IMG/VR virus record: IMGVR_UViG_3300048835_000978
Coordinates: 22,346 to 86,345 of that record
From: a virus
Reading direction: 5' to 3' (one strand)
Length of the DNA: 64,000 nt
The notes under the pieces were generated by a model. That model did not search any database, was not told where the DNA came from, and saw only the letters and a program-made list of their open reading frames with translations. Within the stretch, counting starts at the first letter, position 1. Every line of letters starts with the position of its first letter. Positions 1 through 64,000 of the stretch are shown in pieces. Position numbers and translations under genes: made by a program.

Positions 1-339
1 GGCCGTGAGCTTCTGGTCGCTAAACAGATAAAGGCAGTTGTTTCGGCTGCGCAATCGAATGCCGAGCCGGATTTCCAGCTCTGTCACTGGATCGTCGACA
101 TGGATGTCGAGCGGGTCGTTCCAGTTGGGCAGTTGGTTTGGGAGTGGGGCTGGCGGCGGCGCCACGCTGGGCGGCGTGAGATTGACGCCTGGCCTGCGAG
201 TCATCGCCAGGGGCTCTCCCGTCTTGATGGTACAGCCAGCGACAACGAGCACGAAAAGCAGGCGACCGACAAAGCGGCACGTCTCGTAGGCAATCGCGCT
301 CCAGTGAAGGCCGTTGATGATGCTGGTAAGTCGATCCAT
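1..339 (-). CDS. putative lipoprotein, C-terminus cut by window edge
   Basis: The frame opens at an ATG at 339 and is still open at base 1, so at least 113 residues are encoded and the C-terminus is missing. After a polar N-terminus (MDRLTSIING) comes a hydrophobic run at residues 27-35, then VAGC with Cys36, which matches a lipobox. The next stretch is proline-rich, as in periplasmic linkers. Small lipoproteins next to membrane proteins in phages can be o-spanins, and the neighbour at 383-808 has an N-terminal membrane anchor. That role is only a guess; the gene itself is fairly likely. Confidence 0.6.
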   Translation of the reverse strand, partial: MDRLTSIINGLHWSAIAYETCRFVGRLLFVLVVAGCTIKTGEPLAMTRRPGVNLTPPSVAPPPAPLPNQLPNWNDPLDIHVDDPVTELEIRLGIRLRSRNNCLYLFSDQKLTA

Positions 340-382
340 GTCGAAAACTCGCTGAAAAGTCCTGTTGCCCGCCAAAAAGCCG

Positions 383-808
383 CTAGTTTTGTAGTTCGAC
401 TACGCTTTTTTCGCCTAGCTTTTGGCCAGTGGTTTTTCGCTCGGTGCAGCGACATGGCTTCTGACAGTCGCATGACACGACGCAAAGGCAGGCCCCGCCG
501 CCGCCGTCCTGGTGAATTCGCGGCTCGGCCTCCAGGGTGATTGGTTCGGTCGAGTGAACGGTCAGCTCAGTATTGGACTTGCCCAGATAGGTGTACCGCA
601 GTTCTCCGCGGCTGTTGTATTCCCAGCGATACATGTTGCCAGTGCGGAACGCCGCACCCGGCCAGGCCGGAGAGAGCGGCGCGATCGTGAACCCGGTGAC
701 GGGCTGCCACTTGACTTCGTTGGAAGCCTGGATCGAAGCGGCAATCATCAATCCAATCCAGATGCCGGCGAAAACAAAGTACATCGCTCCAGCGATATAA
801 CGAGCCAT
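383..808 (-). CDS. membrane-anchored hypothetical protein with Cys-rich tail
   Basis: A 141-residue protein with one predicted N-terminal membrane segment (residues about 5-26, AMYFVFAGIWIGLMIAAS). The C-terminal third holds a cluster of cysteines (CLCVVSCDCQKPCRC) that could bind metal or form disulfides. The ATG at 808 was chosen because GGAG lies 9 nt upstream and the previous gene stops at 810, so the two are translationally coupled; an in-frame ATG at 823 is also possible. No family recognised. Being next to a hydrolase and a lipoprotein suggests an envelope or lysis role, by inference only. Confidence 0.65.
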   Translation of the reverse strand: MARYIAGAMYFVFAGIWIGLMIAASIQASNEVKWQPVTGFTIAPLSPAWPGAAFRTGNMYRWEYNSRGELRYTYLGKSNTELTVHSTEPITLEAEPRIHQDGGGGACLCVVSCDCQKPCRCTERKTTGQKLGEKSVVELQN

Positions 809-809
809 T

Positions 810-1388
810 TCAGTCAACTCCATCGAGGGTGAACGCATATCTCCAGAGCATGCTGTGGGACAGGTCGCCCGGCTCTGTAATGCGGTCGGAAATGTTGGGA
901 ACGGGGTCGATTTTGCCGCCCAGTCGGGCGGACGTGCTGACGGCGAATGAGCAGAATTTCGGCAGCCACGAGGGGTCGCCGATGTCATCCATTTCCGGCT
1001 TGATGAACAGCCGGACAAACGGCAGATGCAGCAGCGCGGCTGAGTAGATTGCGGTCCATCCGTAGGGCTCGCCAACGGAGTGAGTGAACATGTGCCGCAC
1101 TGCGCCCGCGCGGTCGTATTGGTCTTCGAATTCCTGTCGGACGCGATACACGTCCCAGCGGCCAGGGTGATCTTTGACTTGGCTCCGCAAGCTGACGCAG
1201 CGGCCGCCAACGCCTTCGCACATTTCCATCACCGCGGGGATGCCGTTCCAGACGCAATACATGGCCGCGTGGCTGTAGATCGAGCGGCTGGCTGTGCGAA
1301 TCAGCTTGGAGAACGAGAAGACTCCGTAGCCACGAAACAGCAGCAAGTCGCCGTCGGCCATGTGATCGACGGCTTTCGCGAGCGACAT
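810..1388 (-). CDS. permuted NlpC/P60 (YiiX-like) hydrolase
   Basis: This 192-residue protein resembles the permuted papain-fold NlpC/P60 hydrolases (YaeF/YiiX type). It has an N-terminal DGDLLLF strand, a histidine in SHAAMY and a cysteine in PKFCSFAV, which are the usual His-then-Cys order of the permuted family. Such enzymes cleave amide bonds in peptidoglycan or lipids. A phage version could act on the cell wall, either in lysis or as a virion enzyme, but no binding domain is visible. The ATG at 1388 begins just before the conserved block; a GTG at 1451 would overlap the upstream gene. Confidence 0.6.
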   Translation of the reverse strand: MSLAKAVDHMADGDLLLFRGYGVFSFSKLIRTASRSIYSHAAMYCVWNGIPAVMEMCEGVGGRCVSLRSQVKDHPGRWDVYRVRQEFEDQYDRAGAVRHMFTHSVGEPYGWTAIYSAALLHLPFVRLFIKPEMDDIGDPSWLPKFCSFAVSTSARLGGKIDPVPNISDRITEPGDLSHSMLWRYAFTLDGVD

Positions 1389-1416
1389 GCTGTTGGTTTC
1401 AGGTGACACGGCAGTC

Positions 1417-1566
1417 CTATTTGCAGATGAGTGATTGCCTCCCGGTCCCACTGCACGCCGGGCAGGTCGCCTCGACCTTTTTGCTTGGATCGACTTGCGA
1501 CTTGTAAATCAGCTTCCCCTTGCCGCCACAGGACTCGCAAGGTCGCCTGGGTTGCTGATTCTCCAT
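1417..1566 (-). CDS. DnaJ-type zinc finger small protein
   Basis: A 49-residue protein that is almost entirely one zinc-binding unit: CESCGGKGK about 20 residues before CPACSGTGR. This CxxCxGxG pair is the repeat of the DnaJ central domain. Phages often carry such mini-proteins, whose function is unknown; a chaperone-like or RNA-binding role is possible. It sits between the NlpC/P60-like gene and a hypothetical gene, all leftward. Confidence 0.65.
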   Translation of the reverse strand: MENQQPRRPCESCGGKGKLIYKSQVDPSKKVEATCPACSGTGRQSLICK

Positions 1567-1667
1567 GACGATCACTCCATCGACTGTTAGCTGCCCGCAC
1601 GTCTTCCAGGCGCGGTCGACGTGCGGGCTGCGAGTGGGGGCTTCACACACTCGCGACTGCTCTTGAA

Positions 1668-2249
1668 TCACTTTCCGCCGCCAGAACCGGCCGGCTCTTT
1701 CCTGGTGGTCGTGGCAGGAACTTCAACGCGGTCGGTCCAGCGCTGATCTTCAGGCTTGTGCAGCTTTCCCAGCGCGCCCTTGCGTCGCTTGCCAGGCAGC
1801 TTGCGGGCCTCCTCCGATGACATCAGTTCGCCGCTAACGACGCGGGCATAGCCAGCCTCGACCGTGCGCGCCATCTCGTACAGCCAGGTCTTGATTTCGT
1901 CCTGGCTCATGTTTTCCTTGACCGACTGCGGCCAGGGCTTGGTGGGCGAAAAGAACGACGGATACTGAGACATGATCGGCTTGATCTTCTCCCAGATCGC
2001 GTGCCCCTCCGGCGTGCCGCCGTCCTTGGGCTCGGCCAGCGGGTCAAAGACCACGCCTGTTTTCTTGTCGACATCCAGGCTGATATGAATGCCTGGAATG
2101 AAATGGACTGTCGAAATCGCCTTGAGTGATTCCGCCTTGTCCTTTTGCGCCACGTTGGCGGTGTCCCAGCGGCCACGCAACCGCCGCATGAGCGGCTTGA
2201 ACGTGTGGCTTTCATTGCGAGGACCGGCAATCTCGATCACAACTTTCAT
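1668..2249 (-). CDS. hypothetical protein downstream of capsid gene
   Basis: 193 residues, no family recognised. The N-terminal half mixes beta-like segments (MKVVIEIAGP, VHFIPGIHISLDVD); the C-terminal half is charged with a Gly/Lys-rich end (EPAGSGGGK). No signal peptide or membrane segment is seen. Its place after the major capsid gene suggests a structural or assembly role such as head completion, but nothing in the sequence proves it. Confidence 0.65.
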   Translation of the reverse strand: MKVVIEIAGPRNESHTFKPLMRRLRGRWDTANVAQKDKAESLKAISTVHFIPGIHISLDVDKKTGVVFDPLAEPKDGGTPEGHAIWEKIKPIMSQYPSFFSPTKPWPQSVKENMSQDEIKTWLYEMARTVEAGYARVVSGELMSSEEARKLPGKRRKGALGKLHKPEDQRWTDRVEVPATTTRKEPAGSGGGK

Positions 2250-2291
2250 GCGTGAAACCCCCAGATGGAAAACAGAAGCAAAATAGGTGGA

Positions 2292-2630
2292 TCAGAAGCT
2301 CCTGGCCCGAAGCGTCGCCAAGCACTTCGCCAGGATGTCGACGTTTTTTTGCCGCAGCTTATTCAGTCGACGCTCGCGGTCGCCTTGTTTGGTCGTGTCG
2401 CCTTCGGGCACCGGAACCGGCAATTCGATGGCCCAGACCCAATCGATCAAGCCACGCTCATTGACGTTGACGTTGCCCGGATCGTTGTCGCGCGCTCGCC
2501 ACGGCTCGGCGGCTGGGACGATACCAAGTTCGATGGCGCGAGCATTCGCAGCCTCGGAGAACTTCTTGATGCTGATGGCCGACGCCCCCAGCAGCCAGAT
2601 TCGGATCAGATTCTCGTTTGCTTGATTCAT
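2292..2630 (-). CDS. hypothetical protein, 112 aa
   Basis: A short acidic-then-basic protein starting MNQANENLIR with no recognisable domain. The ATG at 2630 was chosen because the frame upstream of it runs into the strong terminator hairpin at 2645-2686. The gene is the first after the capsid terminator, so it is probably expressed by read-through or from a promoter within the capsid gene. Confidence 0.6.
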   Translation of the reverse strand: MNQANENLIRIWLLGASAISIKKFSEAANARAIELGIVPAAEPWRARDNDPGNVNVNERGLIDWVWAIELPVPVPEGDTTKQGDRERRLNKLRQKNVDILAKCLATLRARSF

Positions 2631-2644
2631 GGTCGAGTGAGTTG

Positions 2645-2686
2645 AAAAACGGCTGGCGCCGGCCGATGGAAAAACCGGCGCCAGCC
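2645..2686 (-). terminator. intrinsic terminator after major capsid gene
   Basis: Perfect 12-bp stem (arms 2651-2662 and 2675-2686, GGCTGGCGCCGG) followed in the minus direction by a five-T run. It lies 44 nt after the capsid stop codon and only 14 nt before the next start codon. Confidence 0.85.
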
Positions 2687-2730
2687 TGTGCAGCGACTTC
2701 CAGACCCCGCAGCCGGAAGTGGCAGGTGAA

Positions 2731-4371
2731 TTAGGACTGCATATCGGTGATGCGGTAGCCCGCGCCACCCAGTTCCAGTTGACCGCCGAAGCGCGCCCGC
2801 AAGATGATCATGCGGGTGTTGCGACGAGCCAGATCGGCATCCTCGGTGACGACGCGAATGCCGAAACCGCTGCGCCGATACATGCGATAACGGTTCATGC
2901 AGAAGAAACCGGCGTCCGCATTGTCGATCGATTCGTTGATCTTGTGCGGATGGCCCAGCAGCTCGTAGCTCTCGTGGTCCATGCCGAACACGCGGCGAGC
3001 GTCCGAAGCGCCAACCGGAATGCCACGAGCGCGACTGTAGGTCGTCTCGTTGGTGATATATACCGAACGAGCACGGCCTGCCTCGGTGCGGAACTCCTTC
3101 TTGACGCCAAACAGCAGCGCCTCGTAATCGTCGATTTCCGGCGGGCCAACAGCGCCGTTTTCGCTGGTCGTGGTGGTGACGGCGCTCGACACAAACAAGC
3201 CTTCCGGCCGATCGGTGCCGTTGCCACTCGTGACTACGTTGTCCAGCTCCTGTTGGAAGCGAACACCATAGCGATCGACCAAGGCATCGCCAATTGCGAC
3301 CGGGCTGTCGGCCTCGAAGTCCAGGCCGGACTCGATCGCGCCGGTGATCGGATGGATGTTCGTATCGAACGCGGCAATAAAGGCGTCGGTGTCGAACAGG
3401 CCGATCGACGTGCCTTCCGAAACGCCCCAGGAGAGCGTCGGGTTGCCGATCGACACACCTTCGATGCGACGCCGGGTGACGTTTCGCACCGTGACCAGCG
3501 GGTAGATTTCGCCAGTCAGCAGCGGCGTGAAGATAACCAGATCGTCGAACTCGATCGGCACAGCTTCCAGACCGCCGGAGAGCGTGTCATCGAGCAGCGT
3601 CTTGCGATGCAGCTCGTTGTGAATGCGATTGCCCTTCGACCAGAACTGCGCTTCCTCGCCTTTGTCGTCCGCGCCGACCGGACCCACGAACTTGCATTCG
3701 TGGACCGCGTACTGGCAGAGCTGCCAGTCCTCTTCGGTCATCCGCATGGCGGGCGGAATGGCCTGACGGTGAGCGTTGCAGCTCTTGTTGACCATCAGCT
3801 TGAACCAGGCGCCGGCGATGGCCTTCTGGCGATCGCTGGGCACGTCCAGGCGGCGCGGCGCGATATCGCAGTTCTCGTCGATGCCCACGCCGGTCATCAC
3901 CGGGCGACCGGAGAATTCCTTACGGAACATCTGGTCGCGGCCGCGGTACATGTCCCAGGTCGCCCCGGTGCGAGAATCGTCGAAGCGCTCGACGATCGAC
4001 TTGACGCGCACGCGAGCCTCGTCGTTGTACTCGCCCAGCGCGCTGCCGGCCATGGCGTAAGCCTTGCGGCCCAGCCCGGTCGAAGCATCGGCCCCGTCGC
4101 CGCCGGCCGGCTGCGCCTTGGTGATCGTGGTCAGCATCTTCTCCTCGAACTTGCTGAATCGATCCTCCATCCGCTTGTCCAGGTCCGAGAAAAATTCCTC
4201 GCGGGCCTGCGCGTTCGGGGTGACGGTCAATTCCTTGACCTTTTTCGGCTCCAGCTTCTCATCGAGAATCGCCGTCTGGACCGCCTCGCGCACGGCAGCG
4301 TCGTCCGCGTCGGCAGCCAGACCGAAGTTGGCGACCATGTGCTGTTTCAGTTGCGGTGTGACCTTTAACAC
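2731..4371 (-). CDS. HK97-family major capsid protein
   Basis: 546 residues matching the HK97-fold major capsid family in length, order and position next to a prohead protease. The first 80-110 residues are a charged, helical region that includes KRMEDRFSKFEEKM, like the delta/scaffold domain that the protease removes. The rest reads as a capsid domain with segments such as TLSWGVSEGT, QELDNVVTSGNGTDRPEGLF and a beta-rich end (ARFGGQLELGGAGYRI). The GTG at 4371 is preferred over TTG at 4377 because AAGGAGG sits 7 nt upstream. A strong terminator follows the gene. Confidence 0.9.
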   Translation of the reverse strand: MLKVTPQLKQHMVANFGLAADADDAAVREAVQTAILDEKLEPKKVKELTVTPNAQAREEFFSDLDKRMEDRFSKFEEKMLTTITKAQPAGGDGADASTGLGRKAYAMAGSALGEYNDEARVRVKSIVERFDDSRTGATWDMYRGRDQMFRKEFSGRPVMTGVGIDENCDIAPRRLDVPSDRQKAIAGAWFKLMVNKSCNAHRQAIPPAMRMTEEDWQLCQYAVHECKFVGPVGADDKGEEAQFWSKGNRIHNELHRKTLLDDTLSGGLEAVPIEFDDLVIFTPLLTGEIYPLVTVRNVTRRRIEGVSIGNPTLSWGVSEGTSIGLFDTDAFIAAFDTNIHPITGAIESGLDFEADSPVAIGDALVDRYGVRFQQELDNVVTSGNGTDRPEGLFVSSAVTTTTSENGAVGPPEIDDYEALLFGVKKEFRTEAGRARSVYITNETTYSRARGIPVGASDARRVFGMDHESYELLGHPHKINESIDNADAGFFCMNRYRMYRRSGFGIRVVTEDADLARRNTRMIILRARFGGQLELGGAGYRITDMQS

Positions 4372-4436
4372 GTTCAAACCTCCTTGAAAGAACCGCGACT
4401 TTCACAGGGTCGCGAGCTGTTGGCAAAAAACGCTCT

Positions 4437-6050
4437 TTAATTCAGCAGCGGCTCCAGCGGTTCAAGCTGCTGTTCAACGGTTTTAATCGCATCGAGCAGA
4501 GCGCTGCCGGCCAGGGCGGCAGCCTCTTCGTCGGCCATGAACAGGGCCGCGCAAGTTTTGCGAGTCAGTTGCTCCAGGCTGTCCGAAGCGATCGGCGCGA
4601 GCGGTGCGCCCAAGCTGGCCAGGGCCTTCGTGACAACCTGGGGCTTGATTTCGACCGCTTCGGGTGTTCCCGTCCATGCCGGCAGACCGGCATCGTTCAT
4701 CGCCCACGACGAGCGATAGCAGGCGTGCTTGCCGCCGTGGTAGATGCAGAAGATCGCCGAGTCAGCAAACGTGGCGACCATGCTGGCCCCATCGTCGTAG
4801 CTCGGCAGATCGGTTGCGCCGCTAGCGCATAAGTGAGACACCGCCGTCCGGCGCAGTTTGTGGGCGACCCACTCGAAGGAACCTTCGAGATAGTCATCCA
4901 TGATGCCGTACATGCCTTTGGTCGACAGCTCGCCGGACGACTTGGCGACCAGCGCGTCGAGCGACTTGCGGTAAACAGGCACTTCGGACGGATCGAAGTT
5001 GGCCAGATCGATCAACGACTGGCCCACTGCCCGTAGCTTCCCCTTGGTTTCCAGCGAGATTTCGCTGCTCTTGTTTTTATTGCAATCGCAGGTGCCGTCT
5101 GGCTTCATGCCGGGACAGCCGCCGGGCCTCTTTTTCTTGCGGCGCTTTTTGGCGGTTGCGGTCGTTTCCGGCGGCGTGGCCTCCGTGCCACCGGACGTGT
5201 CGTCATCGGCCAGCATCTTGCCAGCCAGGTCCGCGCCGGAAACTTGTGTCGGTCGCTGGTCGAAGATGTTCTTCGCCCAGGCTTTGACCATTTCGTGTTG
5301 CAGCATGCCGCGGCTGTGAGCCGTGGCCAGGCCGTCGAATTCCTTCGTGGCCCAAACGCTGCCTTCACCCGCGTAAACATCGAGCACCCGGCCATCAGAG
5401 TTGGCCGGGATCGAGCACAGCGTTCCCTCGTACACGTTGGCCTTTTTGACGTGCCAGCCGATGGGAATCTGCTGGCCGTTCAAGCCTTTCTTGAAACCGC
5501 GCGGCTCGAAGTCGCTGGGGATAAATCCATGGCTCATCCGCAGCGCCTTCATCCGCGTGAGCACGGCGGCATCGCGGCCCAACTCGGTGTCGGCAATGGC
5601 AAACTGACACTTGACCCACTTGTCGTTCTGGTCGAGCAGTTTGACGTGCCGGCCGATCGGCTGGAGCTTGATGTGGTGCCATAACAGCGGCATATCCACG
5701 TCAATCGCCAGACCCTTCGACTCCAGGACATCGCCGTCCCGGTCCAGATTGGACGAGGACAGGATGCCGTCGAACATGAGGATCGCGCCATCCGGCAAGT
5801 CGCTGCCGTCGCGCAGCGACTTGATCCGCATGTCCTCATCGCCCCAAGTGAGGCGCGAGGCAGCTTCGGCAATTTCCTTTTGCCACAGATCGCCCGACGC
5901 CAGATTAAAAATCTTGGTCGGGCACAGCGCGCTCTCGCCCTGGCCGAAGCATGGCAACAGGCCGCCGATGTCGCGAGCGGCCGTGCCGATGCCCCAGAGC
6001 GCGTCGCGCTCGCCGAGCGATTTCAGGATGGCTTCAATGTCGAGCTTCAT
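4437..6050 (-). CDS. prohead protease with long C-terminal extension
   Basis: 537 residues. The first 200 look like HK97-type prohead serine protease (U35 family): the strand MFDGILSSSNLDRDGDV at about 92-108, a histidine pair in LLWHH at 122-126 and a serine in RMSHGF at 171-176, consistent with the His/Ser active site. U35 proteases are usually about 200 residues, so the remaining 300 residues are extra. They include a Lys/Arg block (KKRRKKKRPGGCPG) and a CDC cysteine cluster near residue 315, and may act as a scaffold or internal protein. It precedes the capsid gene in the transcript, as expected. Confidence 0.8.
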   Translation of the reverse strand: MKLDIEAILKSLGERDALWGIGTAARDIGGLLPCFGQGESALCPTKIFNLASGDLWQKEIAEAASRLTWGDEDMRIKSLRDGSDLPDGAILMFDGILSSSNLDRDGDVLESKGLAIDVDMPLLWHHIKLQPIGRHVKLLDQNDKWVKCQFAIADTELGRDAAVLTRMKALRMSHGFIPSDFEPRGFKKGLNGQQIPIGWHVKKANVYEGTLCSIPANSDGRVLDVYAGEGSVWATKEFDGLATAHSRGMLQHEMVKAWAKNIFDQRPTQVSGADLAGKMLADDDTSGGTEATPPETTATAKKRRKKKRPGGCPGMKPDGTCDCNKNKSSEISLETKGKLRAVGQSLIDLANFDPSEVPVYRKSLDALVAKSSGELSTKGMYGIMDDYLEGSFEWVAHKLRRTAVSHLCASGATDLPSYDDGASMVATFADSAIFCIYHGGKHACYRSSWAMNDAGLPAWTGTPEAVEIKPQVVTKALASLGAPLAPIASDSLEQLTRKTCAALFMADEEAAALAGSALLDAIKTVEQQLEPLEPLLN

Positions 6051-6108
6051 TTGTGCGACTCACCTACTGGCCAGCGTTCAGTCCAATCGCTCCCGGCGGC
6101 CAACTCGG

Positions 6109-6570
6109 TTAGTTGACCTTAACCATCGACAACTGGGCCTCCTTGACCGTCACGTCGTTGCCCGAAGCATCGACAGCGATGACCATCAGTTCGACGTAAT
6201 CGTCGATGGCCAGTTCCAGCGGCCAGTTGCAGATCGACAGGCTCTGCGGCAAGTCGACCGCCGTGTGGTTCATCAGTGCCTTGGTGCCAGTGACGATCGT
6301 GCCGTTCTTGGCCAGCGCGATGCCCACCTGGCCCGCGGCGTCGCCCGACGTGCCCGACAGGTCGTCCAGCTCGCCAGTGAGCTGCGCGGAAACGATGTAC
6401 TGACCGGGAGTGTTGGCGGTGAGCCGGCTGTTGGCCGTATCGATTTCCACGTCATTGCGACCATGACGGCTGACGGCATTGGCGGACCAGCCAGTCACCT
6501 TGCGGCCGGTGGCGCGAGCGTTGAAGTTCGTCGAGCCGCCAGTGATGTACATCGAGCCATGAGCGTTCAT
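6109..6570 (-). CDS. C1q/jelly-roll-like virion surface protein
   Basis: 153 residues, beta-rich, with the pattern typical of C1q/TNF-like jelly-roll domains in phage decoration or fibre proteins: TPGQYIVSAQLTGELD, then GIALAKNGTIVTGTKA, then a final ELAIDDYVELMVIAVD strand. Its place immediately upstream of the protease and capsid genes suggests a head decoration protein or head fibre. The start at 6570 has GGAG 7 nt upstream, just after a terminator hairpin. Confidence 0.6.
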   Translation of the reverse strand: MNAHGSMYITGGSTNFNARATGRKVTGWSANAVSRHGRNDVEIDTANSRLTANTPGQYIVSAQLTGELDDLSGTSGDAAGQVGIALAKNGTIVTGTKALMNHTAVDLPQSLSICNWPLELAIDDYVELMVIAVDASGNDVTVKEAQLSMVKVN

Positions 6571-6590
6571 GTGTTTTCTCCGACAGTTAA

Positions 6591-6633
6591 AACGAAAAGC
6601 CCCGTATCGAACGCGAATGTTCGACCGGGGCTT
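6591..6633 (-). terminator. terminator hairpin before jelly-roll gene
   Basis: AAGCCCC pairs with GGGGCTT across a loop that itself holds a TCGAAC/GTTCGA stem; TTTT follows in the minus direction. It ends about 20 nt before the start codon at 6570. Confidence 0.75.
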
Positions 6634-6658
6634 AGTGGTGGTGATCGCCGCGGCTGAA

Positions 6659-6841
6659 TCAGGTTATTTGCAGATCGTCTTCAACTTGCGCCTTGCACAG
6701 TTCGCCGCGCGAGTTGTAGTGAAAGGTCGCCCGGACTTGGCCGGCTACAGCCAGCTTGCGTTGCGGAGTGGCGAGGACTTTAATCAGGTCCATCGCTGCC
6801 CGCAAGCGGTCTTCGGGCGACATTTCCTTTTCTTTTGCCAT
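6659..6841 (-). CDS. small hypothetical protein, 60 aa
   Basis: Starts MAKEKEMSPEDRLRAAMDLI and ends QVEDDLQIT. It is short, charged and unassigned. The segment FHYNSRGELCKAQ resembles YNSRGELRYTY in the protein at 383-808, a small shared motif of unknown meaning. It ends just before the terminator at 6591-6633. Confidence 0.6.
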   Translation of the reverse strand: MAKEKEMSPEDRLRAAMDLIKVLATPQRKLAVAGQVRATFHYNSRGELCKAQVEDDLQIT

Positions 6842-6896
6842 GATGATGCTAGGTGTGGTGTCGAAGATCGGTCAACGGTTCGCGCACGGGAATTTT

Positions 6897-7484
6897 TCAC
6901 AGCCACTGCACGAAACAATCGCAGCGGGGATGCAGGGGCGGCCCCCGGCCCTTAAAAGGCTTGGCATTTCGCTCCAGGCACTCGCTGCACGACTTCCCGG
7001 TCGCCCGCCAGATCGCCTTCAGCCCCAGCGGGATCGCCAGCGACGTTTCGGCATCGGTCCAGGCTTGCGTGACTTCGGTAATCGCGATCGTCTGCGCCCG
7101 CCCGCGGCCGAAAGCCTGCTGGAATAGCGAGCGGACTTGCAGATCGTTTTCGGTCGGCTTGGCCAGCAGATTGCTGGTGTGAACCGTCAGTAACCCGGCC
7201 AGGTTTTTCGAGTAGTTGGTAGCCCAGACTTGCGCGGCGGCTTGCGAGTCGCCGGCCAGATCGAACTGCGAGCGGAAACTGCGGTGCGCTCGCTGGTAGG
7301 TGCTGGCCAGCGCGGATTGCAATCGCGAGGCGAGCTTGATTTCTTGCTCGGCCCAGAACGCACTAGTTAGCCCGGCGCCACTGGCGAGCTGCGCGTTGAC
7401 GGCGCGGCGCTGCACCGAGAGGGCCTTGTAAGCTGCGGCTTCCATAGCCGCTTCGAGTGTGGTCCGACCGTGAACCGCGGGCAT
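6897..7484 (-). CDS. Mu gpF / SPP1 gp7-like minor head protein
   Basis: 195 residues. The C-terminus carries the typical end of the phage minor head (head morphogenesis) family: TGKSCSECLERN, then HPRCDCFVQWL, a CxxC/HxxCxC metal-binding arrangement. The preceding helical region (ITEVTQAWTDAE) also fits. These proteins sit at the portal and help assembly or DNA ejection. The ATG at 7484 follows the previous stop by one base (TGACATG). It is shorter than many family members, which often have 300 residues, so it is a compact version. Confidence 0.7.
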   Translation of the reverse strand: MPAVHGRTTLEAAMEAAAYKALSVQRRAVNAQLASGAGLTSAFWAEQEIKLASRLQSALASTYQRAHRSFRSQFDLAGDSQAAAQVWATNYSKNLAGLLTVHTSNLLAKPTENDLQVRSLFQQAFGRGRAQTIAITEVTQAWTDAETSLAIPLGLKAIWRATGKSCSECLERNAKPFKGRGPPLHPRCDCFVQWL

Positions 7485-7485
7485 G

Positions 7486-7839
7486 TCAGTATTGCGACCA
7501 ATCATCCTTTGGGGTGTCATCGCCAGGCAGTTCGCCGTCTGCGCCGTCGGAAATGACGAGTACACTGTCGGCGGTCGGCTTGGCATCGCGGATCGTCTTG
7601 AGCAGCCCGCGCGCCGTCGTGAGAACCGAGTTGTTCGTTGGCGGCGCGTCGCGCAGCGCCTTGCCAAGCTGCTGAATGAGCGACATGACTTGCTGCGACC
7701 AGCCATGCTCGCGGACATGGATCAGCTCGCCGTGGTCTTCGACGGAGAGCGTGTCGATCCACTTTCCCAGGTCGCTATAGCCGCGCGTCGTGGCGATCTT
7801 GTCGGCCACCCGGTCGTCGATGATTGCGTAGTAACTCAT
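7486..7839 (-). CDS. hypothetical protein in portal-minor head operon
   Basis: 117 residues, no domain recognised. It overlaps the preceding gene by ATGA and is followed immediately by the minor head gene, so it is translationally coupled on both sides. It is acidic at the C-terminus (ISDGADGELPGDDTPKDDW). The coupling argues for a structural or assembly partner. Confidence 0.65.
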   Translation of the reverse strand: MSYYAIIDDRVADKIATTRGYSDLGKWIDTLSVEDHGELIHVREHGWSQQVMSLIQQLGKALRDAPPTNNSVLTTARGLLKTIRDAKPTADSVLVISDGADGELPGDDTPKDDWSQY

Positions 7840-8645
7840 TTGCCGCGCTGCTTTCGCTTAAGTGCTTCAAATTCGGAATCGCTCAGGGCCATGAGCTTTT
7901 TGATTTCGGCTACGCTCTTGGCTTTGTATTGGGCCTTCGCGCGAAACGCACCCGTCCCCCGGCAGTAATACAGATTGTGCCCAGTATACTGATGCGCGTT
8001 CTTGCCGCCGGAGAATTCTTTTTGCCCATCATAGATGATCAGGTGCGTTGGCCTCTTGCCGCCAGCCCATTCTTTTTTGCGCTGGTTGCTCTCCGGGTGG
8101 ACTGTCACTTTGCCGTTCTTATTGTCGACCATCGCTTTGACTTCAACGCCGTGCAGCTTCCCGTTGATCTTGATCGTATTGTCCATCGGCTTGTTGTCAT
8201 CGGTGCGCTTCGCGCCGAGCTTGCGAGCGATCATGGCTTCCACTTTGTCGGCGAACGCCTGCTTCTCTTTTGTCGACGGCTTGTACGTCGCCTTCGCCCG
8301 CTCGGCCTTCGACGTGAGCGGCTTTTGTTCGGGAACTCGCGAGGCCCCTGATTTCGCAGCGGTCTTTGGTTTGGCGGCCGGCTTCGCCTTGGCGGCCGGC
8401 TTCGCCTTGGCGGCAGGTTTCGCAGCGGCAGTCCCACGCTTGCCACCACTGCCACGGCCGGAGCAGAACTGCCCGCCGCGCGGGCCTGCGGGCAAGTGAC
8501 AGGCGTTGGCTTTGGTGAGTAGGTCTGTGGCTTCATTGAGCAGCGATTCCAGCGATTTCTTTCTGGATCGCTTTCGCTGAATCCACGCATCCCCGAACTT
8601 GCCGTCCTTGGTTACAGGCACGTTGAATAATTCAGTGAGAATCAT
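7836..8645 (-). CDS. GGQF-motif protein with nuclease-like C-terminal domain
   Basis: 269 residues in three parts. The N-terminus carries LPAGPRGGQFCSGRG, a short motif seen in many phage head-region proteins ahead of enzymatic domains. Then comes an Ala/Lys/Pro linker with near-perfect repeats (AAKAKP). The C-terminal part reads HGVEVKAMVDNKNGKVTVHP, then RPTHLIIYDG and YYCRGTGAFR, which resembles C-terminal domains of phage minor head proteins thought to be nucleases or toxins. It is coupled by overlap to its neighbours. I infer a virion-associated effector, with the enzymatic activity unproved. Confidence 0.6.
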   Translation of the reverse strand: MILTELFNVPVTKDGKFGDAWIQRKRSRKKSLESLLNEATDLLTKANACHLPAGPRGGQFCSGRGSGGKRGTAAAKPAAKAKPAAKAKPAAKPKTAAKSGASRVPEQKPLTSKAERAKATYKPSTKEKQAFADKVEAMIARKLGAKRTDDNKPMDNTIKINGKLHGVEVKAMVDNKNGKVTVHPESNQRKKEWAGGKRPTHLIIYDGQKEFSGGKNAHQYTGHNLYYCRGTGAFRAKAQYKAKSVAEIKKLMALSDSEFEALKRKQRGK

Positions 8646-8791
8646 AGTAGACCGAATTTTTCCCAAGCGGCATAAGACAACGGGAATGTTTTTTTGTCGA
8701 CAAGACCCAAAATCACCGCTCGTCCAAATTCAGCGAATCCTTCGGCTGGGTTTGTTTTTGCATACTTAGACAGCCTTTCGCCTTCCTTTTT
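8642..8791 (-). other. in-frame continuation after amber codon (49 codons)
   Basis: After the TAG at 8794-8792 the same frame stays open for 49 codons to a TGA that overlaps the next ATG by four bases (ATGA). The encoded tail contains LSKYAKTNPAEGFAEFG, which matches the (S)xYAxTNPxExFAE end of phage metallopeptidases whose HExxH lies upstream. So this tail belongs to the gene at 8792-9358, and the amber codon interrupts it. Confidence 0.7.
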
Positions 8792-9358
8792 CTACGCCGC
8801 CTTCCAGTCGCTACTGTCGCTACGCATCTGCACTCCGCTTCTCATCCCGGCTTTTATAACGTCTGCTGCATGCGACAGTTCGTGCGCTAGGGTCGATTCA
8901 ATCTGATCGCGTCTATCAAAAAATTTAGATGGCCCCTGTGTTGTTATATGCACCCGACCCATATACGAATCGTAAGCAGCACGTGCGCCTTTCAGGCCGA
9001 CCGCCTTGCTCATGTCCTCTGATGTTTCATGCACAACGATCGAAACCAACTGGCTGCTGATCGCACTGGCCATCTTCTCCGGCATATCAGCAACAATTTG
9101 AGAGTACGCTTGTTCGACATAAGAAAAGCCCTCTTTGTCCGGGAATGGCTGCGACTTTTCTCCTGGACCGGCCCATGAATAGTGGCTAATTGGTACATTG
9201 TTCAATAGTTCGCGTTTACTGCCAGTTGCTGGCGGTGCGCCGCCGATGCCGCATGATGTAAATTGGCCGCCACCAGTTCGCCCAGCCGGCTTGCGACATA
9301 GGTTTCCCCTGATCTTGGCGGCAGCTTTACCAAGCAGCTGGTCGAGCGTCATGCTCAT
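8792..9358 (-). CDS. GGQF-motif metallopeptidase, interrupted by in-frame TAG
   Basis: 188 residues up to the TAG. The N-terminus has KPAGRTGGGQF, related to the motif of the next gene. The C-terminal half has TLAHELSHAAD, a clear HExxH zinc-protease signature. The usual third-ligand region (NPAEGFAEF) is present but lies after the TAG. Without it the enzyme should be inactive, unless the codon is read through or suppressed. Other genes here end in TAG (for example at 44430 and 28910), so general recoding is unlikely. Its ATG overlaps the portal stop by ATGA. Confidence 0.7.
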   Translation of the reverse strand: MSMTLDQLLGKAAAKIRGNLCRKPAGRTGGGQFTSCGIGGAPPATGSKRELLNNVPISHYSWAGPGEKSQPFPDKEGFSYVEQAYSQIVADMPEKMASAISSQLVSIVVHETSEDMSKAVGLKGARAAYDSYMGRVHITTQGPSKFFDRRDQIESTLAHELSHAADVIKAGMRSGVQMRSDSSDWKAA

Positions 9359-10920
9359 GTCGCCTTGCCCCCCTTGCCCTTCGGTACCCGCTTCTTCACG
9401 GGCGGTTTCTTGGCGGCGGCCTTAGCCTGCTGTTCCTTTGCCCCAATGACAAGCTCGGTACGTTCCATGTTGAAGCCATGGGCCTGCTCAGCCTGTGCGG
9501 CTTGCTGCTCGGCCTGGACATCGCGCATCGGCTGCTTGGCCCGCTCGTCGGTCGACGGCTCCATGTTCAGGAATTCGCGGATGTCGTTCTCGCTGGTGAT
9601 GCCGAGCTGTGCAGCCCATTGCATCTTGGCGAAGTGCATTTCGGCATCGTGCGGCTCGCACTCTTCGATCCAGGCATAAAGGTCGCCGCCGTCGCTGGGA
9701 AACTTGGTGCGGAAGCGGCGAGTCATCACCTGGCTCATCATCACGATCTGCGGATTGACCACGTTGGCGCAGAGCGTGTTGTCAGCCAGTGCCGACGAGG
9801 CGTAGCTGCTGGCCTCCATTTCGCCGGACGAAATCGGCGATACGCCGTAGCCGCGATCGATCCGCTTGCCCAGGTGTGTGTCGGTGTTGATGTAGTCCAT
9901 TTCGGCTGGCGAGTTGGTCCAGGGATAGATGTCCTCGATCAACCCGTCGATGATGGCCGGCTCGCCGTGGTGCTCGACGCCAGCGTAAGCGTACTTGACG
10001 GCATCGATCAGTTGCCGCCGCTGCTTCGGATTGAGAATGCGGCGCTGGTCCATTGGGCGGCCATCGGGACCAGGCAAGCGGCCAGCCTTGATGACCACGC
10101 CGGGTTTGGGGCCATTGCGATAGCTGGCTAGTTGTGATCGCTGGACGTGCTCGCCAAGCACGGCGGAAAACGCATTGGCTTGCAGCGGCGACAGAGCGCC
10201 GGTCGGGTCTTCCGGGTCCGGCAGATAGAAATAGCACATGTCATCGGCGGGAATCGGAATCGGCTTTGTCTGCCCGGTCGGCGTGACATCCCATCGCTCG
10301 ATCGTGGTGCGCCTGCCGAAGACTGGAGTAACCCAGTGGGCAGGGAACGGCCAGATCGACATTTCGCCATTTTCGTCCGGGCCATCGAGATACCAGTAAC
10401 TCTTGCCGGTGAGCTGCACGCTGGCGGCGGTGAAGTATGACAGGTGCCATCGCTCCATCAGATCGTTCGGCGTCTCGAACGCCCGCAGCATGGGATGGTT
10501 GTGATTAACTTCCATTCCTTCGGCCAGTTGCTTGCGGATGAAGTCTGGCGCCCGCTGGAATGTCTTGCGCAGAATCGGATCGGCCTGGATGCAATACATG
10601 CGCTCGCGGAACATCTTCGTGCGTTCCGGGCCGGCAGTCTGCCGCGACAGGCTGGTCGGCATCGTGCCAGCGCGGAATTCCTGGCGGGCGATGCGTGTGG
10701 CGATCGGACGAATGGCGGTGTAGACGTAGCCGCGGAAGTGCCTGTACTGCTCGCGGTGATGCTCGGTTTCGCGGTGGCGGCCAAACTCGTTTGAGTGCTG
10801 CTGCGAATAGAACGTGCCGCCGGATCGAGCGGACGCGCTGGCGCTGGCGGCCTTAAGAGACAGCGTGCGGTACTCGTCAGTGCGCCGCCGCGCGTCCGAG
10901 AGGATCATGTCGAGCTTCAT
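9355..10920 (-). CDS. portal protein (HK97-type)
   Basis: 521 residues resembling phage portal proteins of the HK97/lambda-like family: FRGYVYTAIRPIATRIA near the start, YWYLDGPDENGEMSIWP with the following proline-rich loop, RNGPKPGVVIKAGRL, and the ISSGEMEASSYASSALADNT segment. The portal forms the dodecameric ring through which DNA is packaged. A Gln/Ala-rich, then Lys-rich tail closes the protein. The start MKLDMILSDAR at 10920 is preferred to a longer frame start because the upstream 42 codons look non-coding. Confidence 0.85.
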   Translation of the reverse strand: MKLDMILSDARRRTDEYRTLSLKAASASASARSGGTFYSQQHSNEFGRHRETEHHREQYRHFRGYVYTAIRPIATRIARQEFRAGTMPTSLSRQTAGPERTKMFRERMYCIQADPILRKTFQRAPDFIRKQLAEGMEVNHNHPMLRAFETPNDLMERWHLSYFTAASVQLTGKSYWYLDGPDENGEMSIWPFPAHWVTPVFGRRTTIERWDVTPTGQTKPIPIPADDMCYFYLPDPEDPTGALSPLQANAFSAVLGEHVQRSQLASYRNGPKPGVVIKAGRLPGPDGRPMDQRRILNPKQRRQLIDAVKYAYAGVEHHGEPAIIDGLIEDIYPWTNSPAEMDYINTDTHLGKRIDRGYGVSPISSGEMEASSYASSALADNTLCANVVNPQIVMMSQVMTRRFRTKFPSDGGDLYAWIEECEPHDAEMHFAKMQWAAQLGITSENDIREFLNMEPSTDERAKQPMRDVQAEQQAAQAEQAHGFNMERTELVIGAKEQQAKAAAKKPPVKKRVPKGKGGKAT

Positions 10921-10951
10921 CGGCGAGCTTCCATTCTCCGCTGTGGCGATC

Positions 10952-11134
10952 TCAGCTATCGAGCCACTTAGTTCGCTTCTTTCGTAGTCGGCTTTTTCGC
11001 TGCAACCGCCCGCCGACATTGCGAGGGGATTCGAGCCCAATCGCAATTCGGTCGGCGCGACTTAACTCCCACACGCAAGGGCGGTATTGGCCGTCCCTGG
11101 TCCAGGTCCAAGCGATTGGCTTGCCGATGGACAT
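10952..11134 (-). CDS. small basic hypothetical protein, 60 aa
   Basis: MSIGKPIAWTWTRDGQYRPC begins the protein, which ends in a Lys/Arg-rich tail. It starts at the ATG in a TGATG overlap with the previous stop, which supports real translation. No family recognised. It lies between the small YRNGREAK-type gene and the portal. Confidence 0.6.
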   Translation of the reverse strand: MSIGKPIAWTWTRDGQYRPCVWELSRADRIAIGLESPRNVGGRLQRKSRLRKKRTKWLDS

Positions 11135-11391
11135 CACTTGCCTTCCGGCCGCTTGTCGAGACCCTTTTCGGCGATCATCGCCGCCACGTCATCCATGTGC
11201 AGGCAGTCGCACAGACACGCGCCAGTGATGGCCTGCTGAATCGGCGCGATGTTGCCGTTGCAGTGGTCGCTGCCGGGAGTGGCGTCATAAAGCACACCTG
11301 CGGCCACAATCTGAACTGGACCGCTGCCGTACCCGCCAAGCTGGATGATCTTGTCGCCGTTCTTCGCTTCACGCCCGTTTCTGTAATGCAC
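11134..11391 (-). CDS. small phage protein with YRNGREAKNGD motif
   Basis: 85 residues from a GTG at 11391 with GGAGG 6 nt upstream. The opening HYRNGREAKNGDKIIQ, then VLYDATPGSDHCNGNI, resembles a widespread family of small phage beta-barrel-like proteins of unknown role. The C-terminus has a CLCDCLH cysteine cluster. It overlaps the next gene by TGATG. Confidence 0.65.
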   Translation of the reverse strand: MHYRNGREAKNGDKIIQLGGYGSGPVQIVAAGVLYDATPGSDHCNGNIAPIQQAITGACLCDCLHMDDVAAMIAEKGLDKRPEGK

Positions 11392-11408
11392 GACGAACCT
11401 CCATAGAG

Positions 11409-11555
11409 TTACCACGGTCGTTTTCCGACGCGGAGACAATCTACTGGGCAATAGCGCTTTCTGCCTAGGTTTTCGTACCAGATGGCGGCTTTGGCTTCCT
11501 GCCGAAACCGCTTGGCGCGGCGGGATTTGATGCGACGAATACGGCGATCGGTCAC
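11409..11555 (-). CDS. 48-aa highly basic protein
   Basis: GTG start at 11555 overlapping the previous stop as GTGA; stop TAA at 11411-11409. The protein begins MTDRRIRRIKSRRAKRFRQE and is dominated by Arg and Lys, with two cysteines in RYCPVDC. The tight overlap on one side and short gap on the other argue that it is a real gene. It may bind nucleic acid. Confidence 0.55.
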   Translation of the reverse strand: MTDRRIRRIKSRRAKRFRQEAKAAIWYENLGRKRYCPVDCLRVGKRPW

Positions 11556-11854
11556 TTGATTTTCAGGCTCTCTTCGAGTGTCGCCAAAAATTGCTCAGAC
11601 TCTCGCCGCAACATCTTGCGGAAGAATTGCTTCTCGTACAGTTCTTTGACGGCATCGATCGCGCGGTTGTAAGCCTCTTTTTCCAGGTCGCCCGCGTCGA
11701 CGTGCTGCGTCGTCTCGACACCAATGAGCTGCCCCAGGTCGTTCATCGCCTCGATCGCTTCCGGGCAGGCTCCTGAGAGGCCAAAGAATCGAACGAAGGG
11801 CCAGAGGCGGCGGCCGACGCCCTCAAATGCGGCGATGCGTTCTGTGTCGGTCAT
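11552..11854 (-). CDS. hypothetical helical protein, 100 aa
   Basis: Mostly helical and acidic, beginning MTDTERIAAFEGVGRRLWPF and ending in a charged helix (RRESEQFLATLEESLKIK). No family recognised. It is coupled by ATGA to the upstream gene and GTGA to the downstream one. Confidence 0.65.
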   Translation of the reverse strand: MTDTERIAAFEGVGRRLWPFVRFFGLSGACPEAIEAMNDLGQLIGVETTQHVDAGDLEKEAYNRAIDAVKELYEKQFFRKMLRRESEQFLATLEESLKIK

Positions 11855-12087
11855 TGCGAAAAACCGATCTTCTGTTGCTGAGTTTCAGGCATGCGCTCGA
11901 CTTCAATTGATTCGAGCCACAATTCCTTGCGGTCACGACCTTGCCACCAGATGCATTTATAGGTGACATGCCGATTTTCCTCGATCATTACGGCGATGAC
12001 AGTTGCCGGAATTGATTCCGACTTTTCGCGATGATTCCTGTGGCCACCAATTAAGACTGGCGACCCTGGCTGAATAATTTCGATCAT
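11851..12087 (-). CDS. hypothetical protein, 78 aa
   Basis: Begins MIEIIQPGSPVLIGGHRNHR and looks like a small beta-barrel (KCIWWQGRDRKELWLESIEV). The ATG at 12087 overlaps the previous stop by ATGA, and its own stop overlaps the next ATG the same way. Function unknown. Confidence 0.65.
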   Translation of the reverse strand: MIEIIQPGSPVLIGGHRNHREKSESIPATVIAVMIEENRHVTYKCIWWQGRDRKELWLESIEVERMPETQQQKIGFSQ

Positions 12088-12344
12088 GCTTGCGGCTGCT
12101 CCATGCGGGATATGCCTTGCGTCAGCTCGGCTGACTGCCGAGAGAACCAAGCTCGATTGGCTTCAATGAACTCCATGTTCATTTCATGCAGCGCAGCGAA
12201 TCGTTTGAGCGACAATTCATGCATGCTGATTTCGTGCTCTAGCCGGCCTACTTCTTGCGACAGACGGCGATTCTCGAACACCAGCGACTGATCGCCGAGC
12301 CGGCGCAGTGGTAACAGGAAAATGCGGTTAAGCCAGTAGAGCAT
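12084..12344 (-). CDS. membrane-anchored coiled-coil protein
   Basis: 86 residues. A short hydrophobic N-terminus (MLYWLNRIFLLPL) is followed by a long charged helix with coiled-coil character (FENRRLSQEVGRLEHEI). This could be a small membrane-anchored protein such as an i-spanin-like or assembly factor. An upstream in-frame ATG at 12371 would overlap the previous gene more. Confidence 0.6.
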   Translation of the reverse strand: MLYWLNRIFLLPLRRLGDQSLVFENRRLSQEVGRLEHEISMHELSLKRFAALHEMNMEFIEANRAWFSRQSAELTQGISRMEQPQA

Positions 12345-12349
12345 GGAAC

Positions 12350-12751
12350 TCACTTGAGGAATCGTTTGCACATGCCGAGAGCGGACTGGATATACATTCC
12401 CAAATCGCTATAGGGCTCCTCGTCGATGGCAAACAACAGGTCTTCCAGGATGTCACTGATGCCAAGCACTTCGCCGGCCGCAATCGGGTCTTTGCACGAC
12501 AGTTCACCTGTATGACAGATACAAAGTGCCATGATCGGGCAGACTCGCAGTGTATTGCGCGGCGGATTGCCGGCAGGCTTGCCGCGAATCATGCCAGCAG
12601 GCGAGCGTTGATCGGAGTAGATAAACCACTCGAAGCGCTGGCGAGGGCCGTCGTGCAGTGCTGTGGCGAACGAACAGAGTACCGCGTTGCGATGGTGATC
12701 GTAGAACCGATCCATTGAGCCCAGGTTGTACTTGGATGTCATGCGTGACAT
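12350..12751 (-). CDS. hypothetical protein, 133 aa
   Basis: Contains segments VCPIMALCICHTGELSCKD and GISDILEDLLFAIDEEPYSD, with several Cys/His that might bind metal. No family recognised. It lies 5 nt after the preceding gene and 5 nt before the next start, so it is part of the same late operon. Confidence 0.65.
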   Translation of the reverse strand: MSRMTSKYNLGSMDRFYDHHRNAVLCSFATALHDGPRQRFEWFIYSDQRSPAGMIRGKPAGNPPRNTLRVCPIMALCICHTGELSCKDPIAAGEVLGISDILEDLLFAIDEEPYSDLGMYIQSALGMCKRFLK

Positions 12752-12756
12752 GCCTT

Positions 12757-13308
12757 TTAGCCCCCGGTGTCACTGCGATCCACTGAAATGACTTCCCATT
12801 TTCCAGCAGCACTGTTCCATTGATGCGTCTCCGGCGCGATGATTTCCCATTTGTCAATTGTCGACTTTCGGTCGATCATCTTTCGCCATGTTCGCTCGCA
12901 AGTCGCTCCATTCAAGTTACAAAGAAGATTGTGCATTGGCGAAACGGAAATTGACGCAATCTGGCGGTCGCCAACCTGATCGTGAATCTTCGGAACATAC
13001 TCTTTTGCTATCGCTTCCTCTGGGGTTTTGGCCCAGACCACCCAGCGATAACCGTACTGCTTGCCGTTTTCCAGCGTGCATAAGATTTCCCATGGCAACC
13101 GGCCGCCACTAAGGATAATCGGATCGCTGTGAAGCTTGCCACCTCGATAGTTGTCTTCGATCGCGTTCATCAGTTTTTCTCGCTGAGCGGCTCTTAGTAG
13201 GCTACGACGTGGCGTCTGGCATATAGCACTGCACGCCGCCGGCAATCCAAATAGGGCGGCGATCGCACCAATAATCTGACCAAAAAAAGATCGGCGAACG
13301 TTGTTCAT
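12757..13308 (-). CDS. exported hypothetical protein with Tat-like signal
   Basis: 183 residues. The N-terminus NVRRSFFGQIIGAIAALFGL has a twin-arginine motif followed by a hydrophobic core and a small-residue end (PAACSA), resembling a Tat signal peptide. The rest is unassigned, with WVVWAKTPEEAIAKEYVPKI suggesting a small alpha/beta domain. Tat export of a phage-encoded protein is unusual. The ATG overlaps the previous stop by ATGA. Confidence 0.65.
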   Translation of the reverse strand: MNNVRRSFFGQIIGAIAALFGLPAACSAICQTPRRSLLRAAQREKLMNAIEDNYRGGKLHSDPIILSGGRLPWEILCTLENGKQYGYRWVVWAKTPEEAIAKEYVPKIHDQVGDRQIASISVSPMHNLLCNLNGATCERTWRKMIDRKSTIDKWEIIAPETHQWNSAAGKWEVISVDRSDTGG

Positions 13309-13604
13309 CTCTGCTCCGAACTGATAATACTGAAATCGAACGTCGGGTCCGCGATCACAAATCGAATGTCATCGCCCCATGCAGTGCGAAGTTGATCAGT
13401 AATCGCCTGGCGGTGCTCTTTCGTCAACATCGAGCTGACGCGAACTAGCACTCGATCGCCGGGCTGTAAGTTCATGCGGCACACTTGGGCGTTCACCAGC
13501 TCGATACGCATTACTTCGGAAGTACGAAGCGAGGGCGGCGGCGGCGAAAACGGCGGCTCCGGTTTCGTGCCTGGTGGCGGCGGTTCTGGTTGCTTTGCGC
13601 CCAT
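13305..13604 (-). CDS. hypothetical protein with proline-rich N-terminus
   Basis: The first 25 residues are proline-rich (EPPPPGTKPEPPFSPPPP). The rest (MNLQPGDRVLVRVSSMLTKE) looks like a small beta domain followed by an RTAWGDDIRFVIAD segment. No family recognised. The stop overlaps the Tat-like gene start by ATGA. Confidence 0.6.
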   Translation of the reverse strand: MGAKQPEPPPPGTKPEPPFSPPPPSLRTSEVMRIELVNAQVCRMNLQPGDRVLVRVSSMLTKEHRQAITDQLRTAWGDDIRFVIADPTFDFSIISSEQR

Positions 13605-13606
13605 GG

Positions 13607-13891
13607 CTATTGCTTTAGTTCGGTGACTGAGAAGCCATGCCGTTCGTACTTTGAATCATGCGCAATCGTGGTTGCTGTGCCTCGCTTTCCAGCCAACCAG
13701 CCTTGCTTGGCCGCCGACGCGAGCAATCGCCAGAATTCATTCTCTGTGATCTTGCGATTCGGAAAGCGGCGGCGGAAGTGGCCAAGCAGCTCATCGAACT
13801 CCGGCGTGTACGGCAACCGATCGCGCGGCGTCGGGCAGGCCAAAAGCAAGCTGCGGCAGTAGTCGCGTTCCTGTCGTTCTTCCGGGGTCAT
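13607..13891 (-). CDS. hypothetical helical protein, 94 aa
   Basis: Charged helical protein with YTPEFDELLGHFRRRFPNRK and NEFWRLLASAAKQGWLAG. The ATG at 13891 gives an ATGA overlap with the previous stop; an ATG two codons earlier at 13897 is the alternative. It could be a small DNA-binding protein, but no helix-turn-helix is certain. Confidence 0.6.
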   Translation of the reverse strand: MTPEERQERDYCRSLLLACPTPRDRLPYTPEFDELLGHFRRRFPNRKITENEFWRLLASAAKQGWLAGKRGTATTIAHDSKYERHGFSVTELKQ

Positions 13892-14076
13892 GTCCATTTG
13901 CCAAAGATGGTAGGGTATTCTCTCTCGGCACTTCGCGCCATGACATGTCTTTGCAGGTCATGTATCTTTGTTGCGAACTCACTACACTCATCTGGATGGT
14001 GGTCGCCAAGACTGACAAAACAAGAGTAGGCGTCGCCGAGCATCTGGATCAGGTGGATTTCATTCTCCGTCAACAT
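13888..14076 (-). CDS. small hypothetical protein, 62 aa
   Basis: Begins MLTENEIHLIQMLGDAYSCF, with several His and Cys. It starts 4 nt after the large terminase stop and overlaps the next gene. No family recognised. Confidence 0.6.
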   Translation of the reverse strand: MLTENEIHLIQMLGDAYSCFVSLGDHHPDECSEFATKIHDLQRHVMARSAEREYPTIFGKWT

Positions 14077-14079
14077 AGA

Positions 14080-15945
14080 TCACCAACTCTCGTCGCTAAT
14101 GATTGACCTTACATCGCTGCCTCCACTGGAACGGCGGCCGTAGTTTCGCTCCAGGTACGCTACAAGGTCATTTTCGTTTTCGTCAAGCTGTCCTTCGCGC
14201 TCGCGCTGTCGCTGGATGTGCTCCGGCGCTGGCGGCCACGACACGAGCGGGCCAGAGTACATGGCGAACTGGCTATTGAGCGAATGCAGCTCGCGGACGG
14301 CATGGAACAGCATGACCGTGGCGTCGCCCTTGTCAGGCGAGCGACCGAGCTTTTCGCGGACAGTCGGCGCGTCCTCGGCCATACCAGGATGACGGTCCTT
14401 TGGCGTCAGCAGGAATCGCAGGCTGTCGCCGCTACTGGAATAGACCTTTTCCGGGGCACATAATTCCTGGGCCAGCTCATCGTCATCGGGCAGCATCCAG
14501 GCGGTATCGCCCCACTGGTCATCCGGGTTGAGCCGGCGGCCGAGCGTGCCATAGGACTCGGCTCGCAGGTTGCCGTAATAGGCCCGCAGCTCCATGCTTG
14601 GTGCCGCGCCGCCCATGAACTCGATCACCCAGACGCCCATGTCCTTGAGCTTGTCGGCGGTGCCGGCGCCCAGCCCGACTGTATCAACCACGACGGGATG
14701 GCAGTGCTTAGTCAGGTCGATGCCATACGTCTCGCTGACCAGATGGACGATGTACGCAGCATGCTCCGTGGTGCTCGTCTTCTGCCAGGTGTGCAGCGCC
14801 TTGAGCCCCAGTAAACCGCCAACGGCCAGGACGGTGTTGTCGCCGGAGAGCGAGCGGGCCACGTCGACCGCGAAACATTCGATCTCGATCGCCTCGTAGT
14901 TCCACGCTTGCTGGTGCCGCCGCAGCCACGAGGCCAGGATGACTTGCTTCTCGATGTCTTCGGTTGGAAACTTGCCATGAGCGAAGATGTCAACGTGTCG
15001 CTGATCCAGATGGCGACTGATGCCCTGGAAGCGAGCCAGATCGCATTGGTTGGGGATCAGCGGCCGGACGTGAACATAGTATTCATCCGGGATGCGTTCA
15101 TTTGGCTGAAATACGCGGTCTTTGATCGTGATGCCGTTCGGTGGCGCAACAGGCGTTTCGAGTCGCGATCGCTTGACATTGGAGCAGTCGAGGCCGCCGA
15201 CAGTGACGCATCGCCTCAGACCGAACGCACCCTCGACTGTCTGCGTGACATCCCGGTCGACACATGGATCGTACCCCTTGTAAAACCAGCCAGAGAGCGT
15301 GCGAGGATTAGACAGCGCCACAATCTTGCGGAACTGCTTCTGGGCGTTCTCGTAGAGCAGCCCGCGGCAGTTCGAGGACTCGTCGAACACGAATAGAGTA
15401 CGCGGCCCATGTTGCCCTGAAAAGCCTTCGCCGCTCGACGGGTTGCGGACGACAAGGTAGCGAGTTTCGTGGCACTTGATTTCATCAGTGAGGGCGTCGC
15501 CTGGCAAGTCGACGGCTGCGGTGTTGCGCCACATCAGCACTTCGCCGTAGAGGTTTTTCTGGCAGTGCTCGTAGCTGGTCGACGTGAGGATGATCTTGCA
15601 TTCATCCCAAACATAGAGCCACAGATTGATGGCGATCGAGACGGCCGTGCCCTTGCCGGCCTTCGTGTTTCCTTTGATGAAAATCTCGCGGATCGTGTCG
15701 TCGAAGAAAGATCGGATGATGTCGCGCTGCCAGTTGTCGATGCACAGGCAAGGGTCGAGCGGCTTGCCGGGCTCGCCTTCGAAGAATCCTGTTTCGGCTG
15801 GATCGGTGACGATCAGCGACGGCCAGATATGGGCGATCAGCGGGAACGGGTCGCCAGCGCGGCACTTGCGTTTCAGAAACTCGATCGCTGCCGCTTCCAG
15901 GGCTATTGGGTTGATCTCAGCGGGTGGCGAGTTGACGGTGCTCAT
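14080..15945 (-). CDS. terminase large subunit
   Basis: 621 residues with both functional parts of the packaging motor. The ATPase part has Walker A GNTKAGKGT at 92-100 and Walker B LFVFDES ending near residue 190. The nuclease part has the RNase H-like acidic residues in AVDVARSLSGDNT, PVVVDTVGLGAG and SPDKGDATVM. The protein cuts concatemeric DNA and pumps it through the portal encoded a few genes later. It overlaps the SPFH gene by ATGA. Confidence 0.9.
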   Translation of the reverse strand: MSTVNSPPAEINPIALEAAAIEFLKRKCRAGDPFPLIAHIWPSLIVTDPAETGFFEGEPGKPLDPCLCIDNWQRDIIRSFFDDTIREIFIKGNTKAGKGTAVSIAINLWLYVWDECKIILTSTSYEHCQKNLYGEVLMWRNTAAVDLPGDALTDEIKCHETRYLVVRNPSSGEGFSGQHGPRTLFVFDESSNCRGLLYENAQKQFRKIVALSNPRTLSGWFYKGYDPCVDRDVTQTVEGAFGLRRCVTVGGLDCSNVKRSRLETPVAPPNGITIKDRVFQPNERIPDEYYVHVRPLIPNQCDLARFQGISRHLDQRHVDIFAHGKFPTEDIEKQVILASWLRRHQQAWNYEAIEIECFAVDVARSLSGDNTVLAVGGLLGLKALHTWQKTSTTEHAAYIVHLVSETYGIDLTKHCHPVVVDTVGLGAGTADKLKDMGVWVIEFMGGAAPSMELRAYYGNLRAESYGTLGRRLNPDDQWGDTAWMLPDDDELAQELCAPEKVYSSSGDSLRFLLTPKDRHPGMAEDAPTVREKLGRSPDKGDATVMLFHAVRELHSLNSQFAMYSGPLVSWPPAPEHIQRQREREGQLDENENDLVAYLERNYGRRSSGGSDVRSIISDESW

Positions 15946-16502
15946 TTCAGGCCAGTGTTCTCGCGTTCAAGATCGAGGCCCGACAGATTCATGTAGTCGT
16001 TAGAGAGCAGTCGGTACGTCCTCACGAAAGCAAATCCGGTGACAAACGCCTGGAGTTGATTCAGCCCCCATGCGTTTAGCTCGCTAATTTCCTTGTTGAT
16101 GGACTCCTCGATGTCGCCCGGCCTCAAGTCGGTCGACGCATGAGCTGAGATATACTTGGCCGACTTCGCCAGCACAAAATTCAACAGCGTATGCTCAGGG
16201 TTCGCCACTTCGTGGTAGAGCTTTACGAGATCGCTGATCGCAAACTGGACCGCAAACGATACGGTAACGACCTTGCCGTCCGACGTGGCCATCGTCTGGT
16301 TGGTCGTCGTCATTATTCGCAGTCGAACGCTCTGTGAATAAACGCGGTCGAGAAACGGGATGCGGAAGTGGATTCCGGGCGATAGTAGCTTCGTGGTTTT
16401 GCCGAGACGAACGAGCAGTCCAGCCTCCCATGCGGCGATAACAACCCACCATTGAAATGGCTTGCCGATCGATCCGAGTAACTGTGTGAGCCAGGTGGAC
16501 AT
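15942..16502 (-). CDS. SPFH / band-7 (stomatin-prohibitin) domain protein
   Basis: 186 residues. A hydrophobic N-terminus (WWVVIAAWEAGLLVRLG) leads into a typical SPFH domain: KLLSPGIHFRIPFLDRVY, then TSDGKVVTVSFAVQFAISD, then LRPGDIEESINKEI and an AWGLNQLQAF segment. SPFH proteins are membrane-anchored and form large rings, such as HflK/HflC around FtsH. A phage copy coupled by overlap to the large terminase gene is unexpected. The start at 16502 follows the previous stop by one base. Confidence 0.7.
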   Translation of the reverse strand: MSTWLTQLLGSIGKPFQWWVVIAAWEAGLLVRLGKTTKLLSPGIHFRIPFLDRVYSQSVRLRIMTTTNQTMATSDGKVVTVSFAVQFAISDLVKLYHEVANPEHTLLNFVLAKSAKYISAHASTDLRPGDIEESINKEISELNAWGLNQLQAFVTGFAFVRTYRLLSNDYMNLSGLDLERENTGLK

Positions 16503-16503
16503 G

Positions 16504-16932
16504 TTATCTCGGCTTGCTGGACTTCGCTGAGAACCCAATCTCTTCGAGTCGCTTGAACACGTTGGCTATCGTCTTCTCGCCCACGTTCGACAGCGACATG
16601 AGTTGCCCGCGAGTGAGCTTAAGAAGATCCTTTAGGTATAGCACTCCGGCCTCTTCCATGCGGTTCACGAACCGCAGCTCGATGTCGCCGAAGATTTCGG
16701 CCAGGCTGGTTTCCAGCCACAGCTCGCGAGTCATTTCTTCGGAGCACGCCTGGCCCACCGACTTCAATTCTTTCTCTAATTCCATGATCCGCTCATTGTG
16801 AAAGTCGATCTGCATCTGAATGCAGCGGGCTCGCGTCAGTGGCGTCGATCCAGTGATGCCATCCACGCCGAGAATAACCTGAGACTCATTCCCCTTGACG
16901 AAGCGACGGCGGCCTTCGATTTGCTTGATCAT
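16504..16932 (-). CDS. RNA polymerase alpha-CTD-like protein
   Basis: 142 residues. The C-terminal 55 residues match the RpoA C-terminal helix-hairpin-helix domain: LRFVNRMEEAGVLYLKDLLK, then LTRGQLMSLSNVGEKTIAN and VFKRLEEIGF, with the usual N, GV and NVGEK positions. The N-terminal half is a charged coiled-coil-like region (NERIMELEKELK). In bacteria the alpha-CTD contacts UP elements and activators. A phage version might redirect host transcription, or merely use the fold to bind DNA. It precedes the SPFH and terminase genes. Confidence 0.65.
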   Translation of the reverse strand: MIKQIEGRRRFVKGNESQVILGVDGITGSTPLTRARCIQMQIDFHNERIMELEKELKSVGQACSEEMTRELWLETSLAEIFGDIELRFVNRMEEAGVLYLKDLLKLTRGQLMSLSNVGEKTIANVFKRLEEIGFSAKSSKPR

Positions 16933-16935
16933 TGG

Positions 16936-17241
16936 CTACCACCCACGCAACTTACGCTGCCGCTCGGTGTATCGGTCGACTCTTAGTTCTGCGGATTGCA
17001 GGGCCTGAATGCCACTGGGAGTTAGCTTAAACAGCAGGGTATCACCCTTCCGCTTGCACTCGACGTAACGCTGACGCAGCAGCCAGCGGGTGACTTCGCC
17101 CAGCGCTGGCCTGCCAAGCTCCGGGTGCTTGACCGGGACCGGCAGGCCATCGGACACGGCTGACATGTAGGCGATCTTGCGGAGCACGGTCAGCGTGCCA
17201 GCCGGCGTGACGTTCGGGTTGTGCGGCTTCCTTTGTGGCAT
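16936..17241 (-). CDS. winged-helix-like DNA-binding protein
   Basis: 101 residues with TPAGTLTVLRKIAYMS, LGEVTRWLLRQRYVECKRKG and LLFKLTPSGIQAL, the helix-turn-wing order of small winged-helix proteins. The ATG at 17241 is chosen over a TTG two codons earlier. It could regulate the late genes or act in packaging as a DNA-recognition protein. A TTGACG element lies 31 nt upstream of the start. Confidence 0.6.
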   Translation of the reverse strand: MPQRKPHNPNVTPAGTLTVLRKIAYMSAVSDGLPVPVKHPELGRPALGEVTRWLLRQRYVECKRKGDTLLFKLTPSGIQALQSAELRVDRYTERQRKLRGW

Positions 17242-17248
17242 GGGCAAG

Positions 17249-17277
17249 ATTTAGCGGCAGGGCTTCAAAACCGTCAA
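17249..17277 (-). promoter_or_regulatory. weak promoter-like element TTGACG-N17-CTAAAT
   Basis: A TTGACGG box (17272-17277) preceded by AAAAATCTGC and followed 17 nt later by CTAAAT. The start codon at 17241 is only 8 nt after the -10, so a transcript from here would be nearly leaderless. It is listed mainly because the same TTGACRG-nTTTkAa string occurs at other promoters. Confidence 0.3.
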
Positions 17278-17364
17278 GCAGATTTTTCTGGCTCCGGCTG
17301 AACTGGATCATCTTCACCGAAGTATCCAGGCGAAAAGAAGCCGCCGGCCGCGATTCAGGATTCT

Positions 17365-17670
17365 TTAAAGCTCCTCGTATTCCTTCTGTGCTGCGGCAAT
17401 TCGACACTCCAACATTTCGATGAATAGCCGCAGTGCTTCCGGCACAAGGCTGGGCTCGCGGTTGGCCCAGCACACTTTCGCAAGATCCGATTTCTGCAGA
17501 TCATTCGAGTCATTGCCATACCACACTTCGCCCTTCACTAGATCGAAGGCAACTACACTTACACTGCCACCTAGTCTTACCAACGCATCATTCAGGAACT
17601 CGATGCGGCTTTCAATCTCCGTGGCTCTCTTGAGCCGGGCTTCGAGTAAATTCTTCTCATCTCTGTTCAT
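17365..17670 (-). CDS. hypothetical coiled-coil protein, 101 aa
   Basis: Begins MNRDEKNLLEARLKRATEIE, with charged helices at both ends and a short beta segment in the middle (SVVAFDLVKGEVWYG). No family recognised. A terminator hairpin ends 12 nt upstream of the start. Confidence 0.6.
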   Translation of the reverse strand: MNRDEKNLLEARLKRATEIESRIEFLNDALVRLGGSVSVVAFDLVKGEVWYGNDSNDLQKSDLAKVCWANREPSLVPEALRLFIEMLECRIAAAQKEYEEL

Positions 17671-17682
17671 GCGTCACCCGTT

Positions 17683-17725
17683 AAAAACACCGTTGCGGCC
17701 GACTCAGGCGAACCGACCGCAACGG
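17683..17725 (-). terminator. intrinsic terminator
   Basis: Nine-bp stem CCGTTGCGG/CCGCAACGG (17690-17698 with 17717-17725) followed by GT and five T in the minus direction. The stretch 17726-17866 between it and the next gene shows no convincing gene. Confidence 0.75.
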
Positions 17726-17866
17726 CCTCGAAAGGACAAGCAGGCCCGCGTTACAACGCCACAGCGGGCTCTGGGCTACTCCTGCGGCTGGACTTTGCTT
17801 TGCTTACAAGGCAGGTACGCAACGCAACCAGCTTGCCTCGATCCATCGGGCCGCTATTGGCCGGAG

Positions 17867-18427
17867 TCAGCCGGCACCCTCCCGCGCAACATCGATCGTA
17901 GTGATCACTGTTGATAGTGCATCGGCGTCGCATGATGGCGCCGGTGCTTCAAATCCGTCAAGGGAATTTTTGGCGGCGGCGTCATTAAGGCGGCGATGCA
18001 AGGCCCACATGCCGCAACTGCACTCTTGCGGCTTTCCTCGTTTGATGACGCAATCGTCGTAATGGGCCAGATAAAGCTCTACGTAGCCGCACAAATTCCG
18101 TAGTTGCTGGATTTCGTGGTCGCGGATGCACAGTGAGCAACGGCAATCGGGGTCGCTCATTACTCGGCATGTTTCGCCAACAGCGCGATGCCTCCATTCG
18201 TCTCGCTCTTGCTCGGCCGCCAGCAACTTCGCCTGCATTTCATTGATCGCTTCCGCAATCGCCTCGCGGATGACCGACTCAACATCCGGCACGGCATGCA
18301 CCCTCGGCTCGCCGCGAAAACCAAGCAGGCTTTGCACCATCCACTCGCCGCCGCTGGGCAGGTAGCCTCGCAATTCGCTGATGCGCTCGGCAGCCTGCCT
18401 GACGATCTCGTCCACGCTTCTGTTCAT
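17867..18427 (-). CDS. hypothetical protein with Cys pairs, 186 aa
   Basis: Helical N-terminus (VDEIVRQAAERISELRGYLP), then a charged helix, then cysteine pairs (CRCSLCIRD and ECSCGMW) that could bind metal. The ATG at 18427 overlaps the previous stop by ATGA. No family recognised; this style of protein is common among phage accessory genes. Confidence 0.6.
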   Translation of the reverse strand: MNRSVDEIVRQAAERISELRGYLPSGGEWMVQSLLGFRGEPRVHAVPDVESVIREAIAEAINEMQAKLLAAEQERDEWRHRAVGETCRVMSDPDCRCSLCIRDHEIQQLRNLCGYVELYLAHYDDCVIKRGKPQECSCGMWALHRRLNDAAAKNSLDGFEAPAPSCDADALSTVITTIDVAREGAG

Positions 18428-18687
18428 TCGCACTTGCTCCGTTTCCTCGACAGCCTCTTGTCCACTTCGGCTAGCTTGGCCAGCGTAGCAAATGTCACCT
18501 TGCGTTTGCCATTCTCCATCGCGGAGAGATTCGGCCGGTTAATGCCGGTTAGCTTCTCCAGGTCGGCCAGCGATAGGCAGTGCTGCTTGCGGAAGCAGTG
18601 AATGATCTTCGGGCCGTCGCGCTCCAGCTCCTTGACGGCAGTGGCGATCAAACGAGCGCGAACCATACTAATTAGTTCAGTGGTCAT
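18424..18687 (-). CDS. XRE-family helix-turn-helix regulator
   Basis: 87 residues with a clear XRE helix-turn-helix: CLSLADLEKLTGINRPNLSA followed by MENGKRKVTFATLAKLA. It is probably a transcription regulator. It is coupled by ATGA to the AAA+ gene upstream and to the gene downstream, so it is part of a multi-gene unit, unlike a stand-alone lysogeny repressor. Confidence 0.75.
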   Translation of the reverse strand: MTTELISMVRARLIATAVKELERDGPKIIHCFRKQHCLSLADLEKLTGINRPNLSAMENGKRKVTFATLAKLAEVDKRLSRKRSKCE

Positions 18688-19580
18688 GCCGCGGCAATTA
18701 GCTCCCTGGCCTTGTTCTGTAGGATCGTTTCGATTTCTGCGAAGCTTGGGCGTGGCGTGCTTTCGTCAAAGCGAAGTGCCGACAAGCTGCCGCGGAGTAT
18801 CGGGTGCCGCCTGCATAGCGTGTCGATGAAGATCGCGACTTGCCTATCGCTCGGCGGCGGGAATTCCAATTTGGTGTCGAAGCGGCGAAACAGCGCTGGA
18901 TCGAGGCAATCAAGGCGATTGGTCGCCGCGATGAACGTGCATGTCGGCGGCATCGCGTCGAGCGACATCAATAGCTGCGTTACCATGCGATTAGCCTCTT
19001 TGTCGGCCCCACTGGTGCCAGCGGCCCGCGACTCGGCCAGGGCGTCGATTTCGTCGATGAACAGCACGCATGGTTGGCGTGCGGCGTCGCTGAACACCTT
19101 CACGAGATTCTTGGCCGACGTGCCGAAGTGGCTATCGGCAATCTGGCTGTGCTCGGCGTAGAGCAGCGGCACGCCAAGCAAGCTGGCCAGTGCTTCGGCC
19201 GCGGCGGTCTTGCCGTTGCCCGGCGGACCATGGAACAGCAGTTTGGTTCGCGGGCGAAGATTATTGGCCAGGAGCACTTCGCGGCGATCGTGCTCGCGCT
19301 TGAGCAATTCCAGCGACTGCCGCACATCATCGGGCAGCAGCAGTGTGCCAAGCGTGCGCGTGGGATTGATGGCACAGACTCCATCGGAGCAGTTCGGCAG
19401 GGCAACCAGGCTGCTGGTGGGGCCGGCGTGCTGCTCCAGCAGTTTGCGAATCCGATCGGCCAGCGAGTGGCGGCGTGCGGCGCGCTCGCTGGCTTCCAAG
19501 CAGCGAATTGCGCTGATTAACTGATCGCGATTGCCGGAGAGGGCATAGCGAAATGCGTTGATGGCCTCGGTGGACTTCAT
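18684..19580 (-). CDS. AAA+ ATPase (FtsH/katanin-like)
   Basis: 298 residues with a complete AAA+ module: Walker A GPPGNGKT at 118-125, Walker B LFIDEID at 173-179, sensor 1 IAATNRLDCLD and an arginine-finger region FRRFDTKLEF. The N-terminal 100 residues are helical and may recognise substrates. These proteins unfold or remodel partners. The coupled XRE gene downstream is a possible partner. Confidence 0.8.
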   Translation of the reverse strand: MKSTEAINAFRYALSGNRDQLISAIRCLEASERAARRHSLADRIRKLLEQHAGPTSSLVALPNCSDGVCAINPTRTLGTLLLPDDVRQSLELLKREHDRREVLLANNLRPRTKLLFHGPPGNGKTAAAEALASLLGVPLLYAEHSQIADSHFGTSAKNLVKVFSDAARQPCVLFIDEIDALAESRAAGTSGADKEANRMVTQLLMSLDAMPPTCTFIAATNRLDCLDPALFRRFDTKLEFPPPSDRQVAIFIDTLCRRHPILRGSLSALRFDESTPRPSFAEIETILQNKARELIAAA

Positions 19581-19594
19581 GCCTGTTGTTCCTG

Positions 19595-20023
19595 TTAGCG
19601 TCCGTTCGCAACGGAACTCGCTCGCGGTTCCGTTGCTTGCAAATCGTCAGGCACATGCCGCTCCAGTACCGCCCGCTCATTCCCCAGGTCGCGATTCACT
19701 GCATCGTGCTCTGTGAACTTATTCGGATAACGAGCGCGGAGCTTGTTGATGTTGGCCACCATGCACTGCTCGAAGCTCACGCCGACGTGATCGCAGAGGA
19801 TGGCCAGATACCAGAACGCATCGCCAATCTCTTCGGCGATGTTCGTGCGGTCGGCATGCTTGCCATAAAAGATCGTGCGCTTGAACGAGTCGGTCAGTTC
19901 GCCGATTTCAGTCGCGAGTCCAAAGATCGCATGTACGGCGCGAGCATCGGTAATAAGGCGATTGGCTAGCTCCGGCGTGATAGGGGCCTCGGTGGTCAGT
20001 GCCTGCTCGATATAGTTTTTCAT
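19595..20023 (-). CDS. MazG-like nucleotide pyrophosphohydrolase
   Basis: 142 residues with the MazG/all-alpha NTP pyrophosphohydrolase pattern: GLATEIGELTDSFKR (ExxE-type helix) and IAEEIGDAFWYLAIL (ExxD helix), which hold the magnesium ions. The enzyme turns (d)NTPs into (d)NMPs. Phage copies adjust nucleotide pools or ppGpp. Two further nucleotide-pool genes (ThyX and a dNTP diphosphohydrolase-like gene) lie within 4 kb. Confidence 0.7.
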   Translation of the reverse strand: MKNYIEQALTTEAPITPELANRLITDARAVHAIFGLATEIGELTDSFKRTIFYGKHADRTNIAEEIGDAFWYLAILCDHVGVSFEQCMVANINKLRARYPNKFTEHDAVNRDLGNERAVLERHVPDDLQATEPRASSVANGR

Positions 20024-20409
20024 TGCTTGTCTTTCTTGATTTCCTCAATAATCTTTTCGGGTTGTTTGATTCGCTCCCGCAGCGCGTCACGCAGCTCGTC
20101 ACGTTCTTTTTTGACGCTCTCTAGTTGCTCTTGAAAACGTCGACCATCTCTAGCTGCCTCGACGACGATCCGGGCCATGTCGACGACGTGCGTTTTCGGT
20201 GGCGAGATTTCGCAAAGCACGCGAACAATGGCAGATTGAAAATGAAACACGCCCTCTTGAACTTCGCGCTTGATGCGGTCCCGCAGGAAGTTCTTGATGT
20301 GCGAGGCTGCCCACGGCAGATCACTCTCGGCAGCAAGCGGGAATATCTCCCGGAACGCCTTGCGGATCTCGGCCTGCTCTTGCTTCGCTCGTTCGATGTC
20401 GTAATCCAC
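20020..20409 (-). CDS. coiled-coil hypothetical protein, 129 aa
   Basis: GTG start at 20409 with AGGAG 7 nt upstream. The C-terminal 40 residues form a strongly charged coiled coil (VKKERDELRDALRERIKQ). The N-terminal part is helical. It overlaps the MazG-like gene by four bases, so the products may work together. Confidence 0.6.
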   Translation of the reverse strand: MDYDIERAKQEQAEIRKAFREIFPLAAESDLPWAASHIKNFLRDRIKREVQEGVFHFQSAIVRVLCEISPPKTHVVDMARIVVEAARDGRRFQEQLESVKKERDELRDALRERIKQPEKIIEEIKKDKQ

Positions 20410-20725
20410 TGGCTATCTCCTGGCGGAATAAATATGCCCGTCTCTCCGAGCTGTCACGCGACTACTCGTCAGCAGTTTTTCCGACTCGCGTTTGGTCGTT
20501 GGCCAAGTCGATCAATCCGTCGCTACTTTCGAGCTATACCCGAAAGTCCCATCCCCCTGGCCAGAGGCGGTGCGAGATACGGTCATGTCTTCAAGGTGGA
20601 TTCCAGTTGCTTGATTCGCTCCCGCAGCTCGTCACGATCCTTCGTCACTCTCTCTACCCCACCCGCCGCAGCTCGAATCGCGGTGGCAACGAGAAACGAG
20701 CTGCGGACGGAGAGGGGAAACGGAG
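20410..20725 (-). other. 316-bp gap with remnant of duplicated coiled-coil coding sequence
   Basis: No convincing gene. A short minus-strand frame near 20582-20650 reads TKDRDELRERIKQLESTLKT and stops; it closely resembles the C-terminal ERDELRDALRERIKQ of the adjacent gene (20020-20409). This looks like a broken duplicate, perhaps left when the HNH endonuclease gene (20726-21265) was inserted. Confidence 0.45.
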
Positions 20726-21265
20726 CTAAATGGTTGATGCTTTTGGTCGCCGCCCTATCTTTCCTCGTGACACTGCGACGATTGAATAGTCAATTACGTC
20801 TGGAAAGTTTAGTTTCGCAAATTCTCCAGCCAACTCTCTGGCTGCTTGGTCGTAGGCCAGTGCCGCAACCTCTTCGCTTACGAATGTCCCTAGGTGCTTG
20901 CGAACTTTATTGAACGTGATATGTGACACCCAGCAGTTATTTTGCGAATGTCTTCGCACTCCCTTGAATCGCGAACTCGTTCCAAGAACCGGCCCGCGAT
21001 TGTGCTGATTTTGTGGCTGTGTAGCTAATCGAAGATTGTGGCGCTGATTATCAAGTCCATTGCGGTTGCGATGATCCACGAGGCAGTCTGGCTCACCCAT
21101 GATCATGCGGTGCATGTAAACCCTGCGGCCTTTTCGTCCGACTTGCATTTGGGCGTAGGATGTCTTGTTGCGAACCGCAAGTCGCCAGGGAAGGCTGGCA
21201 AGCCAATCGTAATCAGCATCATCAACAAGCACTTCATGGCCAGATGGCAAGCGTATGATTTTCAT
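20726..21265 (-). CDS. HNH homing endonuclease with AP2 domain
   Basis: 179 residues. The HNH nuclease part shows VDHRNRNGLDNQRHNLRLAT, followed by an AP2/ERF DNA-binding domain (SSRFKGVRRHSQNNCWVSHI ... ALAYDQAARELAGEFAKLNF). This is the standard structure of free-standing phage homing endonucleases. It sits directly behind thyX with an ATGA overlap. Confidence 0.85.
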   Translation of the reverse strand: MKIIRLPSGHEVLVDDADYDWLASLPWRLAVRNKTSYAQMQVGRKGRRVYMHRMIMGEPDCLVDHRNRNGLDNQRHNLRLATQPQNQHNRGPVLGTSSRFKGVRRHSQNNCWVSHITFNKVRKHLGTFVSEEVAALAYDQAARELAGEFAKLNFPDVIDYSIVAVSRGKIGRRPKASTI

Positions 21266-22668
21266 TTCACGAACTCTGCCACTTGTCCGATGCCGTCCGG
21301 TGAGTCGATTAACCGGATGTCCTGAAATGAGTCTGCATACCTGCTTTTTTGCAACTCACGAACCACCTGGACATAGACTTCCCGTATCTCTGCATCGGCG
21401 TGCCGGGAGCATCGCTGTTGAACCATCCTGCGCCACTGACTGACGGACGCGGAGAAGATCATTTCGGTTTGCAGTGCGTTGCCGAGATAGCCGCGTGCCG
21501 CGCCGCGGGCTTGCTTGCGGGCGGAAGTCTTGTCGACCTTGCGGTCGATCAGATACGCCTCAAGCTCGTGAACGGTCAGACGGTAAGTGTTCTGTGCCGA
21601 CTTCATCGTTTCATCCGCACAGCTCGGGATAGCTGTGTCTTCGGCATGCACATCGTTGATGTATGCCGTGATCAGTGGATGCTCGACCCACGGCGAACCA
21701 TCTTCATCCACATACCGCGTACTCCGCTGGCTGATCGCGGTGAAGTCGCCATGTCGGACTTGCTCGTGTGAGAAGCCGCGGCTGCCGGAGAGGTAGAGGG
21801 AGATCCACTTTTCGTGGTCAGTTTCAGGCGGCATGATCATCGCCGAAGTCGACGACGATTGCTCCGGTCGCTTAATGATGTGTGGCGCAACTTGATGGCC
21901 AAGCTCAGCGAGAAGACGACCAAGATCATTGTGAGCATCAATTCGATACTCGTCGTCAAGGTTACCGAACTCGTCGGCGAAGGATTGCCATTCGAGTATC
22001 GCGCGAAGATTGACGGTTATTCTGAAATCGGCATTGTGCCAGTGGCTGTGGAAGATAATGCCGGGACGATTAATCAGCAGATAGGCAGCGTAATCGGCAT
22101 CGAAGCCCTGAACGCCGATCGTGAAATTGAAATGCTCCAACACGCTGCCGTGGCCAACGGCGAGGATGTGGTCGTGGTAGCCCTCAACTCTGCTGCATGA
22201 CACGCCGGCTTTTTGTGCGAAATGGGCGGCGACATCGCTCCATTTCCTGAACTTGCCTGCCTTCATTGCGAACTCGATCAGCGACAGATTGTCGCCGTTT
22301 GCTGCGTCGTGATAGCGGCCATCCTTTATGTTCACAAATGCCGATGGATTGGAATCTGCTCGACCGAACGCATGGCACGTCATGCAGCCATTGTGCTCGA
22401 CGCCAACAAACTGCACCCCCAGCTCCCGATACTCGGCAATCACGTCTAGTTTCGATGCGATCTCCGCGCTATTGAACTCTCCTGATCGGCTAAAGCTCGG
22501 CCTGCCCTTGCCCAGAGAGTCGTAACATACTCGCCCTGCCAACTCGCTCAGCCGCTCAGCCGCCGTCCCCTGCATTTGATCGCTGCGCGGCACGCCCATC
22601 TCTGGCGGAATTCGCACTTCGTCGCCGCCGTCCCAAACAAGGCGGGCTTTCAGTAGATCGTTGGACAT
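21262..22668 (-). CDS. thyX: flavin-dependent thymidylate synthase ThyX with inserted primase-like domain
   Basis: 468 residues. Residues 31-58 (QMQGTAAERLSELAGRVCYD) and 163-181 (GYHDHILAVGHGSVLEHF) are consecutive parts of ThyX, and the signature EQVRHGDFTAISQRSTRY lies further on. ThyX makes dTMP from dUMP with FAD and NADPH. Between residues about 59 and 162 lies a foreign domain (IASKLDVIAEYRELGVQF ... DGRYHDAANGDNLSLIEFA) that is closely similar to residues 12-102 of the primase at 53616-54662. The frame is intact throughout. Typical ThyX is 220-320 residues, so the extra length fits an insertion. Confidence 0.8.
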   Translation of the reverse strand: MSNDLLKARLVWDGGDEVRIPPEMGVPRSDQMQGTAAERLSELAGRVCYDSLGKGRPSFSRSGEFNSAEIASKLDVIAEYRELGVQFVGVEHNGCMTCHAFGRADSNPSAFVNIKDGRYHDAANGDNLSLIEFAMKAGKFRKWSDVAAHFAQKAGVSCSRVEGYHDHILAVGHGSVLEHFNFTIGVQGFDADYAAYLLINRPGIIFHSHWHNADFRITVNLRAILEWQSFADEFGNLDDEYRIDAHNDLGRLLAELGHQVAPHIIKRPEQSSSTSAMIMPPETDHEKWISLYLSGSRGFSHEQVRHGDFTAISQRSTRYVDEDGSPWVEHPLITAYINDVHAEDTAIPSCADETMKSAQNTYRLTVHELEAYLIDRKVDKTSARKQARGAARGYLGNALQTEMIFSASVSQWRRMVQQRCSRHADAEIREVYVQVVRELQKSRYADSFQDIRLIDSPDGIGQVAEFVK

Positions 22669-22678
22669 GAGGGTGCTC

Positions 22679-22690
22679 CTAGAGTTTCAG
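22679..22690 (-). promoter_or_regulatory. CTAG leader motif before thyX (variant)
   Basis: Minus strand reads CTGAAACTCTAGGAGCAC: the CTAG is 10 nt upstream of the ATG and runs into the ribosome-binding GGAG. A diverged copy of the repeated leader motif. Confidence 0.5.
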
Positions 22691-22712
22691 GAAAGAGGAA
22701 AGGGGTTAAGGG

Positions 22713-23012
22713 TCAGGCCGCCGCCTGTTTCCGCCGGGCGAACTTCACTTGGTTGCGATAGATGCGATCACACTGCTCGTTCGCCTTGTCGGCCGAGCCG
22801 TATGGCCCGATGACACCGACTTTCATCGACTTGTCGAGCACGATCGCCAGCGGCGGCAAGGCCCAGTTCGTGCGATCGATCCAGACTTCTTTGCTCCGGC
22901 CGTCGAAGCAAACCCACCAGCGCGAGCAGAACAGCGCGAAGCCTGTTCGCTGAATGGCCAGGCCGATCTGGATTCCGATGACGACGGCGATGAGGGCGAT
23001 GAGGATGTTCAT
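22713..23012 (-). CDS. membrane-anchored hypothetical protein, 99 aa
   Basis: One N-terminal membrane segment (ILIALIAVVIGIQIGLAIQ) followed by a soluble part with RWWVCFDGRSKEVWIDRTNW and a basic tail. No family recognised. It overlaps the preceding gene by ATGA. Confidence 0.6.
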   Translation of the reverse strand: MNILIALIAVVIGIQIGLAIQRTGFALFCSRWWVCFDGRSKEVWIDRTNWALPPLAIVLDKSMKVGVIGPYGSADKANEQCDRIYRNQVKFARRKQAAA

Positions 23013-23455
23013 TGAGTCGACTGTGCTTTCAGGTAGTGCTCGTACTCCGGCCGCTCCGGGATGTCGATCAGGTGCGGCATTTTTTCCTCGAAGTGGCACA
23101 GCGTCATCAGGTTCCAAATCGCATGACCCAGATCGTCCTCTTCCGTCTTCCCTTCCAGATAGCTGGCGATATGCTCCAGCGCGTGGTTGATCAACACGCT
23201 GGCGGGCATGCCCTTTTTCCAGTTGTGCGGCGGGTACTTCACGGCCCCTTCCGCACAGGCATTGCCGACGCGACGCAGGCCGACAGGGCTGATCAGATCG
23301 AGGCGAGCCTTGGGGCTGCTGCCGCGAACGGCTCCGGTGTCGAACTTCGTGACGGCTTGGTCGTCCATGATTTCCTCGAACCCTCCGTGATAGATGCCGC
23401 CGCACGGCCCGCGAACAGGAATGGCCATGAACGTGCGAATGTTGCTGTCAGCCAT
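23009..23455 (-). CDS. dATP/dGTP diphosphohydrolase-like protein (DUF5664 type)
   Basis: 148 residues resembling the MazG-related family typed as dATP/dGTP diphosphohydrolase N-terminal domain: TGAVRGSSPKARLDLISPVG, then AEGAVKYPPHNWKKGMP, then INHALEHIASYLEGKTEEDD and HAIWNLMTLCHFEE. The Glu/Asp-rich helices would bind metal. Some relatives (MazZ) serve the 2-aminoadenine DNA pathway, but no PurZ is present in the window. It overlaps the previous gene by 8 nt. Confidence 0.65.
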   Translation of the reverse strand: MADSNIRTFMAIPVRGPCGGIYHGGFEEIMDDQAVTKFDTGAVRGSSPKARLDLISPVGLRRVGNACAEGAVKYPPHNWKKGMPASVLINHALEHIASYLEGKTEEDDLGHAIWNLMTLCHFEEKMPHLIDIPERPEYEHYLKAQSTQ

Positions 23456-23864
23456 CGTGATTCCTGCGCGGCAGCGACCCTGGATAGGGATTGCGTGCTT
23501 CCGGCGGCGAGCTGAACTCGGTCGGAATGAAATCGCCAGTCTCGGCGGGCAGATTGGATTGCTCCGGCTCCGGCTCGGCCAGCCTGCGCTGGAGCGATTC
23601 GGGCAACTGGAGCACGAACTGCTCGGCGATCGCGGCGATCTGCTTGACGGCCGCCGGCTCATCGGTCAGCGATTCGTGCAGCAGCTCGCGGAGCGCGGCG
23701 AGCTTGGCGGCCAGGTCTTTTGAGAGCGACGGCTGATTCTGGAGCTTGGCGATTTCAACGCCAATGGCCTGTCGGAATTTACCGGAAATCGCGGCATGCC
23801 GAGTGTACTTCGGTGAGTTGGTCCAGGCCGTGTAGCGGCGGATAGCAAGGAGAAGATCGACCAT
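23448..23864 (-). CDS. hypothetical helical protein, 138 aa
   Basis: First gene of a leftward unit, read from the promoter at 23962-23991 through a 5' hairpin. It begins MVDLLLAIRRYTAWTNSP and is helical in the middle (LAAKLAALRELLHESL). No family recognised. The ATG at 23864 has GGGGG upstream. Confidence 0.6.
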   Translation of the reverse strand: MVDLLLAIRRYTAWTNSPKYTRHAAISGKFRQAIGVEIAKLQNQPSLSKDLAAKLAALRELLHESLTDEPAAVKQIAAIAEQFVLQLPESLQRRLAEPEPEQSNLPAETGDFIPTEFSSPPEARNPYPGSLPRRNHDG

Positions 23865-23893
23865 ATTACTGGCCCCCTAGGACGCGGAGGAAA

Positions 23894-23953
23894 GCGACGG
23901 CGGCGGGAAGCTTTGTCCTTGATCGCCCGAACGCGGCTGGTCGCCGCCGTCGC
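23894..23953 (-). other. 5'-leader hairpin, perfect 12-bp stem
   Basis: GCGACGGCGGCG (23894-23905) pairs with CGCCGCCGTCGC (23942-23953); TTTCC follows. It lies between the predicted transcription start (about 23955) and the start codon at 23864, so it is at the very 5' end of the mRNA. It may stabilise the message or act as an attenuator. Confidence 0.6.
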
Positions 23954-23961
23954 GAGGGCAG

Positions 23962-23991
23962 AATATGGCCGACTGTTATCAAAACTGTCAA
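23962..23991 (-). promoter_or_regulatory. sigma70-like promoter TTGACA-N18-CATATT
   Basis: Perfect -35 TTGACA (23986-23991) with an 18-nt spacer and CATATT as -10 (23962-23967). It points leftward toward 23864 and lies back to back with the rightward promoter at 24005-24033. Confidence 0.6.
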
Positions 23992-24004
23992 CAAGATTTT
24001 TTAA

Positions 24005-24033
24005 TCGTTGCTGATAACGGGGTTAGGTATAAT
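24005..24033 (+). promoter_or_regulatory. rightward promoter TCGTTG-N17-TATAAT
   Basis: A perfect TATAAT (24028-24033) preceded by 17 nt and a weak -35 (TCGTTG). It lies 38 nt upstream of the only plus-strand gene. Confidence 0.5.
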
Positions 24034-24071
24034 CGATGCAGTGGCTCCGGCACTTAATGGAGGGGAACGAA

Positions 24072-24380
24072 ATGGCACACCAACAGAAGCAGAGTTATTG
24101 CTATCGGTGTCAACAGGTGTCGCTGCACACCCGCGACACCTACGAAGTTCCGCACGTACTACACCTAGGGCTGGCGCTCTTGATGTGCGGACTGTGGCTG
24201 CCGTTCTGGATTTTGCACGCAGCGCTGAATGCCTATTCAACGATGCCCTATCGCTGCTCGGTGTGCGGGCAAATTGCCGGCGAACGGATTGATTCGCCGT
24301 GGGCCAGGGCAATCGGTAGGTCCGTGAGAAAATCGCTCAAGCCTGGTGTCAGCGACTCCACGGAGCAGGCGACTCGTTAG
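24072..24380 (+). CDS. zinc-ribbon membrane protein, only plus-strand gene
   Basis: 102 residues from an ATG with a very strong GGAGGGGAACGAA site. CYRCQQVS opens the protein, a hydrophobic stretch (LGLALLMCGLWLPFWILHA) follows and CSVCGQIAG completes the second half of what looks like a split zinc ribbon with a membrane hairpin between. It is divergent from the unit at 23864 and convergent with the gene at 24377-24577, with overlapping stop codons. As the only rightward gene it may be a lysogenic or independently acquired gene. Confidence 0.7.
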   Translation: MAHQQKQSYCYRCQQVSLHTRDTYEVPHVLHLGLALLMCGLWLPFWILHAALNAYSTMPYRCSVCGQIAGERIDSPWARAIGRSVRKSLKPGVSDSTEQATR

Positions 24381-24577
24381 CGGCATTGCTTGTGCTTGCG
24401 CTTGCTTAACTCCCTTGGCCCCAGCCGCTCGTAGCAATCCCCGCAGCGATTGTGCGGCGGATCGTGATGCGGAAACTCCGCGCAGCATGCCTCGCAGATG
24501 AATTCGAGGCAATCATCGCACTGCTTTAGTTCGTCGCGGCTGCACCTGGCGCCGCAGTTGGCACAACGCATAGTCAT
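24377..24577 (-). CDS. small zinc-finger protein, 66 aa
   Basis: Nine cysteines arranged CANCGARC, CDDCLEFICEACC and CGDC with histidines in HHDPPH, suggesting two zinc sites of a RING/B-box-like or zinc-ribbon kind. It overlaps the small terminase-like gene by ATGA and runs convergently into the plus-strand gene. Confidence 0.65.
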   Translation of the reverse strand: MTMRCANCGARCSRDELKQCDDCLEFICEACCAEFPHHDPPHNRCGDCYERLGPRELSKRKHKQCR

Positions 24578-25104
24578 TCCGGCTTGTGTTCAATCTGCTG
24601 CGCCTTGTCGATCTGTTGCTTCAACAGGAACAGCGATTGGAGTTGTTCATCTGTGAGTGATTGCGCCACCCGCTCCGCGAGGGCGTACGGTTGACTTCCA
24701 TCGGGCGTGGTCGGGGCGATCTTGACTGGCTTGTAGAGCCCGAACAGCTTGCAAATCTCGGCGTTGGCGGCAATCACTTCCATACCAGAGTCGGATTGCC
24801 GGATCACGGTTCGCAGCGAGGCGAGCACGTTGGCGACAAGCTCACGCGGGCCTTCGTCGGCGAGGGATAGCAAATAATCTCTCGCGCGAGAAATGTACGT
24901 TTCGGCCTGACGACCACCCACGCCGTATTTCTGCTTCAGCATCGCCTTGATCTGATGCTTATGAAAGTGCCTCGCCAGCATGTCCGCGCAAGCAGCCACC
25001 CGCTCGTTGACATCCTTCGCCGTGGACTTGGGGGTGCGTACCTTCCCGTCCTTCGTGGTGACATACTTGTGACCAGTCTGGGGGTCGGTGATCGGCTCGG
25101 TCAT
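24574..25104 (-). CDS. helix-turn-helix protein, candidate small terminase subunit
   Basis: 176 residues. The N-terminal half has a helix-turn-helix (HQIKAMLKQKYGVGGRQAET), and the C-terminal half (ICKLFGLYKPVKIAPTTPDG) resembles the oligomerisation end of phage small terminase proteins. If so it recognises the packaging site, though it is 8.6 kb from the large subunit. ATG at 25104 in a TGATG overlap. The alternative is a simple transcription regulator. Confidence 0.5.
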   Translation of the reverse strand: MTEPITDPQTGHKYVTTKDGKVRTPKSTAKDVNERVAACADMLARHFHKHQIKAMLKQKYGVGGRQAETYISRARDYLLSLADEGPRELVANVLASLRTVIRQSDSGMEVIAANAEICKLFGLYKPVKIAPTTPDGSQPYALAERVAQSLTDEQLQSLFLLKQQIDKAQQIEHKPE

Positions 25105-25319
25105 CACGCATTGCCCTGGTAAACCTTGATCGGCGGCGGCGGCGGCGAAGGAGTCGGCCGGAGTGACTTCATTGCCTCGCGATCAGGCCACCCAGGCGGC
25201 TTGGAGATTCCATCACCACCACATACCTTGCATGGCACGCGACGCCAGAACTGCCACCAGCGGGCCGATGGGTCCGGCATGGTGCCGCTGCTCCGACATT
25301 GATCGCACCAGTTTTTCAC
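25104..25319 (-). CDS. small zinc-binding protein, 71 aa
   Basis: CDQCRSSGTMP and CKVCGGDG form a DnaJ-like or rubredoxin-like zinc knuckle pair, followed by a proline-rich tail (RPTPSPPPPPIKVY). The GTG start overlaps the previous stop by GTGA. Confidence 0.6.
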   Translation of the reverse strand: MKNWCDQCRSSGTMPDPSARWWQFWRRVPCKVCGGDGISKPPGWPDREAMKSLRPTPSPPPPPIKVYQGNA

Positions 25320-25492
25320 GGCGACCTCGATTGCAAAATAAACATGCAGATCAAAAACGGCGACACGATGAACGTGCCAACCGCGATACCGACTGCAATT
25401 CCTAGTGCGTAGAAAAAACCACAGCGACCACGATCGGAATTCAGATCAAACACACCGAGTCTTGTGTTGATCCGCAAAAGCAAGTCGATCAT
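25316..25492 (-). CDS. 58-aa membrane protein
   Basis: Begins MIDLLLRINTRLGVFD, then has a 25-residue hydrophobic span (FYALGIAVGIAVGTFIVSPF). The ATG overlaps the SET gene stop (ATGA) and its own stop overlaps the next GTG (GTGA), so it is translationally coupled on both sides. Function unknown. Confidence 0.65.
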   Translation of the reverse strand: MIDLLLRINTRLGVFDLNSDRGRCGFFYALGIAVGIAVGTFIVSPFLICMFILQSRSP

Positions 25493-26013
25493 CTTCGCTT
25501 CGCCTTTTTCCTTCGCTTGGCGGCCAGCAACTTCGGCAAGTCCTCTTCGGACACAATGTAGCCCCGGCAGTTATACGAGCCACAGTGACATTTCGGGAAC
25601 TCCCCTTGAAACGGCCAGCCGTAGTCGTAGCACAATTCCTGCCCGGTAGCGATGAAGCACAGAGCGCGCAACTCCCAACAGTGTGGGATGTTGGGATTGG
25701 TGTTCTGGATGCAGTTCGGCGAGCAGGAGTGGTTGACCAGGCCCCCCGGCATGTAGGGCTCCAGGATCATGCGATGATCGTCCAGTTCCATGCAGTAATG
25801 CGAGCCATAGGGCGATCGCTTGGTGTCTGGAATCAGCCGGCCGTAGATTCGCATGACCAGCTCGTCCGGGAGAAAATCGCGCAGGGCGATCACAGAACGG
25901 CCAGCGTTGGGCGTGGTGATGATTTCAAAATTCGAGTAGAGATAGTCGTCCGTGCCGCGGCCATCGGGGTCGGTGAAGCGCGCGCGGGGGTTATTCTTCT
26001 TCGTCTTCGCCAT
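25489..26013 (-). CDS. SET-domain protein lysine methyltransferase-like
   Basis: 174 residues with a complete SET domain: GRSVIALRDFLPDELVM, the knot motif NHSCSPNC at 94-101, CYDYG at 128-132, and a post-SET zinc site CHCGSYNCRG at 142-151. SET enzymes transfer a methyl group from SAM to protein lysines. The N-terminus is basic (AKTKKNNPRAR). Phage-encoded SET proteins are rare. A Lys-rich H1-like protein is encoded 2.4 kb upstream and is an obvious candidate substrate. ATG at 26013 is preferred to one at 26043 because it overlaps the ParB-like gene less. Confidence 0.8.
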   Translation of the reverse strand: MAKTKKNNPRARFTDPDGRGTDDYLYSNFEIITTPNAGRSVIALRDFLPDELVMRIYGRLIPDTKRSPYGSHYCMELDDHRMILEPYMPGGLVNHSCSPNCIQNTNPNIPHCWELRALCFIATGQELCYDYGWPFQGEFPKCHCGSYNCRGYIVSEEDLPKLLAAKRRKKAKRR

Positions 26014-27133
26014 CGTTTTCGTCTTCTGTTTCGTCGGGGTCAAAGTACAGGAACACCGGGTCGCCCGTTTCCGGGCAGAGAGCCCAGAAATTGTGCGTGT
26101 CGGTCGGCACGGTCATTTCGCGAATCGGAATGTAACCATGGGCGCCGCCGCAGCGATCGCAGCAAGGGATCGATGAATAGGGTTGCTCTTCGGCCTTTTT
26201 CGGGTCGGCCTGGATGACGCGCATGGCGCAGAGCGAATCGAACACGCCGCGGCCGTCGATGATCGTGCGGTCCTGCTCGGTCCCTTGGTCCAGCGCGCAG
26301 GCAAAGGCATCGCGTTGAATGCGATCTTTGAAAACGAGCACGGCATAGAAGCCTGGATCGTCGCGGTCCCCGGTGGAAGAGACTTGCTTCTGGGTGCGGT
26401 CGGTCGCCTCGCGGATTCTCTCGGCCAAGTCCTCTAAGTCAGGCGCGCGATCCTCGAATCCTTCGTCGCCAAAGAGGCGGTAGTATTCGCCCAGGTCAAA
26501 GCCCGCTTCCTCGATGCCGATCTTGTCATCGGCGAAGAGAGATTTCAGTTTGTCTTGATCGTACTCGCCTTGCATGAGCGCGTTGGAAAGTGCGGTCATG
26601 GTTTCCAGGTGAGTTTTTTCGTCCATGTCGACCACGGCGACGTGCAGCCGGTAGTTGGTCCCCTTGTGGTGCGAATCCATGATCGAGAGACGCTGGTGGC
26701 CGCCGACGAGATAGCCGTTGCGTTTGTTCCAGACGATCGGCTCGATCAGGCCGACGCGCTTGATCGTCGATTGGAGCTTCTTGCGGGCCTTGGACGTGAT
26801 GGTTTTCGGGTTTTTCGGGTGCGGCTTGAGATCGCGCCGGTGCTTGACCTCGAACGTGAATTTCTCCAGCTCGGTCAGCGCGGCGGGCGCAGTGTCTTTA
26901 GCGCGCGAGGACTTCGCGGCGGCTGGAGAGGGTGTTTCAGAGGGAGAGGGGTCGCCGGCGGCTTCTGCGGGCTCGGCCTGTGGGCTGCCTGTGTGATCGT
27001 CGTGTGATGGCTGTGGGGCTTCTGCGGGCTCCCCGGTGCCAACGACTGGCTCTCCGGCCTCACTGGGCGGCTGAGGCGGCTGCTGCTTCGCCTTGCGGGG
27101 CTTCCTGGCCTTCGTCTCGTCAGTTAGTTCCAT
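25991..27133 (-). CDS. ParB/sulfiredoxin-fold nuclease-like protein
   Basis: 380 residues. Residues 1-90 are Pro/Ala/Glu-rich and disordered. Then comes a ParB N-terminal domain: DLKPHPKNPKTITSKARKKL, GLIEPIVWNKRNGYLVGGHQ and RLSIMDSHHKGT. The C-terminus has a CDRCGG pair and a very acidic end. Such proteins often sit with PAPS-reductase-like proteins, as here, in phages and mobile elements, where they may act in DNA modification or degradation. It is not a partition gene on this evidence, as no ParA is near. Confidence 0.75.
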   Translation of the reverse strand: MELTDETKARKPRKAKQQPPQPPSEAGEPVVGTGEPAEAPQPSHDDHTGSPQAEPAEAAGDPSPSETPSPAAAKSSRAKDTAPAALTELEKFTFEVKHRRDLKPHPKNPKTITSKARKKLQSTIKRVGLIEPIVWNKRNGYLVGGHQRLSIMDSHHKGTNYRLHVAVVDMDEKTHLETMTALSNALMQGEYDQDKLKSLFADDKIGIEEAGFDLGEYYRLFGDEGFEDRAPDLEDLAERIREATDRTQKQVSSTGDRDDPGFYAVLVFKDRIQRDAFACALDQGTEQDRTIIDGRGVFDSLCAMRVIQADPKKAEEQPYSSIPCCDRCGGAHGYIPIREMTVPTDTHNFWALCPETGDPVFLYFDPDETEDENDGEDEEE

Positions 27134-27699
27134 GTTCTGCCTCTGATTACGTTGGCGATCGTTGCAGCACTGACACCAAACTCACGGCCGAGCATTGCGT
27201 AACTCATGTCGCCAACGGCATATTTGCGGCGAATCTCACTCGCCTTAGCTGTGGTCAGAATGGCGCTGCCGTTTAGTTCGCCCTTGTTGTGTCGAGTCTG
27301 AGTGTTATGCCTGATTCGATCTCGATAATTCTCCATTGGCGTGCCCCACTTGATTTCGCTTAACCGATTGTCGGACTTATCGCCATCCTTATGACGACAC
27401 TCCTGACCCGGCGGACACGGACCAACGAATGCTTCGAGAATAAGGCGATGAACCAAACAAAGTATTTTCTTGCCATCGCGACACAGGCTGACTCGGTAGT
27501 ACCCGCCTGATGTTTTAATTGGACGAAGCTGATGCCACGTATCACTTAAATAAGATTCGCAGCCACCACCTTTTTTGCCCCTGACTTTCCGGCAGCTCCA
27601 AACAGAGCCATCATCGCCTGCCCTATAGCCAGGGAACCGCTTAATCGGCCTGTACTGGACGGGCACGGTCTTTTGCTGCTGCATGCGTTCCAATTCCAT
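27124..27699 (-). CDS. NUMOD4/HNH homing endonuclease
   Basis: 191 residues. KRFPGYRAGDDGSVWSCRK is a NUMOD4-like start, followed by VHRLILEAFVGPCPPGQECR and KDGDKSDNRLSEIKWGT, the HNH core, and a C-terminal helix-turn-helix (MLGREFGVSAATIANVIRGR). It overlaps the 3' end of the PP-loop gene by 59 bases, consistent with insertion between two adjacent genes. The ATG at 27684 is an alternative start. Confidence 0.8.
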   Translation of the reverse strand: MELERMQQQKTVPVQYRPIKRFPGYRAGDDGSVWSCRKVRGKKGGGCESYLSDTWHQLRPIKTSGGYYRVSLCRDGKKILCLVHRLILEAFVGPCPPGQECRHKDGDKSDNRLSEIKWGTPMENYRDRIRHNTQTRHNKGELNGSAILTTAKASEIRRKYAVGDMSYAMLGREFGVSAATIANVIRGRTWN

Positions 27700-28360
27700 A
27701 CCAATCACGACGCTTAACAATTGCTTCAACGAATGGATAGACAAGCCGGATTTTCTCGTAATCCTCCGGGAAGGAATCATATAGCCACAGTACGCTCGAA
27801 ACCGTCAACCCCAGACCGCCAGAAGTTGCCCCGTCCGACGATGGGACGGGGATTTTCTTGGATTGCAAATAGGCGAGAACGTGCCACTTGTTCCATTTCT
27901 CGATCGGATAGATGCGTTCCTGGTGAGACTTCGAGAGCGCTTTCATCGTCCGGCGACGCCAGAGCGAATCGGACATCTTGCCACCATGGGCCACGATCGA
28001 GCATTTGGCGTCAGAGAGGGCCAGCCGCTCGATGTCATGGACATTCAGGTCGGGCATCGAGGCGAACGCGGGGTCCGGGAAGCGGTAGGTGCCGTGCTTG
28101 AGGCATTGCAGCATGCCCCAGTGCGGATACTGGCGGATGTCGATTTTCCATCGCTGGCGAGCGTACTCCAGGCGTTCTTCGACGTGGGCCAGGCCCGGCA
28201 CGAAAAACATGTGAAACGCTTCAACGCGCGCGAAGAGAGAGCAGCACAGGTCCATCACGCACAGCGAATCCTTGCCGCCGGAGTAGCTGACGAGGATCGA
28301 GTCGTGCTCTTTGGCGAGACGGACCAGACGCTTAATGGTCTGGTCGAATACGACAGCCAT
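27641..28360 (-). CDS. PAPS reductase-like PP-loop protein
   Basis: 239 residues with the PP-loop SYSGGKDSLCVMDL near residue 28 and a later SLWRRRTMKALS segment, as in phosphoadenosine-phosphosulfate reductase-like proteins. Phage members lack the reductase Cys motif and act in other adenylation chemistry, including sulfur modification of DNA or tRNA. It is next to the ParB-like gene, a known pairing. Its last 20 codons overlap the HNH gene, so the C-terminus may have been changed by that insertion. Confidence 0.75.
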   Translation of the reverse strand: MAVVFDQTIKRLVRLAKEHDSILVSYSGGKDSLCVMDLCCSLFARVEAFHMFFVPGLAHVEERLEYARQRWKIDIRQYPHWGMLQCLKHGTYRFPDPAFASMPDLNVHDIERLALSDAKCSIVAHGGKMSDSLWRRRTMKALSKSHQERIYPIEKWNKWHVLAYLQSKKIPVPSSDGATSGGLGLTVSSVLWLYDSFPEDYEKIRLVYPFVEAIVKRRDWYGIGTHAAAKDRARPVQAD

Positions 28361-28382
28361 CGGTGAAGCCCCGAACGCGCAC

Positions 28383-28427
28383 AAAAAAAGAGCAGCCAGG
28401 ATCGCATGAGTTAGATGCGATCCTGGC
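28383..28427 (-). terminator. intrinsic terminator after H1-like gene
   Basis: Thirteen-bp stem (GCCAGGATCGCAT with ATGCGATCCTGGC) followed by TGCTC and seven T. It isolates the H1-like gene as its own unit, and ends 23 nt before the next start codon at 28360. Confidence 0.85.
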
Positions 28428-28462
28428 GAAACAGTCGAGTTGAAGAGACGGACGCGAGAGGC

Positions 28463-28819
28463 TTACTGCCCGGCGCCGGTCTTGGCGTTGATGCGGCCAG
28501 ACTTGATCAGCGAGGACAGCTTTCGCTTGCCGTGACGCTTGACGAGATTGGCCATGCGGCCACCCTTGCCGCCGGACTTCTTGCCGCCGGACTTTTTCTT
28601 CGGCGCGGCCTTTTTCTTCGGCGCGGCCTTCTTCGGTGCGGCTGCCTTTTTCTTGGCGGCCTTCTTCTTCGGTGCGGCCGGCTTCTTTTTGGGAGCGGCC
28701 TTCGGCTTCGCTTTCTTCTTCGCCACGTTGACTCCTTTCACAGTGTCAATGACCTTGCGAACGGCGCGGCCGGCTTTGTAAGCCACGCTCGGTTCGCTCT
28801 TACGACGTTTCTTTGCCAT
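28463..28819 (-). CDS. histone H1-like Lys/Ala/Pro-rich DNA-binding protein
   Basis: 118 residues. The middle is made of near-repeats such as KKKAAPKKKAA, like histone H1 tails and bacterial H1-like proteins, flanked by KAGRAVRKVIDTVKGV and a C-terminal KRHGKRKLSSLIKSGR segment. Expected to bind and condense DNA. It has its own promoter (28860-28889) and terminator, suggesting strong separate expression. Lysines make it a possible target of the SET protein encoded downstream. Confidence 0.75.
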   Translation of the reverse strand: MAKKRRKSEPSVAYKAGRAVRKVIDTVKGVNVAKKKAKPKAAPKKKPAAPKKKAAKKKAAAPKKAAPKKKAAPKKKSGGKKSGGKGGRMANLVKRHGKRKLSSLIKSGRINAKTGAGQ

Positions 28820-28859
28820 TGCTTGACTCGCAGCTTGGTATCTGCATTCAACGGCGATG

Positions 28860-28889
28860 ATTATCGATGCGGACTTGAAAATCCGTCAA
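28860..28889 (-). promoter_or_regulatory. promoter TTGACG-N18-GATAAT for H1-like gene
   Basis: -35 TTGACG (28884-28889), 18-nt spacer, -10 GATAAT (28860-28865). The predicted start is about 34 nt upstream of the ATG at 28819. It shares the extended TTGACGGATTTT string with other elements in the window. Confidence 0.6.
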
Positions 28890-28909
28890 CGATCTGCGCA
28901 AGGTGCGCG

Positions 28910-29311
28910 CTAGGTCCATTCGGTGAATGTCTCGCATTGCTCGCGCTCGAAGCCGTACTCCGGGATGATCAAGCCGTCGATGTTTTGCTCCAGCCACTCG
29001 GCGACGTAGCGACGATGGCAGTAGTCCAATGGCTCGCAGAAGCAGAGCATGGCGATCGCTTCGCATCCTGGTGCCAGGCCCGCGGTCAGCTCGGTGAGGA
29101 ATGCGTGCGGGTCGAGCGAATGGAAGATCGGAAAGTAAAGTGCATCGTACTCCTCGTGCGTTTTGGCTTTCATGGCCAGCGGCGGCGGCGCGACGGTGTA
29201 GATGCGTCTGCCGCGAAAGTTGCGGGCTGGCCAGCGGGCAATCGATACGGGCTCGATCGAGGGCGGCAGCGTGCGGATGCGAGAAAAACAGGACGTGTAA
29301 AGTTCGATCAT
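28910..29311 (-). CDS. DUF488-like protein
   Basis: 133 residues. The C-terminal half (AMLCFCEPLDYCHRRYVAEW) has the CxC...CHR signature of DUF488 proteins, and the N-terminus (ELYTSCFSRIRTLPP) also fits. The function of the family is unknown; members are common in phages and mobile elements. The leader holds the AAACCTAGT motif and a GGAG site. Confidence 0.7.
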   Translation of the reverse strand: MIELYTSCFSRIRTLPPSIEPVSIARWPARNFRGRRIYTVAPPPLAMKAKTHEEYDALYFPIFHSLDPHAFLTELTAGLAPGCEAIAMLCFCEPLDYCHRRYVAEWLEQNIDGLIIPEYGFEREQCETFTEWT

Positions 29312-29326
29312 GGGTTGGGCTCCGAA

Positions 29327-29338
29327 CTAGGTTTTGGG
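29327..29338 (-). promoter_or_regulatory. CTAG leader motif before DUF488-like gene
   Basis: Minus strand CCCAAAACCTAGTTCGGAG; CTAG 15 nt from the ATG and directly after the terminator at 29347-29370. Confidence 0.55.
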
Positions 29339-29346
29339 AAAGCGCA

Positions 29347-29370
29347 TAAAAAAACCCGCTCGATGGCGGG
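29347..29370 (-). terminator. intrinsic terminator
   Basis: CCCGC/GCGGG stem with a short loop followed by seven T in the minus direction. It ends the unit at 29389-30178 and is 36 nt from the next start codon. Confidence 0.8.
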
Positions 29371-29388
29371 TGCCTCGATCGAGGATCG

Positions 29389-29853
29389 TTATTCGTTTGC
29401 CTCCTTGCCATCGACGATCCTGTCTACGATGGTCAGTGTGCCGAAGTAATGGACGTAGCCGCCGTCAAGCCATGGTTCACTCAGCTTGTCCGGCCGCTCA
29501 TTGCGAAAGATGATCGCCCGGTCGCCGTCCCAGCCAGTTTCGCGAAGTCTGTTGATCGCTTCGGGCACGCTGGAGTCAATGCCCCATCGCCCCGGACCCA
29601 GCGCCAGGTAGGTTGTCACAATCGTAACATCCCCTATGGTCTGGAACGTCAGTTCGTGCGGGTACAGCCTGCTCATGCCGGCTGGGTAGGTGACTTGCTG
29701 GACTTTCACGCCATCGAGCAGCTTTTCGCGTTCGATGTTGTAGTTCTCCGCTCGTTCCACGATCGCGTCCTGGAAGCCAAGAATGTAGGCTCCAGCCGCT
29801 GATGATGCGGCGACGGCCGCCCAAAGTAAGTGGATGCTGATGCTCTTTAACAT
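29389..29853 (-). CDS. exported or membrane-anchored hypothetical protein
   Basis: 154 residues. N-terminal signal-anchor (SISIHLLWAAVAASSAAGAY) followed by a soluble domain with LTFQTIGDVTIVTTYLALGP and DRAIIFRNERPDKL. No family recognised. It sits between the 82-residue gene and a terminator. Confidence 0.6.
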   Translation of the reverse strand: MLKSISIHLLWAAVAASSAAGAYILGFQDAIVERAENYNIEREKLLDGVKVQQVTYPAGMSRLYPHELTFQTIGDVTIVTTYLALGPGRWGIDSSVPEAINRLRETGWDGDRAIIFRNERPDKLSEPWLDGGYVHYFGTLTIVDRIVDGKEANE

Positions 29854-29929
29854 GGTGCCTCCTCAGTGTTGGTTGGTGCCACTGCCGTCGGTGTCCCTAC
29901 TTCGATCGTAATTGATAGTGCAGGAAATT

Positions 29930-30178
29930 CTATACCGGCATGGAAAACAAATCACCCAGGGCAGTGTGCTCGTCGAACGCCTGGAGCACGCCAACTTCCT
30001 GCATCCGCTCGAACATGTCCCGGTGGACGGCCCACCATGTTTCGCGCTGATGCTTGGTGCTGGCGTTGGGATTGCGCACCAAAATGATCGGTGCGTGTTT
30101 GCGGGTGCGGCCCCACTTGGCTTCGATCCCGGCGAGGCGGAACGTGCTGACGCGGTACTGGAGTGAGGGTGCGACCAT
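29930..30178 (-). CDS. hypothetical protein, 82 aa
   Basis: Begins MVAPSLQYRVSTFRLAGIEA and has IILVRNPNAST and a helical end. ATG at 30178 with AAAGGA 5 nt upstream. It follows the terminator at 30203-30255. The 76 bases to the next gene show nothing. Confidence 0.6.
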   Translation of the reverse strand: MVAPSLQYRVSTFRLAGIEAKWGRTRKHAPIILVRNPNASTKHQRETWWAVHRDMFERMQEVGVLQAFDEHTALGDLFSMPV

Positions 30179-30202
30179 TGGGTTCCTTTCGGATGCAGAA
30201 AC

Positions 30203-30255
30203 AAAAACTCCCGCCGCCCAGCGCGCCCACAACTGACGCGCCAGGTCGACGGGAG
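30203..30255 (-). terminator. intrinsic terminator after helicase gene
   Basis: CTCCCG (30209-30214) pairs with CGGGAG (30250-30255), with inner GC-rich pairing, followed by five T. It lies 20 nt after the helicase stop. Confidence 0.75.
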
Positions 30256-30274
30256 CCCCTAGTGTTGGAATTGG

Positions 30275-32518
30275 TTAGTCAAACAAGAACTTCTCGCGGA
30301 ACGTGATCTTCCGCTTGGGTGCCGCCGGCTTGGACTGCTCGACGACGGGTTGCGGCTGCGGCTGCTGCTTTCGCTGACGGCCAGCGGCTTTGTCAGGCTT
30401 GGCAGGCGGCAATGATGCGGCCACTGGTGCGGCTGGTGCCACTGCCGGCGGCTTGAAGTGAGCATTGCCTTGCACCTGACTGACTTTCGACCAGACGCGC
30501 TCGGCGTCCATGTCATCCATGCGGTTGACGAGCGAGCGAGCCAGAGCGATTTGCATCGACTCGTCGTCTTCACCCGACATGGCCGCGAGCCCTTCGGACG
30601 AAAATTTACCCTCGATCGCTTCGGACGCCACGAGCTTGCGTCCCATGAGCGTCATCGCGCGGGCCTGCATGGTGCCGGCATAGAACGAGTAGAACACCTT
30701 GCATGGCAGGTGCTGGCCAATCCGCCATGAACGGCGAGCGGCCTGCCGCAGCGTGAACAGGTCGTAGCCGGTTTCGTGAAAGAACAACGAGGGGAAGTTG
30801 TGTCGCCCTCGCTTGTCGAACAGATCGAGCCCAGTGCGGACCAGCCGGGGATGTGAAATGATCACGTCCAGCTTGGGCGCGTGCTCGTTAATCCAGTCCT
30901 CGCGAGCATCGGTGCTGACGGATGACCGCAGCACGCGAGCCTTGAGTTTGGCATCCCGTAGGGCACGCTCCACGCGGCCAGCGACATCGTGCTTGTTGGT
31001 GCAAGTGACGTACACCCAGCACTGCCGGCCGGCGCCATGCTCGGCCAGGATCGTTTCGACCAGGGCTTGCTCTTTCGCACGGATGGACTCACCCAAGTCC
31101 GGCGGTTGGACCACCGGAATGAAGTGATTCTGGATACCCTTGGGCGTCTCGACCTTTTGCCAATAGCCCACTTCGTCCCAGCCATACGGCATGTCCGGGT
31201 AAGTCAGCAGGCAATCAAGCATGGCGGACAGCAGGCGACGATCATTGCGAGCGATCATCTGCTTGACGACGATGCGCAACGCCTCTTCGGTTTCCTGGTA
31301 GGCTTCCGCGAGCTTGCGGTCCATCTTGATCGGCATCACGATTTCCTCGAACGTGGGCAAGTTGTCAGACAACTCGTCCAGCGAGAGGAATACGCACTTG
31401 TCGATCAGGTGGCGGCCGAACAGCGTAGGCATGATGCCAGGGATGGCCTTTTGGATCGTGCGCTGCGAGCCCTTCGATCGCTTGTTGTCAGCGCTCGCGG
31501 CGTCGCTCGTGGTGACGACCTTTGTTTCCATCCGGCCGTAGCGGCGATTGAAGTCCGTCACGTTGCCCCAATGCAAACCCTCGGCGGTGAGGGATTGTGG
31601 AGCGATGCGCAGGATCAGCGTGCGCAGGTGCCACGCATAACCGCCGACGAGCGTACCAGTCAGGCCGATCACCTTGCGGCAAGCGGCGGCCAGCGTGCCC
31701 ATGGCGTTGGCGCGGGCAGATGTCGGCGAATTCTCTTCATGGATTTCGTCGACCACCAGATAGTCGAAGAATCCCCGCAGGTGCTTTTTGATGTAGTCCG
31801 CTGGCGCCCATTTCTTCGTGACGCCATTGTAGGTCCACAGCGGCGAGCCACAGCCTGGACTTTCTTCGGTGCCGACACAGAAGAGGCGACGCTTGGCCAG
31901 CTCGCTCGGCGGAATCGGCGACCCCTTTTTGTTGAGGATAAACCGCCCGCAATTCGGGCACTGCGGGCAAGTCGACTTGTCAACCTTTGAATAGCCCTTA
32001 CGGGTTTTCCAGATCGTGTACGCCGGCTCCCAGGCCGCGCCGTCTTTGGCGGTCGTCTCTTTGACGATCCAGTATTCAGGACCAGTCGGGCGCGAGCGAC
32101 GATCGAGGCGAGTGAGCTGCCGGAACGACCGGAGCTGTACAACTTGAGCGCCGGGGACAGTTTCTTCGATCTCGCGCTGCCATTTTTGCGTGAGTTGGGG
32201 CGGGCAGAAGATTAACACGCGCTGCGGCTTGCCTTTGCCGTACAACTTGATGGCGGCGTGAATTGCGGCCATCGCCATGATGGTTTTGCCGGTGCCACAC
32301 TCGGCGACCATAAGAATCGCCGGGCTGTGCTCCAGCGCCTTGGCTGCTGCGGTGGCGGCGTGCAACTGCGGATCAAATGGCTTGCGATCGAAATCGAGTT
32401 CAATCGGCTTGTCGCGGCCAGGAACGTGCAGCGGCGTAAGTGTTTTAATGGATGATCGGCCGAGTAATGGGCCGTACTGGGTCAAATAAGAATCGAGCGA
32501 ATCGATGTTCGCGAGCAT
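30275..32518 (-). CDS. SNF2-like DEAH helicase
   Basis: 747 residues. Walker A is AECGTGKT at 72-79, Walker B VVDEIH, motif III GLTGTLVGG and the C-terminal motif QAARRSWRIGQ is typical of SNF2-like proteins. Between the first motifs is a zinc finger (CPQCPNCGR). Such helicases remodel protein on DNA. The upstream DUF6094-like adenine methyltransferase suggests a pair working on DNA modification or anti-restriction, like the methylase/helicase DarB of phage P1. ATG at 32518 has AAGGA 8 nt upstream. Confidence 0.8.
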   Translation of the reverse strand: MLANIDSLDSYLTQYGPLLGRSSIKTLTPLHVPGRDKPIELDFDRKPFDPQLHAATAAAKALEHSPAILMVAECGTGKTIMAMAAIHAAIKLYGKGKPQRVLIFCPPQLTQKWQREIEETVPGAQVVQLRSFRQLTRLDRRSRPTGPEYWIVKETTAKDGAAWEPAYTIWKTRKGYSKVDKSTCPQCPNCGRFILNKKGSPIPPSELAKRRLFCVGTEESPGCGSPLWTYNGVTKKWAPADYIKKHLRGFFDYLVVDEIHEENSPTSARANAMGTLAAACRKVIGLTGTLVGGYAWHLRTLILRIAPQSLTAEGLHWGNVTDFNRRYGRMETKVVTTSDAASADNKRSKGSQRTIQKAIPGIMPTLFGRHLIDKCVFLSLDELSDNLPTFEEIVMPIKMDRKLAEAYQETEEALRIVVKQMIARNDRRLLSAMLDCLLTYPDMPYGWDEVGYWQKVETPKGIQNHFIPVVQPPDLGESIRAKEQALVETILAEHGAGRQCWVYVTCTNKHDVAGRVERALRDAKLKARVLRSSVSTDAREDWINEHAPKLDVIISHPRLVRTGLDLFDKRGRHNFPSLFFHETGYDLFTLRQAARRSWRIGQHLPCKVFYSFYAGTMQARAMTLMGRKLVASEAIEGKFSSEGLAAMSGEDDESMQIALARSLVNRMDDMDAERVWSKVSQVQGNAHFKPPAVAPAAPVAASLPPAKPDKAAGRQRKQQPQPQPVVEQSKPAAPKRKITFREKFLFD

Positions 32519-32532
32519 TGAGTTGATCCTTG

Positions 32533-32545
32533 CACTAGGGTTTTC
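32533..32545 (-). promoter_or_regulatory. CTAG leader motif before helicase gene
   Basis: Minus strand CTGAAAACCCTAGTGCAAGGA; CTAG 16 nt from the ATG. Confidence 0.6.
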
Positions 32546-32562
32546 AGGAGTGACGCAATGTT

Positions 32563-33300
32563 TCAGGACACTAAACCTAAATGCCTCCAAGCCTTTCCAT
32601 TCAATATCCTGTATATAGTTGATTTATTCACGCACAATTTATTAGCTATATCGATAGCAGACCGCCTGCCAGACGTGATGTCGTTAAAGGCGGTTCTGAC
32701 TTGCATTTCCGTGAGCTTGTGCATCGGCTGATCTTCGCCGACAGCTCGCTTATAGCTTTGTGTTCCATGAACATACATATCTGCTGAATTCTCGTTCCGT
32801 GTCCCCCATTGAATATTGTTGAGTCTGTTGTTTGATCGATCGCGATCTGGAAAGTGACGGCACACCATCCCTGGCGGTCGCGGTCCCACGAAAGTTTCTA
32901 ACACTAGGTCGTGAACGTACCTCATCTCCGGTGGAGACTGCAATGAAACGGCAAGGTATCCACTAATAGGATTTTTGGCTGGGCGTCTCTTTTTCCATTC
33001 GCCACAGATCATCGACCAAATCGATCCGTCCGTTCCAGCAGCATAGTTTTCCCTTCCAGGGACTAACTTGTACCTCACTCCCGGCTTGCTAGGCGGAAGT
33101 GGCGATAGTAATTCTGGAAATAACCTCCTCCACATCGTGTTTACGTAGATGTTGATACGGACTCCATTGCGGTAAAAGCCGATCGCACCACTACCTGGAA
33201 TCTTGAGCTTCTTCCACGAGCCGGATACGTCGGACCAGATGGATCTATCTGACCCAATGGCGTACTGGCTGGCATTAGGAATTCTTCGACGCTCTATCAT
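32563..33300 (-). CDS. HNH homing endonuclease, 245 aa
   Basis: Two NUMOD4-like units (QYAIGSDRSIWSDVSG and NYAAGTDGSIWSMICGEW) precede an HNH core (VHDLVLETFVGPRPPGMVCR ... DRSNNRLNNIQWGT) and a C-terminal helix-turn-helix (LCVNKSTIYRILNGKAW). It is inserted between the helicase and the gene at 33310-33918. Confidence 0.8.
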   Translation of the reverse strand: MIERRRIPNASQYAIGSDRSIWSDVSGSWKKLKIPGSGAIGFYRNGVRINIYVNTMWRRLFPELLSPLPPSKPGVRYKLVPGRENYAAGTDGSIWSMICGEWKKRRPAKNPISGYLAVSLQSPPEMRYVHDLVLETFVGPRPPGMVCRHFPDRDRSNNRLNNIQWGTRNENSADMYVHGTQSYKRAVGEDQPMHKLTEMQVRTAFNDITSGRRSAIDIANKLCVNKSTIYRILNGKAWRHLGLVS

Positions 33301-33309
33301 GCGTGATCC

Positions 33310-33918
33310 TTATTCCACAATCTTAAGATGTCCTTCACGAACGCCGCGACTTACTAAGTCGTCAAAATAGTCCGTCCCACCAACCACAACCACCGCGTTG
33401 CAGTTGAAGCACGACAGTTTCTCGATCGGACTGTTGCGGTAGCCGCGCTCATCGGCGAGCGCGGCTTGCATGATCCACGGCGTCCAGCTCCGCAGAACCG
33501 GCGTCGTGATATGCTCACTCCGCAAGAAATTCCAAAACGCCTGCTCGGTTAGGTCCGGGATCAGGCGTTTGTCTTTGGCGATGGCCAACATGTGCCATTG
33601 CCCTTCGGAGACGTAGTGCTTGTAGATGCGATAGCCGTTGTCATAGGGCTGGTAGTAGCCGTAGTAGATCGGGTCGCATCCAGTGAATCGCACCTGACCC
33701 ACCTTGCTGTGCAGTAGGGCCGCCATCGCCTTGACGGACGTGGACGGCCCAACGGCTGACAGGATGGCCAGGTGCTCGCTGCGGTAGCCAGTCTTATCGA
33801 TGGCCGCCGCGGCACAGCGAAGCGTGAAGTCCGAGCCCTTGGCGACCGTCTGGACTGTTCCCAGCTTGCGTGGTGCCACTGCCGGCTCGCTACTCTTCGC
33901 TGTCGCTTCCCTGCTCAT
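33310..33918 (-). CDS. hypothetical protein between methyltransferase and helicase
   Basis: 202 residues from an ATG with GAGG upstream. Segments GYRSEHLAILSAVGPSTSVK, YQPYDNGYRIYKHYVSEGQW and LSCFNCNAVVVVGG do not match a family I recognise. It overlaps the methyltransferase gene by 29 nt. Its place between the methyltransferase and helicase suggests a partner of that pair. Confidence 0.6.
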   Translation of the reverse strand: MSREATAKSSEPAVAPRKLGTVQTVAKGSDFTLRCAAAAIDKTGYRSEHLAILSAVGPSTSVKAMAALLHSKVGQVRFTGCDPIYYGYYQPYDNGYRIYKHYVSEGQWHMLAIAKDKRLIPDLTEQAFWNFLRSEHITTPVLRSWTPWIMQAALADERGYRNSPIEKLSCFNCNAVVVVGGTDYFDDLVSRGVREGHLKIVE

Positions 33919-34951
33919 GGTCGTTTTCCTCGCTAGATTGCTCATCGGCTTCATCCTGGAAGGTCATAATGTTGCCAAGGTGATCCAGGGCGCGAACCAC
34001 CAGACTGATTTTTTCCGAATACACTTGGGTCGTTTGCACGGCCCCGTCCTCTTTTTCCTCTTCATCGCGGGACACCAGATAGGTGATCTTTTTGGCGGTC
34101 CCGCGAACAACGTGTGGCGGCTCGTCTGGCGGCGACACGATGCCATCCAGGTGCCCAGCGGTAAGCAATAGGGCTCGATGCCCCTTGCCTAACGACATGG
34201 GCGGCCGAGCGATGCCGCGATCGACTTGCGGTTGCAAGTGCTGATTGAGCGGCGAACGATCGACCATTTCCCAGGCTTCTTCGTCGGTCAGCATCGACTT
34301 GCGGAAGGTCGTGGGGCCTGGAGTCGCCGGAATGGCGTACAGTCCAGGGGAATCGCTCGCCTCAGTCGACCACTTGCGAAGCCATGAGGCTTCTGCTTTT
34401 TCGCGCTTCACGCCAAAGATGACCACTTCCTTGTACTGCCGGTGAGCAGCCAGGTAGGGCATCCAGGCGATCTGCCTGTATCGCCCCAGAAGCGTGTCGC
34501 AGATGTCCGATCGAGTCATCACGTCGGCCGGACAGGCGAGGCACATCACCCCGCCTGGCGCCAGTAGATCGGTGCAGCGGCGAAGGAATTGACCCTCGAC
34601 GCGAACACCCCCGCCCAGCTCAAAGTCATAAGGCGGGTTGCACCAGATGAACCCGAACCGGCTGTGCGGGCTGACTGACACCGAGTTGAAGTCGGAGTAA
34701 AGAACCGTCGCCCCTTCGAGCAAGGCGGCGGCCTCGCGCGATCGGGTGCGGTCCAACTCCACGGCATAGACCATCTCCGGCGGAACATGCAAGGCGTCGG
34801 CGAACTGCTTGGCGGCAGCACCAGCGCCACAGCATGGGTCCAGGAAAGCAAAACGGCCGCCAGTTGGCGGCCGAAGATGCTTGACGATGGAAGCGACGAC
34901 TGGGGGCGGAACCGGGAAAAAACCACCGCGCTTTTGGCCTTCGAGCCTCAT
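33890..34951 (-). CDS. DUF6094-like N6-adenine DNA methyltransferase
   Basis: 353 residues with class I SAM methyltransferase motifs: FAFLDPCCGAG (SAM loop) near residue 40 and WCNPPYD (NPPY catalytic motif) near 105. The start MRLEGQKRGGFFPVPPPV matches DUF6094-type proteins, which are found in phages and integrative elements beside SNF2 helicases. The acidic C-terminus (EQSSEENDHEQGSDSEE) is unusual. Presumed to methylate adenine to protect phage DNA. Confidence 0.75.
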   Translation of the reverse strand: MRLEGQKRGGFFPVPPPVVASIVKHLRPPTGGRFAFLDPCCGAGAAAKQFADALHVPPEMVYAVELDRTRSREAAALLEGATVLYSDFNSVSVSPHSRFGFIWCNPPYDFELGGGVRVEGQFLRRCTDLLAPGGVMCLACPADVMTRSDICDTLLGRYRQIAWMPYLAAHRQYKEVVIFGVKREKAEASWLRKWSTEASDSPGLYAIPATPGPTTFRKSMLTDEEAWEMVDRSPLNQHLQPQVDRGIARPPMSLGKGHRALLLTAGHLDGIVSPPDEPPHVVRGTAKKITYLVSRDEEEKEDGAVQTTQVYSEKISLVVRALDHLGNIMTFQDEADEQSSEENDHEQGSDSEE

Positions 34952-35448
34952 CTTAAGGATTCCTTTCTGTTGCTGATCTGAATGAACTCAATGTTTGGAC
35001 CCATGTAAGTTGCGATGCTGCCGTAAATTAAAACAGGCATGTCCAACTTATGCTCGCGGGCTTCGGCGATGATGTCTCGGAACGTCTCACGATCCAGGAT
35101 ACCGGGTCCAGATGTATTGAAAATCAAGAAGTGACCAACATTTTTGGCTACGGCAAAAAGATGTCGACCGTCAACACGAGTAATGCGCTTGGCGACCTTT
35201 TCATCCGGCCAGCACTGAACGAATTCGGCGTCAGCTCGCCGCTGCCACGCTTCTCGATCATTGATCCAATTGCGTGTTTCTGGCGTTAGGCAGTAGGCAG
35301 GAACAAGAACTTCAGAATGCGGGTTGCGAAATATGGCGTATCTAGCATTCAGTGGCCCTGTCGGTCCCGTCCAGCCGGAGAATTGACCACGAGTCCACTT
35401 CACCTTGCCAGTTACAAAATCCTTGTAGGTGTGCTTCGTAGCCTTCAT
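34948..35448 (-). CDS. hypothetical protein, 166 aa
   Basis: Begins MKATKHTYKDFVTGKVKWTR. Contains VAKNVGHFLIFNTSGPGILD and an alpha/beta pattern, no family recognised. It overlaps the methyltransferase gene by ATGA and follows the DUF7352-like gene directly. Confidence 0.6.
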   Translation of the reverse strand: MKATKHTYKDFVTGKVKWTRGQFSGWTGPTGPLNARYAIFRNPHSEVLVPAYCLTPETRNWINDREAWQRRADAEFVQCWPDEKVAKRITRVDGRHLFAVAKNVGHFLIFNTSGPGILDRETFRDIIAEAREHKLDMPVLIYGSIATYMGPNIEFIQISNRKESLR

Positions 35449-35724
35449 TCATACACCGCCTTTCTTATGCCCGAATAAATGCCACACAAACGGCGTCTGC
35501 TGGAACGTGGCAATGAATTCCAGCGTCGCCAACTGGGCTTCGTCGATCTCATGCCCGGTGCCGAAGATATGAAACACGCGGCTAACTCGCTGTGCCTTTG
35601 GATCGACCAGAGCCCAGAGACATGGCTGACCATCCTGGCATTCGACATGTAGGATGCGAGCATTGGCCGGCATTTCGATCACGACGGCATTGTTGATTGG
35701 GAATGTAAACTTCCAGATCGTCAT
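35449..35724 (-). CDS. DUF7352-like small phage protein
   Basis: 91 residues matching a common small phage family: TIWKFTFPINNAVVIEMPAN, then ILHVECQDGQPCLWALVDP and VFHIFGTGHEI. Function unknown; the fold is probably a small beta sandwich. Confidence 0.75.
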   Translation of the reverse strand: MTIWKFTFPINNAVVIEMPANARILHVECQDGQPCLWALVDPKAQRVSRVFHIFGTGHEIDEAQLATLEFIATFQQTPFVWHLFGHKKGGV

Positions 35725-35738
35725 TGTTACTGCCTCTC

Positions 35739-35969
35739 TTAAATGTAAGCCCCGATGAACCGCTTCACTTCTGCGGACGGCTCTGGGGTGATGTCATAAT
35801 GGAAACCACGGACGCCATAGCTCGGATGCGTCTCGCCGACTGGAATGTCGGCATCGCACGTCGCGATACATCCGACGCACAATCCGTAGCCAGCGTCGCG
35901 ATTCCACCACTGCCTGCCGATCGCCTCGTCACCACAGCAGCAGCACGTTAGTCGCTTGGGTCGTGTCAT
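35739..35969 (-). CDS. small Cys-rich zinc-binding protein, 76 aa
   Basis: MTRPKRLTCCCCGDEAIGRQ opens with a cysteine knuckle, completed by CVGCIATC. The ATG shares the A of the previous stop (TGATG). Such small zinc proteins are frequent among phage accessory genes. Confidence 0.6.
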   Translation of the reverse strand: MTRPKRLTCCCCGDEAIGRQWWNRDAGYGLCVGCIATCDADIPVGETHPSYGVRGFHYDITPEPSAEVKRFIGAYI

Positions 35970-36166
35970 CACTCGCCAGCCTTCCAATTCAGGTCGCGAA
36001 TATGGCCGATAACCACAACGCATGGCAGGCCAATTACAAGGCCATGCGTCGTGCCGCAGTACGTTGGTCCGAATGACACGAACCAACGCCACCATGCCAG
36101 CGGACGGCGCTCGAATGAGAGCCAGCAGCGGGTGGTGGATATGTCGCCGAAGCTGATGTACTTCAC
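35969..36166 (-). CDS. small membrane-like protein, 65 aa
   Basis: GTG start at 36166 overlapping the previous stop (GTGA), stop overlapping the next ATG (TGATG). It is rich in Trp (SFERRPLAWWRWFVSFG) with a hydrophobic segment (GLVIGLPCVVVIGHI), so membrane association is likely. Confidence 0.6.
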   Translation of the reverse strand: MKYISFGDISTTRCWLSFERRPLAWWRWFVSFGPTYCGTTHGLVIGLPCVVVIGHIRDLNWKAGE

Positions 36167-36540
36167 GATGCACCGCTTTCCAGGATGGTAAGCTTGCTAG
36201 CCACGCGGCGAGCGGCATTAAGCGCTCGATGCAAGGTAGCCTGCTCACCTATGTTGTTGCTGATGTAATACGACACGTCGCTGTCGGCCAGCAGGTCGTG
36301 ACACTGCCGAAGCGCCTCACGCAACTCGCCAATCATGTCTGCCTCAGCGCACTCTGTTGCTCGCTCGCCAAAGTGCTTGACGTAGCTGTTCCATGCGGCC
36401 ACGACGAGACGGCCATCGTTGTCGCCGGTGAGCCCCACGACGCCGCTCTTGTCGTGGTCCGTGCGAATGAATCGAACGTCGGCGTTCCATTGCTGGCGTT
36501 CTGCCAAGTAAAGCTTGCCGCGTGTGAATTCCTGGCTCAT
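36163..36540 (-). CDS. hypothetical protein, 125 aa
   Basis: Begins MSQEFTRGKLYLAERQQWNA. Has KSGVVGLTGDNDGRLVVAAW and a helical C-terminus (ALRQCHDLLADSDVSYYI). Coupled on both sides by four-base overlaps. No family recognised. Confidence 0.6.
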   Translation of the reverse strand: MSQEFTRGKLYLAERQQWNADVRFIRTDHDKSGVVGLTGDNDGRLVVAAWNSYVKHFGERATECAEADMIGELREALRQCHDLLADSDVSYYISNNIGEQATLHRALNAARRVASKLTILESGAS

Positions 36541-36770
36541 GTCAATCTCCGAATTTGAATCAGTTCCAGTTCATGGTCCCATAGCCACTGGTCCTGGCCC
36601 TGGTAGCCCGGCGGATTGCGGCCATGCACGATGACGTTTTCCAAGTCGACTTCGCGAACCAGCGTCGCGCGTCGCCCCTGGCGGTCGGGCAGCTTGTTAC
36701 GCACGACGCGGCCGATGAAGCCGGTGGTTTCGTGACGCACAAGCTGCCCACGGCGTAGTGCTCGGATCAT
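36537..36770 (-). CDS. small beta-barrel-like protein, 77 aa
   Basis: MIRALRRGQLVRHETTGFIG and VREVDLENVIVHGRNPPGY suggest an SH3-like barrel. It overlaps the ankyrin gene by ATGA. Function unknown. Confidence 0.6.
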   Translation of the reverse strand: MIRALRRGQLVRHETTGFIGRVVRNKLPDRQGRRATLVREVDLENVIVHGRNPPGYQGQDQWLWDHELELIQIRRLT

Positions 36771-37786
36771 TTGCGGCCTTTGCCTTTCGGTTGGAGCAGT
36801 GCCGCGGCGGCCTCGGCCTGGTTGTCGACTGCCACGGCATGCGGGGTCATGCCATCGGTATCCTTGATCTGCTTGGCTCCGTGCTCCAGCAGCAGTTGGA
36901 TGTTGTCGACGGCGTTGAAGTAGGCGGCGTAATGCAACGCGGTCCAGGGGTCATCTTCGGCCCGTAGATTCACGTCTGCGTCGGCGTTGAGCAGTTCGCT
37001 CAAGATCAGCAGATGCTCCGGCTTCTTGTAGCAGCACACCTTGCAGATGGCCTGGAAGCCTTCGTGCTCGCAGTTGGGCGACAATCCACGAGCGAGCAAA
37101 TCCTGAACGCGGTTCACGTCGCCGCGGTGAATGGCGGCAAACAGGGCCTTCGGAGTCGGCGTATCGTCGCGCGGCTTGCGAGGCGCGTTACTTCGCTTTC
37201 CTGACGACTTGAATTCGCTCGACTGGATGCCGGTGCCATTGGCCCACGAGGCAACGGCGTCGCGAATCGTGTTGCCTGCATCCTCTTCCGGCACGAGCGT
37301 TGACAGGGCGCCAACGATTGCAGTGTCGCCATGCGGCAGCACAAAGCCGAGCGTGCCCCGCGAGATGCCGATACCATTGTCTGGCTGGATGTCGAGCAGC
37401 AGGGCAATTTCTGGCAGCTCGGCTTGCTTGGCATATTCGAGCAGCTTGCCGAGCGTTTCCGTCGAGAGGACTGTCACGGAGTTGTAAGTGACGGACTCGA
37501 TGACCTTAGCGACCGGCGGGAGCTTGCCGGGGTCTTTTAGGGCGATCACTTTTTCGAGAGCCAGCGATTTAGTTGCTCGCTTTGCCGTCAATTGCTCCAG
37601 GTGGCAAGCCTCGAAAACCTTGTCGGGCTCATTGGCTGCATTGTCAACCGACACGGCGATCGCGATCCGGCTATCGGTGGCCAGTAGTCGCTGGCTCTTG
37701 CTGTCGAACATCGCGACGTGCAGTGCGTATCGCCCTGGTTCGCCGCAGATCGGGGCTACGTTGTGAATGCGGGTTAGGGTTGGCAT
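36767..37786 (-). CDS. ankyrin-repeat protein with sliding-clamp-like N-terminus
   Basis: 339 residues. The C-terminal 130 residues hold ankyrin repeats (TPKALFAAIHRGDVNRVQDL, DPWTALHYAAYFNAVDNIQL, TPHAVAVDNQAEAAAALL). The N-terminal 190 residues (RYALHVAMFDSKSQRLLATD) loosely resemble beta-clamp-like domains with the ATDSR pattern; that is uncertain. Ankyrin proteins in phages can bind host proteins. ATG at 37786; the longer frame has no ribosome site. Confidence 0.65.
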   Translation of the reverse strand: MPTLTRIHNVAPICGEPGRYALHVAMFDSKSQRLLATDSRIAIAVSVDNAANEPDKVFEACHLEQLTAKRATKSLALEKVIALKDPGKLPPVAKVIESVTYNSVTVLSTETLGKLLEYAKQAELPEIALLLDIQPDNGIGISRGTLGFVLPHGDTAIVGALSTLVPEEDAGNTIRDAVASWANGTGIQSSEFKSSGKRSNAPRKPRDDTPTPKALFAAIHRGDVNRVQDLLARGLSPNCEHEGFQAICKVCCYKKPEHLLILSELLNADADVNLRAEDDPWTALHYAAYFNAVDNIQLLLEHGAKQIKDTDGMTPHAVAVDNQAEAAAALLQPKGKGRK

Positions 37787-37800
37787 GGTTGATTGCTCCA

Positions 37801-37840
37801 AAAGAAAACCGCCGGGCGCGACTGATGCCACGCCCGGCGG
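37801..37840 (-). terminator. intrinsic terminator before ankyrin gene
   Basis: Ten-bp stem CCGCCGGGCG/CGCCCGGCGG followed by TTTTCTTTT. It sits between the coiled-coil gene and the ankyrin gene, ending 14 nt before its ATG. Confidence 0.85.
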
Positions 37841-37860
37841 CGGTGATGGGAAGATGGTTA

Positions 37861-38415
37861 TTAAATGCTAGCGGCAGCGACCGGCAGCTTAAAACTGCGC
37901 TCAAATCGCAGGCCGAGGCGATTCGCTTCCGCTTGCGATCGCTCCAGTTCGGACTTGATTGCGGTAAGCGACTCCTGCTCTTGAGTCAGTTCCTTTTCGA
38001 GCGATTCAACCTTGCTTTCCCGCATGCGGACCTGACCCTCGATTTGAAAGACGCGGCCACGAGCAAATGCGAGCGGATGAACGGCCAGCAGAACCGCCTT
38101 GGCGATGTCCCTGACTGTCTTGCGAGCGACATCAGTCGGGTTGTCGTCGCATCCACCCGGCTTGTATTGCGTCCGACGTGTGTAGTCACGAGCACGGAAG
38201 AATTTTCCATCGCTGTGGCGAATCGCGTCGTGATAATGATTGCGATCGACCTTTTCTAAGTCGACGTTACCACGATACTCGACGCCGTTAATCGTGAGCG
38301 AATCGAACCTCATGTAAACCTGTTCTTCGGACCTTACGTCGTACTCAACTTCGCCGTACTTCGTCTTAACGGTGCCCTCGCGATCTTTCAGGACGCTGGG
38401 GGTGATAACGATCAT
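37861..38415 (-). CDS. coiled-coil hypothetical protein, 184 aa
   Basis: N-terminal beta-like part (DSLTINGVEYRGNVDLEKVD), a short basic middle and a C-terminal coiled coil (MRESKVESLEKELTQEQESL). No family recognised. It has a variant leader motif and GGAG upstream. Confidence 0.6.
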   Translation of the reverse strand: MIVITPSVLKDREGTVKTKYGEVEYDVRSEEQVYMRFDSLTINGVEYRGNVDLEKVDRNHYHDAIRHSDGKFFRARDYTRRTQYKPGGCDDNPTDVARKTVRDIAKAVLLAVHPLAFARGRVFQIEGQVRMRESKVESLEKELTQEQESLTAIKSELERSQAEANRLGLRFERSFKLPVAAASI

Positions 38416-38429
38416 GGTTATGCTCCAGA

Positions 38430-38440
38430 ACTAAGGTTTA
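38430..38440 (-). promoter_or_regulatory. leader motif variant before 37861-38415 gene
   Basis: Minus strand CATTAAACCTTAGTTCTGGAG; one base differs from the CTAG core, 15 nt from the ATG. Confidence 0.45.
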
Positions 38441-38479
38441 ATGAAAAGCAATCTGCCCAACAGTCAGCCGCCCGGTAGA

Positions 38480-39055
38480 TCAGGCGTACCACGAGCAATA
38501 ATGAGCCTCGTTGTCGCCAGTCGGTGTGGCGTAGCCGTGACTCATGCGGATGCCGCCCTCGCCAATCGTCTTTCGCATCGGCGGGCCAATAAACTTGTCA
38601 CGAGCCGGCATGCGACGATCGGCCATGCCGTTGTAGTCACCTTGGCTTCCAGGAACGGTGCGGCTGCCGATCTCCCGCATGGTGATCGTGCAGCCCTTTT
38701 TCTCGGTGACTTGATAGAAGTCGCAGTTTGTTTGCTCGTAGCCCCACGAGCAATGCAATAGTGTGCCGACGTTGATAATCTCGACCATCTTAGCGATGTC
38801 GGCGGCGCGGCGACCCTTGCGAGCAGACTTGTGAGTCTCGCGAGAATCAGCCGACCCCTTTTCCTTGCGTATGAAGGCGGCGGCCTTTTCAGCGTTGTCG
38901 AAGTAGTAATGAGCAGTCGGCTTTCGAGCCCGGCCCACCCACAACTTGACGCCGACTCTGCCAGTGGCAGAGTACGAGTAAGTGACCCAGCGAATGTCTT
39001 TGTAGGACTCGGCGTCAGCCGGCGGCAGGTCGGTAAGGAAGGAACGTCGTGCCAT
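38480..39055 (-). CDS. hypothetical protein with SWGYEQTNCDFYQ motif
   Basis: 191 residues. The segment LLHCSWGYEQTNCDFYQVTE, then KKGCTITMREIG, matches a small domain found in phage and plasmid polyvalent proteins (SWGYDQTNxDFYQV). N-terminal part: TYSYSATGRVGVKLWVGRAR. Function unknown. ATG at 39055 is preceded by GGAG. Confidence 0.65.
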   Translation of the reverse strand: MARRSFLTDLPPADAESYKDIRWVTYSYSATGRVGVKLWVGRARKPTAHYYFDNAEKAAAFIRKEKGSADSRETHKSARKGRRAADIAKMVEIINVGTLLHCSWGYEQTNCDFYQVTEKKGCTITMREIGSRTVPGSQGDYNGMADRRMPARDKFIGPPMRKTIGEGGIRMSHGYATPTGDNEAHYCSWYA

Positions 39056-39068
39056 GATGAAATTCTCC

Positions 39069-39078
39069 ACTAGGGTTT
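39069..39078 (-). promoter_or_regulatory. CTAG leader motif
   Basis: Minus strand TTTCCTTAAACCCTAGTGGAG; CTAG 14 nt from the ATG at 39055. Confidence 0.6.
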
Positions 39079-39112
39079 AAGGAAACGTGAATGCCGCCAG
39101 GCGGCAGCTGGT

Positions 39113-39319
39113 CTACTCCATTTCGATCACACAGGCGTTGGATGTTATGGGTTCGTCCATGTCATCGTCGATGCCGTGCTCGTTAAAATCTTCCTTGTCG
39201 GCATCTTCCTCGAAATGCCGAGCATTAGTTGCCCGTAGGTATCGATCGCCATAATTAACGACGACCTTGGCCTTTGGGTGCATACGTTTCAGGTAAAGCA
39301 ATAAATCTTCGACCAACAT
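39113..39319 (-). CDS. small hypothetical protein, 68 aa
   Basis: MLVEDLLLYLKRMHPKAKVV, then an acidic C-terminal half (ADKEDFNEHGIDDDMDEP). ATG with GGAG 8 nt upstream. No family recognised. Confidence 0.6.
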   Translation of the reverse strand: MLVEDLLLYLKRMHPKAKVVVNYGDRYLRATNARHFEEDADKEDFNEHGIDDDMDEPITSNACVIEME

Positions 39320-39365
39320 GACTTGCTCTCCAGCTTTTGAAGTTGGCTGCCCGGTGCCACAGCGG

Positions 39366-39584
39366 CTACTCGGCGATGCGAACGAAGTGCGGAATGCCAT
39401 CCGCGTCGTCAACTAGAACGTGAACGGCTTGCGGCTTCATGCGAAACCTCTCGTAAACTGCCCGATCGGCGTCCGGCCGTCGCATGGCAATCTGCATGAG
39501 GCGCTGAGCCTCGTCGAAGTCGCCAGCGTTGCGGGCCTTGAAAGATGCTTCGAGTAAATCAGCCGTGGTTGCTTCGTTATCCAT
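39366..39584 (-). CDS. small hypothetical protein, 72 aa
   Basis: Helical N-terminus (TTADLLEASFKARNAGDFDE) resembling a single TPR-like unit, then a short beta part. It overlaps the HNH gene upstream by 8 nt. Confidence 0.55.
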   Translation of the reverse strand: MDNEATTADLLEASFKARNAGDFDEAQRLMQIAMRRPDADRAVYERFRMKPQAVHVLVDDADGIPHFVRIAE

Positions 39585-40233
39585 ATTGTCTCCTTTCTCC
39601 TGACTTAATCCGCCTTACATGGCGAACTGTTATACCGAAAGTCTTGGCTATTACCGACAAGCTAATGCCTCTTTCGATCTTGTTGTGTATCCGCTTAATA
39701 TCTTCATTGCTCAATCGGGCCATTCCATGCCTTTCCCCACGGTTTGATGTCCCATGATTAACACGATCCATTTGGTTTGAGCTAACTGTGCCCCACCGAA
39801 GGTTGTCTAGTCGGCAGTCAAGCGGATTGCCGTTTCTGTGACACCCCTCATAGCCTTGTGGCCTGGGACCAATAAAAGTTTCCAAGACAAGAATATGAAC
39901 TTTCGTAAGTCGCGTTTGCGACCCATTACATAGCTTGACGGTCAAGTATTCTCCAGATACTCCGGGACTGAGAAGTTGGCCGGCGTACCCACCTTTATAT
40001 CCAACATCTCTCCTTAGTCGTCCAAGATTGGATACTGAATACACTTGCTCAAACCCGACAACTGGGCGCCACAACTCGCCTTTAATGAAGTTCCTCCTCC
40101 CCATGTCCTTAATAATTAATTCCTTGGCGACAGCTCTCGCCGCTGCTCGCGTCACATACGGCCCTAGATTGCAACTGCCACCAGTAACCCACCAGGACTT
40201 GTCGGCACGACGCTGAATTCTCAGTTGAGCCAT
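39577..40233 (-). CDS. NUMOD4-HNH endonuclease fused to a small N-terminal domain
   Basis: 218 residues. The first 48 residues (AQLRIQRRADKSWWVTGGSC ... ARAVAKELIIKD) look like a separate small domain. Then a NUMOD4 start (GELWRPVVGFEQVYSVSNLG), HNH core (VHILVLETFIGPRPQGYEGC ... LDCRLDNLRWGT) and a C-terminal helix-turn-helix (SVIAKTFGITVRHVRR). The fusion suggests the endonuclease gene inserted into or behind a small gene and captured its start. It overlaps the previous gene by 13 nt. Confidence 0.75.
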   Translation of the reverse strand: MAQLRIQRRADKSWWVTGGSCNLGPYVTRAAARAVAKELIIKDMGRRNFIKGELWRPVVGFEQVYSVSNLGRLRRDVGYKGGYAGQLLSPGVSGEYLTVKLCNGSQTRLTKVHILVLETFIGPRPQGYEGCHRNGNPLDCRLDNLRWGTVSSNQMDRVNHGTSNRGERHGMARLSNEDIKRIHNKIERGISLSVIAKTFGITVRHVRRIKSGERRQYG

Positions 40234-40514
40234 GCCGCCTCCAGTCTGGCAATCTCTGAACCCCAGTCGGTTCCGTCTACTGCAAGCGTGAAGTATACAC
40301 GTTGCCCGCACCTGAGCCTTTTGAGAACAATTGGCTTGTCAGCCAGTGACTCAACAGCCATGGCAAGCAGCCAGTGCGTTAATTCGTCGACACTCTGTTC
40401 GCAATCAACCGGCTTGCTTTTCTCGATAGCTTCACTGAGTAACTTGAAATCCATTCGAGAAACGCCGGGCATGCCAACTGCAAACTGAATAGGAATGTGA
40501 AGGTACGCCATCAT
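40221..40514 (-). CDS. hypothetical protein, 97 aa
   Basis: MMAYLHIPIQFAVGMPGVSR, helical middle (SVDELTHWLLAMAVESLADK) and a beta end (RVYFTLAVDGTDWG). Start overlaps the previous stop by ATGA. No family recognised. Confidence 0.6.
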   Translation of the reverse strand: MMAYLHIPIQFAVGMPGVSRMDFKLLSEAIEKSKPVDCEQSVDELTHWLLAMAVESLADKPIVLKRLRCGQRVYFTLAVDGTDWGSEIARLEAAWLN

Positions 40515-41119
40515 GGGTACTCCGTTACGATGTGCCCGAATCGCTCACATGCCTCTTTGGTTTCCAAGGTATGCACAGCGACACGGCTAGTTAGATGGCC
40601 ACGAATCCGCCGCGAGTCCCGGTAGGCCGATTGCTGCCATTCCGGGAAGCACTTGCGAAAGTCCGGCTCGTGGTCGGCTTTGAGATTGATTCGCCGATTG
40701 AGCGCCTGCATAAACTCACGACGGAACCCAGCCAGGCCGAGCCCCTCTGACATCCGATTCATGCGGATGCGGTTCGAGTCGGACTCTTTCAGCAGAGAAA
40801 ATGCTCGCTTATACGCCGACGACATTTCCCGGACGTGCCTGTATCGCCACAGCGGCAGGGAGTTTCGATGCTCGACGAGAGCGTCGAAGATACATTGCTT
40901 GTCAGCGGCCGATGGCTCATGCCAATTGCCGCGATAATACTGGTCGACAACAAAGGCTTGTCGACCGCGATATGGTGCGGTGTGCAGCTTGTTGTGGTGC
41001 CACCGCAGCGGACGGCCAGCGTCACGACTAATCAGGTACGCGATCACTGAGCTAACGCCCGCCAGCGTGACGAATCCGCCACTATCAGCACGACCGACAT
41101 GCCATACTGGTAGTTTCAT
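40511..41119 (-). CDS. hypothetical protein, 202 aa
   Basis: MKLPVWHVGRADSGGFVTLA start, then a basic helical body (YRHVREMSSAYKRAFSLLKE, RREFMQALNRRINLKADHEP). May bind nucleic acid given its charge. Coupled by ATGA with neighbours on both sides. Confidence 0.6.
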   Translation of the reverse strand: MKLPVWHVGRADSGGFVTLAGVSSVIAYLISRDAGRPLRWHHNKLHTAPYRGRQAFVVDQYYRGNWHEPSAADKQCIFDALVEHRNSLPLWRYRHVREMSSAYKRAFSLLKESDSNRIRMNRMSEGLGLAGFRREFMQALNRRINLKADHEPDFRKCFPEWQQSAYRDSRRIRGHLTSRVAVHTLETKEACERFGHIVTEYP

Positions 41120-41292
41120 TTGCGATTCCTCCGAAGTTGTTGCAGCTCTCGCCGAACTATTTCGCGGGCGCCATGGGCTAAGTAGCTTCGCCACTGGCGG
41201 CCGCTGGGGCTCGACTTAGAGAGCTTTGTGTGGTCGTTGATCCACGCTTGCCCACGAGTGAGCAAGCGGATCTTGTGGATGACTGGGTGCAT
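41116..41292 (-). CDS. 58-aa basic protein
   Basis: Begins MHPVIHKIRLLTRGQAWIND and is rich in Arg and Lys. ATG at 41292 with GGGAG 7 nt upstream; its stop overlaps the next ATG (ATGA). The ribosome site and coupling make it a credible gene despite its size. Confidence 0.6.
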   Translation of the reverse strand: MHPVIHKIRLLTRGQAWINDHTKLSKSSPSGRQWRSYLAHGAREIVRRELQQLRRNRK

Positions 41293-41310
41293 TAAGTCGC
41301 TCCCGTTTGA

Positions 41311-41964
41311 TTAGCCGGCCAGCTTGAGCTGCGCGGCTTGATACAAGTGATACATTCCGTTCGGCAGCCCCCTGCCGCGAATCCTGGCTTGATCGGCCTT
41401 GATCTCGACGACGCGCTTGCGAAGCGTGCCGACCGTGCGCGGATGGATGTCGATTTCCAGATGCCGCAGCAAGTCGACCAGATCGTCGCCGGAGACGTAC
41501 TCGCCCTGCTTGACTTTGGCGGCGATGGCATCGATCCGCTTCTGTCGCTCGGCGGCTTTGTCGGCGAGTCGTTGCTGCTCCTTCGCCTCGCGCTCATCCC
41601 GGCGGCCTTGCAAGAACGCTTCATAGCGTTCGTGGCCAATGTACTTGCGGAACGCGGCGTCGGTGCCAGCGACCGTGTTCGGCAGCTCGACGCCAGTGAA
41701 TGCAGTGAACAGCGCTCGCCAGTTTTTGTTGCTGGGATGCAGGAACCCTTTGCTATGCCGCTCCATCATCCGGTCGGGATCGAGGATGATTTCGACCCAC
41801 TGGTGAGCCTCGCTACGCAGCTTCTCTTTGTATTCAGCAAGCTGCTCCGGCGTGATCTTGGCGAGCTGCTCGGCGCGGTACTCGCGATAGTAGGCCATTT
41901 CGTCGTCGTATCGACTCTGCGCGAACTGCTCGACGGCCGCATGCTGGTTGGGGGTAAGTGTCAT
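41311..41964 (-). CDS. coiled-coil hypothetical protein, 217 aa
   Basis: MTLTPNQHAAVEQFAQSRYD start, then long charged helices (RRDEREAKEQQRLADKAAER). One segment (FTAFTGVELPNTVAGTDAAF) is more globular. No family recognised. It has a leader motif 14 nt upstream of the ATG. Confidence 0.65.
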   Translation of the reverse strand: MTLTPNQHAAVEQFAQSRYDDEMAYYREYRAEQLAKITPEQLAEYKEKLRSEAHQWVEIILDPDRMMERHSKGFLHPSNKNWRALFTAFTGVELPNTVAGTDAAFRKYIGHERYEAFLQGRRDEREAKEQQRLADKAAERQKRIDAIAAKVKQGEYVSGDDLVDLLRHLEIDIHPRTVGTLRKRVVEIKADQARIRGRGLPNGMYHLYQAAQLKLAG

Positions 41965-41977
41965 GGCTTCATTCCTC

Positions 41978-41988
41978 ACTAGGGTTTT
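41978..41988 (-). promoter_or_regulatory. CTAG leader motif
   Basis: Minus strand TTTCCAAAAACCCTAGTGAGG; CTAG 14 nt from the ATG at 41964. Confidence 0.6.
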
Positions 41989-42026
41989 TGGAAACGAGAT
42001 TGGAAACGGGAATCGAGAGCCAGCGG

Positions 42027-42236
42027 TCACAGTCGAATCCGCAGGTTCTCCAGGATCGATTGTTCTCCAGGGGTCAGTTTTCGCTCGGCCTGAATCTTGC
42101 GTGCCAAGTCGCGAATCTCGCCAATGCAGATGGCCTCGGCCATGCCTCGCTCGGATGCGGTGCCGCCATAATTCACGCGGTCTTGCTGCATGGCGGCGTA
42201 CAGTTGTGTAATGGTCCATGGCTTCAATTGTTTCAT
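42027..42236 (-). CDS. small paralogous protein A, 69 aa
   Basis: MKQLKPWTITQLYAAMQQDR, ending KLTPGEQSILENLRIRL. It is a clear paralogue of the next gene upstream (42284-42514): both share xQLYxAMQ, a central alanine-rich helix and a KLxPxExxIxxN end. No family recognised. Leader motif present. Confidence 0.6.
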   Translation of the reverse strand: MKQLKPWTITQLYAAMQQDRVNYGGTASERGMAEAICIGEIRDLARKIQAERKLTPGEQSILENLRIRL

Positions 42237-42248
42237 GGTCAATGCTCC

Positions 42249-42259
42249 ACTAGGGGTTT
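42249..42259 (-). promoter_or_regulatory. CTAG leader motif
   Basis: Minus strand CTGAAACCCCTAGTGGAG; CTAG 13 nt from the ATG at 42236. Confidence 0.55.
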
Positions 42260-42283
42260 CAGGACCGGCCGCATCGCGGCGGC

Positions 42284-42514
42284 TCACTTCACGTTGTCAA
42301 CGATCACTCGCTCCAGCGGATTCAGCTTGCGGGTCAGCTTGGCTGCCGCAGCCTGGATGTCGCTGGCGCCTTTAGACCAGCAGGCGTCGCGAGCGGCGTC
42401 GGTTGTGCATTGCCGCAGCTCGCGTTGCATGGCCTCGTAGAGTTGACAGATGGAACGAGAACGTGGTTGGTTTTCCAGGTAATCCATTTCGGCTTCGATC
42501 TGGTGAAGGTGCAT
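42284..42514 (-). CDS. small paralogous protein B, 76 aa
   Basis: MHLHQIEAEMDYLENQPRSR, then ICQLYEAMQRELRQCTTDAA and RKLNPLERVIVDNVK. Paralogue of the next gene. ATG preceded by GGAG. Function unknown. Confidence 0.6.
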   Translation of the reverse strand: MHLHQIEAEMDYLENQPRSRSICQLYEAMQRELRQCTTDAARDACWSKGASDIQAAAAKLTRKLNPLERVIVDNVK

Positions 42515-42530
42515 TGGCTACTCCGTTCGT

Positions 42531-42602
42531 TTATTCATGGGAATCCAAAATCGCCAGCACGGCCGCGAGGCCGAGCAGTAGATAGAAGAGAGAGGCGAGC
42601 AT
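42531..42602 (-). CDS. 23-aa membrane microprotein
   Basis: Encodes MLASLFYLLLGLAAVLAILD plus SHE: one hydrophobic helix. GGAG lies 7 nt upstream of the ATG and the stop is 17 nt before the next gene. Its size and lack of relatives keep confidence modest. Small one-helix phage peptides can regulate membrane proteins. Confidence 0.5.
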   Translation of the reverse strand: MLASLFYLLLGLAAVLAILDSHE

Positions 42603-42620
42603 TCCTTTGCTCCTGATGAT

Positions 42621-42875
42621 TTAAGTCGGCGGATGAATAACTTCGTCGCTATTGCAATCCGACCAGAGCGTGTGCCAATTACCGCACCCGTCGTCGTACT
42701 TCAGGAGCACCATGCGAATCTCGCCGCGATACAGCGGCTTAACGATGTCGTCCACCCTTTCGATCGTGGCTCCGACGTGAGGCAAGTTCAGGCTTTGTAA
42801 CGCTCTCACCCGCATCCCAACGTAAGCCTCGCTGGGGCGAACTGGCTTGATCTTTTGTTTGTGCTTCGTTTCCAT
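42621..42875 (-). CDS. small beta-barrel-like protein, 84 aa
   Basis: KPVRPSEAYVGMRVRALQSL, then GEIRMVLLKYDDGCGNWHTL suggest a KOW/SH3-like barrel. It starts 4 nt after the DUF6011-like gene. Function unknown. Confidence 0.6.
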   Translation of the reverse strand: METKHKQKIKPVRPSEAYVGMRVRALQSLNLPHVGATIERVDDIVKPLYRGEIRMVLLKYDDGCGNWHTLWSDCNSDEVIHPPT

Positions 42876-42878
42876 GGT

Positions 42879-43553
42879 TCATCCCCAAGGGAGTTGGTAC
42901 TTCTCACTGCACACCGGCCCATAGCCCACTTCCACAGAACGCGGATCAGTGAGCGGCCTGGCACAGAAGCAGCAATTGCCAGTCTCGCGGCCATACTCGG
43001 CAGCGACTTCGGCCGGGTCCGCGGCGAAGCGTTTCAGGAAAGCGATCACGTCTTGATCGCTGTTCTTTCCCTCGACCAACACGCCACCCTTGGTGACGTG
43101 CCCGTACCAGCGGTTGTTGGGGAAGTGGCCATCGTCAGTGACCATGATCGAGCCAGCGTATTTGCTGTTTGGCCCGGCTAGGTACAACCGCACGCGGTCG
43201 CCGCTCTCCAGGTCGAAGCTGATCTTCGGCTTGCGAAGCGACTCGGCGGCGTGCTGGAACATGGCGTAGACTTGCGAGAAATCGCCAACCTTGTGAGTCG
43301 GCTTCTCTGGTGCCACGCCCGACGATTGGGCTCGCTCAATTGCCTCGTTGACTAGCTTGTGAACGTATGGCCACTGCCGCTCGGTCAGGCTGCCGTAGCG
43401 CCGCCAGGACGTAACGAGCGACTTGGCGAATTCAAGCGCCCGCGGCGGTGTGCCAAGGGCCTTTTCGTCGGCGATGTCGCAGAGGCGAGCAATCGCAGTG
43501 GCGTCGGACATGTCGCTGTCGAAGGACTGTCCGGTGGAAAGAGTCATCATCAT
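42879..43553 (-). CDS. DUF6011-like zinc-finger protein
   Basis: 224 residues. The C-terminus carries the DUF6011 zinc motif: GNCCFCARPLTDPRSVEVGY followed by GPVCSEKY. The middle has a beta-rich part (LESGDRVRLYLAGPNSKYAG, GHVTKGGVLVEGKN). DUF6011 units are common in phage and mobile-element proteins; function unknown. Confidence 0.7.
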   Translation of the reverse strand: MMMTLSTGQSFDSDMSDATAIARLCDIADEKALGTPPRALEFAKSLVTSWRRYGSLTERQWPYVHKLVNEAIERAQSSGVAPEKPTHKVGDFSQVYAMFQHAAESLRKPKISFDLESGDRVRLYLAGPNSKYAGSIMVTDDGHFPNNRWYGHVTKGGVLVEGKNSDQDVIAFLKRFAADPAEVAAEYGRETGNCCFCARPLTDPRSVEVGYGPVCSEKYQLPWG

Positions 43554-43567
43554 GGTAGGTGCCTCGA

Positions 43568-43578
43568 ACTAGGGTTTC
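43568..43578 (-). promoter_or_regulatory. CTAG leader motif
   Basis: Minus strand TTTCCGAAACCCTAGTTCGAGG; CTAG 15 nt from the ATG at 43553. Confidence 0.6.
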
Positions 43579-43606
43579 GGAAATGAAGGACAGCGGGCGA
43601 CGGCTG

Positions 43607-44338
43607 TCACCACTCGTCCGGATTTTCTTTCTCGTGTTGGAATGCACACTCGGCGTGCATTGAGCCTTGCGGCGTACTCTCGCCGTCCGACTCTTCTTGG
43701 ATCATCTCACCGCAGTGCGCGCATTCGATTCCCTCGTGACGATGGCTGCTGCCTGGTGGCCCGCCAGCAAAGTCGCCGCCGCAGGTATCTTTGGCGTCGT
43801 CTAGGTCGCAATCGCGAATCGTCTTATCGATCAACTGCTCCAGTCCTTCGCCGGTCTTGAACGTGAATTGCCATTTATCGTCAGGCCGCGGCTCAAGTTG
43901 GAACCATGCGGACCTATTGACCAATGACATGCAGATCGCGCGGACATAGCGGCCAGTCACAAGGCGATCAACAACCAGCTCGTCAGCCGCGACAACCAGC
44001 TTGTCGGCAATGTCTTTGAGTCGGCGGTAGAGTTCTTGCCTGCTCATAAAGAAATCGCGGCTGGGCTCCGGCGTCTGCTCAGCGGGTTCCTTGTCGGCCA
44101 GCTCGGCGCTGCCATTGTGTTCCGCAATGAACAAGGCATCGCGAGCCTGCCGCAATGCTTGCGGATCGTGCTCATTCAGGAATGCCACAATCTTCGGGTC
44201 GAGCACGAGCATCGACAGTGCCGTAAACATCCGCTGGCCGCGAAACCACAACTCTTTAACAAGCGGATCGCAGAGCGAATGCAACGGAACGATCTTGCAA
44301 TCGGCTTTCGTGGCGTGCGGATGACCTTTAATAAACAT
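43607..44338 (-). CDS. hypothetical protein with C-terminal zinc site, 243 aa
   Basis: MFIKGHPHATKADCKIVPLH start, helical middle (RQELYRRLKDIADKLVVAAD) and a C-terminal zinc-ribbon-like part (IECAHCGEMIQ ... HAECAFQHEKEN). No family recognised. It follows the terminator at 44358-44390. Confidence 0.6.
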   Translation of the reverse strand: MFIKGHPHATKADCKIVPLHSLCDPLVKELWFRGQRMFTALSMLVLDPKIVAFLNEHDPQALRQARDALFIAEHNGSAELADKEPAEQTPEPSRDFFMSRQELYRRLKDIADKLVVAADELVVDRLVTGRYVRAICMSLVNRSAWFQLEPRPDDKWQFTFKTGEGLEQLIDKTIRDCDLDDAKDTCGGDFAGGPPGSSHRHEGIECAHCGEMIQEESDGESTPQGSMHAECAFQHEKENPDEW

Positions 44339-44357
44339 GGGCAGTGACCTTTCAATG

Positions 44358-44390
44358 AAAAGGCCCCGCATGGCTGCGGCCATGCGGGGC
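44358..44390 (-). terminator. intrinsic terminator after GHKL-like gene
   Basis: Eleven-bp stem GCCCCGCATGG/CCATGCGGGGC followed by TTTT. It lies 39 nt after one stop codon and 19 nt before the next start. Confidence 0.85.
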
Positions 44391-44429
44391 TCGGTGAAGA
44401 AACGAACGAAACTCTGGCGTCAGGTCCGG

Positions 44430-45902
44430 CTATGCCTCGACAGCCTGTCGCTCCATCAGCAGCTTGGCGGCCAAGCCGAACGCGAAATTCTGAAAGTCCC
44501 GCGTGAAGTCGCCGGCCTGGGTGATGTAATGGGCCAATTCTTCAAGCATGACGTAATGCAATATCGCGCTGCGTCCGGTGGCGATGTCCGCGTGAATGCA
44601 GATTTCGCTGGTGCCCATCAAGTGGTATCCCAGCGTCTGCTTTCCGCCGTTGTCGGTCAACATCATGTAGCAGCGGATGCCCGGCAGCAGCTTGCCATTG
44701 GTCATGCCGCGAGCTTCCAGCTCGCCCCAGATTTCATTGGCCACGGCAAGCGTGTCGTCGGTCGGCGGCAGCATCTGCTTGCCTTCCCGCTCATCTTTGG
44801 TCATGACATCGACATCGGTCGTGATGCCATAACGCTGCAACACTTCGTACCAGTTGGATTGCCGAACGGTGATCGTCCGGTATCCCTTCGAGGCGAGTGA
44901 ATCGACAACGTAGTCGATCGGCATGCAGGCGACTCCATCGCCAACCGCCAGTTTCCAGGCCGCCTGCCACTTCTCCTTTATGGCCTTGATCTTCTCGCTG
45001 CTACCGTAGCGAATAGGCTCGATCAGGTCATAGGACGAGAAATCCTTTTCCCAGTAGTCCGGGCTGTCCGGGTCGACGATGGCCCGAAACAGCGTGACCA
45101 GCGTGGCGGCATCTGCATTCGCCAAAGCGACCGAGGCGGCATCTTCGCACGAGGAATCATTGACGTTGCGGCTTTCATCCATCCGCAGGTCGTCACCCAG
45201 GTTGTAGTCGAACAAGCTGGGGCGCTCGTCGTCGATCTGGCGAACGAACACGCCATTGCGATAGATGGCAGCCGACTTTCGACCATCCATGTTGCGATCG
45301 GTCTTGAGCAACACACGCTTGGTGAGGCTGTCCGGCTCGCCCAGGTGCAAGAACCGCTTCGGTAGCTCGCGGTGAATCTTGCTGATCTCCGGTGCTAACG
45401 GGACAAAGACTCGCGTGTGGCCAGCCTTGGCTCGCATCTTCGATTCGTCCACCACGTCAATCACGGCATTGCGCCAGGTGCCGGTTTCCCGCGTCGCACG
45501 ATCGAGTGCGTTGCTGACAAACTCGCGGATGGCCATGGCCAAGTTATCCCAGTCGTGGACGCCGTGCTCCAGCACGAAGCCCAGTTCCTGGCGAACGCGG
45601 CCAGACTTGCCAGAGCGTTCATCCTTGCCAGACATGTTGCAGACGACCGCTCCGTACTCATGCGAGAGCAGGCCATCGGTGACGGGTTTCGGCTCGCGGT
45701 GAAACTCCAGCTTGCGGGTGCCGCAGTAGACGGTCGGGTTGATGTCGTGTCGCAGCAGCAGGCCAACCGCTTGCTTGGCGCCGGAGCCGAACTGACCGAT
45801 CAGGTTGCTGGACGAGCTGTCCATGCGAGTCGTCGAAACGCCAAGCATAGTGAATCCCTCGACAGGTGCCACGCCGGGGTTCTCGATGAGCAAAAACAAC
45901 AT
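44430..45902 (-). CDS. GHKL-like ATPase with HExxH-like C-terminus
   Basis: 490 residues. The N-terminus reads MLGVSTTRMDSSSSNLIGQF then GSGAKQAVGLLLRH, resembling the glycine-rich lid of GHKL ATPases. The middle has REFVSNALDRATR. The C-terminus has LEELAHYITQAGDFTRDFQN, which resembles the metal-binding helix of metallopeptidases but has no clean HExxH. The pattern fits phage proteins of the rIIA-like sort, but that is not certain. A strong leader motif and terminator flank it. Confidence 0.6.
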   Translation of the reverse strand: MLFLLIENPGVAPVEGFTMLGVSTTRMDSSSSNLIGQFGSGAKQAVGLLLRHDINPTVYCGTRKLEFHREPKPVTDGLLSHEYGAVVCNMSGKDERSGKSGRVRQELGFVLEHGVHDWDNLAMAIREFVSNALDRATRETGTWRNAVIDVVDESKMRAKAGHTRVFVPLAPEISKIHRELPKRFLHLGEPDSLTKRVLLKTDRNMDGRKSAAIYRNGVFVRQIDDERPSLFDYNLGDDLRMDESRNVNDSSCEDAASVALANADAATLVTLFRAIVDPDSPDYWEKDFSSYDLIEPIRYGSSEKIKAIKEKWQAAWKLAVGDGVACMPIDYVVDSLASKGYRTITVRQSNWYEVLQRYGITTDVDVMTKDEREGKQMLPPTDDTLAVANEIWGELEARGMTNGKLLPGIRCYMMLTDNGGKQTLGYHLMGTSEICIHADIATGRSAILHYVMLEELAHYITQAGDFTRDFQNFAFGLAAKLLMERQAVEA

Positions 45903-45913
45903 GATGAAACTCC

Positions 45914-45925
45914 ACTAGGGTTTTT
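45914..45925 (-). promoter_or_regulatory. CTAG leader motif
   Basis: Minus strand TTTCCTAAAAACCCTAGTGG; CTAG 12 nt from the ATG at 45902 and directly after a terminator. Confidence 0.6.
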
Positions 45926-45940
45926 AGGAAACAGAGAGAG

Positions 45941-46021
45941 AAAAGAAACAGCCGGCGGCTTGCCTCATGCGTCGTGCGTGACATGTGGTCAATCGCGTCA
46001 GGCAGGGCGAAGCCGCCGGCT
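45941..46021 (-). terminator. long terminator hairpin
   Basis: AGCCGGCGGCTT (46010-46021 arm) pairs with AAGCCGCCGGCT (45950-45961 arm), 12 bp perfect, with inner GCCT/AGGC pairing, then GTTTCTTTT. Confidence 0.8.
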
Positions 46022-46042
46022 TGAAGGATGCTGACAGCCGAA

Positions 46043-46423
46043 CTACTCGACGATCAGCCTCTTGCTCGGTGCGGTGCGCTCGGTCACGGCCTCGGCCGCG
46101 GCCTCGCCGGCGAGACGAACGAATTCGTCTTTCCATGACGGGTATCGAGCGCCATCGACGATGGCCAGATTGAAGCCACAGCGAGTCGCACTGGTGCGGC
46201 CCGCCTGCTTCATCCAGTCCATGATCTGATCGCGAAGCAACTCTTCGGCTTTCTTGAGCGATCGACTGGCCCGATCCAGCTCCGCACGCTCGGCTGAGAC
46301 TCGCTTGTACTCGCTGATCTGATCAGCGGTCGGCGGCGGAACCTTTTTCGGTGCCGGGCCGGCGGCGGCGACTGGCGGGGCGGGCAGTTTGATCGAGCGG
46401 CGTGAATTGCGTACAGTTGCCAT
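46043..46423 (-). CDS. hypothetical protein, 126 aa
   Basis: Proline-rich N-terminus (IKLPAPPVAAAGPAPKKVPP), coiled-coil middle (RASRSLKKAEELLRDQIMDW) and an alanine-rich end. Reminiscent of small phage proteins beside recombination genes, but no family recognised. Confidence 0.6.
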   Translation of the reverse strand: MATVRNSRRSIKLPAPPVAAAGPAPKKVPPPTADQISEYKRVSAERAELDRASRSLKKAEELLRDQIMDWMKQAGRTSATRCGFNLAIVDGARYPSWKDEFVRLAGEAAAEAVTERTAPSKRLIVE

Positions 46424-46457
46424 AGGTAGTTCTCCTTGTCGAAAGGGGAATGAGACA

Positions 46458-46496
46458 GAGCCCGGCGAAGTGGCGCTTCGACCGGGCTCGTTTTTT
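46458..46496 (+). terminator. rightward-pointing intrinsic terminator
   Basis: GAGCCCGG pairs with CCGGGCTC around an inner CGAAG/CTTCG stem and is followed on the plus strand by six T. It would stop rightward transcription, yet all nearby genes are leftward. Confidence 0.7.
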
Positions 46497-46516
46497 GGCC
46501 CAGCTACGTGATGGGC

Positions 46517-46726
46517 CTATGGTCTGCCTGCAATCCACTCAACACCGTAGGCGTGAGCAACTTGCAGATTCGGTACGACTTCCAGGGCGACAACGTGGAG
46601 TAAGTTCACGCCGGCCTTTCTGGCGACTTCTCGCGGAAGTTCGTCGTGGGTGCATGCCAAGGCCAAGCGGATAGCCCGCCAGTATCGGTGGCTTCCGTAC
46701 TGACATCGCAATAGATACATTGCCAT
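46517..46726 (-). CDS. small hypothetical protein, 69 aa
   Basis: MAMYLLRCQYGSHRYWRAIR start, then a helical part (DELPREVARKAGVNLLHVVA). ATG 4 nt after the previous stop. No family recognised. Confidence 0.55.
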   Translation of the reverse strand: MAMYLLRCQYGSHRYWRAIRLALACTHDELPREVARKAGVNLLHVVALEVVPNLQVAHAYGVEWIAGRP

Positions 46727-46729
46727 TGA

Positions 46730-47233
46730 TCACACTCCGTAGGGTTCAGTATCCGGTGCATACACAACTTCTTCCGGCTGTTCATCGGTCATGGTCGCCA
46801 GTGCCTTGCGGCACACGCTGGCCTGCTTCTCGCAGCCGCCGGCCACGTCGAGCCATGAGGCGGCGCTGGTTGCCTCGCGGATAAAACCAGCGGTCAAGTC
46901 GAGCTGCCGGACGGCACACTCCAAAGCGTTCTTTCGCTCGGATTCATCGGCGGCGAGCTGCTGCTTGAAGGGCTCGAAGTCCGCTGCGATGGCTGCGTTG
47001 TAAGCCTGCTCAACTAGCTCCGCGAATTCCGCGACGGCTCCAGAGCGATTGCCAACTGCCTTGCCGTTGACGTGGCAGATGTCCCAGGTGCCCGGCGGTG
47101 CGTCGGCCAGCGTCGGGCCTGGTTGAATCGCGACGATCACGCGAAGGCCAGGAATCGGCGACAGGTCCAAGCGACATGGTGCCGGCGTGCGCGAAATCTG
47201 CATGACGTGCGAAGCGACGACTACAAGTCTCAT
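46730..47233 (-). CDS. hypothetical protein, 167 aa
   Basis: Beta-like N-terminal half (LSPIPGLRVIVAIQPGPTLA) and helical C-terminal half (AEFAELVEQAYNAAIAADFE). No family recognised. It follows the terminator at 47254-47281. Confidence 0.6.
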   Translation of the reverse strand: MRLVVVASHVMQISRTPAPCRLDLSPIPGLRVIVAIQPGPTLADAPPGTWDICHVNGKAVGNRSGAVAEFAELVEQAYNAAIAADFEPFKQQLAADESERKNALECAVRQLDLTAGFIREATSAASWLDVAGGCEKQASVCRKALATMTDEQPEEVVYAPDTEPYGV

Positions 47234-47253
47234 GATTCATTGCTCCAGAAATG

Positions 47254-47281
47254 AAAAAGGCCAGCTCGAAGTGAGCTGGCC
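47254..47281 (-). terminator. intrinsic terminator
   Basis: Nine-bp stem GGCCAGCTC/GAGCTGGCC with an ACTTC loop followed by five T. It ends 20 nt before the next start codon. Confidence 0.9.
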
Positions 47282-47303
47282 CGGTGCCAATTTTCGGTGC
47301 GGA

Positions 47304-47444
47304 TCAAAACTCGCTGTCGAGCAGTTCCCTTACTCGCTCGGCGTCACCGCTCTTGACGGCTTCGCGAATGCTCTCATTCTCCAGAGCGATCTGTGGATCG
47401 ATCATCCGAGCACCGCACAGCACGAGGAATTCAATCTTCGTCAT
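47304..47444 (-). CDS. 46-aa ankyrin-like protein
   Basis: MTKIEFLVLCGARMIDPQIA, ending EAVKSGDAERVRELLDSEF, the first half of an ankyrin-type repeat. Its ATG shares the A of the AAA gene stop (TAATG). Short, but the coupling supports expression. Confidence 0.55.
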   Translation of the reverse strand: MTKIEFLVLCGARMIDPQIALENESIREAVKSGDAERVRELLDSEF

Positions 47445-48622
47445 TACATTTTCCTTCCATCTAAACGCGGGTCGCGGGCGGCATCCAGGTACTTCTGATA
47501 TTCGCCGGTCAGTAGTTTGTCGCCACCCGACAGACAAACGGTGATGACGCGGCGAGGGTCGTTCGACTTCTCGCGATCGACCACGTAGTCGATCGCCGGC
47601 TCGATCCATTCGTGCTTGCCGAGCGGCTTGCCATCTTCATCGGTCGCGGCAATCTCGCGTTCAAGGATGCGACGCAGCACCGTCTTGTCCGGTCGCGGGC
47701 AATAAATCTTGTGCGAGAATCGCGACGCCAAGGCCCCGTCCATGACCGACTCGAACAGCGCGATGTCGTTGACCGTGGCCAGCGTCAGGACATGTACCTT
47801 GCGTTGCAGCGTGCCAACCCGGTAATTGGTCTTGCGAATCTCGGCTCGATGGTCGAGCAAGCCAAGCAACCAGCGAAGCGATGCTTCATCGGTTTTCTCA
47901 ATCTCTTCGCAGATCATCACAGGCGGCACTTCGGCGGCTTCGAGCAGAATCTTCTCAGCGCCGGCCTTGGTGGTCGACGTGCAGTCGAATCGCAACACGG
48001 ACTCTTCGCCCACCATGTCGGCGACACAGTTTAAAATTTGTGTTTTTCCGCAGGCGGGCGGCCCGTACAGAACCGCATGGAAGCGGTTCTGGAAGTTGGA
48101 CTTCACCGCGGCATCGACCGCCGACAGGACCAGGGCGATTTGCGGGTCGCGGGCGTAGATGTTCTCGAAAAACTTCGAGCGATCAGGGTCCATGCGAACC
48201 TTGGCGTAAGCCCGACGCGGGCTGATCGAGTCAATCAGAGGCGTTTCGCTGTGACCATTGCGGCCAGGAATCGCGTTCGCGGCGGCGGCGTTGGTGCCAG
48301 ACCCGGCGTCGTCGTCGACCACTTCCCAGCCAGGGCTGTTGGCGGCCTGCTTGGTGATCCGCACCAGTTCCGCGAACCGCTCGACCAGGACCGATTTCTC
48401 GGCCTTGCGGCCTTGCGGCTTGAATGACATCGACACGCGGTAGGCGTAACCGCTGCCATTGATGGCGATCGGCTCCGGCGTTCGCTTGTGGCCGCTCGGT
48501 ATCCATTGGCGACCGCGACGGCCAGCCATGGCGCGGCTGACGATGCGGTCGATCTGCTTGCGAACGGCGTCCGGGCGAAGTTGACGGGCGGAATGCTTTT
48601 GCAGAGTGAGGCTGTAAGCCAT
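47444..48622 (-). CDS. AAA ATPase (MoxR/RuvB-like)
   Basis: 392 residues. Walker A is LYGPPACGKT near residue 190, Walker B VPPVMICEEIEK, sensor 1 LTLATVND and arginine finger LASRFSHKIY. The N-terminal 140 residues are unassigned with a Gly/Asn-rich linker. The family remodels protein complexes such as helicases. Leader motif upstream; gene is coupled to a mini-ankyrin gene. Confidence 0.75.
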   Translation of the reverse strand: MAYSLTLQKHSARQLRPDAVRKQIDRIVSRAMAGRRGRQWIPSGHKRTPEPIAINGSGYAYRVSMSFKPQGRKAEKSVLVERFAELVRITKQAANSPGWEVVDDDAGSGTNAAAANAIPGRNGHSETPLIDSISPRRAYAKVRMDPDRSKFFENIYARDPQIALVLSAVDAAVKSNFQNRFHAVLYGPPACGKTQILNCVADMVGEESVLRFDCTSTTKAGAEKILLEAAEVPPVMICEEIEKTDEASLRWLLGLLDHRAEIRKTNYRVGTLQRKVHVLTLATVNDIALFESVMDGALASRFSHKIYCPRPDKTVLRRILEREIAATDEDGKPLGKHEWIEPAIDYVVDREKSNDPRRVITVCLSGGDKLLTGEYQKYLDAARDPRLDGRKM

Positions 48623-48638
48623 TGCGTGAATTCCCTTG

Positions 48639-48650
48639 AACTAGGGTTTG
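48639..48650 (-). promoter_or_regulatory. CTAG leader motif
   Basis: Minus strand TTTCCTCAAACCCTAGTTC; CTAG 17 nt from the ATG at 48622. Confidence 0.6.
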
Positions 48651-48673
48651 AGGAAAGATGGTGCCAGCCCGGC

Positions 48674-49054
48674 TTAATTGAGCCAGAACAAAATGGCATC
48701 GCGAAACTGGCCAGCGGTCTGCTGGCGAATCTCGGCAGACAGATGCGTGCGGCGCCCAATCTCGGCAACGACAGCTTGGACTGTGGTGATCGCTGCGGCC
48801 GTGGTGATCGGATCGAGCGTCAACCATGGCTGGCGAGCGGTGACGGAATACTTGCATCGCGGCCCATAGATCAGGGCCAGATGTTCGATGGCCACCCGGC
48901 GAAGCTCGCGAAGCGACAGCTTGCGATAGTCGACCTGGGCGGGCATCGGCTTGACGGTGCGCTTGAGAGCTTTGACGTAGCGGCCGGCGAGTTTCTTGCG
49001 AATCTCGGCCTGCACGTCGTTGACGGATAGGTGGTTGTGGTTGAGACGTTTCAC
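48674..49054 (-). CDS. hypothetical helical protein, 126 aa
   Basis: GTG start overlapping the previous stop (GTGA). Basic helical N-terminal half (VQAEIRKKLAGRYVKALKRT), then ITTAAAITTVQAVVAEIGRR. No family recognised. Confidence 0.6.
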   Translation of the reverse strand: MKRLNHNHLSVNDVQAEIRKKLAGRYVKALKRTVKPMPAQVDYRKLSLRELRRVAIEHLALIYGPRCKYSVTARQPWLTLDPITTAAAITTVQAVVAEIGRRTHLSAEIRQQTAGQFRDAILFWLN

Positions 49055-49284
49055 TTCGCCAGCTCCATTTTTACTTGCTTGACCGAAGAGGCAGTTCGCA
49101 AATCGTCAAGCAGATTCGATGCGTTAATCCAATCGCCATAGACCACAAACGAGTGGCCCATCCGATCAACCCATCGAACGGCATACGTTGGATTCAGTGC
49201 ATCGCGGTACGGCTTGCATTGACGATCGCCACGGGCCTTGGCAGTGATGCGGCGGCCGGCGCGAATAGTGGTACTTTTCTTCAT
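49051..49284 (-). CDS. small basic protein downstream of the RNA leader, 77 aa
   Basis: MKKSTTIRAGRRITAKARGD start, then a beta-like part (YAVRWVDRMGHSFVVYGDWI). It is the first gene after the long non-coding region and its terminator (49305-49367), so it would be the first one controlled by read-through. GGGAG lies 7 nt upstream. Confidence 0.6.
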   Translation of the reverse strand: MKKSTTIRAGRRITAKARGDRQCKPYRDALNPTYAVRWVDRMGHSFVVYGDWINASNLLDDLRTASSVKQVKMELAK

Positions 49285-49304
49285 TTCGTTCTCCCTTGCT
49301 TAAT

Positions 49305-49367
49305 GAAAAGGATGCGAGGTTGTTCAACCACGCGGCCCGGTGCCAGGTGGGTGAACACTCTCGCATC
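49305..49367 (-). terminator. terminator at end of the non-coding region
   Basis: GATGCGAG/CTCGCATC outer stem with an inner GTTCACC/GGTTGAAC-type stem and CTTTTC tail. Its 5' arm overlaps the hairpin at 49363-49385. Confidence 0.75.
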
Positions 49368-49385
49368 TACTTGGAAGGTAGATGC
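49363..49385 (-). other. candidate antiterminator hairpin
   Basis: GCATCTAC/GTAGATGC, 8 bp perfect with a 7-nt loop. Its 3' arm (GATGC) is also the start of the terminator stem, so the two cannot form together. Confidence 0.5.
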
Positions 49386-50248
49386 GTAGGTGGTCGATTT
49401 GATCTGTGGTGTTGCACTTCGGTCCCGTCGTTTATCCCCTGCTAGTTCTGGCTCTCTTTCCCAGAGAGCATCGGGGAACGTCATTCACGACTGGTGCCGC
49501 ATTCCTACCGCCATGGTTCCCATGGCTAGCAACGCTGGAAGCACTACTCGGCAGCCCGGTGTTTTTAATGCTCGGTGGCATTCATTTATGGATGGGCTCG
49601 GCTTTCGTGCGGACATGGCGACTGGCGCCGTTCAGTCCGTTGCGAAGGATCGATTGATCCGTTTGGGTTTGTGCTATCGGCATCGCAGAGGCGAGAGGGA
49701 GATTCGCCCGGTGCCAAGTGTGCGGCTTGGCGTTGGGCTCTTGCATTCTCGCGGGCGGCTTCGACTGACTCTTTCCCCGTAGGTACTCGTGCGACATGCG
49801 GCTGGTGCGATGCTACAGATTCGACTTTTGTTTGGCGTCACTTCCACGACGCTATTGTCTGGCGATCACTACTCGCCAGCTTTCGCCCTTCGTTTTTGCT
49901 CATCGGCTAGGTCGCGCCGACTGGGGGCTACTCGCAAGTCCCGCCCGTTCTGCTGCTCGTTTCGCTCGCAATCAGTGATTCCAAGATCAGGGTAAGGCGA
50001 TGATTCGCCAGAGACGCAATTCTCAGCTCGGGTTGATGCACATCAGCCCGGCCCCCCTGCTCGGTTTTGATTAACTAAGACGCGCTGGCAATCGCCCAGA
50101 ACGGTGAGACTGACGGGCTGTTCGGGTGAACGTACTGGAAAGACTAGGTAAAGACCAGGAACCCATCGGCCCCATGATCGTTCTGGACTGGGGCAGGTAA
50201 TGGCCATAAGGAAATTTGGCCAAAGGGAAGTTAGATTGTCAAAGAACT

Positions 50249-50283
50249 GACTAAACTATAGTTTAGTCATCGACCAAAAACAA
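50249..50283 (-). promoter_or_regulatory. promoter with overlapping perfect 20-bp palindromic operator
   Basis: Palindrome at 50249-50268, ending on each side with GACTAAAC/GTTTAGTC. It covers a -10 TATAGT (50255-50260); 17 nt away is a -35 TTGTTT (50278-50283). The central TAAACT-AGTTTA half sites match those at 63734-63747. Confidence 0.65.
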
Positions 50284-50401
50284 GCCCTGATTGAATATTT
50301 TAAGTCGTTGCCACATAAGGGTTTATGGCCTGATTTTTGGGCCTGAAAGCGGCTTTTCTGGCCAATTTCGACGCGGCCAGCGTTTTTGTGGTATCTGTAC
50401 A

Positions 50402-51100
50402 CTACCTTTTCTGGTTCGCCTGTCCACTAATCAACCCCTTCAATCTCTCTGCCACCCTGCGCGCCTCGGCGCTCGACGCCCCGCCATGAATCGAAGCCTG
50501 GAGCCAGTGGACCAGTCGCGCGGGATCGCTGATCGTCGCCCATCGCCAGAGTCGCAGGCCGGCGGGAATGACCGATGGCCGCAGTGCGCGGACCCAGCGA
50601 GCCAGAGCATCGGGCTCGGCTGGTGGCCCGGCGCCAGGCAGCTCGAAGCACTCGGCGGCCGGCGGTGCTGGGATCGGATAGTAGGTGAGGCAGGTAACGA
50701 CGGGCGCAAATTTGGTCGGCTGGCGACTGCGATAAAACCGCCGGCCGCCGCACCAGTAGCACGGCACGGTGCCAACTGGGGCTCGCTTGGCGCTAGGATC
50801 CGGCGGAACCGGCAGTGATTCGAACCACTCGTTGAGGTCGTCGACGCGCGGGATCGGTTGCTGCCAACCATCGGGCGTGGCGATCAGCAGCCGACGAACC
50901 ATGGCCTGGGACTTCGGCGGCTGGCAGGCGAGGCAGGCGACGTGGCGGTAGGCGTCCTGCCAGAACTCAAATGCTCCGCAGGTGGGGCATGGTGCTGCCG
51001 CGTCTTCGGGGGCGAGTACGGCGGTGCCAGCGGGTGCGGTCAGTGTTTCGCCGAGCGCCGCACGCTTGGCTCGCATTTTTTCGAGGAGATCGAGGGGCAT
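50402..51100 (-). CDS. zinc-ribbon hypothetical protein, 232 aa
   Basis: PCPTCGAFEFWQDAY with CLAC forms one zinc ribbon, and PCYWCGGRRFYRS starts a second. The C-terminal 70 residues (RPSVIPAGLRLWRWATISD) are helical. It lies between the putative origin and the operator and may be a replication accessory protein. No family recognised. Confidence 0.65.
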   Translation of the reverse strand: MPLDLLEKMRAKRAALGETLTAPAGTAVLAPEDAAAPCPTCGAFEFWQDAYRHVACLACQPPKSQAMVRRLLIATPDGWQQPIPRVDDLNEWFESLPVPPDPSAKRAPVGTVPCYWCGGRRFYRSRQPTKFAPVVTCLTYYPIPAPPAAECFELPGAGPPAEPDALARWVRALRPSVIPAGLRLWRWATISDPARLVHWLQASIHGGASSAEARRVAERLKGLISGQANQKR

Positions 51101-51502
51101 GGCAGATGACTCGCGACGATTGAAATAAATTGACGTTTATATGTTCGGCCTGAATTTAGGTCCGGCGACTCACGATCTGGCCGATGAAGCAGTACAGGGA
51201 ACACTCTGGCGCACAGGCGGCGCACACTTAGCCGTAATTCAACCAGTTTGTGGTAAAGAGCTTACGTAATACTGTTCCGTCTGTGCGCTCCACGACGCAA
51301 AAAACAGAGACGCATGGGAAAGAAATTGAAGAATTAAATAAATTGAGGAATTCATCCGTCTGAATTTTTGAATTTATGAATTTGTTATTTTTTCGCCGTA
51401 TGGGGGTGCTAAGTGTATAGGACAGACGGTACAGTGACGTAAGTAGTAGTAGTAGTAGTAGTAGATTACTAACTAACTAACTACTACTACTATACTTATT
51501 CA
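51101..51502. other. AT-rich intergenic region, candidate replication origin
   Basis: 402 bases without a gene, far more AT-rich than the rest. A 25-nt imperfect inverted repeat, CTTACGT...ACTGTnCCGTCTGT, is at 51261-51284 and inverted at 51422-51445. Between its arms are three direct TGAATTT copies exactly 8 bp apart (51361, 51369, 51377), a further CCGTCTG (51356-51362) and T/A runs. This is the layout of an iteron plus unwinding element. The replicative helicase gene starts the adjacent module. Confidence 0.5.
51442..51493. repeat. (AGT)n and (AACT)3 microsatellite forming a hairpin
   Basis: Seven tandem AGT units (51442-51464), three AACT units and four CTA units (51481-51492). The AGT and CTA tracts are complementary and can form a 12-bp stem. 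It sits 10 nt after the helicase stop codon and could be a terminator-like or slippage-prone element. Confidence 0.7.
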
Positions 51503-53341
51503 TTACTCAGTGTTTTGACTTAAGGCCGTTCCATCACTGTGCGCCGATGTGTTATTACAGTACACCTCAGCACCGATGAATTCATCATCTAGGTAAGGTA
51601 GGCTGACTGATATGCAATAGGAAACCTGCCCGCCAACTCGCCGCCGTGCCGTGGTTGCGCTGGGAAGCCGTTTAAGGATCTGGTCGATGCTCTTGGCTCC
51701 CCAGGCCGTATTCTTCAGTTGGTGGTCTGTGACGGCCTTGTACGCAAGAATTAGGGCCGCTTTGCCGTCGACCTTGATGCCTGATTTCGCCAGGGCTTGC
51801 TCTGCCTCGTCTCGATCGGCCGAATACTCCCCCTTGCGAACGGTTTCGATAAGCTGGGATACTGAGTAAGCTTTGCGGCCGGTGTGAATATGGGATGATA
51901 GGATAGCCCGCATAAGCTCTTTTTCGTCCTCGGATTCAGTCGCCTCGGATTCGACCTGGATGTCACGCACCATTTCCATGAGAACTTGCCTGGCGTCGTC
52001 CGTATCGGCGTGCTGGACGGCTGCCAGCATGGAAGCAGGCACGGCGTAGCTCTCGATCGCCCGGTCACTAACGCCGGCCACGCGGACGTTCTTTAGCTGG
52101 GCGGCAATTCGCTTCGCCTGATGGATGTAGCGGATCGACACGGCCAGCATGCGGTGGCCAAAGTCATGCAGCTCATCCTGTGACGGCAGAACCAGCTTCC
52201 GCTCTTTCGGCCGGATCAGCTCCAGCATGATGAAGCGGTTGCGATCGGGCTCGCGACGCAAGTGCAGCTCCACGGCCGCCACCCAGACGATGTGATTCAG
52301 GCTGAATTCCTCGCCCTTCTGGTTGGCGGTGCCACGCAGCGTTTTGGCCCCGCGGCCGGACGTGCGGAGCATGTTCAGGATCTCTTCGCGATTGCGGCCA
52401 GCAGTGAGCCCATCGGCTTCGAACTCATCGCACAGGATGATCCGGTTGCTCGTTTTAATCACCTGCCGAATGCCGGCCGCCGAGCTTTGGGAGCTGTTGA
52501 TGACGAGCTTGCCGTAGATGCCAGAGAGGAAACTGAATAGCGTCGTCTTGCCGGTGTTCGACGCACCAGTCAAAGCGACCTGCGGGCGCCAGGCCCATAA
52601 CGACTGGACCCAGGTGGCCATTACGAGCCCCGCCATGACGAATGGGCTGGAAACCTGATGCCGCCATGTCCACATGTCGAAATAGCTCTGTGCCCGGTAC
52701 ATCGTCTCGATGGCGAAATCTTTGTCGCACCGGGCCAGGTAGCCAGCAAGCCGTTCGAAGTCATACCAGGGCTCGGCCGTGAGCCCCAGATTTAAGATCT
52801 GGCCACGGCATCGCGGCTGATCGACGCGCTCCAGCTCCTGGGAGCCATTGAACTCAGCCGCCTCGCCGGCGCTTACGAGCACGACTGAGTTATGCTCGCG
52901 GCCTGTCTCGTCGATGCCGGCACAGCAACCCACTCCCGGCCGCGTGTAGCGGTCCAGGCGGCGCTCGTAAGAGCTGACCATGGCGATTGCCGACTTCACG
53001 TCGTTGACATCGACCAGCCCCGGTATGTCCTCCGTCTTGCGGCGGACGAGGCGGTCGCGAGCGGGCTCGCCGGCAATCATCAACAGCCGGTCGTAGCTGA
53101 TTTTGTCGATGTCGCGTACTTCGTCCTCGCGGCGTCGGTGCCGCGACCAGAGCACGACCCCGGAGTCGCCTACCTGTCCAAGCACGTCAATTTGCAGCAT
53201 GTCGAGTATCTGCTTCTCTCGCGCGATCCCATCAGCCGACAGTGATTGCTCGGCTGTCGGCTGCGATGGGTCGGCGACTGGTGTTGGCGCGTAAGCCTCT
53301 GCTGCTTCGGCGAGTGCCAGCAAATCCTGATAGGTCCGCAT
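51503..53341 (-). CDS. replicative P-loop helicase (SF3/DUF927-like)
   Basis: 612 residues. The P-loop GASNTGKTTLF and Walker B RIILCDEFEAD lie in the middle, flanked by PFVMAGLVMATWVQSLWAWR and SLNHIVWVAAVELHLRREPD. The order and spacing fit phage superfamily 3 or DUF927-type helicases that work with a separate primase, here at 53616-54662. The C-terminal 200 residues may bind D-loop or origin DNA. ATG at 53341; a longer frame start has no ribosome site. Confidence 0.75.
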   Translation of the reverse strand: MRTYQDLLALAEAAEAYAPTPVADPSQPTAEQSLSADGIAREKQILDMLQIDVLGQVGDSGVVLWSRHRRREDEVRDIDKISYDRLLMIAGEPARDRLVRRKTEDIPGLVDVNDVKSAIAMVSSYERRLDRYTRPGVGCCAGIDETGREHNSVVLVSAGEAAEFNGSQELERVDQPRCRGQILNLGLTAEPWYDFERLAGYLARCDKDFAIETMYRAQSYFDMWTWRHQVSSPFVMAGLVMATWVQSLWAWRPQVALTGASNTGKTTLFSFLSGIYGKLVINSSQSSAAGIRQVIKTSNRIILCDEFEADGLTAGRNREEILNMLRTSGRGAKTLRGTANQKGEEFSLNHIVWVAAVELHLRREPDRNRFIMLELIRPKERKLVLPSQDELHDFGHRMLAVSIRYIHQAKRIAAQLKNVRVAGVSDRAIESYAVPASMLAAVQHADTDDARQVLMEMVRDIQVESEATESEDEKELMRAILSSHIHTGRKAYSVSQLIETVRKGEYSADRDEAEQALAKSGIKVDGKAALILAYKAVTDHQLKNTAWGAKSIDQILKRLPSATTARRRVGGQVSYCISVSLPYLDDEFIGAEVYCNNTSAHSDGTALSQNTE

Positions 53342-53378
53342 CCTTGTTCCTTCAAGAAAACCTTGATGTGCTGGCGGG

Positions 53379-53579
53379 CTAAGAGCGACGCAGGGGCTTT
53401 TTGTTCTCCGCATGCAGAACGGTAACGGGATGATTGAATTGCACGCCTTCGAGCTTCGACCGCTCGGTCGGGTCGACGCAGCGCTTGAGCAGCCGCTTCT
53501 TTTTCCACCTTTTGCGGATCGCTTCGGCTCGCTCCAGCAACTCTTCTGGTGTGAAGCATCCTTGTGGTACTCCGTTCAT
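53379..53579 (-). CDS. small basic protein, 66 aa
   Basis: FTPEELLERAEAIRKRWKKK, then RSKLEGVQFNHPV: a basic helical protein lying between primase and helicase. ATG at 53579 with GAGGAG 7 nt upstream; variant leader motif precedes it. It may be a loader or adaptor, by position only. Confidence 0.6.
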   Translation of the reverse strand: MNGVPQGCFTPEELLERAEAIRKRWKKKRLLKRCVDPTERSKLEGVQFNHPVTVLHAENKKPLRRS

Positions 53580-53592
53580 CACACTACTCCTC

Positions 53593-53603
53593 GCTAAGTT
53601 TCA
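53593..53603 (-). promoter_or_regulatory. leader motif variant (CTTAG)
   Basis: Minus strand CCTGAAACTTAGCGAGGAG; core differs by one base, 14 nt from the ATG at 53579. Confidence 0.4.
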
Positions 53604-53615
53604 GGAATTGCAGAC

Positions 53616-54662
53616 TCAGACGCCGTTAAAGAAGTCCCGAACATCCTTTCCTTTGCTCTTGGTGACTTCATAAGGCAGGGTCACGTTTCGCAACTCGGCG
53701 GCCACGCCATGCAGCGCGTACAGCCATTTCTTGGCCCCGGTCACACCGGCCTCGTCGGTGTCGTGAGCCACGAATACTTTGCGGCCGGCGAAGAAGCCGG
53801 CAACATGGGGCGGGATGTCGCCTGTCTCGCTGGATGCGTTACAGGTGACAAGGTGAGCGTCGCGCTGCTCGGCGGGAATCTTGCCGAACAGCGCGAGCAT
53901 GTCGGTGGGGCCGGCTGTTTTCCAGATCAGCTCGATGCGCGGGTCATTGAGCATCATCTGTGACAGCGCATGCGTGCCCATCATGGCTCCGAATGTCGGA
54001 CCTACGGACAGCATTTTCGGCTGCTTGGCAGGACGATCGGGACCGGCGGGAATATCGAAGTGCGTGCCAGAGATATTCCAGATGACCCAGGCGACCGGAT
54101 CGGCGTCGAGTAATTGATGCCCAAAGGCCGGCAGCGCGACGACCTTGTAGCGGCCGATGTGCCGCTCTTTGGTTTTCCTGTCGCGGTAGCACGGCCAGCG
54201 AGCGACGCGACCGCCGTTGAGCTTGACCGCTTCCAGCGTGATGCCCGGCTTGTGCTTCTTGCACCACATTTCAGCCAGGACATCGTTACCAGAGTCCCAT
54301 TGCTCGAACTCCAGCGCTTCGCGCGGGTCTTGAGGGCGCCGGCCGCGGCCGATTTCTACGCCGGCTTTTTCTGCGAAGTGCTTGCGGGCATCGACCCAAT
54401 TGGACCACTGCCCGTTGCCGTAGCGGACGGCGAAGTCCCACAGAGACAGCGACTCGCCATTGCCTTTATCCCCATAGCGGCCCGTTTGCACGCTCACCCA
54501 GGCCGAGGCGGTCGATTCTTCGCGGCCCCTGGCGTAGCAGGCTGCGTAGCCATTGTCGCGCACGCGGCCGTCAAACTTGACGCCGAGTGCTTCGTATTCA
54601 ACTATGATGTCGAGGCGCGACAGAATCTCATTGTTAATGTCCTCGAACTTTTTGCCGGACAT
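53616..54662 (-). CDS. TOPRIM DNA primase
   Basis: 348 residues. The TOPRIM domain includes WKTAGPTDMLAL and KVFVAHDTDEAG, the latter with the DxD metal motif. In the first motif the usual catalytic Glu of (V/I)EGPTD is replaced by Ala, which is odd for an active primase. The N-terminal 100 residues are the domain that is also inserted in ThyX. It makes RNA primers for replication or has a regulatory role if inactive. Works with the helicase at 51503-53341. Confidence 0.75.
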   Translation of the reverse strand: MSGKKFEDINNEILSRLDIIVEYEALGVKFDGRVRDNGYAACYARGREESTASAWVSVQTGRYGDKGNGESLSLWDFAVRYGNGQWSNWVDARKHFAEKAGVEIGRGRRPQDPREALEFEQWDSGNDVLAEMWCKKHKPGITLEAVKLNGGRVARWPCYRDRKTKERHIGRYKVVALPAFGHQLLDADPVAWVIWNISGTHFDIPAGPDRPAKQPKMLSVGPTFGAMMGTHALSQMMLNDPRIELIWKTAGPTDMLALFGKIPAEQRDAHLVTCNASSETGDIPPHVAGFFAGRKVFVAHDTDEAGVTGAKKWLYALHGVAAELRNVTLPYEVTKSKGKDVRDFFNGV

Positions 54663-55098
54663 GTTTCTCGCCCTCCTTGGGCTGGATGGCGGCGAGCACT
54701 GCCGCCAGCGACTTCTCCGCGCCGGTGGCGCGGGCGAATTCGCAGAGCCTGCTATTCAGGACCGCAATCTCGCCCGACACGAGCGAGCTGCGGTATTTCT
54801 TGCGGACGATGCGGAACAAGCCTTCGCGATCCGCGATCGTATAAAAATCAGTGCCTCGCACGCGCTCGGCCAGCGGGTGATCCGACAGGTCGTCGTCGGC
54901 CCCTTGCTTGGCCGCTTCGGCAGTCTCACGCTGCTCGCGGCGGATGCGCTGCACTTCCTCGTACAACAGTGGGTGATTGCTTTTCAGCAGCAAGCGGCCG
55001 TGCCCGTTTGCGCAGGCCAGGCCGCTCTCGGTGATCGAGTACAGTTCATTGCACTGCGGGCAATGCGTCTCATGCTGCTGGCTCTTGGCCCGCGTCAT
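54634..55098 (-). CDS. zinc-binding hypothetical protein, 154 aa
   Basis: THCPQCNELYSITESGLACA gives a CxxC...C zinc site near the N-terminus. The rest is helical (EEVQRIRREQRETAEAAKQG) with FYTIADREGLFRIVRKKYRS. No family recognised. Overlaps the next gene by 29 nt, so it is tightly coupled in the replication unit. Confidence 0.6.
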   Translation of the reverse strand: MTRAKSQQHETHCPQCNELYSITESGLACANGHGRLLLKSNHPLLYEEVQRIRREQRETAEAAKQGADDDLSDHPLAERVRGTDFYTIADREGLFRIVRKKYRSSLVSGEIAVLNSRLCEFARATGAEKSLAAVLAAIQPKEGEKHVRQKVRGH

Positions 55099-55732
55099 TG
55101 GTGAATTCCTCCATGTGCTTGACGATCGTGACCGACTTGCCGCGGCCAACGCCTTCGAGCTGCACGAAATGACCGTTGTGCTGCTGGCGATAGGCTTCCA
55201 GTTCACCGAAGGTATTCAGGCCGTGCTTGCGAGCCAGCTTGGCGAGTCCTTCCGGCAGGAATTCGTCGACCTCGGCGTCGAGCACGTCGTCGCCGAAGCT
55301 GCTCAGGTCGACATTCGGCCGCTCCGTCGTGGTGCCAGTCGCAGTGGGGTCGTGGGCGATGATGCCGGCGGGAGTGGTCGTGCTGGTTGCTCCTGGCGGC
55401 ACAGTCTGCTTGGCCTTGCGGGTCCGCTTTTTGGCGGCAGCCTTGGGCGGCGACTTGCCGAGAATGCTTTCACGGACGGCCGCGGCCAACAGCCCGCGAG
55501 AGACTTCCAGTTCGACCTTGGCGTCGGCCAGCATTTTTTTCAGGTCTTTGGACTGGATGATCTTGGCTTCGATTTCCATGACCCGCTGCTCGTCCAGGCC
55601 GACCGTCTCGCGCAGTCGTCCGATTTCAGCCTCCAGCGACAGGTCTTTGACTGGCGACTCGGCAGCGGCCGACTCCTCGATCGCCTGGTTGTCACTGCCG
55701 TTGTCGCTCACACCCGCAGTTGAAATCCGCAT
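55070..55732 (-). CDS. coiled-coil replication-region protein, 220 aa
   Basis: An N-terminal coiled coil (LEAEIGRLRETVGLDEQRVM), a KRTRKAKQT basic stretch, a Thr/Pro linker, and a C-terminal part ending GELEAYRQQHNGHFVQLEGV. Start: ATG at 55732 with AGGAG 8 nt upstream is preferred to the ATG at 55738, which overlaps the ERCC4 stop. Function unknown. Confidence 0.6.
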   Translation of the reverse strand: MRISTAGVSDNGSDNQAIEESAAAESPVKDLSLEAEIGRLRETVGLDEQRVMEIEAKIIQSKDLKKMLADAKVELEVSRGLLAAAVRESILGKSPPKAAAKKRTRKAKQTVPPGATSTTTPAGIIAHDPTATGTTTERPNVDLSSFGDDVLDAEVDEFLPEGLAKLARKHGLNTFGELEAYRQQHNGHFVQLEGVGRGKSVTIVKHMEEFTNDAGQEPAA

Positions 55733-55734
55733 CG

Positions 55735-56280
55735 TCATTCTCCTCGTGTCAATTTGTCGAATGCCCTGCACAAAAATCGATACGCGAAACGCTCGGCCCA
55801 GAGCCGGCTGCCAGCGAAGTACCAGGGCACGTTGTACTTCGATGGCCAGCTCGCGGCCGTACCCAAAATGGTCGATTGCTTGCCGGACAGCGGCGGCAGG
55901 CTGTCCAGAATGGAATCCAGCGAGTCTTCGACCACCACGCAACAGAAGCCGCCGGAGTTGACCATGGCGGCCATGCGCTCGTGCTCGCGCTCGAAGCGGA
56001 CATGACCACCAGTGACCGAACCAATGAAGTCAGCACCGCTCTTGCGTTCGATCGTCAGCCGATCTTCCAGGCCGCTGATCGTGTAGTCGCCTGTCTTCAG
56101 TTCGACGCGACGGGTGCGGATCATCACCGGCACAAATGAGCCCTTCGGGCCGAGTCGATCGTAGATGCCTTGAAACGACCAGGGGGCTTGCTCCGAATTG
56201 TCGACCAGGGCAATCCATGGCGCGACGTACAATTCGGACGACGGCTGAGCTGGCGGCTTGTCAGTTGTGCGAACACGCAT
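55735..56280 (-). CDS. ERCC4-type nuclease
   Basis: 181 residues. ALVDNSEQAPW and RRVELKTGDYTISGLEDRLT followed by IERKSGADFIG are the signature acidic and ERK motifs of the ERCC4/XPF/Mus81 nuclease fold. Phage relatives cut branched or flap DNA during recombination or packaging. It follows the RecD-like helicase gene. Confidence 0.8.
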   Translation of the reverse strand: MRVRTTDKPPAQPSSELYVAPWIALVDNSEQAPWSFQGIYDRLGPKGSFVPVMIRTRRVELKTGDYTISGLEDRLTIERKSGADFIGSVTGGHVRFEREHERMAAMVNSGGFCCVVVEDSLDSILDSLPPLSGKQSTILGTAASWPSKYNVPWYFAGSRLWAERFAYRFLCRAFDKLTRGE

Positions 56281-56297
56281 AGTCACCGATCCTTGGT

Positions 56298-58691
56298 TTA
56301 AGCCTCGATTGCCTCATGCTTGTCAGTGAGTTGCATCGCATCGTCCAGCATTGCGCGAAGCGACTCGACGAGAAATGTCTTGCGGCCGGGCAGCACGACC
56401 TTGCGGCACATCTGTTTGAGCGTGCCCATCTTTCCAACCAGGAACGTCACAAACTTGCCGCGGGAACAGGCGGTAAACGCCCATTCGCGACAGCAGACAC
56501 CATAGTCGCCGGTCGCTCCGGGGTACTCGTCCAGCGCGACGATGACGCACGCTGTTTCGCTGCCTTGCATCTTGTGGCAAGTGCAGGCGTACCCCAGGTC
56601 CAGGTCACAGCCGGCCTCGTTGTCATCGTTCTTTTTCTTGTCGTCGTCGTCGTCGCTGGCCCGGCCACGAGGGACCAACACAACGCGCTTCGGATTCTGG
56701 AACTCAACGATCGTTTTCTTCTCATGCACTTCGAGCACGCGGCCGAACTCGCCATTTGCGACATACGCCTTGGGCTGACTGTCTTCGGATGCAGACTCAA
56801 TGATGCCGTCCGGGTCCGTGTCGCTGTTGGGCGCGATCGGCAGTTGCGAGTTTTTCAGGCAGATCAACTTATCGCCCACGCGAAACGGCGAGCCCTCGAT
56901 GCCCTGGCCGCTAGGATTCAGCTCGTGCTGGAGCAGTTTATTGAGCGTCTTGCGAGCCAGGGTCGACTTGGCGTTGACCGCCACGATGACTTGCGTGTCC
57001 CAGATCGGGTCGAATGCCTTTGTTTCGCGAATCGTGCGGACGAGCCCGATAATCCGCTCGGCGGCATTGCCTTTGGTGGCTGGAATGAGTTTGAGATTCT
57101 TGGGCGGCGCGTCATGCGGGGCGAGCGAGTCATCCGTTGGGATAATCGGCTCGTCCAAGCAGATTGCCCGGCAGGCCCGGACGATCGTACCGCTGTTGCG
57201 GCGGATTTTCGTGAGCCTGCCAGTCGGGATCATGTCGAGCAAGTCACACAGCGGAGCGCCGTGCTCGATGGGCGGCAACTGATTGATGTCGCCAACGAGC
57301 AATAGATTCGTGCCACGCCTGATCGCACCGAGCAGCATGGCGAACAGCCCGGTGCCGACCATGGACATTTCATCGACGATAATGAAAGAGTGAGGGAGTG
57401 GATTGTCAGGCCCATGCTCGAATTCCCATTCGCCGCCGTCGACCGCCTTGACGCCCAGCAGACGGTGAATCGTCGTGGCGCTAATCTGAATGCCCCTCGA
57501 TTGCATCGCTTCACTGGCTCGCATGGCAGCCTTGCCCGTCGGCGCCACGATAGCCAGCGGGGCAGCAGGGAAGTCATCGAGAATCGCCTTGACCAGTGAG
57601 GCTACGGCGGTTGTTTTGCCAGTGCCCGGCAGCCCAGTCAGGATGCCGATCGAACCGGCAATGGCCTTGGCCAGTTCGATGCGTTGGTGCCAACGAGCGT
57701 CGTCATTCGTCTCTTCGTCGTTCCGCAGATTGTCGAACGCGGGATGATCGGCGTCTGGCCAGTTGCGTTCCCAGGAAAGCATTTCGACGACCTTCGCCGC
57801 CACGGCTTTTTCGCTATTAGCCTTGCGAGCGTCGGCAATCCAGAATTGCTCGCGATCGTCCCAGCGCGTCGCCAACAGCTTCATGTCGATTGCTGTCTTG
57901 ACCGCGCCGGCCGGGTCAATCTCGGCCCCGGAAATTCGCTCGCGCAAACCGCGAATGATTGCATCGGCGGGCAGCCAGGTATGTCCTTCCATGTCGGAAG
58001 CGACGGTATGCCAGGCGCAGTACGCCTGACGCCGCAAGTCGCCCGGCGGATGACCGAGCTTGAGGTACATGTTGTCGGCGCGCAGGAAGCCACACCCCCG
58101 GAACCGCATGATCTGGTAGGGGTCGTCTTTGAGCATGTTGACGGCTCGCGCACCCCAGGCTTGAATCGCTTTCTCGACCGTATTGCGAGGGAAGCCGTAG
58201 CCGTTAATTAGGGCCATTAGCTCGATCTGGCAGGATTCGAGTCCCTTCCAGTGTTCGAGCTGTTCCGCCGCGGCGATCGCGGCGTCGAGTGAAAGTCGCG
58301 GGATTGCATGAGCCACGATTTCTGGCGACTCGCGGAGCATGCGCACGGCGTCCTGGCCATACTTCGACCACATCGCCGAGGCGATCGACTGGCCAACGCC
58401 CTTGCACTGCTCCAGGTAGCGAATGATGCCTGAGCGCTCGACGGGCTCGCAGCGACGGAACGACGAGAACTTGAAGCCCTTGCCGTGCTTGGGATGCGAC
58501 TCCCAGTAGCCGAAGAAGAAATACTCGCCACCCTCCAGCAGCTCGCCATATTGAGAGTTGCCGAGGATGCGGAACACTGCCGGCATGGTGCCGCGATCGA
58601 GCGACGTGGGGCGAGCGTCGGCGATGGCGAACGTGTCGCGACGCCAGAATTCGCCCGCGAAAATAGCGCGGATTTCGATGTTTTTGGCCAT
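56298..58691 (-). CDS. RecD-like SF1B helicase
   Basis: 797 residues. Walker A ILTGLPGTGKTTAV, motif II SFIIVDEMSMVG, motif III VGDINQLPPI and a late CTCHKMQGSE motif identify a RecD2-type 5'-3' helicase. The first 350 residues have the helix-hairpin-helix part of RecD2 (LEQCKGVGQSIASAMWSKYG). A DDDDDKKKNDDNEAG insert late in the chain is odd. It probably serves recombination or replication restart. ATG at 58691. Confidence 0.85.
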   Translation of the reverse strand: MAKNIEIRAIFAGEFWRRDTFAIADARPTSLDRGTMPAVFRILGNSQYGELLEGGEYFFFGYWESHPKHGKGFKFSSFRRCEPVERSGIIRYLEQCKGVGQSIASAMWSKYGQDAVRMLRESPEIVAHAIPRLSLDAAIAAAEQLEHWKGLESCQIELMALINGYGFPRNTVEKAIQAWGARAVNMLKDDPYQIMRFRGCGFLRADNMYLKLGHPPGDLRRQAYCAWHTVASDMEGHTWLPADAIIRGLRERISGAEIDPAGAVKTAIDMKLLATRWDDREQFWIADARKANSEKAVAAKVVEMLSWERNWPDADHPAFDNLRNDEETNDDARWHQRIELAKAIAGSIGILTGLPGTGKTTAVASLVKAILDDFPAAPLAIVAPTGKAAMRASEAMQSRGIQISATTIHRLLGVKAVDGGEWEFEHGPDNPLPHSFIIVDEMSMVGTGLFAMLLGAIRRGTNLLLVGDINQLPPIEHGAPLCDLLDMIPTGRLTKIRRNSGTIVRACRAICLDEPIIPTDDSLAPHDAPPKNLKLIPATKGNAAERIIGLVRTIRETKAFDPIWDTQVIVAVNAKSTLARKTLNKLLQHELNPSGQGIEGSPFRVGDKLICLKNSQLPIAPNSDTDPDGIIESASEDSQPKAYVANGEFGRVLEVHEKKTIVEFQNPKRVVLVPRGRASDDDDDKKKNDDNEAGCDLDLGYACTCHKMQGSETACVIVALDEYPGATGDYGVCCREWAFTACSRGKFVTFLVGKMGTLKQMCRKVVLPGRKTFLVESLRAMLDDAMQLTDKHEAIEA

Positions 58692-58713
58692 GGCTAGGAT
58701 TTCAGGAGAAGAC

Positions 58714-58742
58714 CCAGCGGGCCGGATCACCCAGCCCGCTGG
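58714..58742 (-). terminator. hairpin after SSB-like gene
   Basis: Nine-bp stem CCAGCGGGC/GCCCGCTGG with a short loop; the tail GTCTTC is not a clean T run, so it may be a weak terminator or processing hairpin. It ends 22 nt before the helicase ATG. Confidence 0.5.
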
Positions 58743-58803
58743 TGAAGGAGTCAGCCAGAAACGCGCGTCCTGCACGAATAGGGAGCCTGGCTAACGATGC
58801 GGA

Positions 58804-59439
58804 CTACTTGAATGAATCCCACACCGAGCCGCCCGTAGCGACCGGCTGCGTCGACTGCTGCGTCGTCTTGTGGGTCGGAGTCGGCTTGTTTTCCTGACTG
58901 TGGCCATTGCCATTGCTAGCCGGTGCGCCGCCGAGTAAGGCGATCCACTCCGGGTCTTTCGGAATGCCCTCTGCCTTTTTCGACAGCGGGTGCATGAACG
59001 ACCAGCCGGCGTCGGGGAACTTCTTGTCAGCGCTGGCGCCGGTGCCGGGCCGCTCGTCGATGTCGGCGCAGTATTGCCGACCCACGACCTCCTCGATCGG
59101 AATATCGACTTCCTCGCCGCGAGCCTTGGCATCCTGCCACTGCTGATCGGTCGCCAGATCGGTCGCGATCGTGAACAACCGCAGCGCGTTCTGTGCGCCT
59201 TCGGACGTGCTGTCCGGGTTAAAGTAATTGGTCATCGTGCGGCCGGTCTGGTCGCCATCGGCGGGATTCTTCGGCTTACCAGCCAAGACAACCGCCTTGA
59301 TCGACAGCTTGCGGCCTTTGTCGCCGTCTTTCAGCTCGTAGCTCTCGACGCTGAAATGATAGCGGCCGGGACGAGGCATCTTGCCGCCGCCGCTGCTTTC
59401 GCCTTCACTGACGTTATCCGACTTGCATCGCAGACTCAT
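58804..59439 (-). CDS. DUF669-like SSB-type protein, 211 aa
   Basis: PRPGRYHFSVESYELKDGDK, then KLSIKAVVLAGK, MTNYFNPDS and VVGRQYCADIDERP follow the pattern of DUF669-like phage ssDNA-binding proteins (an OB-fold with a disordered tail). The C-terminus is Thr/Gln/Ser-rich and ends GGSVWDSFK. It precedes the RecD-like helicase. A leader motif lies upstream. Confidence 0.6.
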   Translation of the reverse strand: MSLRCKSDNVSEGESSGGGKMPRPGRYHFSVESYELKDGDKGRKLSIKAVVLAGKPKNPADGDQTGRTMTNYFNPDSTSEGAQNALRLFTIATDLATDQQWQDAKARGEEVDIPIEEVVGRQYCADIDERPGTGASADKKFPDAGWSFMHPLSKKAEGIPKDPEWIALLGGAPASNGNGHSQENKPTPTHKTTQQSTQPVATGGSVWDSFK

Positions 59440-59452
59440 TGCATCACTCCTA

Positions 59453-59463
59453 ACTAGGTTTCC
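59453..59463 (-). promoter_or_regulatory. CTAG leader motif
   Basis: Minus strand TTTCCTGGAAACCTAGTTAG; CTAG 14 nt from the ATG at 59439. Confidence 0.55.
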
Positions 59464-59483
59464 AGGAAACACACGCTCAAACA

Positions 59484-61211
59484 TCAAAACGGAATGGGGT
59501 CGACCGCATCCTCCGTCTTCTGCAACATGTCGAACAGCTCTTGGCCATGGGCCAGGGTCATATCCTCGTAACGCGAGTAGCCGCGAGCCTGGAGCCACTT
59601 GTCCCGCACGATATCCGGGAAGCCGATGCGAGCTGCCACGGTCTTGATCTTGTTGATTTGATCCGGTGAGCAATGGCCGTTAGCCCGCTTGGCGAGCAAT
59701 GCCTTGAGTCGGTCGATCGATTCCGCGGCCTGCTCCTTCGACAAGAGCGTGATATGCTCGACCCCGTAGGCTTTCATCACACCTTGCCAGGGAGCGATGT
59801 CATTGCCGAACGCTTGCGGCAGCAGGGCGTAAATTTCATCCCGCTGGGCCTGCGTGCAGAGCGGCGAATTCGCCTCGTGCTCGGCAATCTGTTGATCGAT
59901 CTTGGCGACCTTTTCTTCTCGCTTCTGGTCGGCCGACTGCTGCTGGCTGGCCTCATGCGCCTCGCGCTGCTTGGCGGCGGCGGCTTTCATCTGCTCCAGC
60001 TTCGACAACTCGGCTTGCGCGGTTTCCTTATTGGCTTCCGCGATGCGAGCCTGGAGCTGCAACCGCTGGTCGTCGGTCATGGTTTCTTCGACGACGCGCT
60101 CGGCGGGTTTCAGATTGCTGAAATCCGGCGGACTGAGGATGTAGTTGCGAATCGCATTGGGCGAGGCTTCCGGGAGCCGCGGCGGCAGCACCGGCTTGTC
60201 TTCGTCGGCACTGGCGCCAAAGAACAACAGCCGCTCTTTCATCAGAATGCCGGCAGGGACTCGCGGCGCTTCTTTGCCTTTGGTCTTGGGTTTACGGTCC
60301 AGCTCCAGGTGCAGCGTGGCGAGCTTGCTAAGCACGTCCAAGCCTTCGGCGATCCGGTTGCCCGTCTTGGAGTTTCCTTCCCATTCGTTTTTCAAGTGGA
60401 CTGTCAACACGAACGTCTCGAACCGCAGCCGGCAATCCGTGGCCAGGATGTAACTCAACACGGACTTCACATCCGGCCACAGGTACGTGCTGGCCATCTT
60501 CTCGTACTGGTTCGCCGTGCGGCCGAAGGCTTCCGGGTGCATCTTGAGCCATTCGACCAAGCCCTCCTGGAGTGGAGTGAACGTGTCGCACGCTCCGACG
60601 CGATACTGCTTGGGCTCGATCTTCAACAGCGACAGATACCAGGCGCGAAACAGCGAAGCGGACGGCGAGTTGTTCACGTCCGGCTTTTTGAGCAGGATTT
60701 GCCGCCACAAAGGATCGGTGTCCTGCGCGGGGAACACCTTGCGATGCACGCCTTCCATGACGGCCGCGCGAGTGTCGAGCCAGCGGATGTTGAAGAAGCT
60801 CTCGTAGCTCTCGGCCGAGCCCTCCTGGTCCCAGACGATCGTAGTGGGATCGTGGTCGCGGGTGCGGCAGTCGGGGTCGATGTTCAGATAGAACAGCGTC
60901 TTGCCGCTGTTGACTTCGCCGCTAATCAAGATGATCGGAATGCGCATCGGCCCCCAAAGCGATTGCTTGGATTTATCCTGCGCGACGGGCTTGGTGGCTG
61001 TGGCCATGGGTTCTCCTCTGTCGAAATGTGTGATCTTGCCGTGGTGATCGGTGTGATGCCGGAAGTCGCCGAGCTTTCGCATCCAGCCAGTCAGGTTGTC
61101 GATCGGCTGGCCCAGGAACCTTTGGGCGATGGGTGCCGCCTCGCGAATGACGCCGGCAGAATCAGTCGCAACGCGAATCGTGAACTGAGTACATGAAAGC
61201 CAGTGGAACAT
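59484..61211 (-). CDS. recombination NTPase (AAA_24/RecA-like) with fused N-terminal domain
   Basis: 575 residues. The NTPase part has ISGEVNSGKTLFY as Walker A and matches phage proteins that bind ssDNA or act as recombinases. The C-terminus has DEIYALLPQAFGNDIAPWQG and a coiled-coil middle. The first 68 residues (FTIRVATDSAGVIREAAPIA ... LGQPIDNLTGWMRK) resemble a small stand-alone phage protein and are in frame without a stop. The ATG at 61211 shares a base with the previous stop (TAATG), while an internal ATG at 61007 has a strong GAGGAG, so two products are likely. Confidence 0.7.
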   Translation of the reverse strand: MFHWLSCTQFTIRVATDSAGVIREAAPIAQRFLGQPIDNLTGWMRKLGDFRHHTDHHGKITHFDRGEPMATATKPVAQDKSKQSLWGPMRIPIILISGEVNSGKTLFYLNIDPDCRTRDHDPTTIVWDQEGSAESYESFFNIRWLDTRAAVMEGVHRKVFPAQDTDPLWRQILLKKPDVNNSPSASLFRAWYLSLLKIEPKQYRVGACDTFTPLQEGLVEWLKMHPEAFGRTANQYEKMASTYLWPDVKSVLSYILATDCRLRFETFVLTVHLKNEWEGNSKTGNRIAEGLDVLSKLATLHLELDRKPKTKGKEAPRVPAGILMKERLLFFGASADEDKPVLPPRLPEASPNAIRNYILSPPDFSNLKPAERVVEETMTDDQRLQLQARIAEANKETAQAELSKLEQMKAAAAKQREAHEASQQQSADQKREEKVAKIDQQIAEHEANSPLCTQAQRDEIYALLPQAFGNDIAPWQGVMKAYGVEHITLLSKEQAAESIDRLKALLAKRANGHCSPDQINKIKTVAARIGFPDIVRDKWLQARGYSRYEDMTLAHGQELFDMLQKTEDAVDPIPF

Positions 61212-61468
61212 TACCGTTCTGTTTTTGATCGGCGTGGTGCGGGAGCCGCCAGCTTGCGACCGGAAGGTACTTTCGACGCAGCCACCACGCCGTTTGCTTT
61301 GAAGTAAGCTAGGTGAGCCCGCTTCGCTTCCCATTCCGTCAACGCAGGCATGCTGGCGGAAATCGATTCGGCCATGCGCCGCAACGTCTCGGCGCGGGAT
61401 ACGGGGCAGCAGCCGGCCATCATGCGGTCGAACTGCTCGCCGGAGTTGTTGAAGTAGTCGCGGGCCAT
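61211..61468 (-). CDS. hypothetical protein, 85 aa
   Basis: MARDYFNNSGEQFDRMMAGC, helical with a basic C-terminus (KVPSGRKLAAPAPRRSKTE). Its stop and the next ATG share a base. No family recognised. Confidence 0.6.
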   Translation of the reverse strand: MARDYFNNSGEQFDRMMAGCCPVSRAETLRRMAESISASMPALTEWEAKRAHLAYFKANGVVAASKVPSGRKLAAPAPRRSKTER

Positions 61469-62554
61469 TTAAGTCCTCACCCATCGGCTTAAGCCGTCAA
61501 GAATGTTCTCCAGCGCGGTGACTTGCTTGGCGGTCACTCGGTCGCGCTGGTCGATGTAATTGTTGATCGATCCGGCGGTTTCGGATGCGCTGGAGCCGAA
61601 ATCCTCGGCGTCCTCCGGCAAGTCTTCGACCATGCCCATGATTTGGTCGATCAGCTCGCGGGCGTGCTCCACGTCGCCATCGACGCTCTTGGCATTAGTC
61701 GCCGACCGCAAGCCCTTTGGCTGTTCAGGCTGCGCCACCGGCGCGGCTGGGGGCGTGCTACGTCCGTTGTCCCCAGCCGCGCCGCCGTTATTAGTCAGTC
61801 CATCGAAAAGTCGCAGGCTCGTGGCGACATGGAGCGTGCATTCCAGGTCGCGGCGTAAATAAGCAATCGCGGCCTTGCGATCTTCGCGCCATAGCCGAGC
61901 GAAGTCCGCGCCGCTGCCGTTCTTGCGCGGCCCGCCGAAGTAGGCGCTCAACAAGTCCAGACTGACGCGATCACCCCAGACGCCACAACCCCAGACTGCC
62001 GCCGTGTCGACCAGCATCGGGTGCCAGTAGCGGCGGTTTTTGTCGAGCACCCAGGACGGAAAGTCGACGCCGAGCAACCAGCTCCGTCGCACCAAAAACG
62101 GCATGTCGAAAGAGTGAATGCAATGGCCGATATAGCGGCCTTGCGGCGACTCTGCATAAGCGGCCTGGAGCATGCTCCAGAACTGCCGGATCAGCGCGGC
62201 CTCGTCGTCATTGCCATCGGCGATCATGCTGCGGCCATCGGGCATCATGTAGCCAATGGCCAGGACACAGCCAGTGCCAGCGCACAACGCGGCCTTTTCG
62301 ATCAGGCCCGCTTCGTACTCGGCTTTCTTGTTGACTAGCAGTTGGTCGTACTGCTCGATTGCGGCCTCGTGCTCCGCTCGCTTGCCCGCAATCTTCTCAG
62401 CGGCCTTCGCGGAGCCGAGATTGCCAACCTTGACGCTGTTGGGGTCGAACTCGCCGGGATGCGGGTACTGCGACGGGTCGAACGGACCATGCACATCCGG
62501 GAGTCGTTCGAGCGGCAGACATGACGTTTCAATGTCGAACACAAGCGCGGGCAT
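61469..62554 (-). CDS. DEDD 3'-5' exonuclease (PolB-exo-like)
   Basis: 361 residues. The catalytic acids are in VFDIETSCLPLE (DxE), IGHCIHSFDMPFL and YLRRDLECTLHV, the order of DnaQ/PolB-type exonucleases. The C-terminal 100 residues are Pro/Ala-rich then acidic. It likely proofreads or trims DNA ends. ATG at 62554 with GGAG 7 nt upstream. Confidence 0.8.
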   Translation of the reverse strand: MPALVFDIETSCLPLERLPDVHGPFDPSQYPHPGEFDPNSVKVGNLGSAKAAEKIAGKRAEHEAAIEQYDQLLVNKKAEYEAGLIEKAALCAGTGCVLAIGYMMPDGRSMIADGNDDEAALIRQFWSMLQAAYAESPQGRYIGHCIHSFDMPFLVRRSWLLGVDFPSWVLDKNRRYWHPMLVDTAAVWGCGVWGDRVSLDLLSAYFGGPRKNGSGADFARLWREDRKAAIAYLRRDLECTLHVATSLRLFDGLTNNGGAAGDNGRSTPPAAPVAQPEQPKGLRSATNAKSVDGDVEHARELIDQIMGMVEDLPEDAEDFGSSASETAGSINNYIDQRDRVTAKQVTALENILDGLSRWVRT

Positions 62555-62578
62555 GGTGTAACTCCATCGTTTTGACAA

Positions 62579-62610
62579 GCCACTCGGCGGCACAATTACC
62601 GCCGAGTGGC
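62579..62610 (-). terminator. strong hairpin after CsrA gene
   Basis: Twelve-bp perfect stem GCCACTCGGCGG/CCGCCGAGTGGC with an 8-nt loop; followed by TTGTC, a poor T run. It lies 36 nt after the csrA stop and 25 nt before the exonuclease start. Confidence 0.6.
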
Positions 62611-62645
62611 GAACCGAAATGCCTCAAACACTGCCCTTGCCTCGA

Positions 62646-62882
62646 CTAGCCTGTCGGCTCAGTCGGAACGACATCCGTATCGCTCGCCGGATTGACTTCC
62701 CTGTCGGCGGCATCCCTGTACTGCTGTGGAAGATGGTCCCTTACTTCCGATCGCCGGATGGGGATTTCCTTCGGGGCTTCGACGCCGATCTGAACTTGGG
62801 CGCCGTTGTAGCCAACGAAGAAAACCTTGATGTCGTCACCGATCTCAAGGGATTGTCCGGGTCGCCGGGAGAGAACTAAGAT
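62646..62882 (-). CDS. csrA: CsrA-like RNA-binding protein with AUC start
   Basis: 78 codons reading (M)LVLSRRPGQSLEIGDDIKV, then QVQIGVEAPKEIPIRRSEVR, which is CsrA to the residue in order, including Arg44. CsrA binds GGA motifs in mRNA, often at ribosome sites. No ATG, GTG or TTG lies in frame after the last upstream stop (a TGA near 62935). The codon at the right position is ATC at 62882-62880, and it is preceded by a near-perfect AAAGGAGGTG 6 nt away. It overlaps the 3' end of the AP2/HNH gene. A C-terminal tail of about 25 residues is acidic. Start codon is inferred. Confidence 0.75.
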   Translation of the reverse strand: MLVLSRRPGQSLEIGDDIKVFFVGYNGAQVQIGVEAPKEIPIRRSEVRDHLPQQYRDAADREVNPASDTDVVPTEPTG

Positions 62883-63484
62883 GGCACACCTCCTTTTGTG
62901 CTGAAATTCGTAAAAGCAAAATCTCCGAATACTTCAATCGCCGCATTGTCATACGCCATGGCGGCTTCTGTTTCGTCAGCGAAGTGACCAATGTGAATCG
63001 ACTTCCGGTCGACATGCAGTAAAACTCGCCACTTGTTGGCAGCCTTGTTCCAGTGGACCCCCTTGAACTGCGATGTCTTCGCGTTCTTCCGCTTCCTGGT
63101 ATTCCGCATTTGCTGCGTGCGGGTGGCCCATCGGCAATTACCCGGTTCGTAGTGGCCGTTGGTGTCGCGGCGATCCAGTTCAAGGCCGTCGGCATATCCA
63201 TTGGAAATTGCCCAATCCCGGAAGGTCTCAAAGCTCGTTTTCCATTCCTCGCAAACCGCGATTCCGCGTGCGCCGTAATACTCGTATGCGGGGCATGATC
63301 GAAGGTAGCATCGCGATTTCATGGATCGCCAAGCCAAGTACAGCCTCGACTTGCTTTGGCCGTGCGTTCTGGCGGGCGACTGAAACCCGGCTACGCGACA
63401 TGGCACAGAGCAGAATCGCCTCCGTTTGCTTGGCGGGTGGCAAAACGACCTTCCGCAAACAGGGCACGTCGCAGCAATAGGCAT
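62876..63484 (-). CDS. HNH homing endonuclease with AP2 domain and N-terminal zinc finger
   Basis: 202 residues. CPVCGRSFCHPPSKRRRFCS is a zinc-finger-like start, then an HNH-like part (GLELDRRDTNGHYEPGNCRW) and an AP2 domain (SQFKGVHWNKAANKWRVLLH ... AMAYDNAAIEVFGDFAFTNF). It is an invasive endonuclease like the one behind thyX. Its stop codon TAG overlaps the first CsrA codons, so the insertion may have removed the original csrA start. Confidence 0.75.
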   Translation of the reverse strand: MPIAATCPVCGRSFCHPPSKRRRFCSVPCRVAGFQSPARTHGQSKSRLYLAWRSMKSRCYLRSCPAYEYYGARGIAVCEEWKTSFETFRDWAISNGYADGLELDRRDTNGHYEPGNCRWATRTQQMRNTRKRKNAKTSQFKGVHWNKAANKWRVLLHVDRKSIHIGHFADETEAAMAYDNAAIEVFGDFAFTNFSTKGGVPS

Positions 63485-63729
63485 CCATGCACCTTGAATC
63501 CAAAACGCGACTTGCTCAAGAAAGTCGCGCAAAAGCTACCAACCGAGAGAGTGCCAACAAGGCAGCCGCCACCTTGGCGGTTCAAACCCTAGAAAACCGC
63601 TGCGGGTGGTTCCCTGGGGCCGGTAGCTTGATTAACAACTGACGCTGCACAGTGCGCCAGGTCGCCCGGAGAGCGGGCCTGAAGCACTAGGTTTTAGGGG
63701 TGCCGCTTAATGTCCGGCTGACAACCAAG
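63485..63729 (-). other. leader region with CTAG motif copies, no convincing gene
   Basis: Lies between the promoter at 63730-63758 and the HNH start codon. It holds a minus-strand AAACCTAGTG at about 63686-63695 and, in the opposite direction, AAACCCTAG at 63583-63591, plus small GC hairpins (GCCCGCTCTCCGGGC). I see no gene with a ribosome site here. Confidence 0.5.
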
Positions 63730-63758
63730 ACTCTAAACTAAAGTTTATTTCGTGTCAA
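63730..63758 (-). promoter_or_regulatory. sigma70-like promoter with repressor operator
   Basis: -35 TTGACA (63753-63758), 17-nt spacer, -10 TAGAGT (63730-63735). The palindrome TAAACTAAAGTTTA at 63734-63747 overlaps spacer and -10, so repressor binding would block it. The -35 overlaps the repressor stop codon. Confidence 0.7.
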
Positions 63759-64000
63759 GCGGTTCGCCTTGGATTTTTTTGACACGGAGAAAGTAGCTCG
63801 TCAATTTTGACAGCAAGCGCTTCGGCCACTCTAGCAAGGAACGCGGCCGAAGGTAACTTAATCCCGCGAACCATGAGCGAAATCCTCATTTCGCTCTCAC
63901 CAATCTTGCGAGCCAAGTCTGATTGGTTCATGCCGCGCAACAGCAGCAATCGCCGAACATTTTCGGCGATATACATTTTTGCTTCTTCGTCCGTGAGCAC
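63755..64000 (-). CDS. XRE-family repressor, possibly cut by window edge
   Basis: 81 residues. MNQSDLARKIGESEMRISLM followed by VRGIKLPSAAFLARVAEALA is a typical XRE/lambda-Cro helix-turn-helix. The frame starts with GTG at the last bases of the window; more could lie upstream. Its place directly before an operator-bearing early promoter makes it the likely phage repressor or Cro-like regulator. The C-terminus lacks any peptidase domain, so induction by RecA self-cleavage is not expected. Confidence 0.7.
   Translation of the reverse strand: MLTDEEAKMYIAENVRRLLLLRGMNQSDLARKIGESEMRISLMVRGIKLPSAAFLARVAEALAVKIDELLSPCQKNPRRTA

Follow-up and report, generated by a model that had tools for sequence, protein, structure and literature searches.

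A phage csrA gene that appears to start at AUC, overlapped by an AP2/HNH endonuclease gene

The window considered here, the whole 64,000-nucleotide stretch of DNA that was analyzed, is the final 64 kb of a virus record of 86,345 bases. It encodes a CsrA homolog overlapped at its start by a gene for an AP2/HNH endonuclease (Table 1). Phage-borne csrA genes have been reported previously (PMC7366521). The Pfam CsrA profile (PF02599) matches residues 2–49 of the predicted protein (5.9e-18) over profile positions 2–49 of 53, with a score (65 bits) that passes the gathering cut-off of 27. PHROG CsrA-like families are also matched, as are CsrA/RsmE chains in the PDB (3e-11). The invariant positions of a small CsrA alignment are kept, among them L4, G15, G27, G33, A36, P37, R44 and E46, and these include both RNA-binding residues, L4 and R44. 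The initial annotation of a full CsrA core with Arg44 is thus borne out by Pfam, the PDB and the alignment. The core, Arg44 and the similarity to solved CsrA/RsmE structures tie the protein to the CsrA/RsmA family, from which it differs in its apparent AUC start, whereas ATG, GTG or TTG is the first codon in the large majority of the viral csrA genes surveyed.

As the initial annotation described (without stating that the gene lies on the minus strand), codon 1 is ATC, preceded by a strong, well placed Shine-Dalgarno sequence, and no ATG, GTG or TTG is available in frame between the upstream TGA and this codon. This combination is that of a near-cognate start. A degenerate csrA pattern with ATH (ATT, ATC or ATA) as codon 1 matches the window once and has no match in 100 shuffles.

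The upstream gene belongs to an HNH family (PHROG 374, E 4.9e-56), and its AP2 domain is detected at E 6.7e-07 with 30 bits, under the Pfam cut-off of 33.3. Its end inside the csrA start region, also described initially, is confirmed: the ORF overlaps csrA by 7 nt, and its TAG is csrA nucleotides 5–7 (ATCTTAG). Near the contig end is an HTH repressor-like ORF (63755–64000, minus strand), judged from its sequence alone. A search of viral contigs found no close relatives of either the window csrA or the exonuclease encoded downstream, and the window DNA has no match among INPHARED phages.

Table 1. Positions of features at the csrA locus of the window.
Feature	Position	Strand	Details
csrA coding frame, 78 aa	62646..62882	minus	start ATC 62882-62880, stop TAG 62648-62646; 78 codons plus stop
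Proposed start codon ATC, at the methionine position of MLVLSR	62880..62882	minus	L350 has ATC at the matching junction
csrA-frame stretch, 17 codons without ATG, GTG or TTG	62883..62933	minus	upstream TGA (62936-62934) to ATC
Shine-Dalgarno sequence AAGGAGGTG	62887..62895	minus	9-nt match to the 16S 3' end; 6-nt spacer to ATC; within the endonuclease's last codons (..KGGVPS-stop)
Short hairpin GCACA[AAAGGAGG]TGTGC, Shine-Dalgarno GGA in loop	62884..62901	minus	resembles a CsrA-binding site, suggestive only
AP2/HNH endonuclease gene, longest ORF 218 aa, start uncertain	62876..63532	minus	stop TAG 62878-62876 in csrA codons 2-3

Comparison shows that this junction recurs, so that four phages carry it: the window and contigs L350, L094 and L085. 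The non-AUG codon is kept at the same place in these relatives, as ATC in L350 and as ATT in L094 and L085. Each of their endonucleases ends exactly at csrA nucleotide 7, with the csrA Shine-Dalgarno sequence held in its last codons. The endonucleases of L350 (a contig found via this protein, not via csrA) and L094 are 59% and 51% identical to that of the window, and among 45 relatives the four junction endonucleases group into a single clade (support 94), a clustering reached in 0 of 500 shuffles. The window csrA core shares 19–22 of 47 residues with those of the other three (21 of 47 with L350), and the window's downstream exonuclease is in none of their records. Over the 14 nt before the start, 11–12 are the same in the window and L350 or L085, whereas the csrA bodies are about half identical. 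L094 also carries an in-frame TTG at −12. The TAG on which the endonucleases end is present at csrA nucleotides 5–7 in 27 of 183 csrA genes with NTG starts, and in L199 (ATGCTAG).

L199 provides the one pair in which csrA can be compared with and without the endonuclease. Over 248 nt its csrA and the one in L085 are 86% identical. The start is ATG behind a weak leader (ACGGAAC) in L199, which lacks the endonuclease, and ATT behind GGAGGTG in L085, which carries it. Within csrA nucleotides 16–141, 111 of 126 positions are the same, whereas directly upstream of the start the two agree at just 4 of 14 bases. A terminator-like hairpin, CTGCGGAC...GTTCGCAGGTTTT, lies upstream in both, beyond the endonuclease in L085; this left-flank homology is a match made by eye, with no BLAST hit. 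The contrast indicates that, in this lineage, leader and start codon are both new where the endonuclease is present. The dN/dS for L085/L199 is 0.22, and for a second pair with different starts, L092 (ATT) and L182 (ATG), in which no endonuclease was detected, it is 0.06; the genes are short. Neither pair looks like pseudogenes, and the values indicate purifying selection. Strong terminator-like hairpins (CTGCGGAC...GTTCGCAGG, then a T run) occur close upstream of csrA in L199 and L431, about 26 nt from the L199 start. A tRNA-like T-arm sequence, ggttcgaatcc, lies about 200 nt upstream of csrA in L092/L347 and L182.

The csrA pattern with ATH as codon 1 was run over 2.9 million viral contigs and matched 16 stretches; csrA genes starting with ATT, ATC or ATA are present in about a dozen viral contigs besides the window. 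In a control scan for viral csrA whose codon 1 does not end in G, 35 stretches were recovered (20 non-ATH, 15 ATH). All 20 non-ATH stretches have an in-frame ATG or GTG no more than 7 codons away, so codon 1 there is merely an internal position. By comparison, 12 of the 15 ATH stretches have no canonical start that close. The exceptions are L093 and L096, ruled out as ATA starts by an ATG at −2, and L083, left out because of a TTG at −4. Viral csrA genes with NTG starts that fit the pattern number about 790, a rough figure from a sub-pattern (59 stretches; 9 of 120 sampled genes fit), and ATH starts thus make up, by rough estimate, 1.5% of pattern-matching viral csrA. A CsrA tree for counting origins gave 15 changes and was set aside because of its 61 columns and few supported forks.

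Endonuclease genes adjoin 3 of 12 ATH csrA genes versus 1 of 183 NTG genes when the window and L350 are left out (p=7e-4). Beside the ATT csrA of L082 is an HNH_3-type gene unlike that of the window. In L253, a relative of the L082 endonuclease ends 12 nt upstream of a csrA that starts with ATG, which indicates that more than one endonuclease family sits at csrA starts. AUU starts are also found where there is no endonuclease, in phages L084, L086, L089, L095 and L097.

Across 84,980 species genomes, the ATH pattern matched six stretches. Four are csrA, all in Leptospirillum-type metagenome-assembled genomes; the other two, L102 and L103, are not csrA. In the Leptospirillaceae, the family of iron-oxidizing bacteria to which one of these four genomes belongs, 20 csrA loci start with ATT (17), ATA (1) or ATG (2), and the AUU start seems to have arisen there independently of the phages. 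Of 295 Nitrospirota genomes sampled, 16 contain the pattern, and every one of these belongs to the Leptospirillaceae, with no match outside that family. At the one locus examined for its neighbors (L098), csrA is flanked by flgL-like and fliW-like genes, named from sequence. No endonuclease is involved in the Leptospirillaceae ATH genes; thus, a mobile gene is not the sole route to a non-AUG csrA. In most of the Leptospirillaceae loci (L130–L142) the csrA frame continues into FliW-like sequence, for about 230 codons, and this long frame is possibly a natural CsrA-FliW fusion.

Comparison also shows that the Shine-Dalgarno sites of the phage ATH genes are strong. The mean duplex energy is −11.6 kcal/mol for 13 ATH csrA genes versus −7.8 kcal/mol for 183 NTG genes (p=9e-6), the longest match is 7.1 versus 5.0 nt (p=1.7e-6), and the contrast holds minus the window (p=3e-5 for energy, 7e-6 for match length), all of these p-values ignoring kinship among the sequences. 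The motif GGAGGTGT is present in 4 of the 13 ATH genes versus 1 of the 183 NTG genes. Statistics for a CsrA-type hairpin at the Shine-Dalgarno site are weak and suggestive only (p=0.015 versus shuffles for phage ATH genes, 0.01 for the Leptospirillaceae, and 0.047 versus NTG genes). At the window locus the GGA is looped out as in CsrA-binding sites, and self-repression by CsrA is thus possible.

The odd codon could in principle be a sequencing or assembly error, the true base being G and the start ATG. The window is one metagenomic contig and a single base change gives ATG, but ATC recurs in this context in a different phage, L350, ATT is found in two further phages that carry this endonuclease, and ATT or ATA is conserved across a bacterial family. 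An error, which the initial annotation had raised as an alternative, is therefore very improbable. The annotation also considered a pseudogene. An insertion that destroyed the start would explain the lost AUG, and none of the relatives of the window gene is close enough to give a dN/dS value. A dying gene is nevertheless quite unlikely, given the full open frame and core, the strong Shine-Dalgarno sequence at the correct spacing, the retention of csrA in four phages, and the dN/dS of ATT-start relatives, which is not near 1. A −1 frameshift close to the endonuclease stop, yielding an endonuclease-CsrA fusion, is as hard to credit as a base error. The csrA gene does lie in the −1 frame, with a 7-nt overlap between the two frames, but direct reading found no X XXY YYZ slippery site from the Shine-Dalgarno sequence to the TAG, the spacing suits initiation, and this route is closed to ATY csrA genes that have no endonuclease.

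A more serious alternative, although still an unlikely one, is that AUY (AUC or AUU) is older than the endonuclease. There would have been a phage csrA lineage with GGAGGTGTCCC-AUY, selected for weak or IF3-controlled expression, upstream of which the endonuclease inserted later. L090 and L091 have this GGAGGTGTCCC-ATY junction with no endonuclease beside csrA, and no endonuclease remnant above noise was detected upstream of L090, L091 or L092, so the junction might predate insertion; their leaders may be either scars or the older state. The AUU starts of the Leptospirillaceae and of the five endonuclease-free phages named above also fit an older AUY, as does the difference between L092 and L182. 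Against it, L199, which lacks the endonuclease, combines ATG with a weak Shine-Dalgarno sequence, unlike L085; endonucleases are concentrated beside ATH rather than NTG genes, and the shared 14 nt end at the gene edge, with csrA bodies no closer than those of other phages.

The reading we prefer, at a probability of roughly three in four, is that the phage csrA is functional and is translated from AUC, that an inserted endonuclease gene replaced its initiation region, and that the weak AUY is rescued by a strong Shine-Dalgarno sequence. A free-standing AP2/HNH homing-endonuclease gene would have inserted directly upstream and replaced the original 5′ region of csrA. The new region would bring a near-perfect Shine-Dalgarno sequence within the endonuclease's last codons and turn AUG into AUY. 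Having no stop of its own, the endonuclease would terminate on the out-of-frame TAG supplied by csrA codons 2–3. Ribosomes would reach the AUC via the strong Shine-Dalgarno sequence, probably also by re-initiation after the overlapping stop, and with initiator tRNA reading AUC the protein would begin with methionine. Output is likely to be low and IF3-sensitive, as for infC, pcnB and sigR, and the Shine-Dalgarno hairpin may in addition let CsrA down-regulate its own mRNA. Very little initiation is expected at AUC codons, and expression of the window csrA could thus be negligible.

We infer initiation at AUC from sequence comparison. The initial proposal that it is a real start gains support from the ATC of L350 at the same junction and from purifying selection in close ATG relatives of ATT-start csrA. 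The proposal that insertion rewrote the start is supported as well, within limits: the L085/L199 pair favors it, but insertion is not the only route, as the Leptospirillaceae and several phages have AUU or AUA with no endonuclease. The suggested comparison with endonuclease-free phages likewise yielded the ATG and weak Shine-Dalgarno sequence of L199, but no endonuclease-free close relative of the window was found. Overall, an unusual start codon seems to be a feature of csrA that recurs and is selected for.

The genes infC and pcnB start at AUU behind extended Shine-Dalgarno sequences. Other regulators of this kind are Streptomyces sigR, which has a GUC start with AGGAGGTG and is repressed by IF3 (PMC5472188), and Staphylococcus cvfC1 (AUU) and ccpN (AUA), also with extended Shine-Dalgarno sequences (PMC13009471). 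The window gene is like these regulators in its non-AUG start and extended Shine-Dalgarno sequence (AGGAGGTG of sigR being like that of the window), and unlike them in having AUC as the codon, in being a csrA, and in that the change goes along with a mobile gene in one phage lineage. An ATG-to-ATT suppressor mutant of Vibrio fischeri csrA is presumed to have lowered CsrA without abolishing it (PMC4573307); it shares the ATT start, but was selected in the laboratory and is not a natural, conserved start. Our literature search, which covered few subscription papers, found no report of natural AUU, AUC or other non-AUG csrA starts. Free-standing homing endonucleases of the T4 type (mob, seg) are well studied; they lie between conserved genes and can disturb expression of a neighbor (PMC2988022). 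The window endonuclease gene is similarly set between conserved genes, but it is of the AP2/HNH type, it overlaps its neighbor's start codon, and its homing is putative.

It is conceivable, although we consider it doubtful, that the endonuclease recognizes the csrA initiation region and that the change from AUG to AUY protects the occupied allele from cleavage. If true, a regulator's start codon would at the same time serve a selfish gene as its immunity mark, and would be tolerated since csrA works at reduced, self-limiting expression.

Gene finders restricted to ATG, GTG and TTG will miss or truncate such genes in both phages and Leptospirillum-type bacteria. The set amounts to repeated natural experiments in near-cognate initiation, with csrA at AUG or AUY in close relatives, and it makes testable the idea that a homing endonuclease rewrote its neighbor's start codon.
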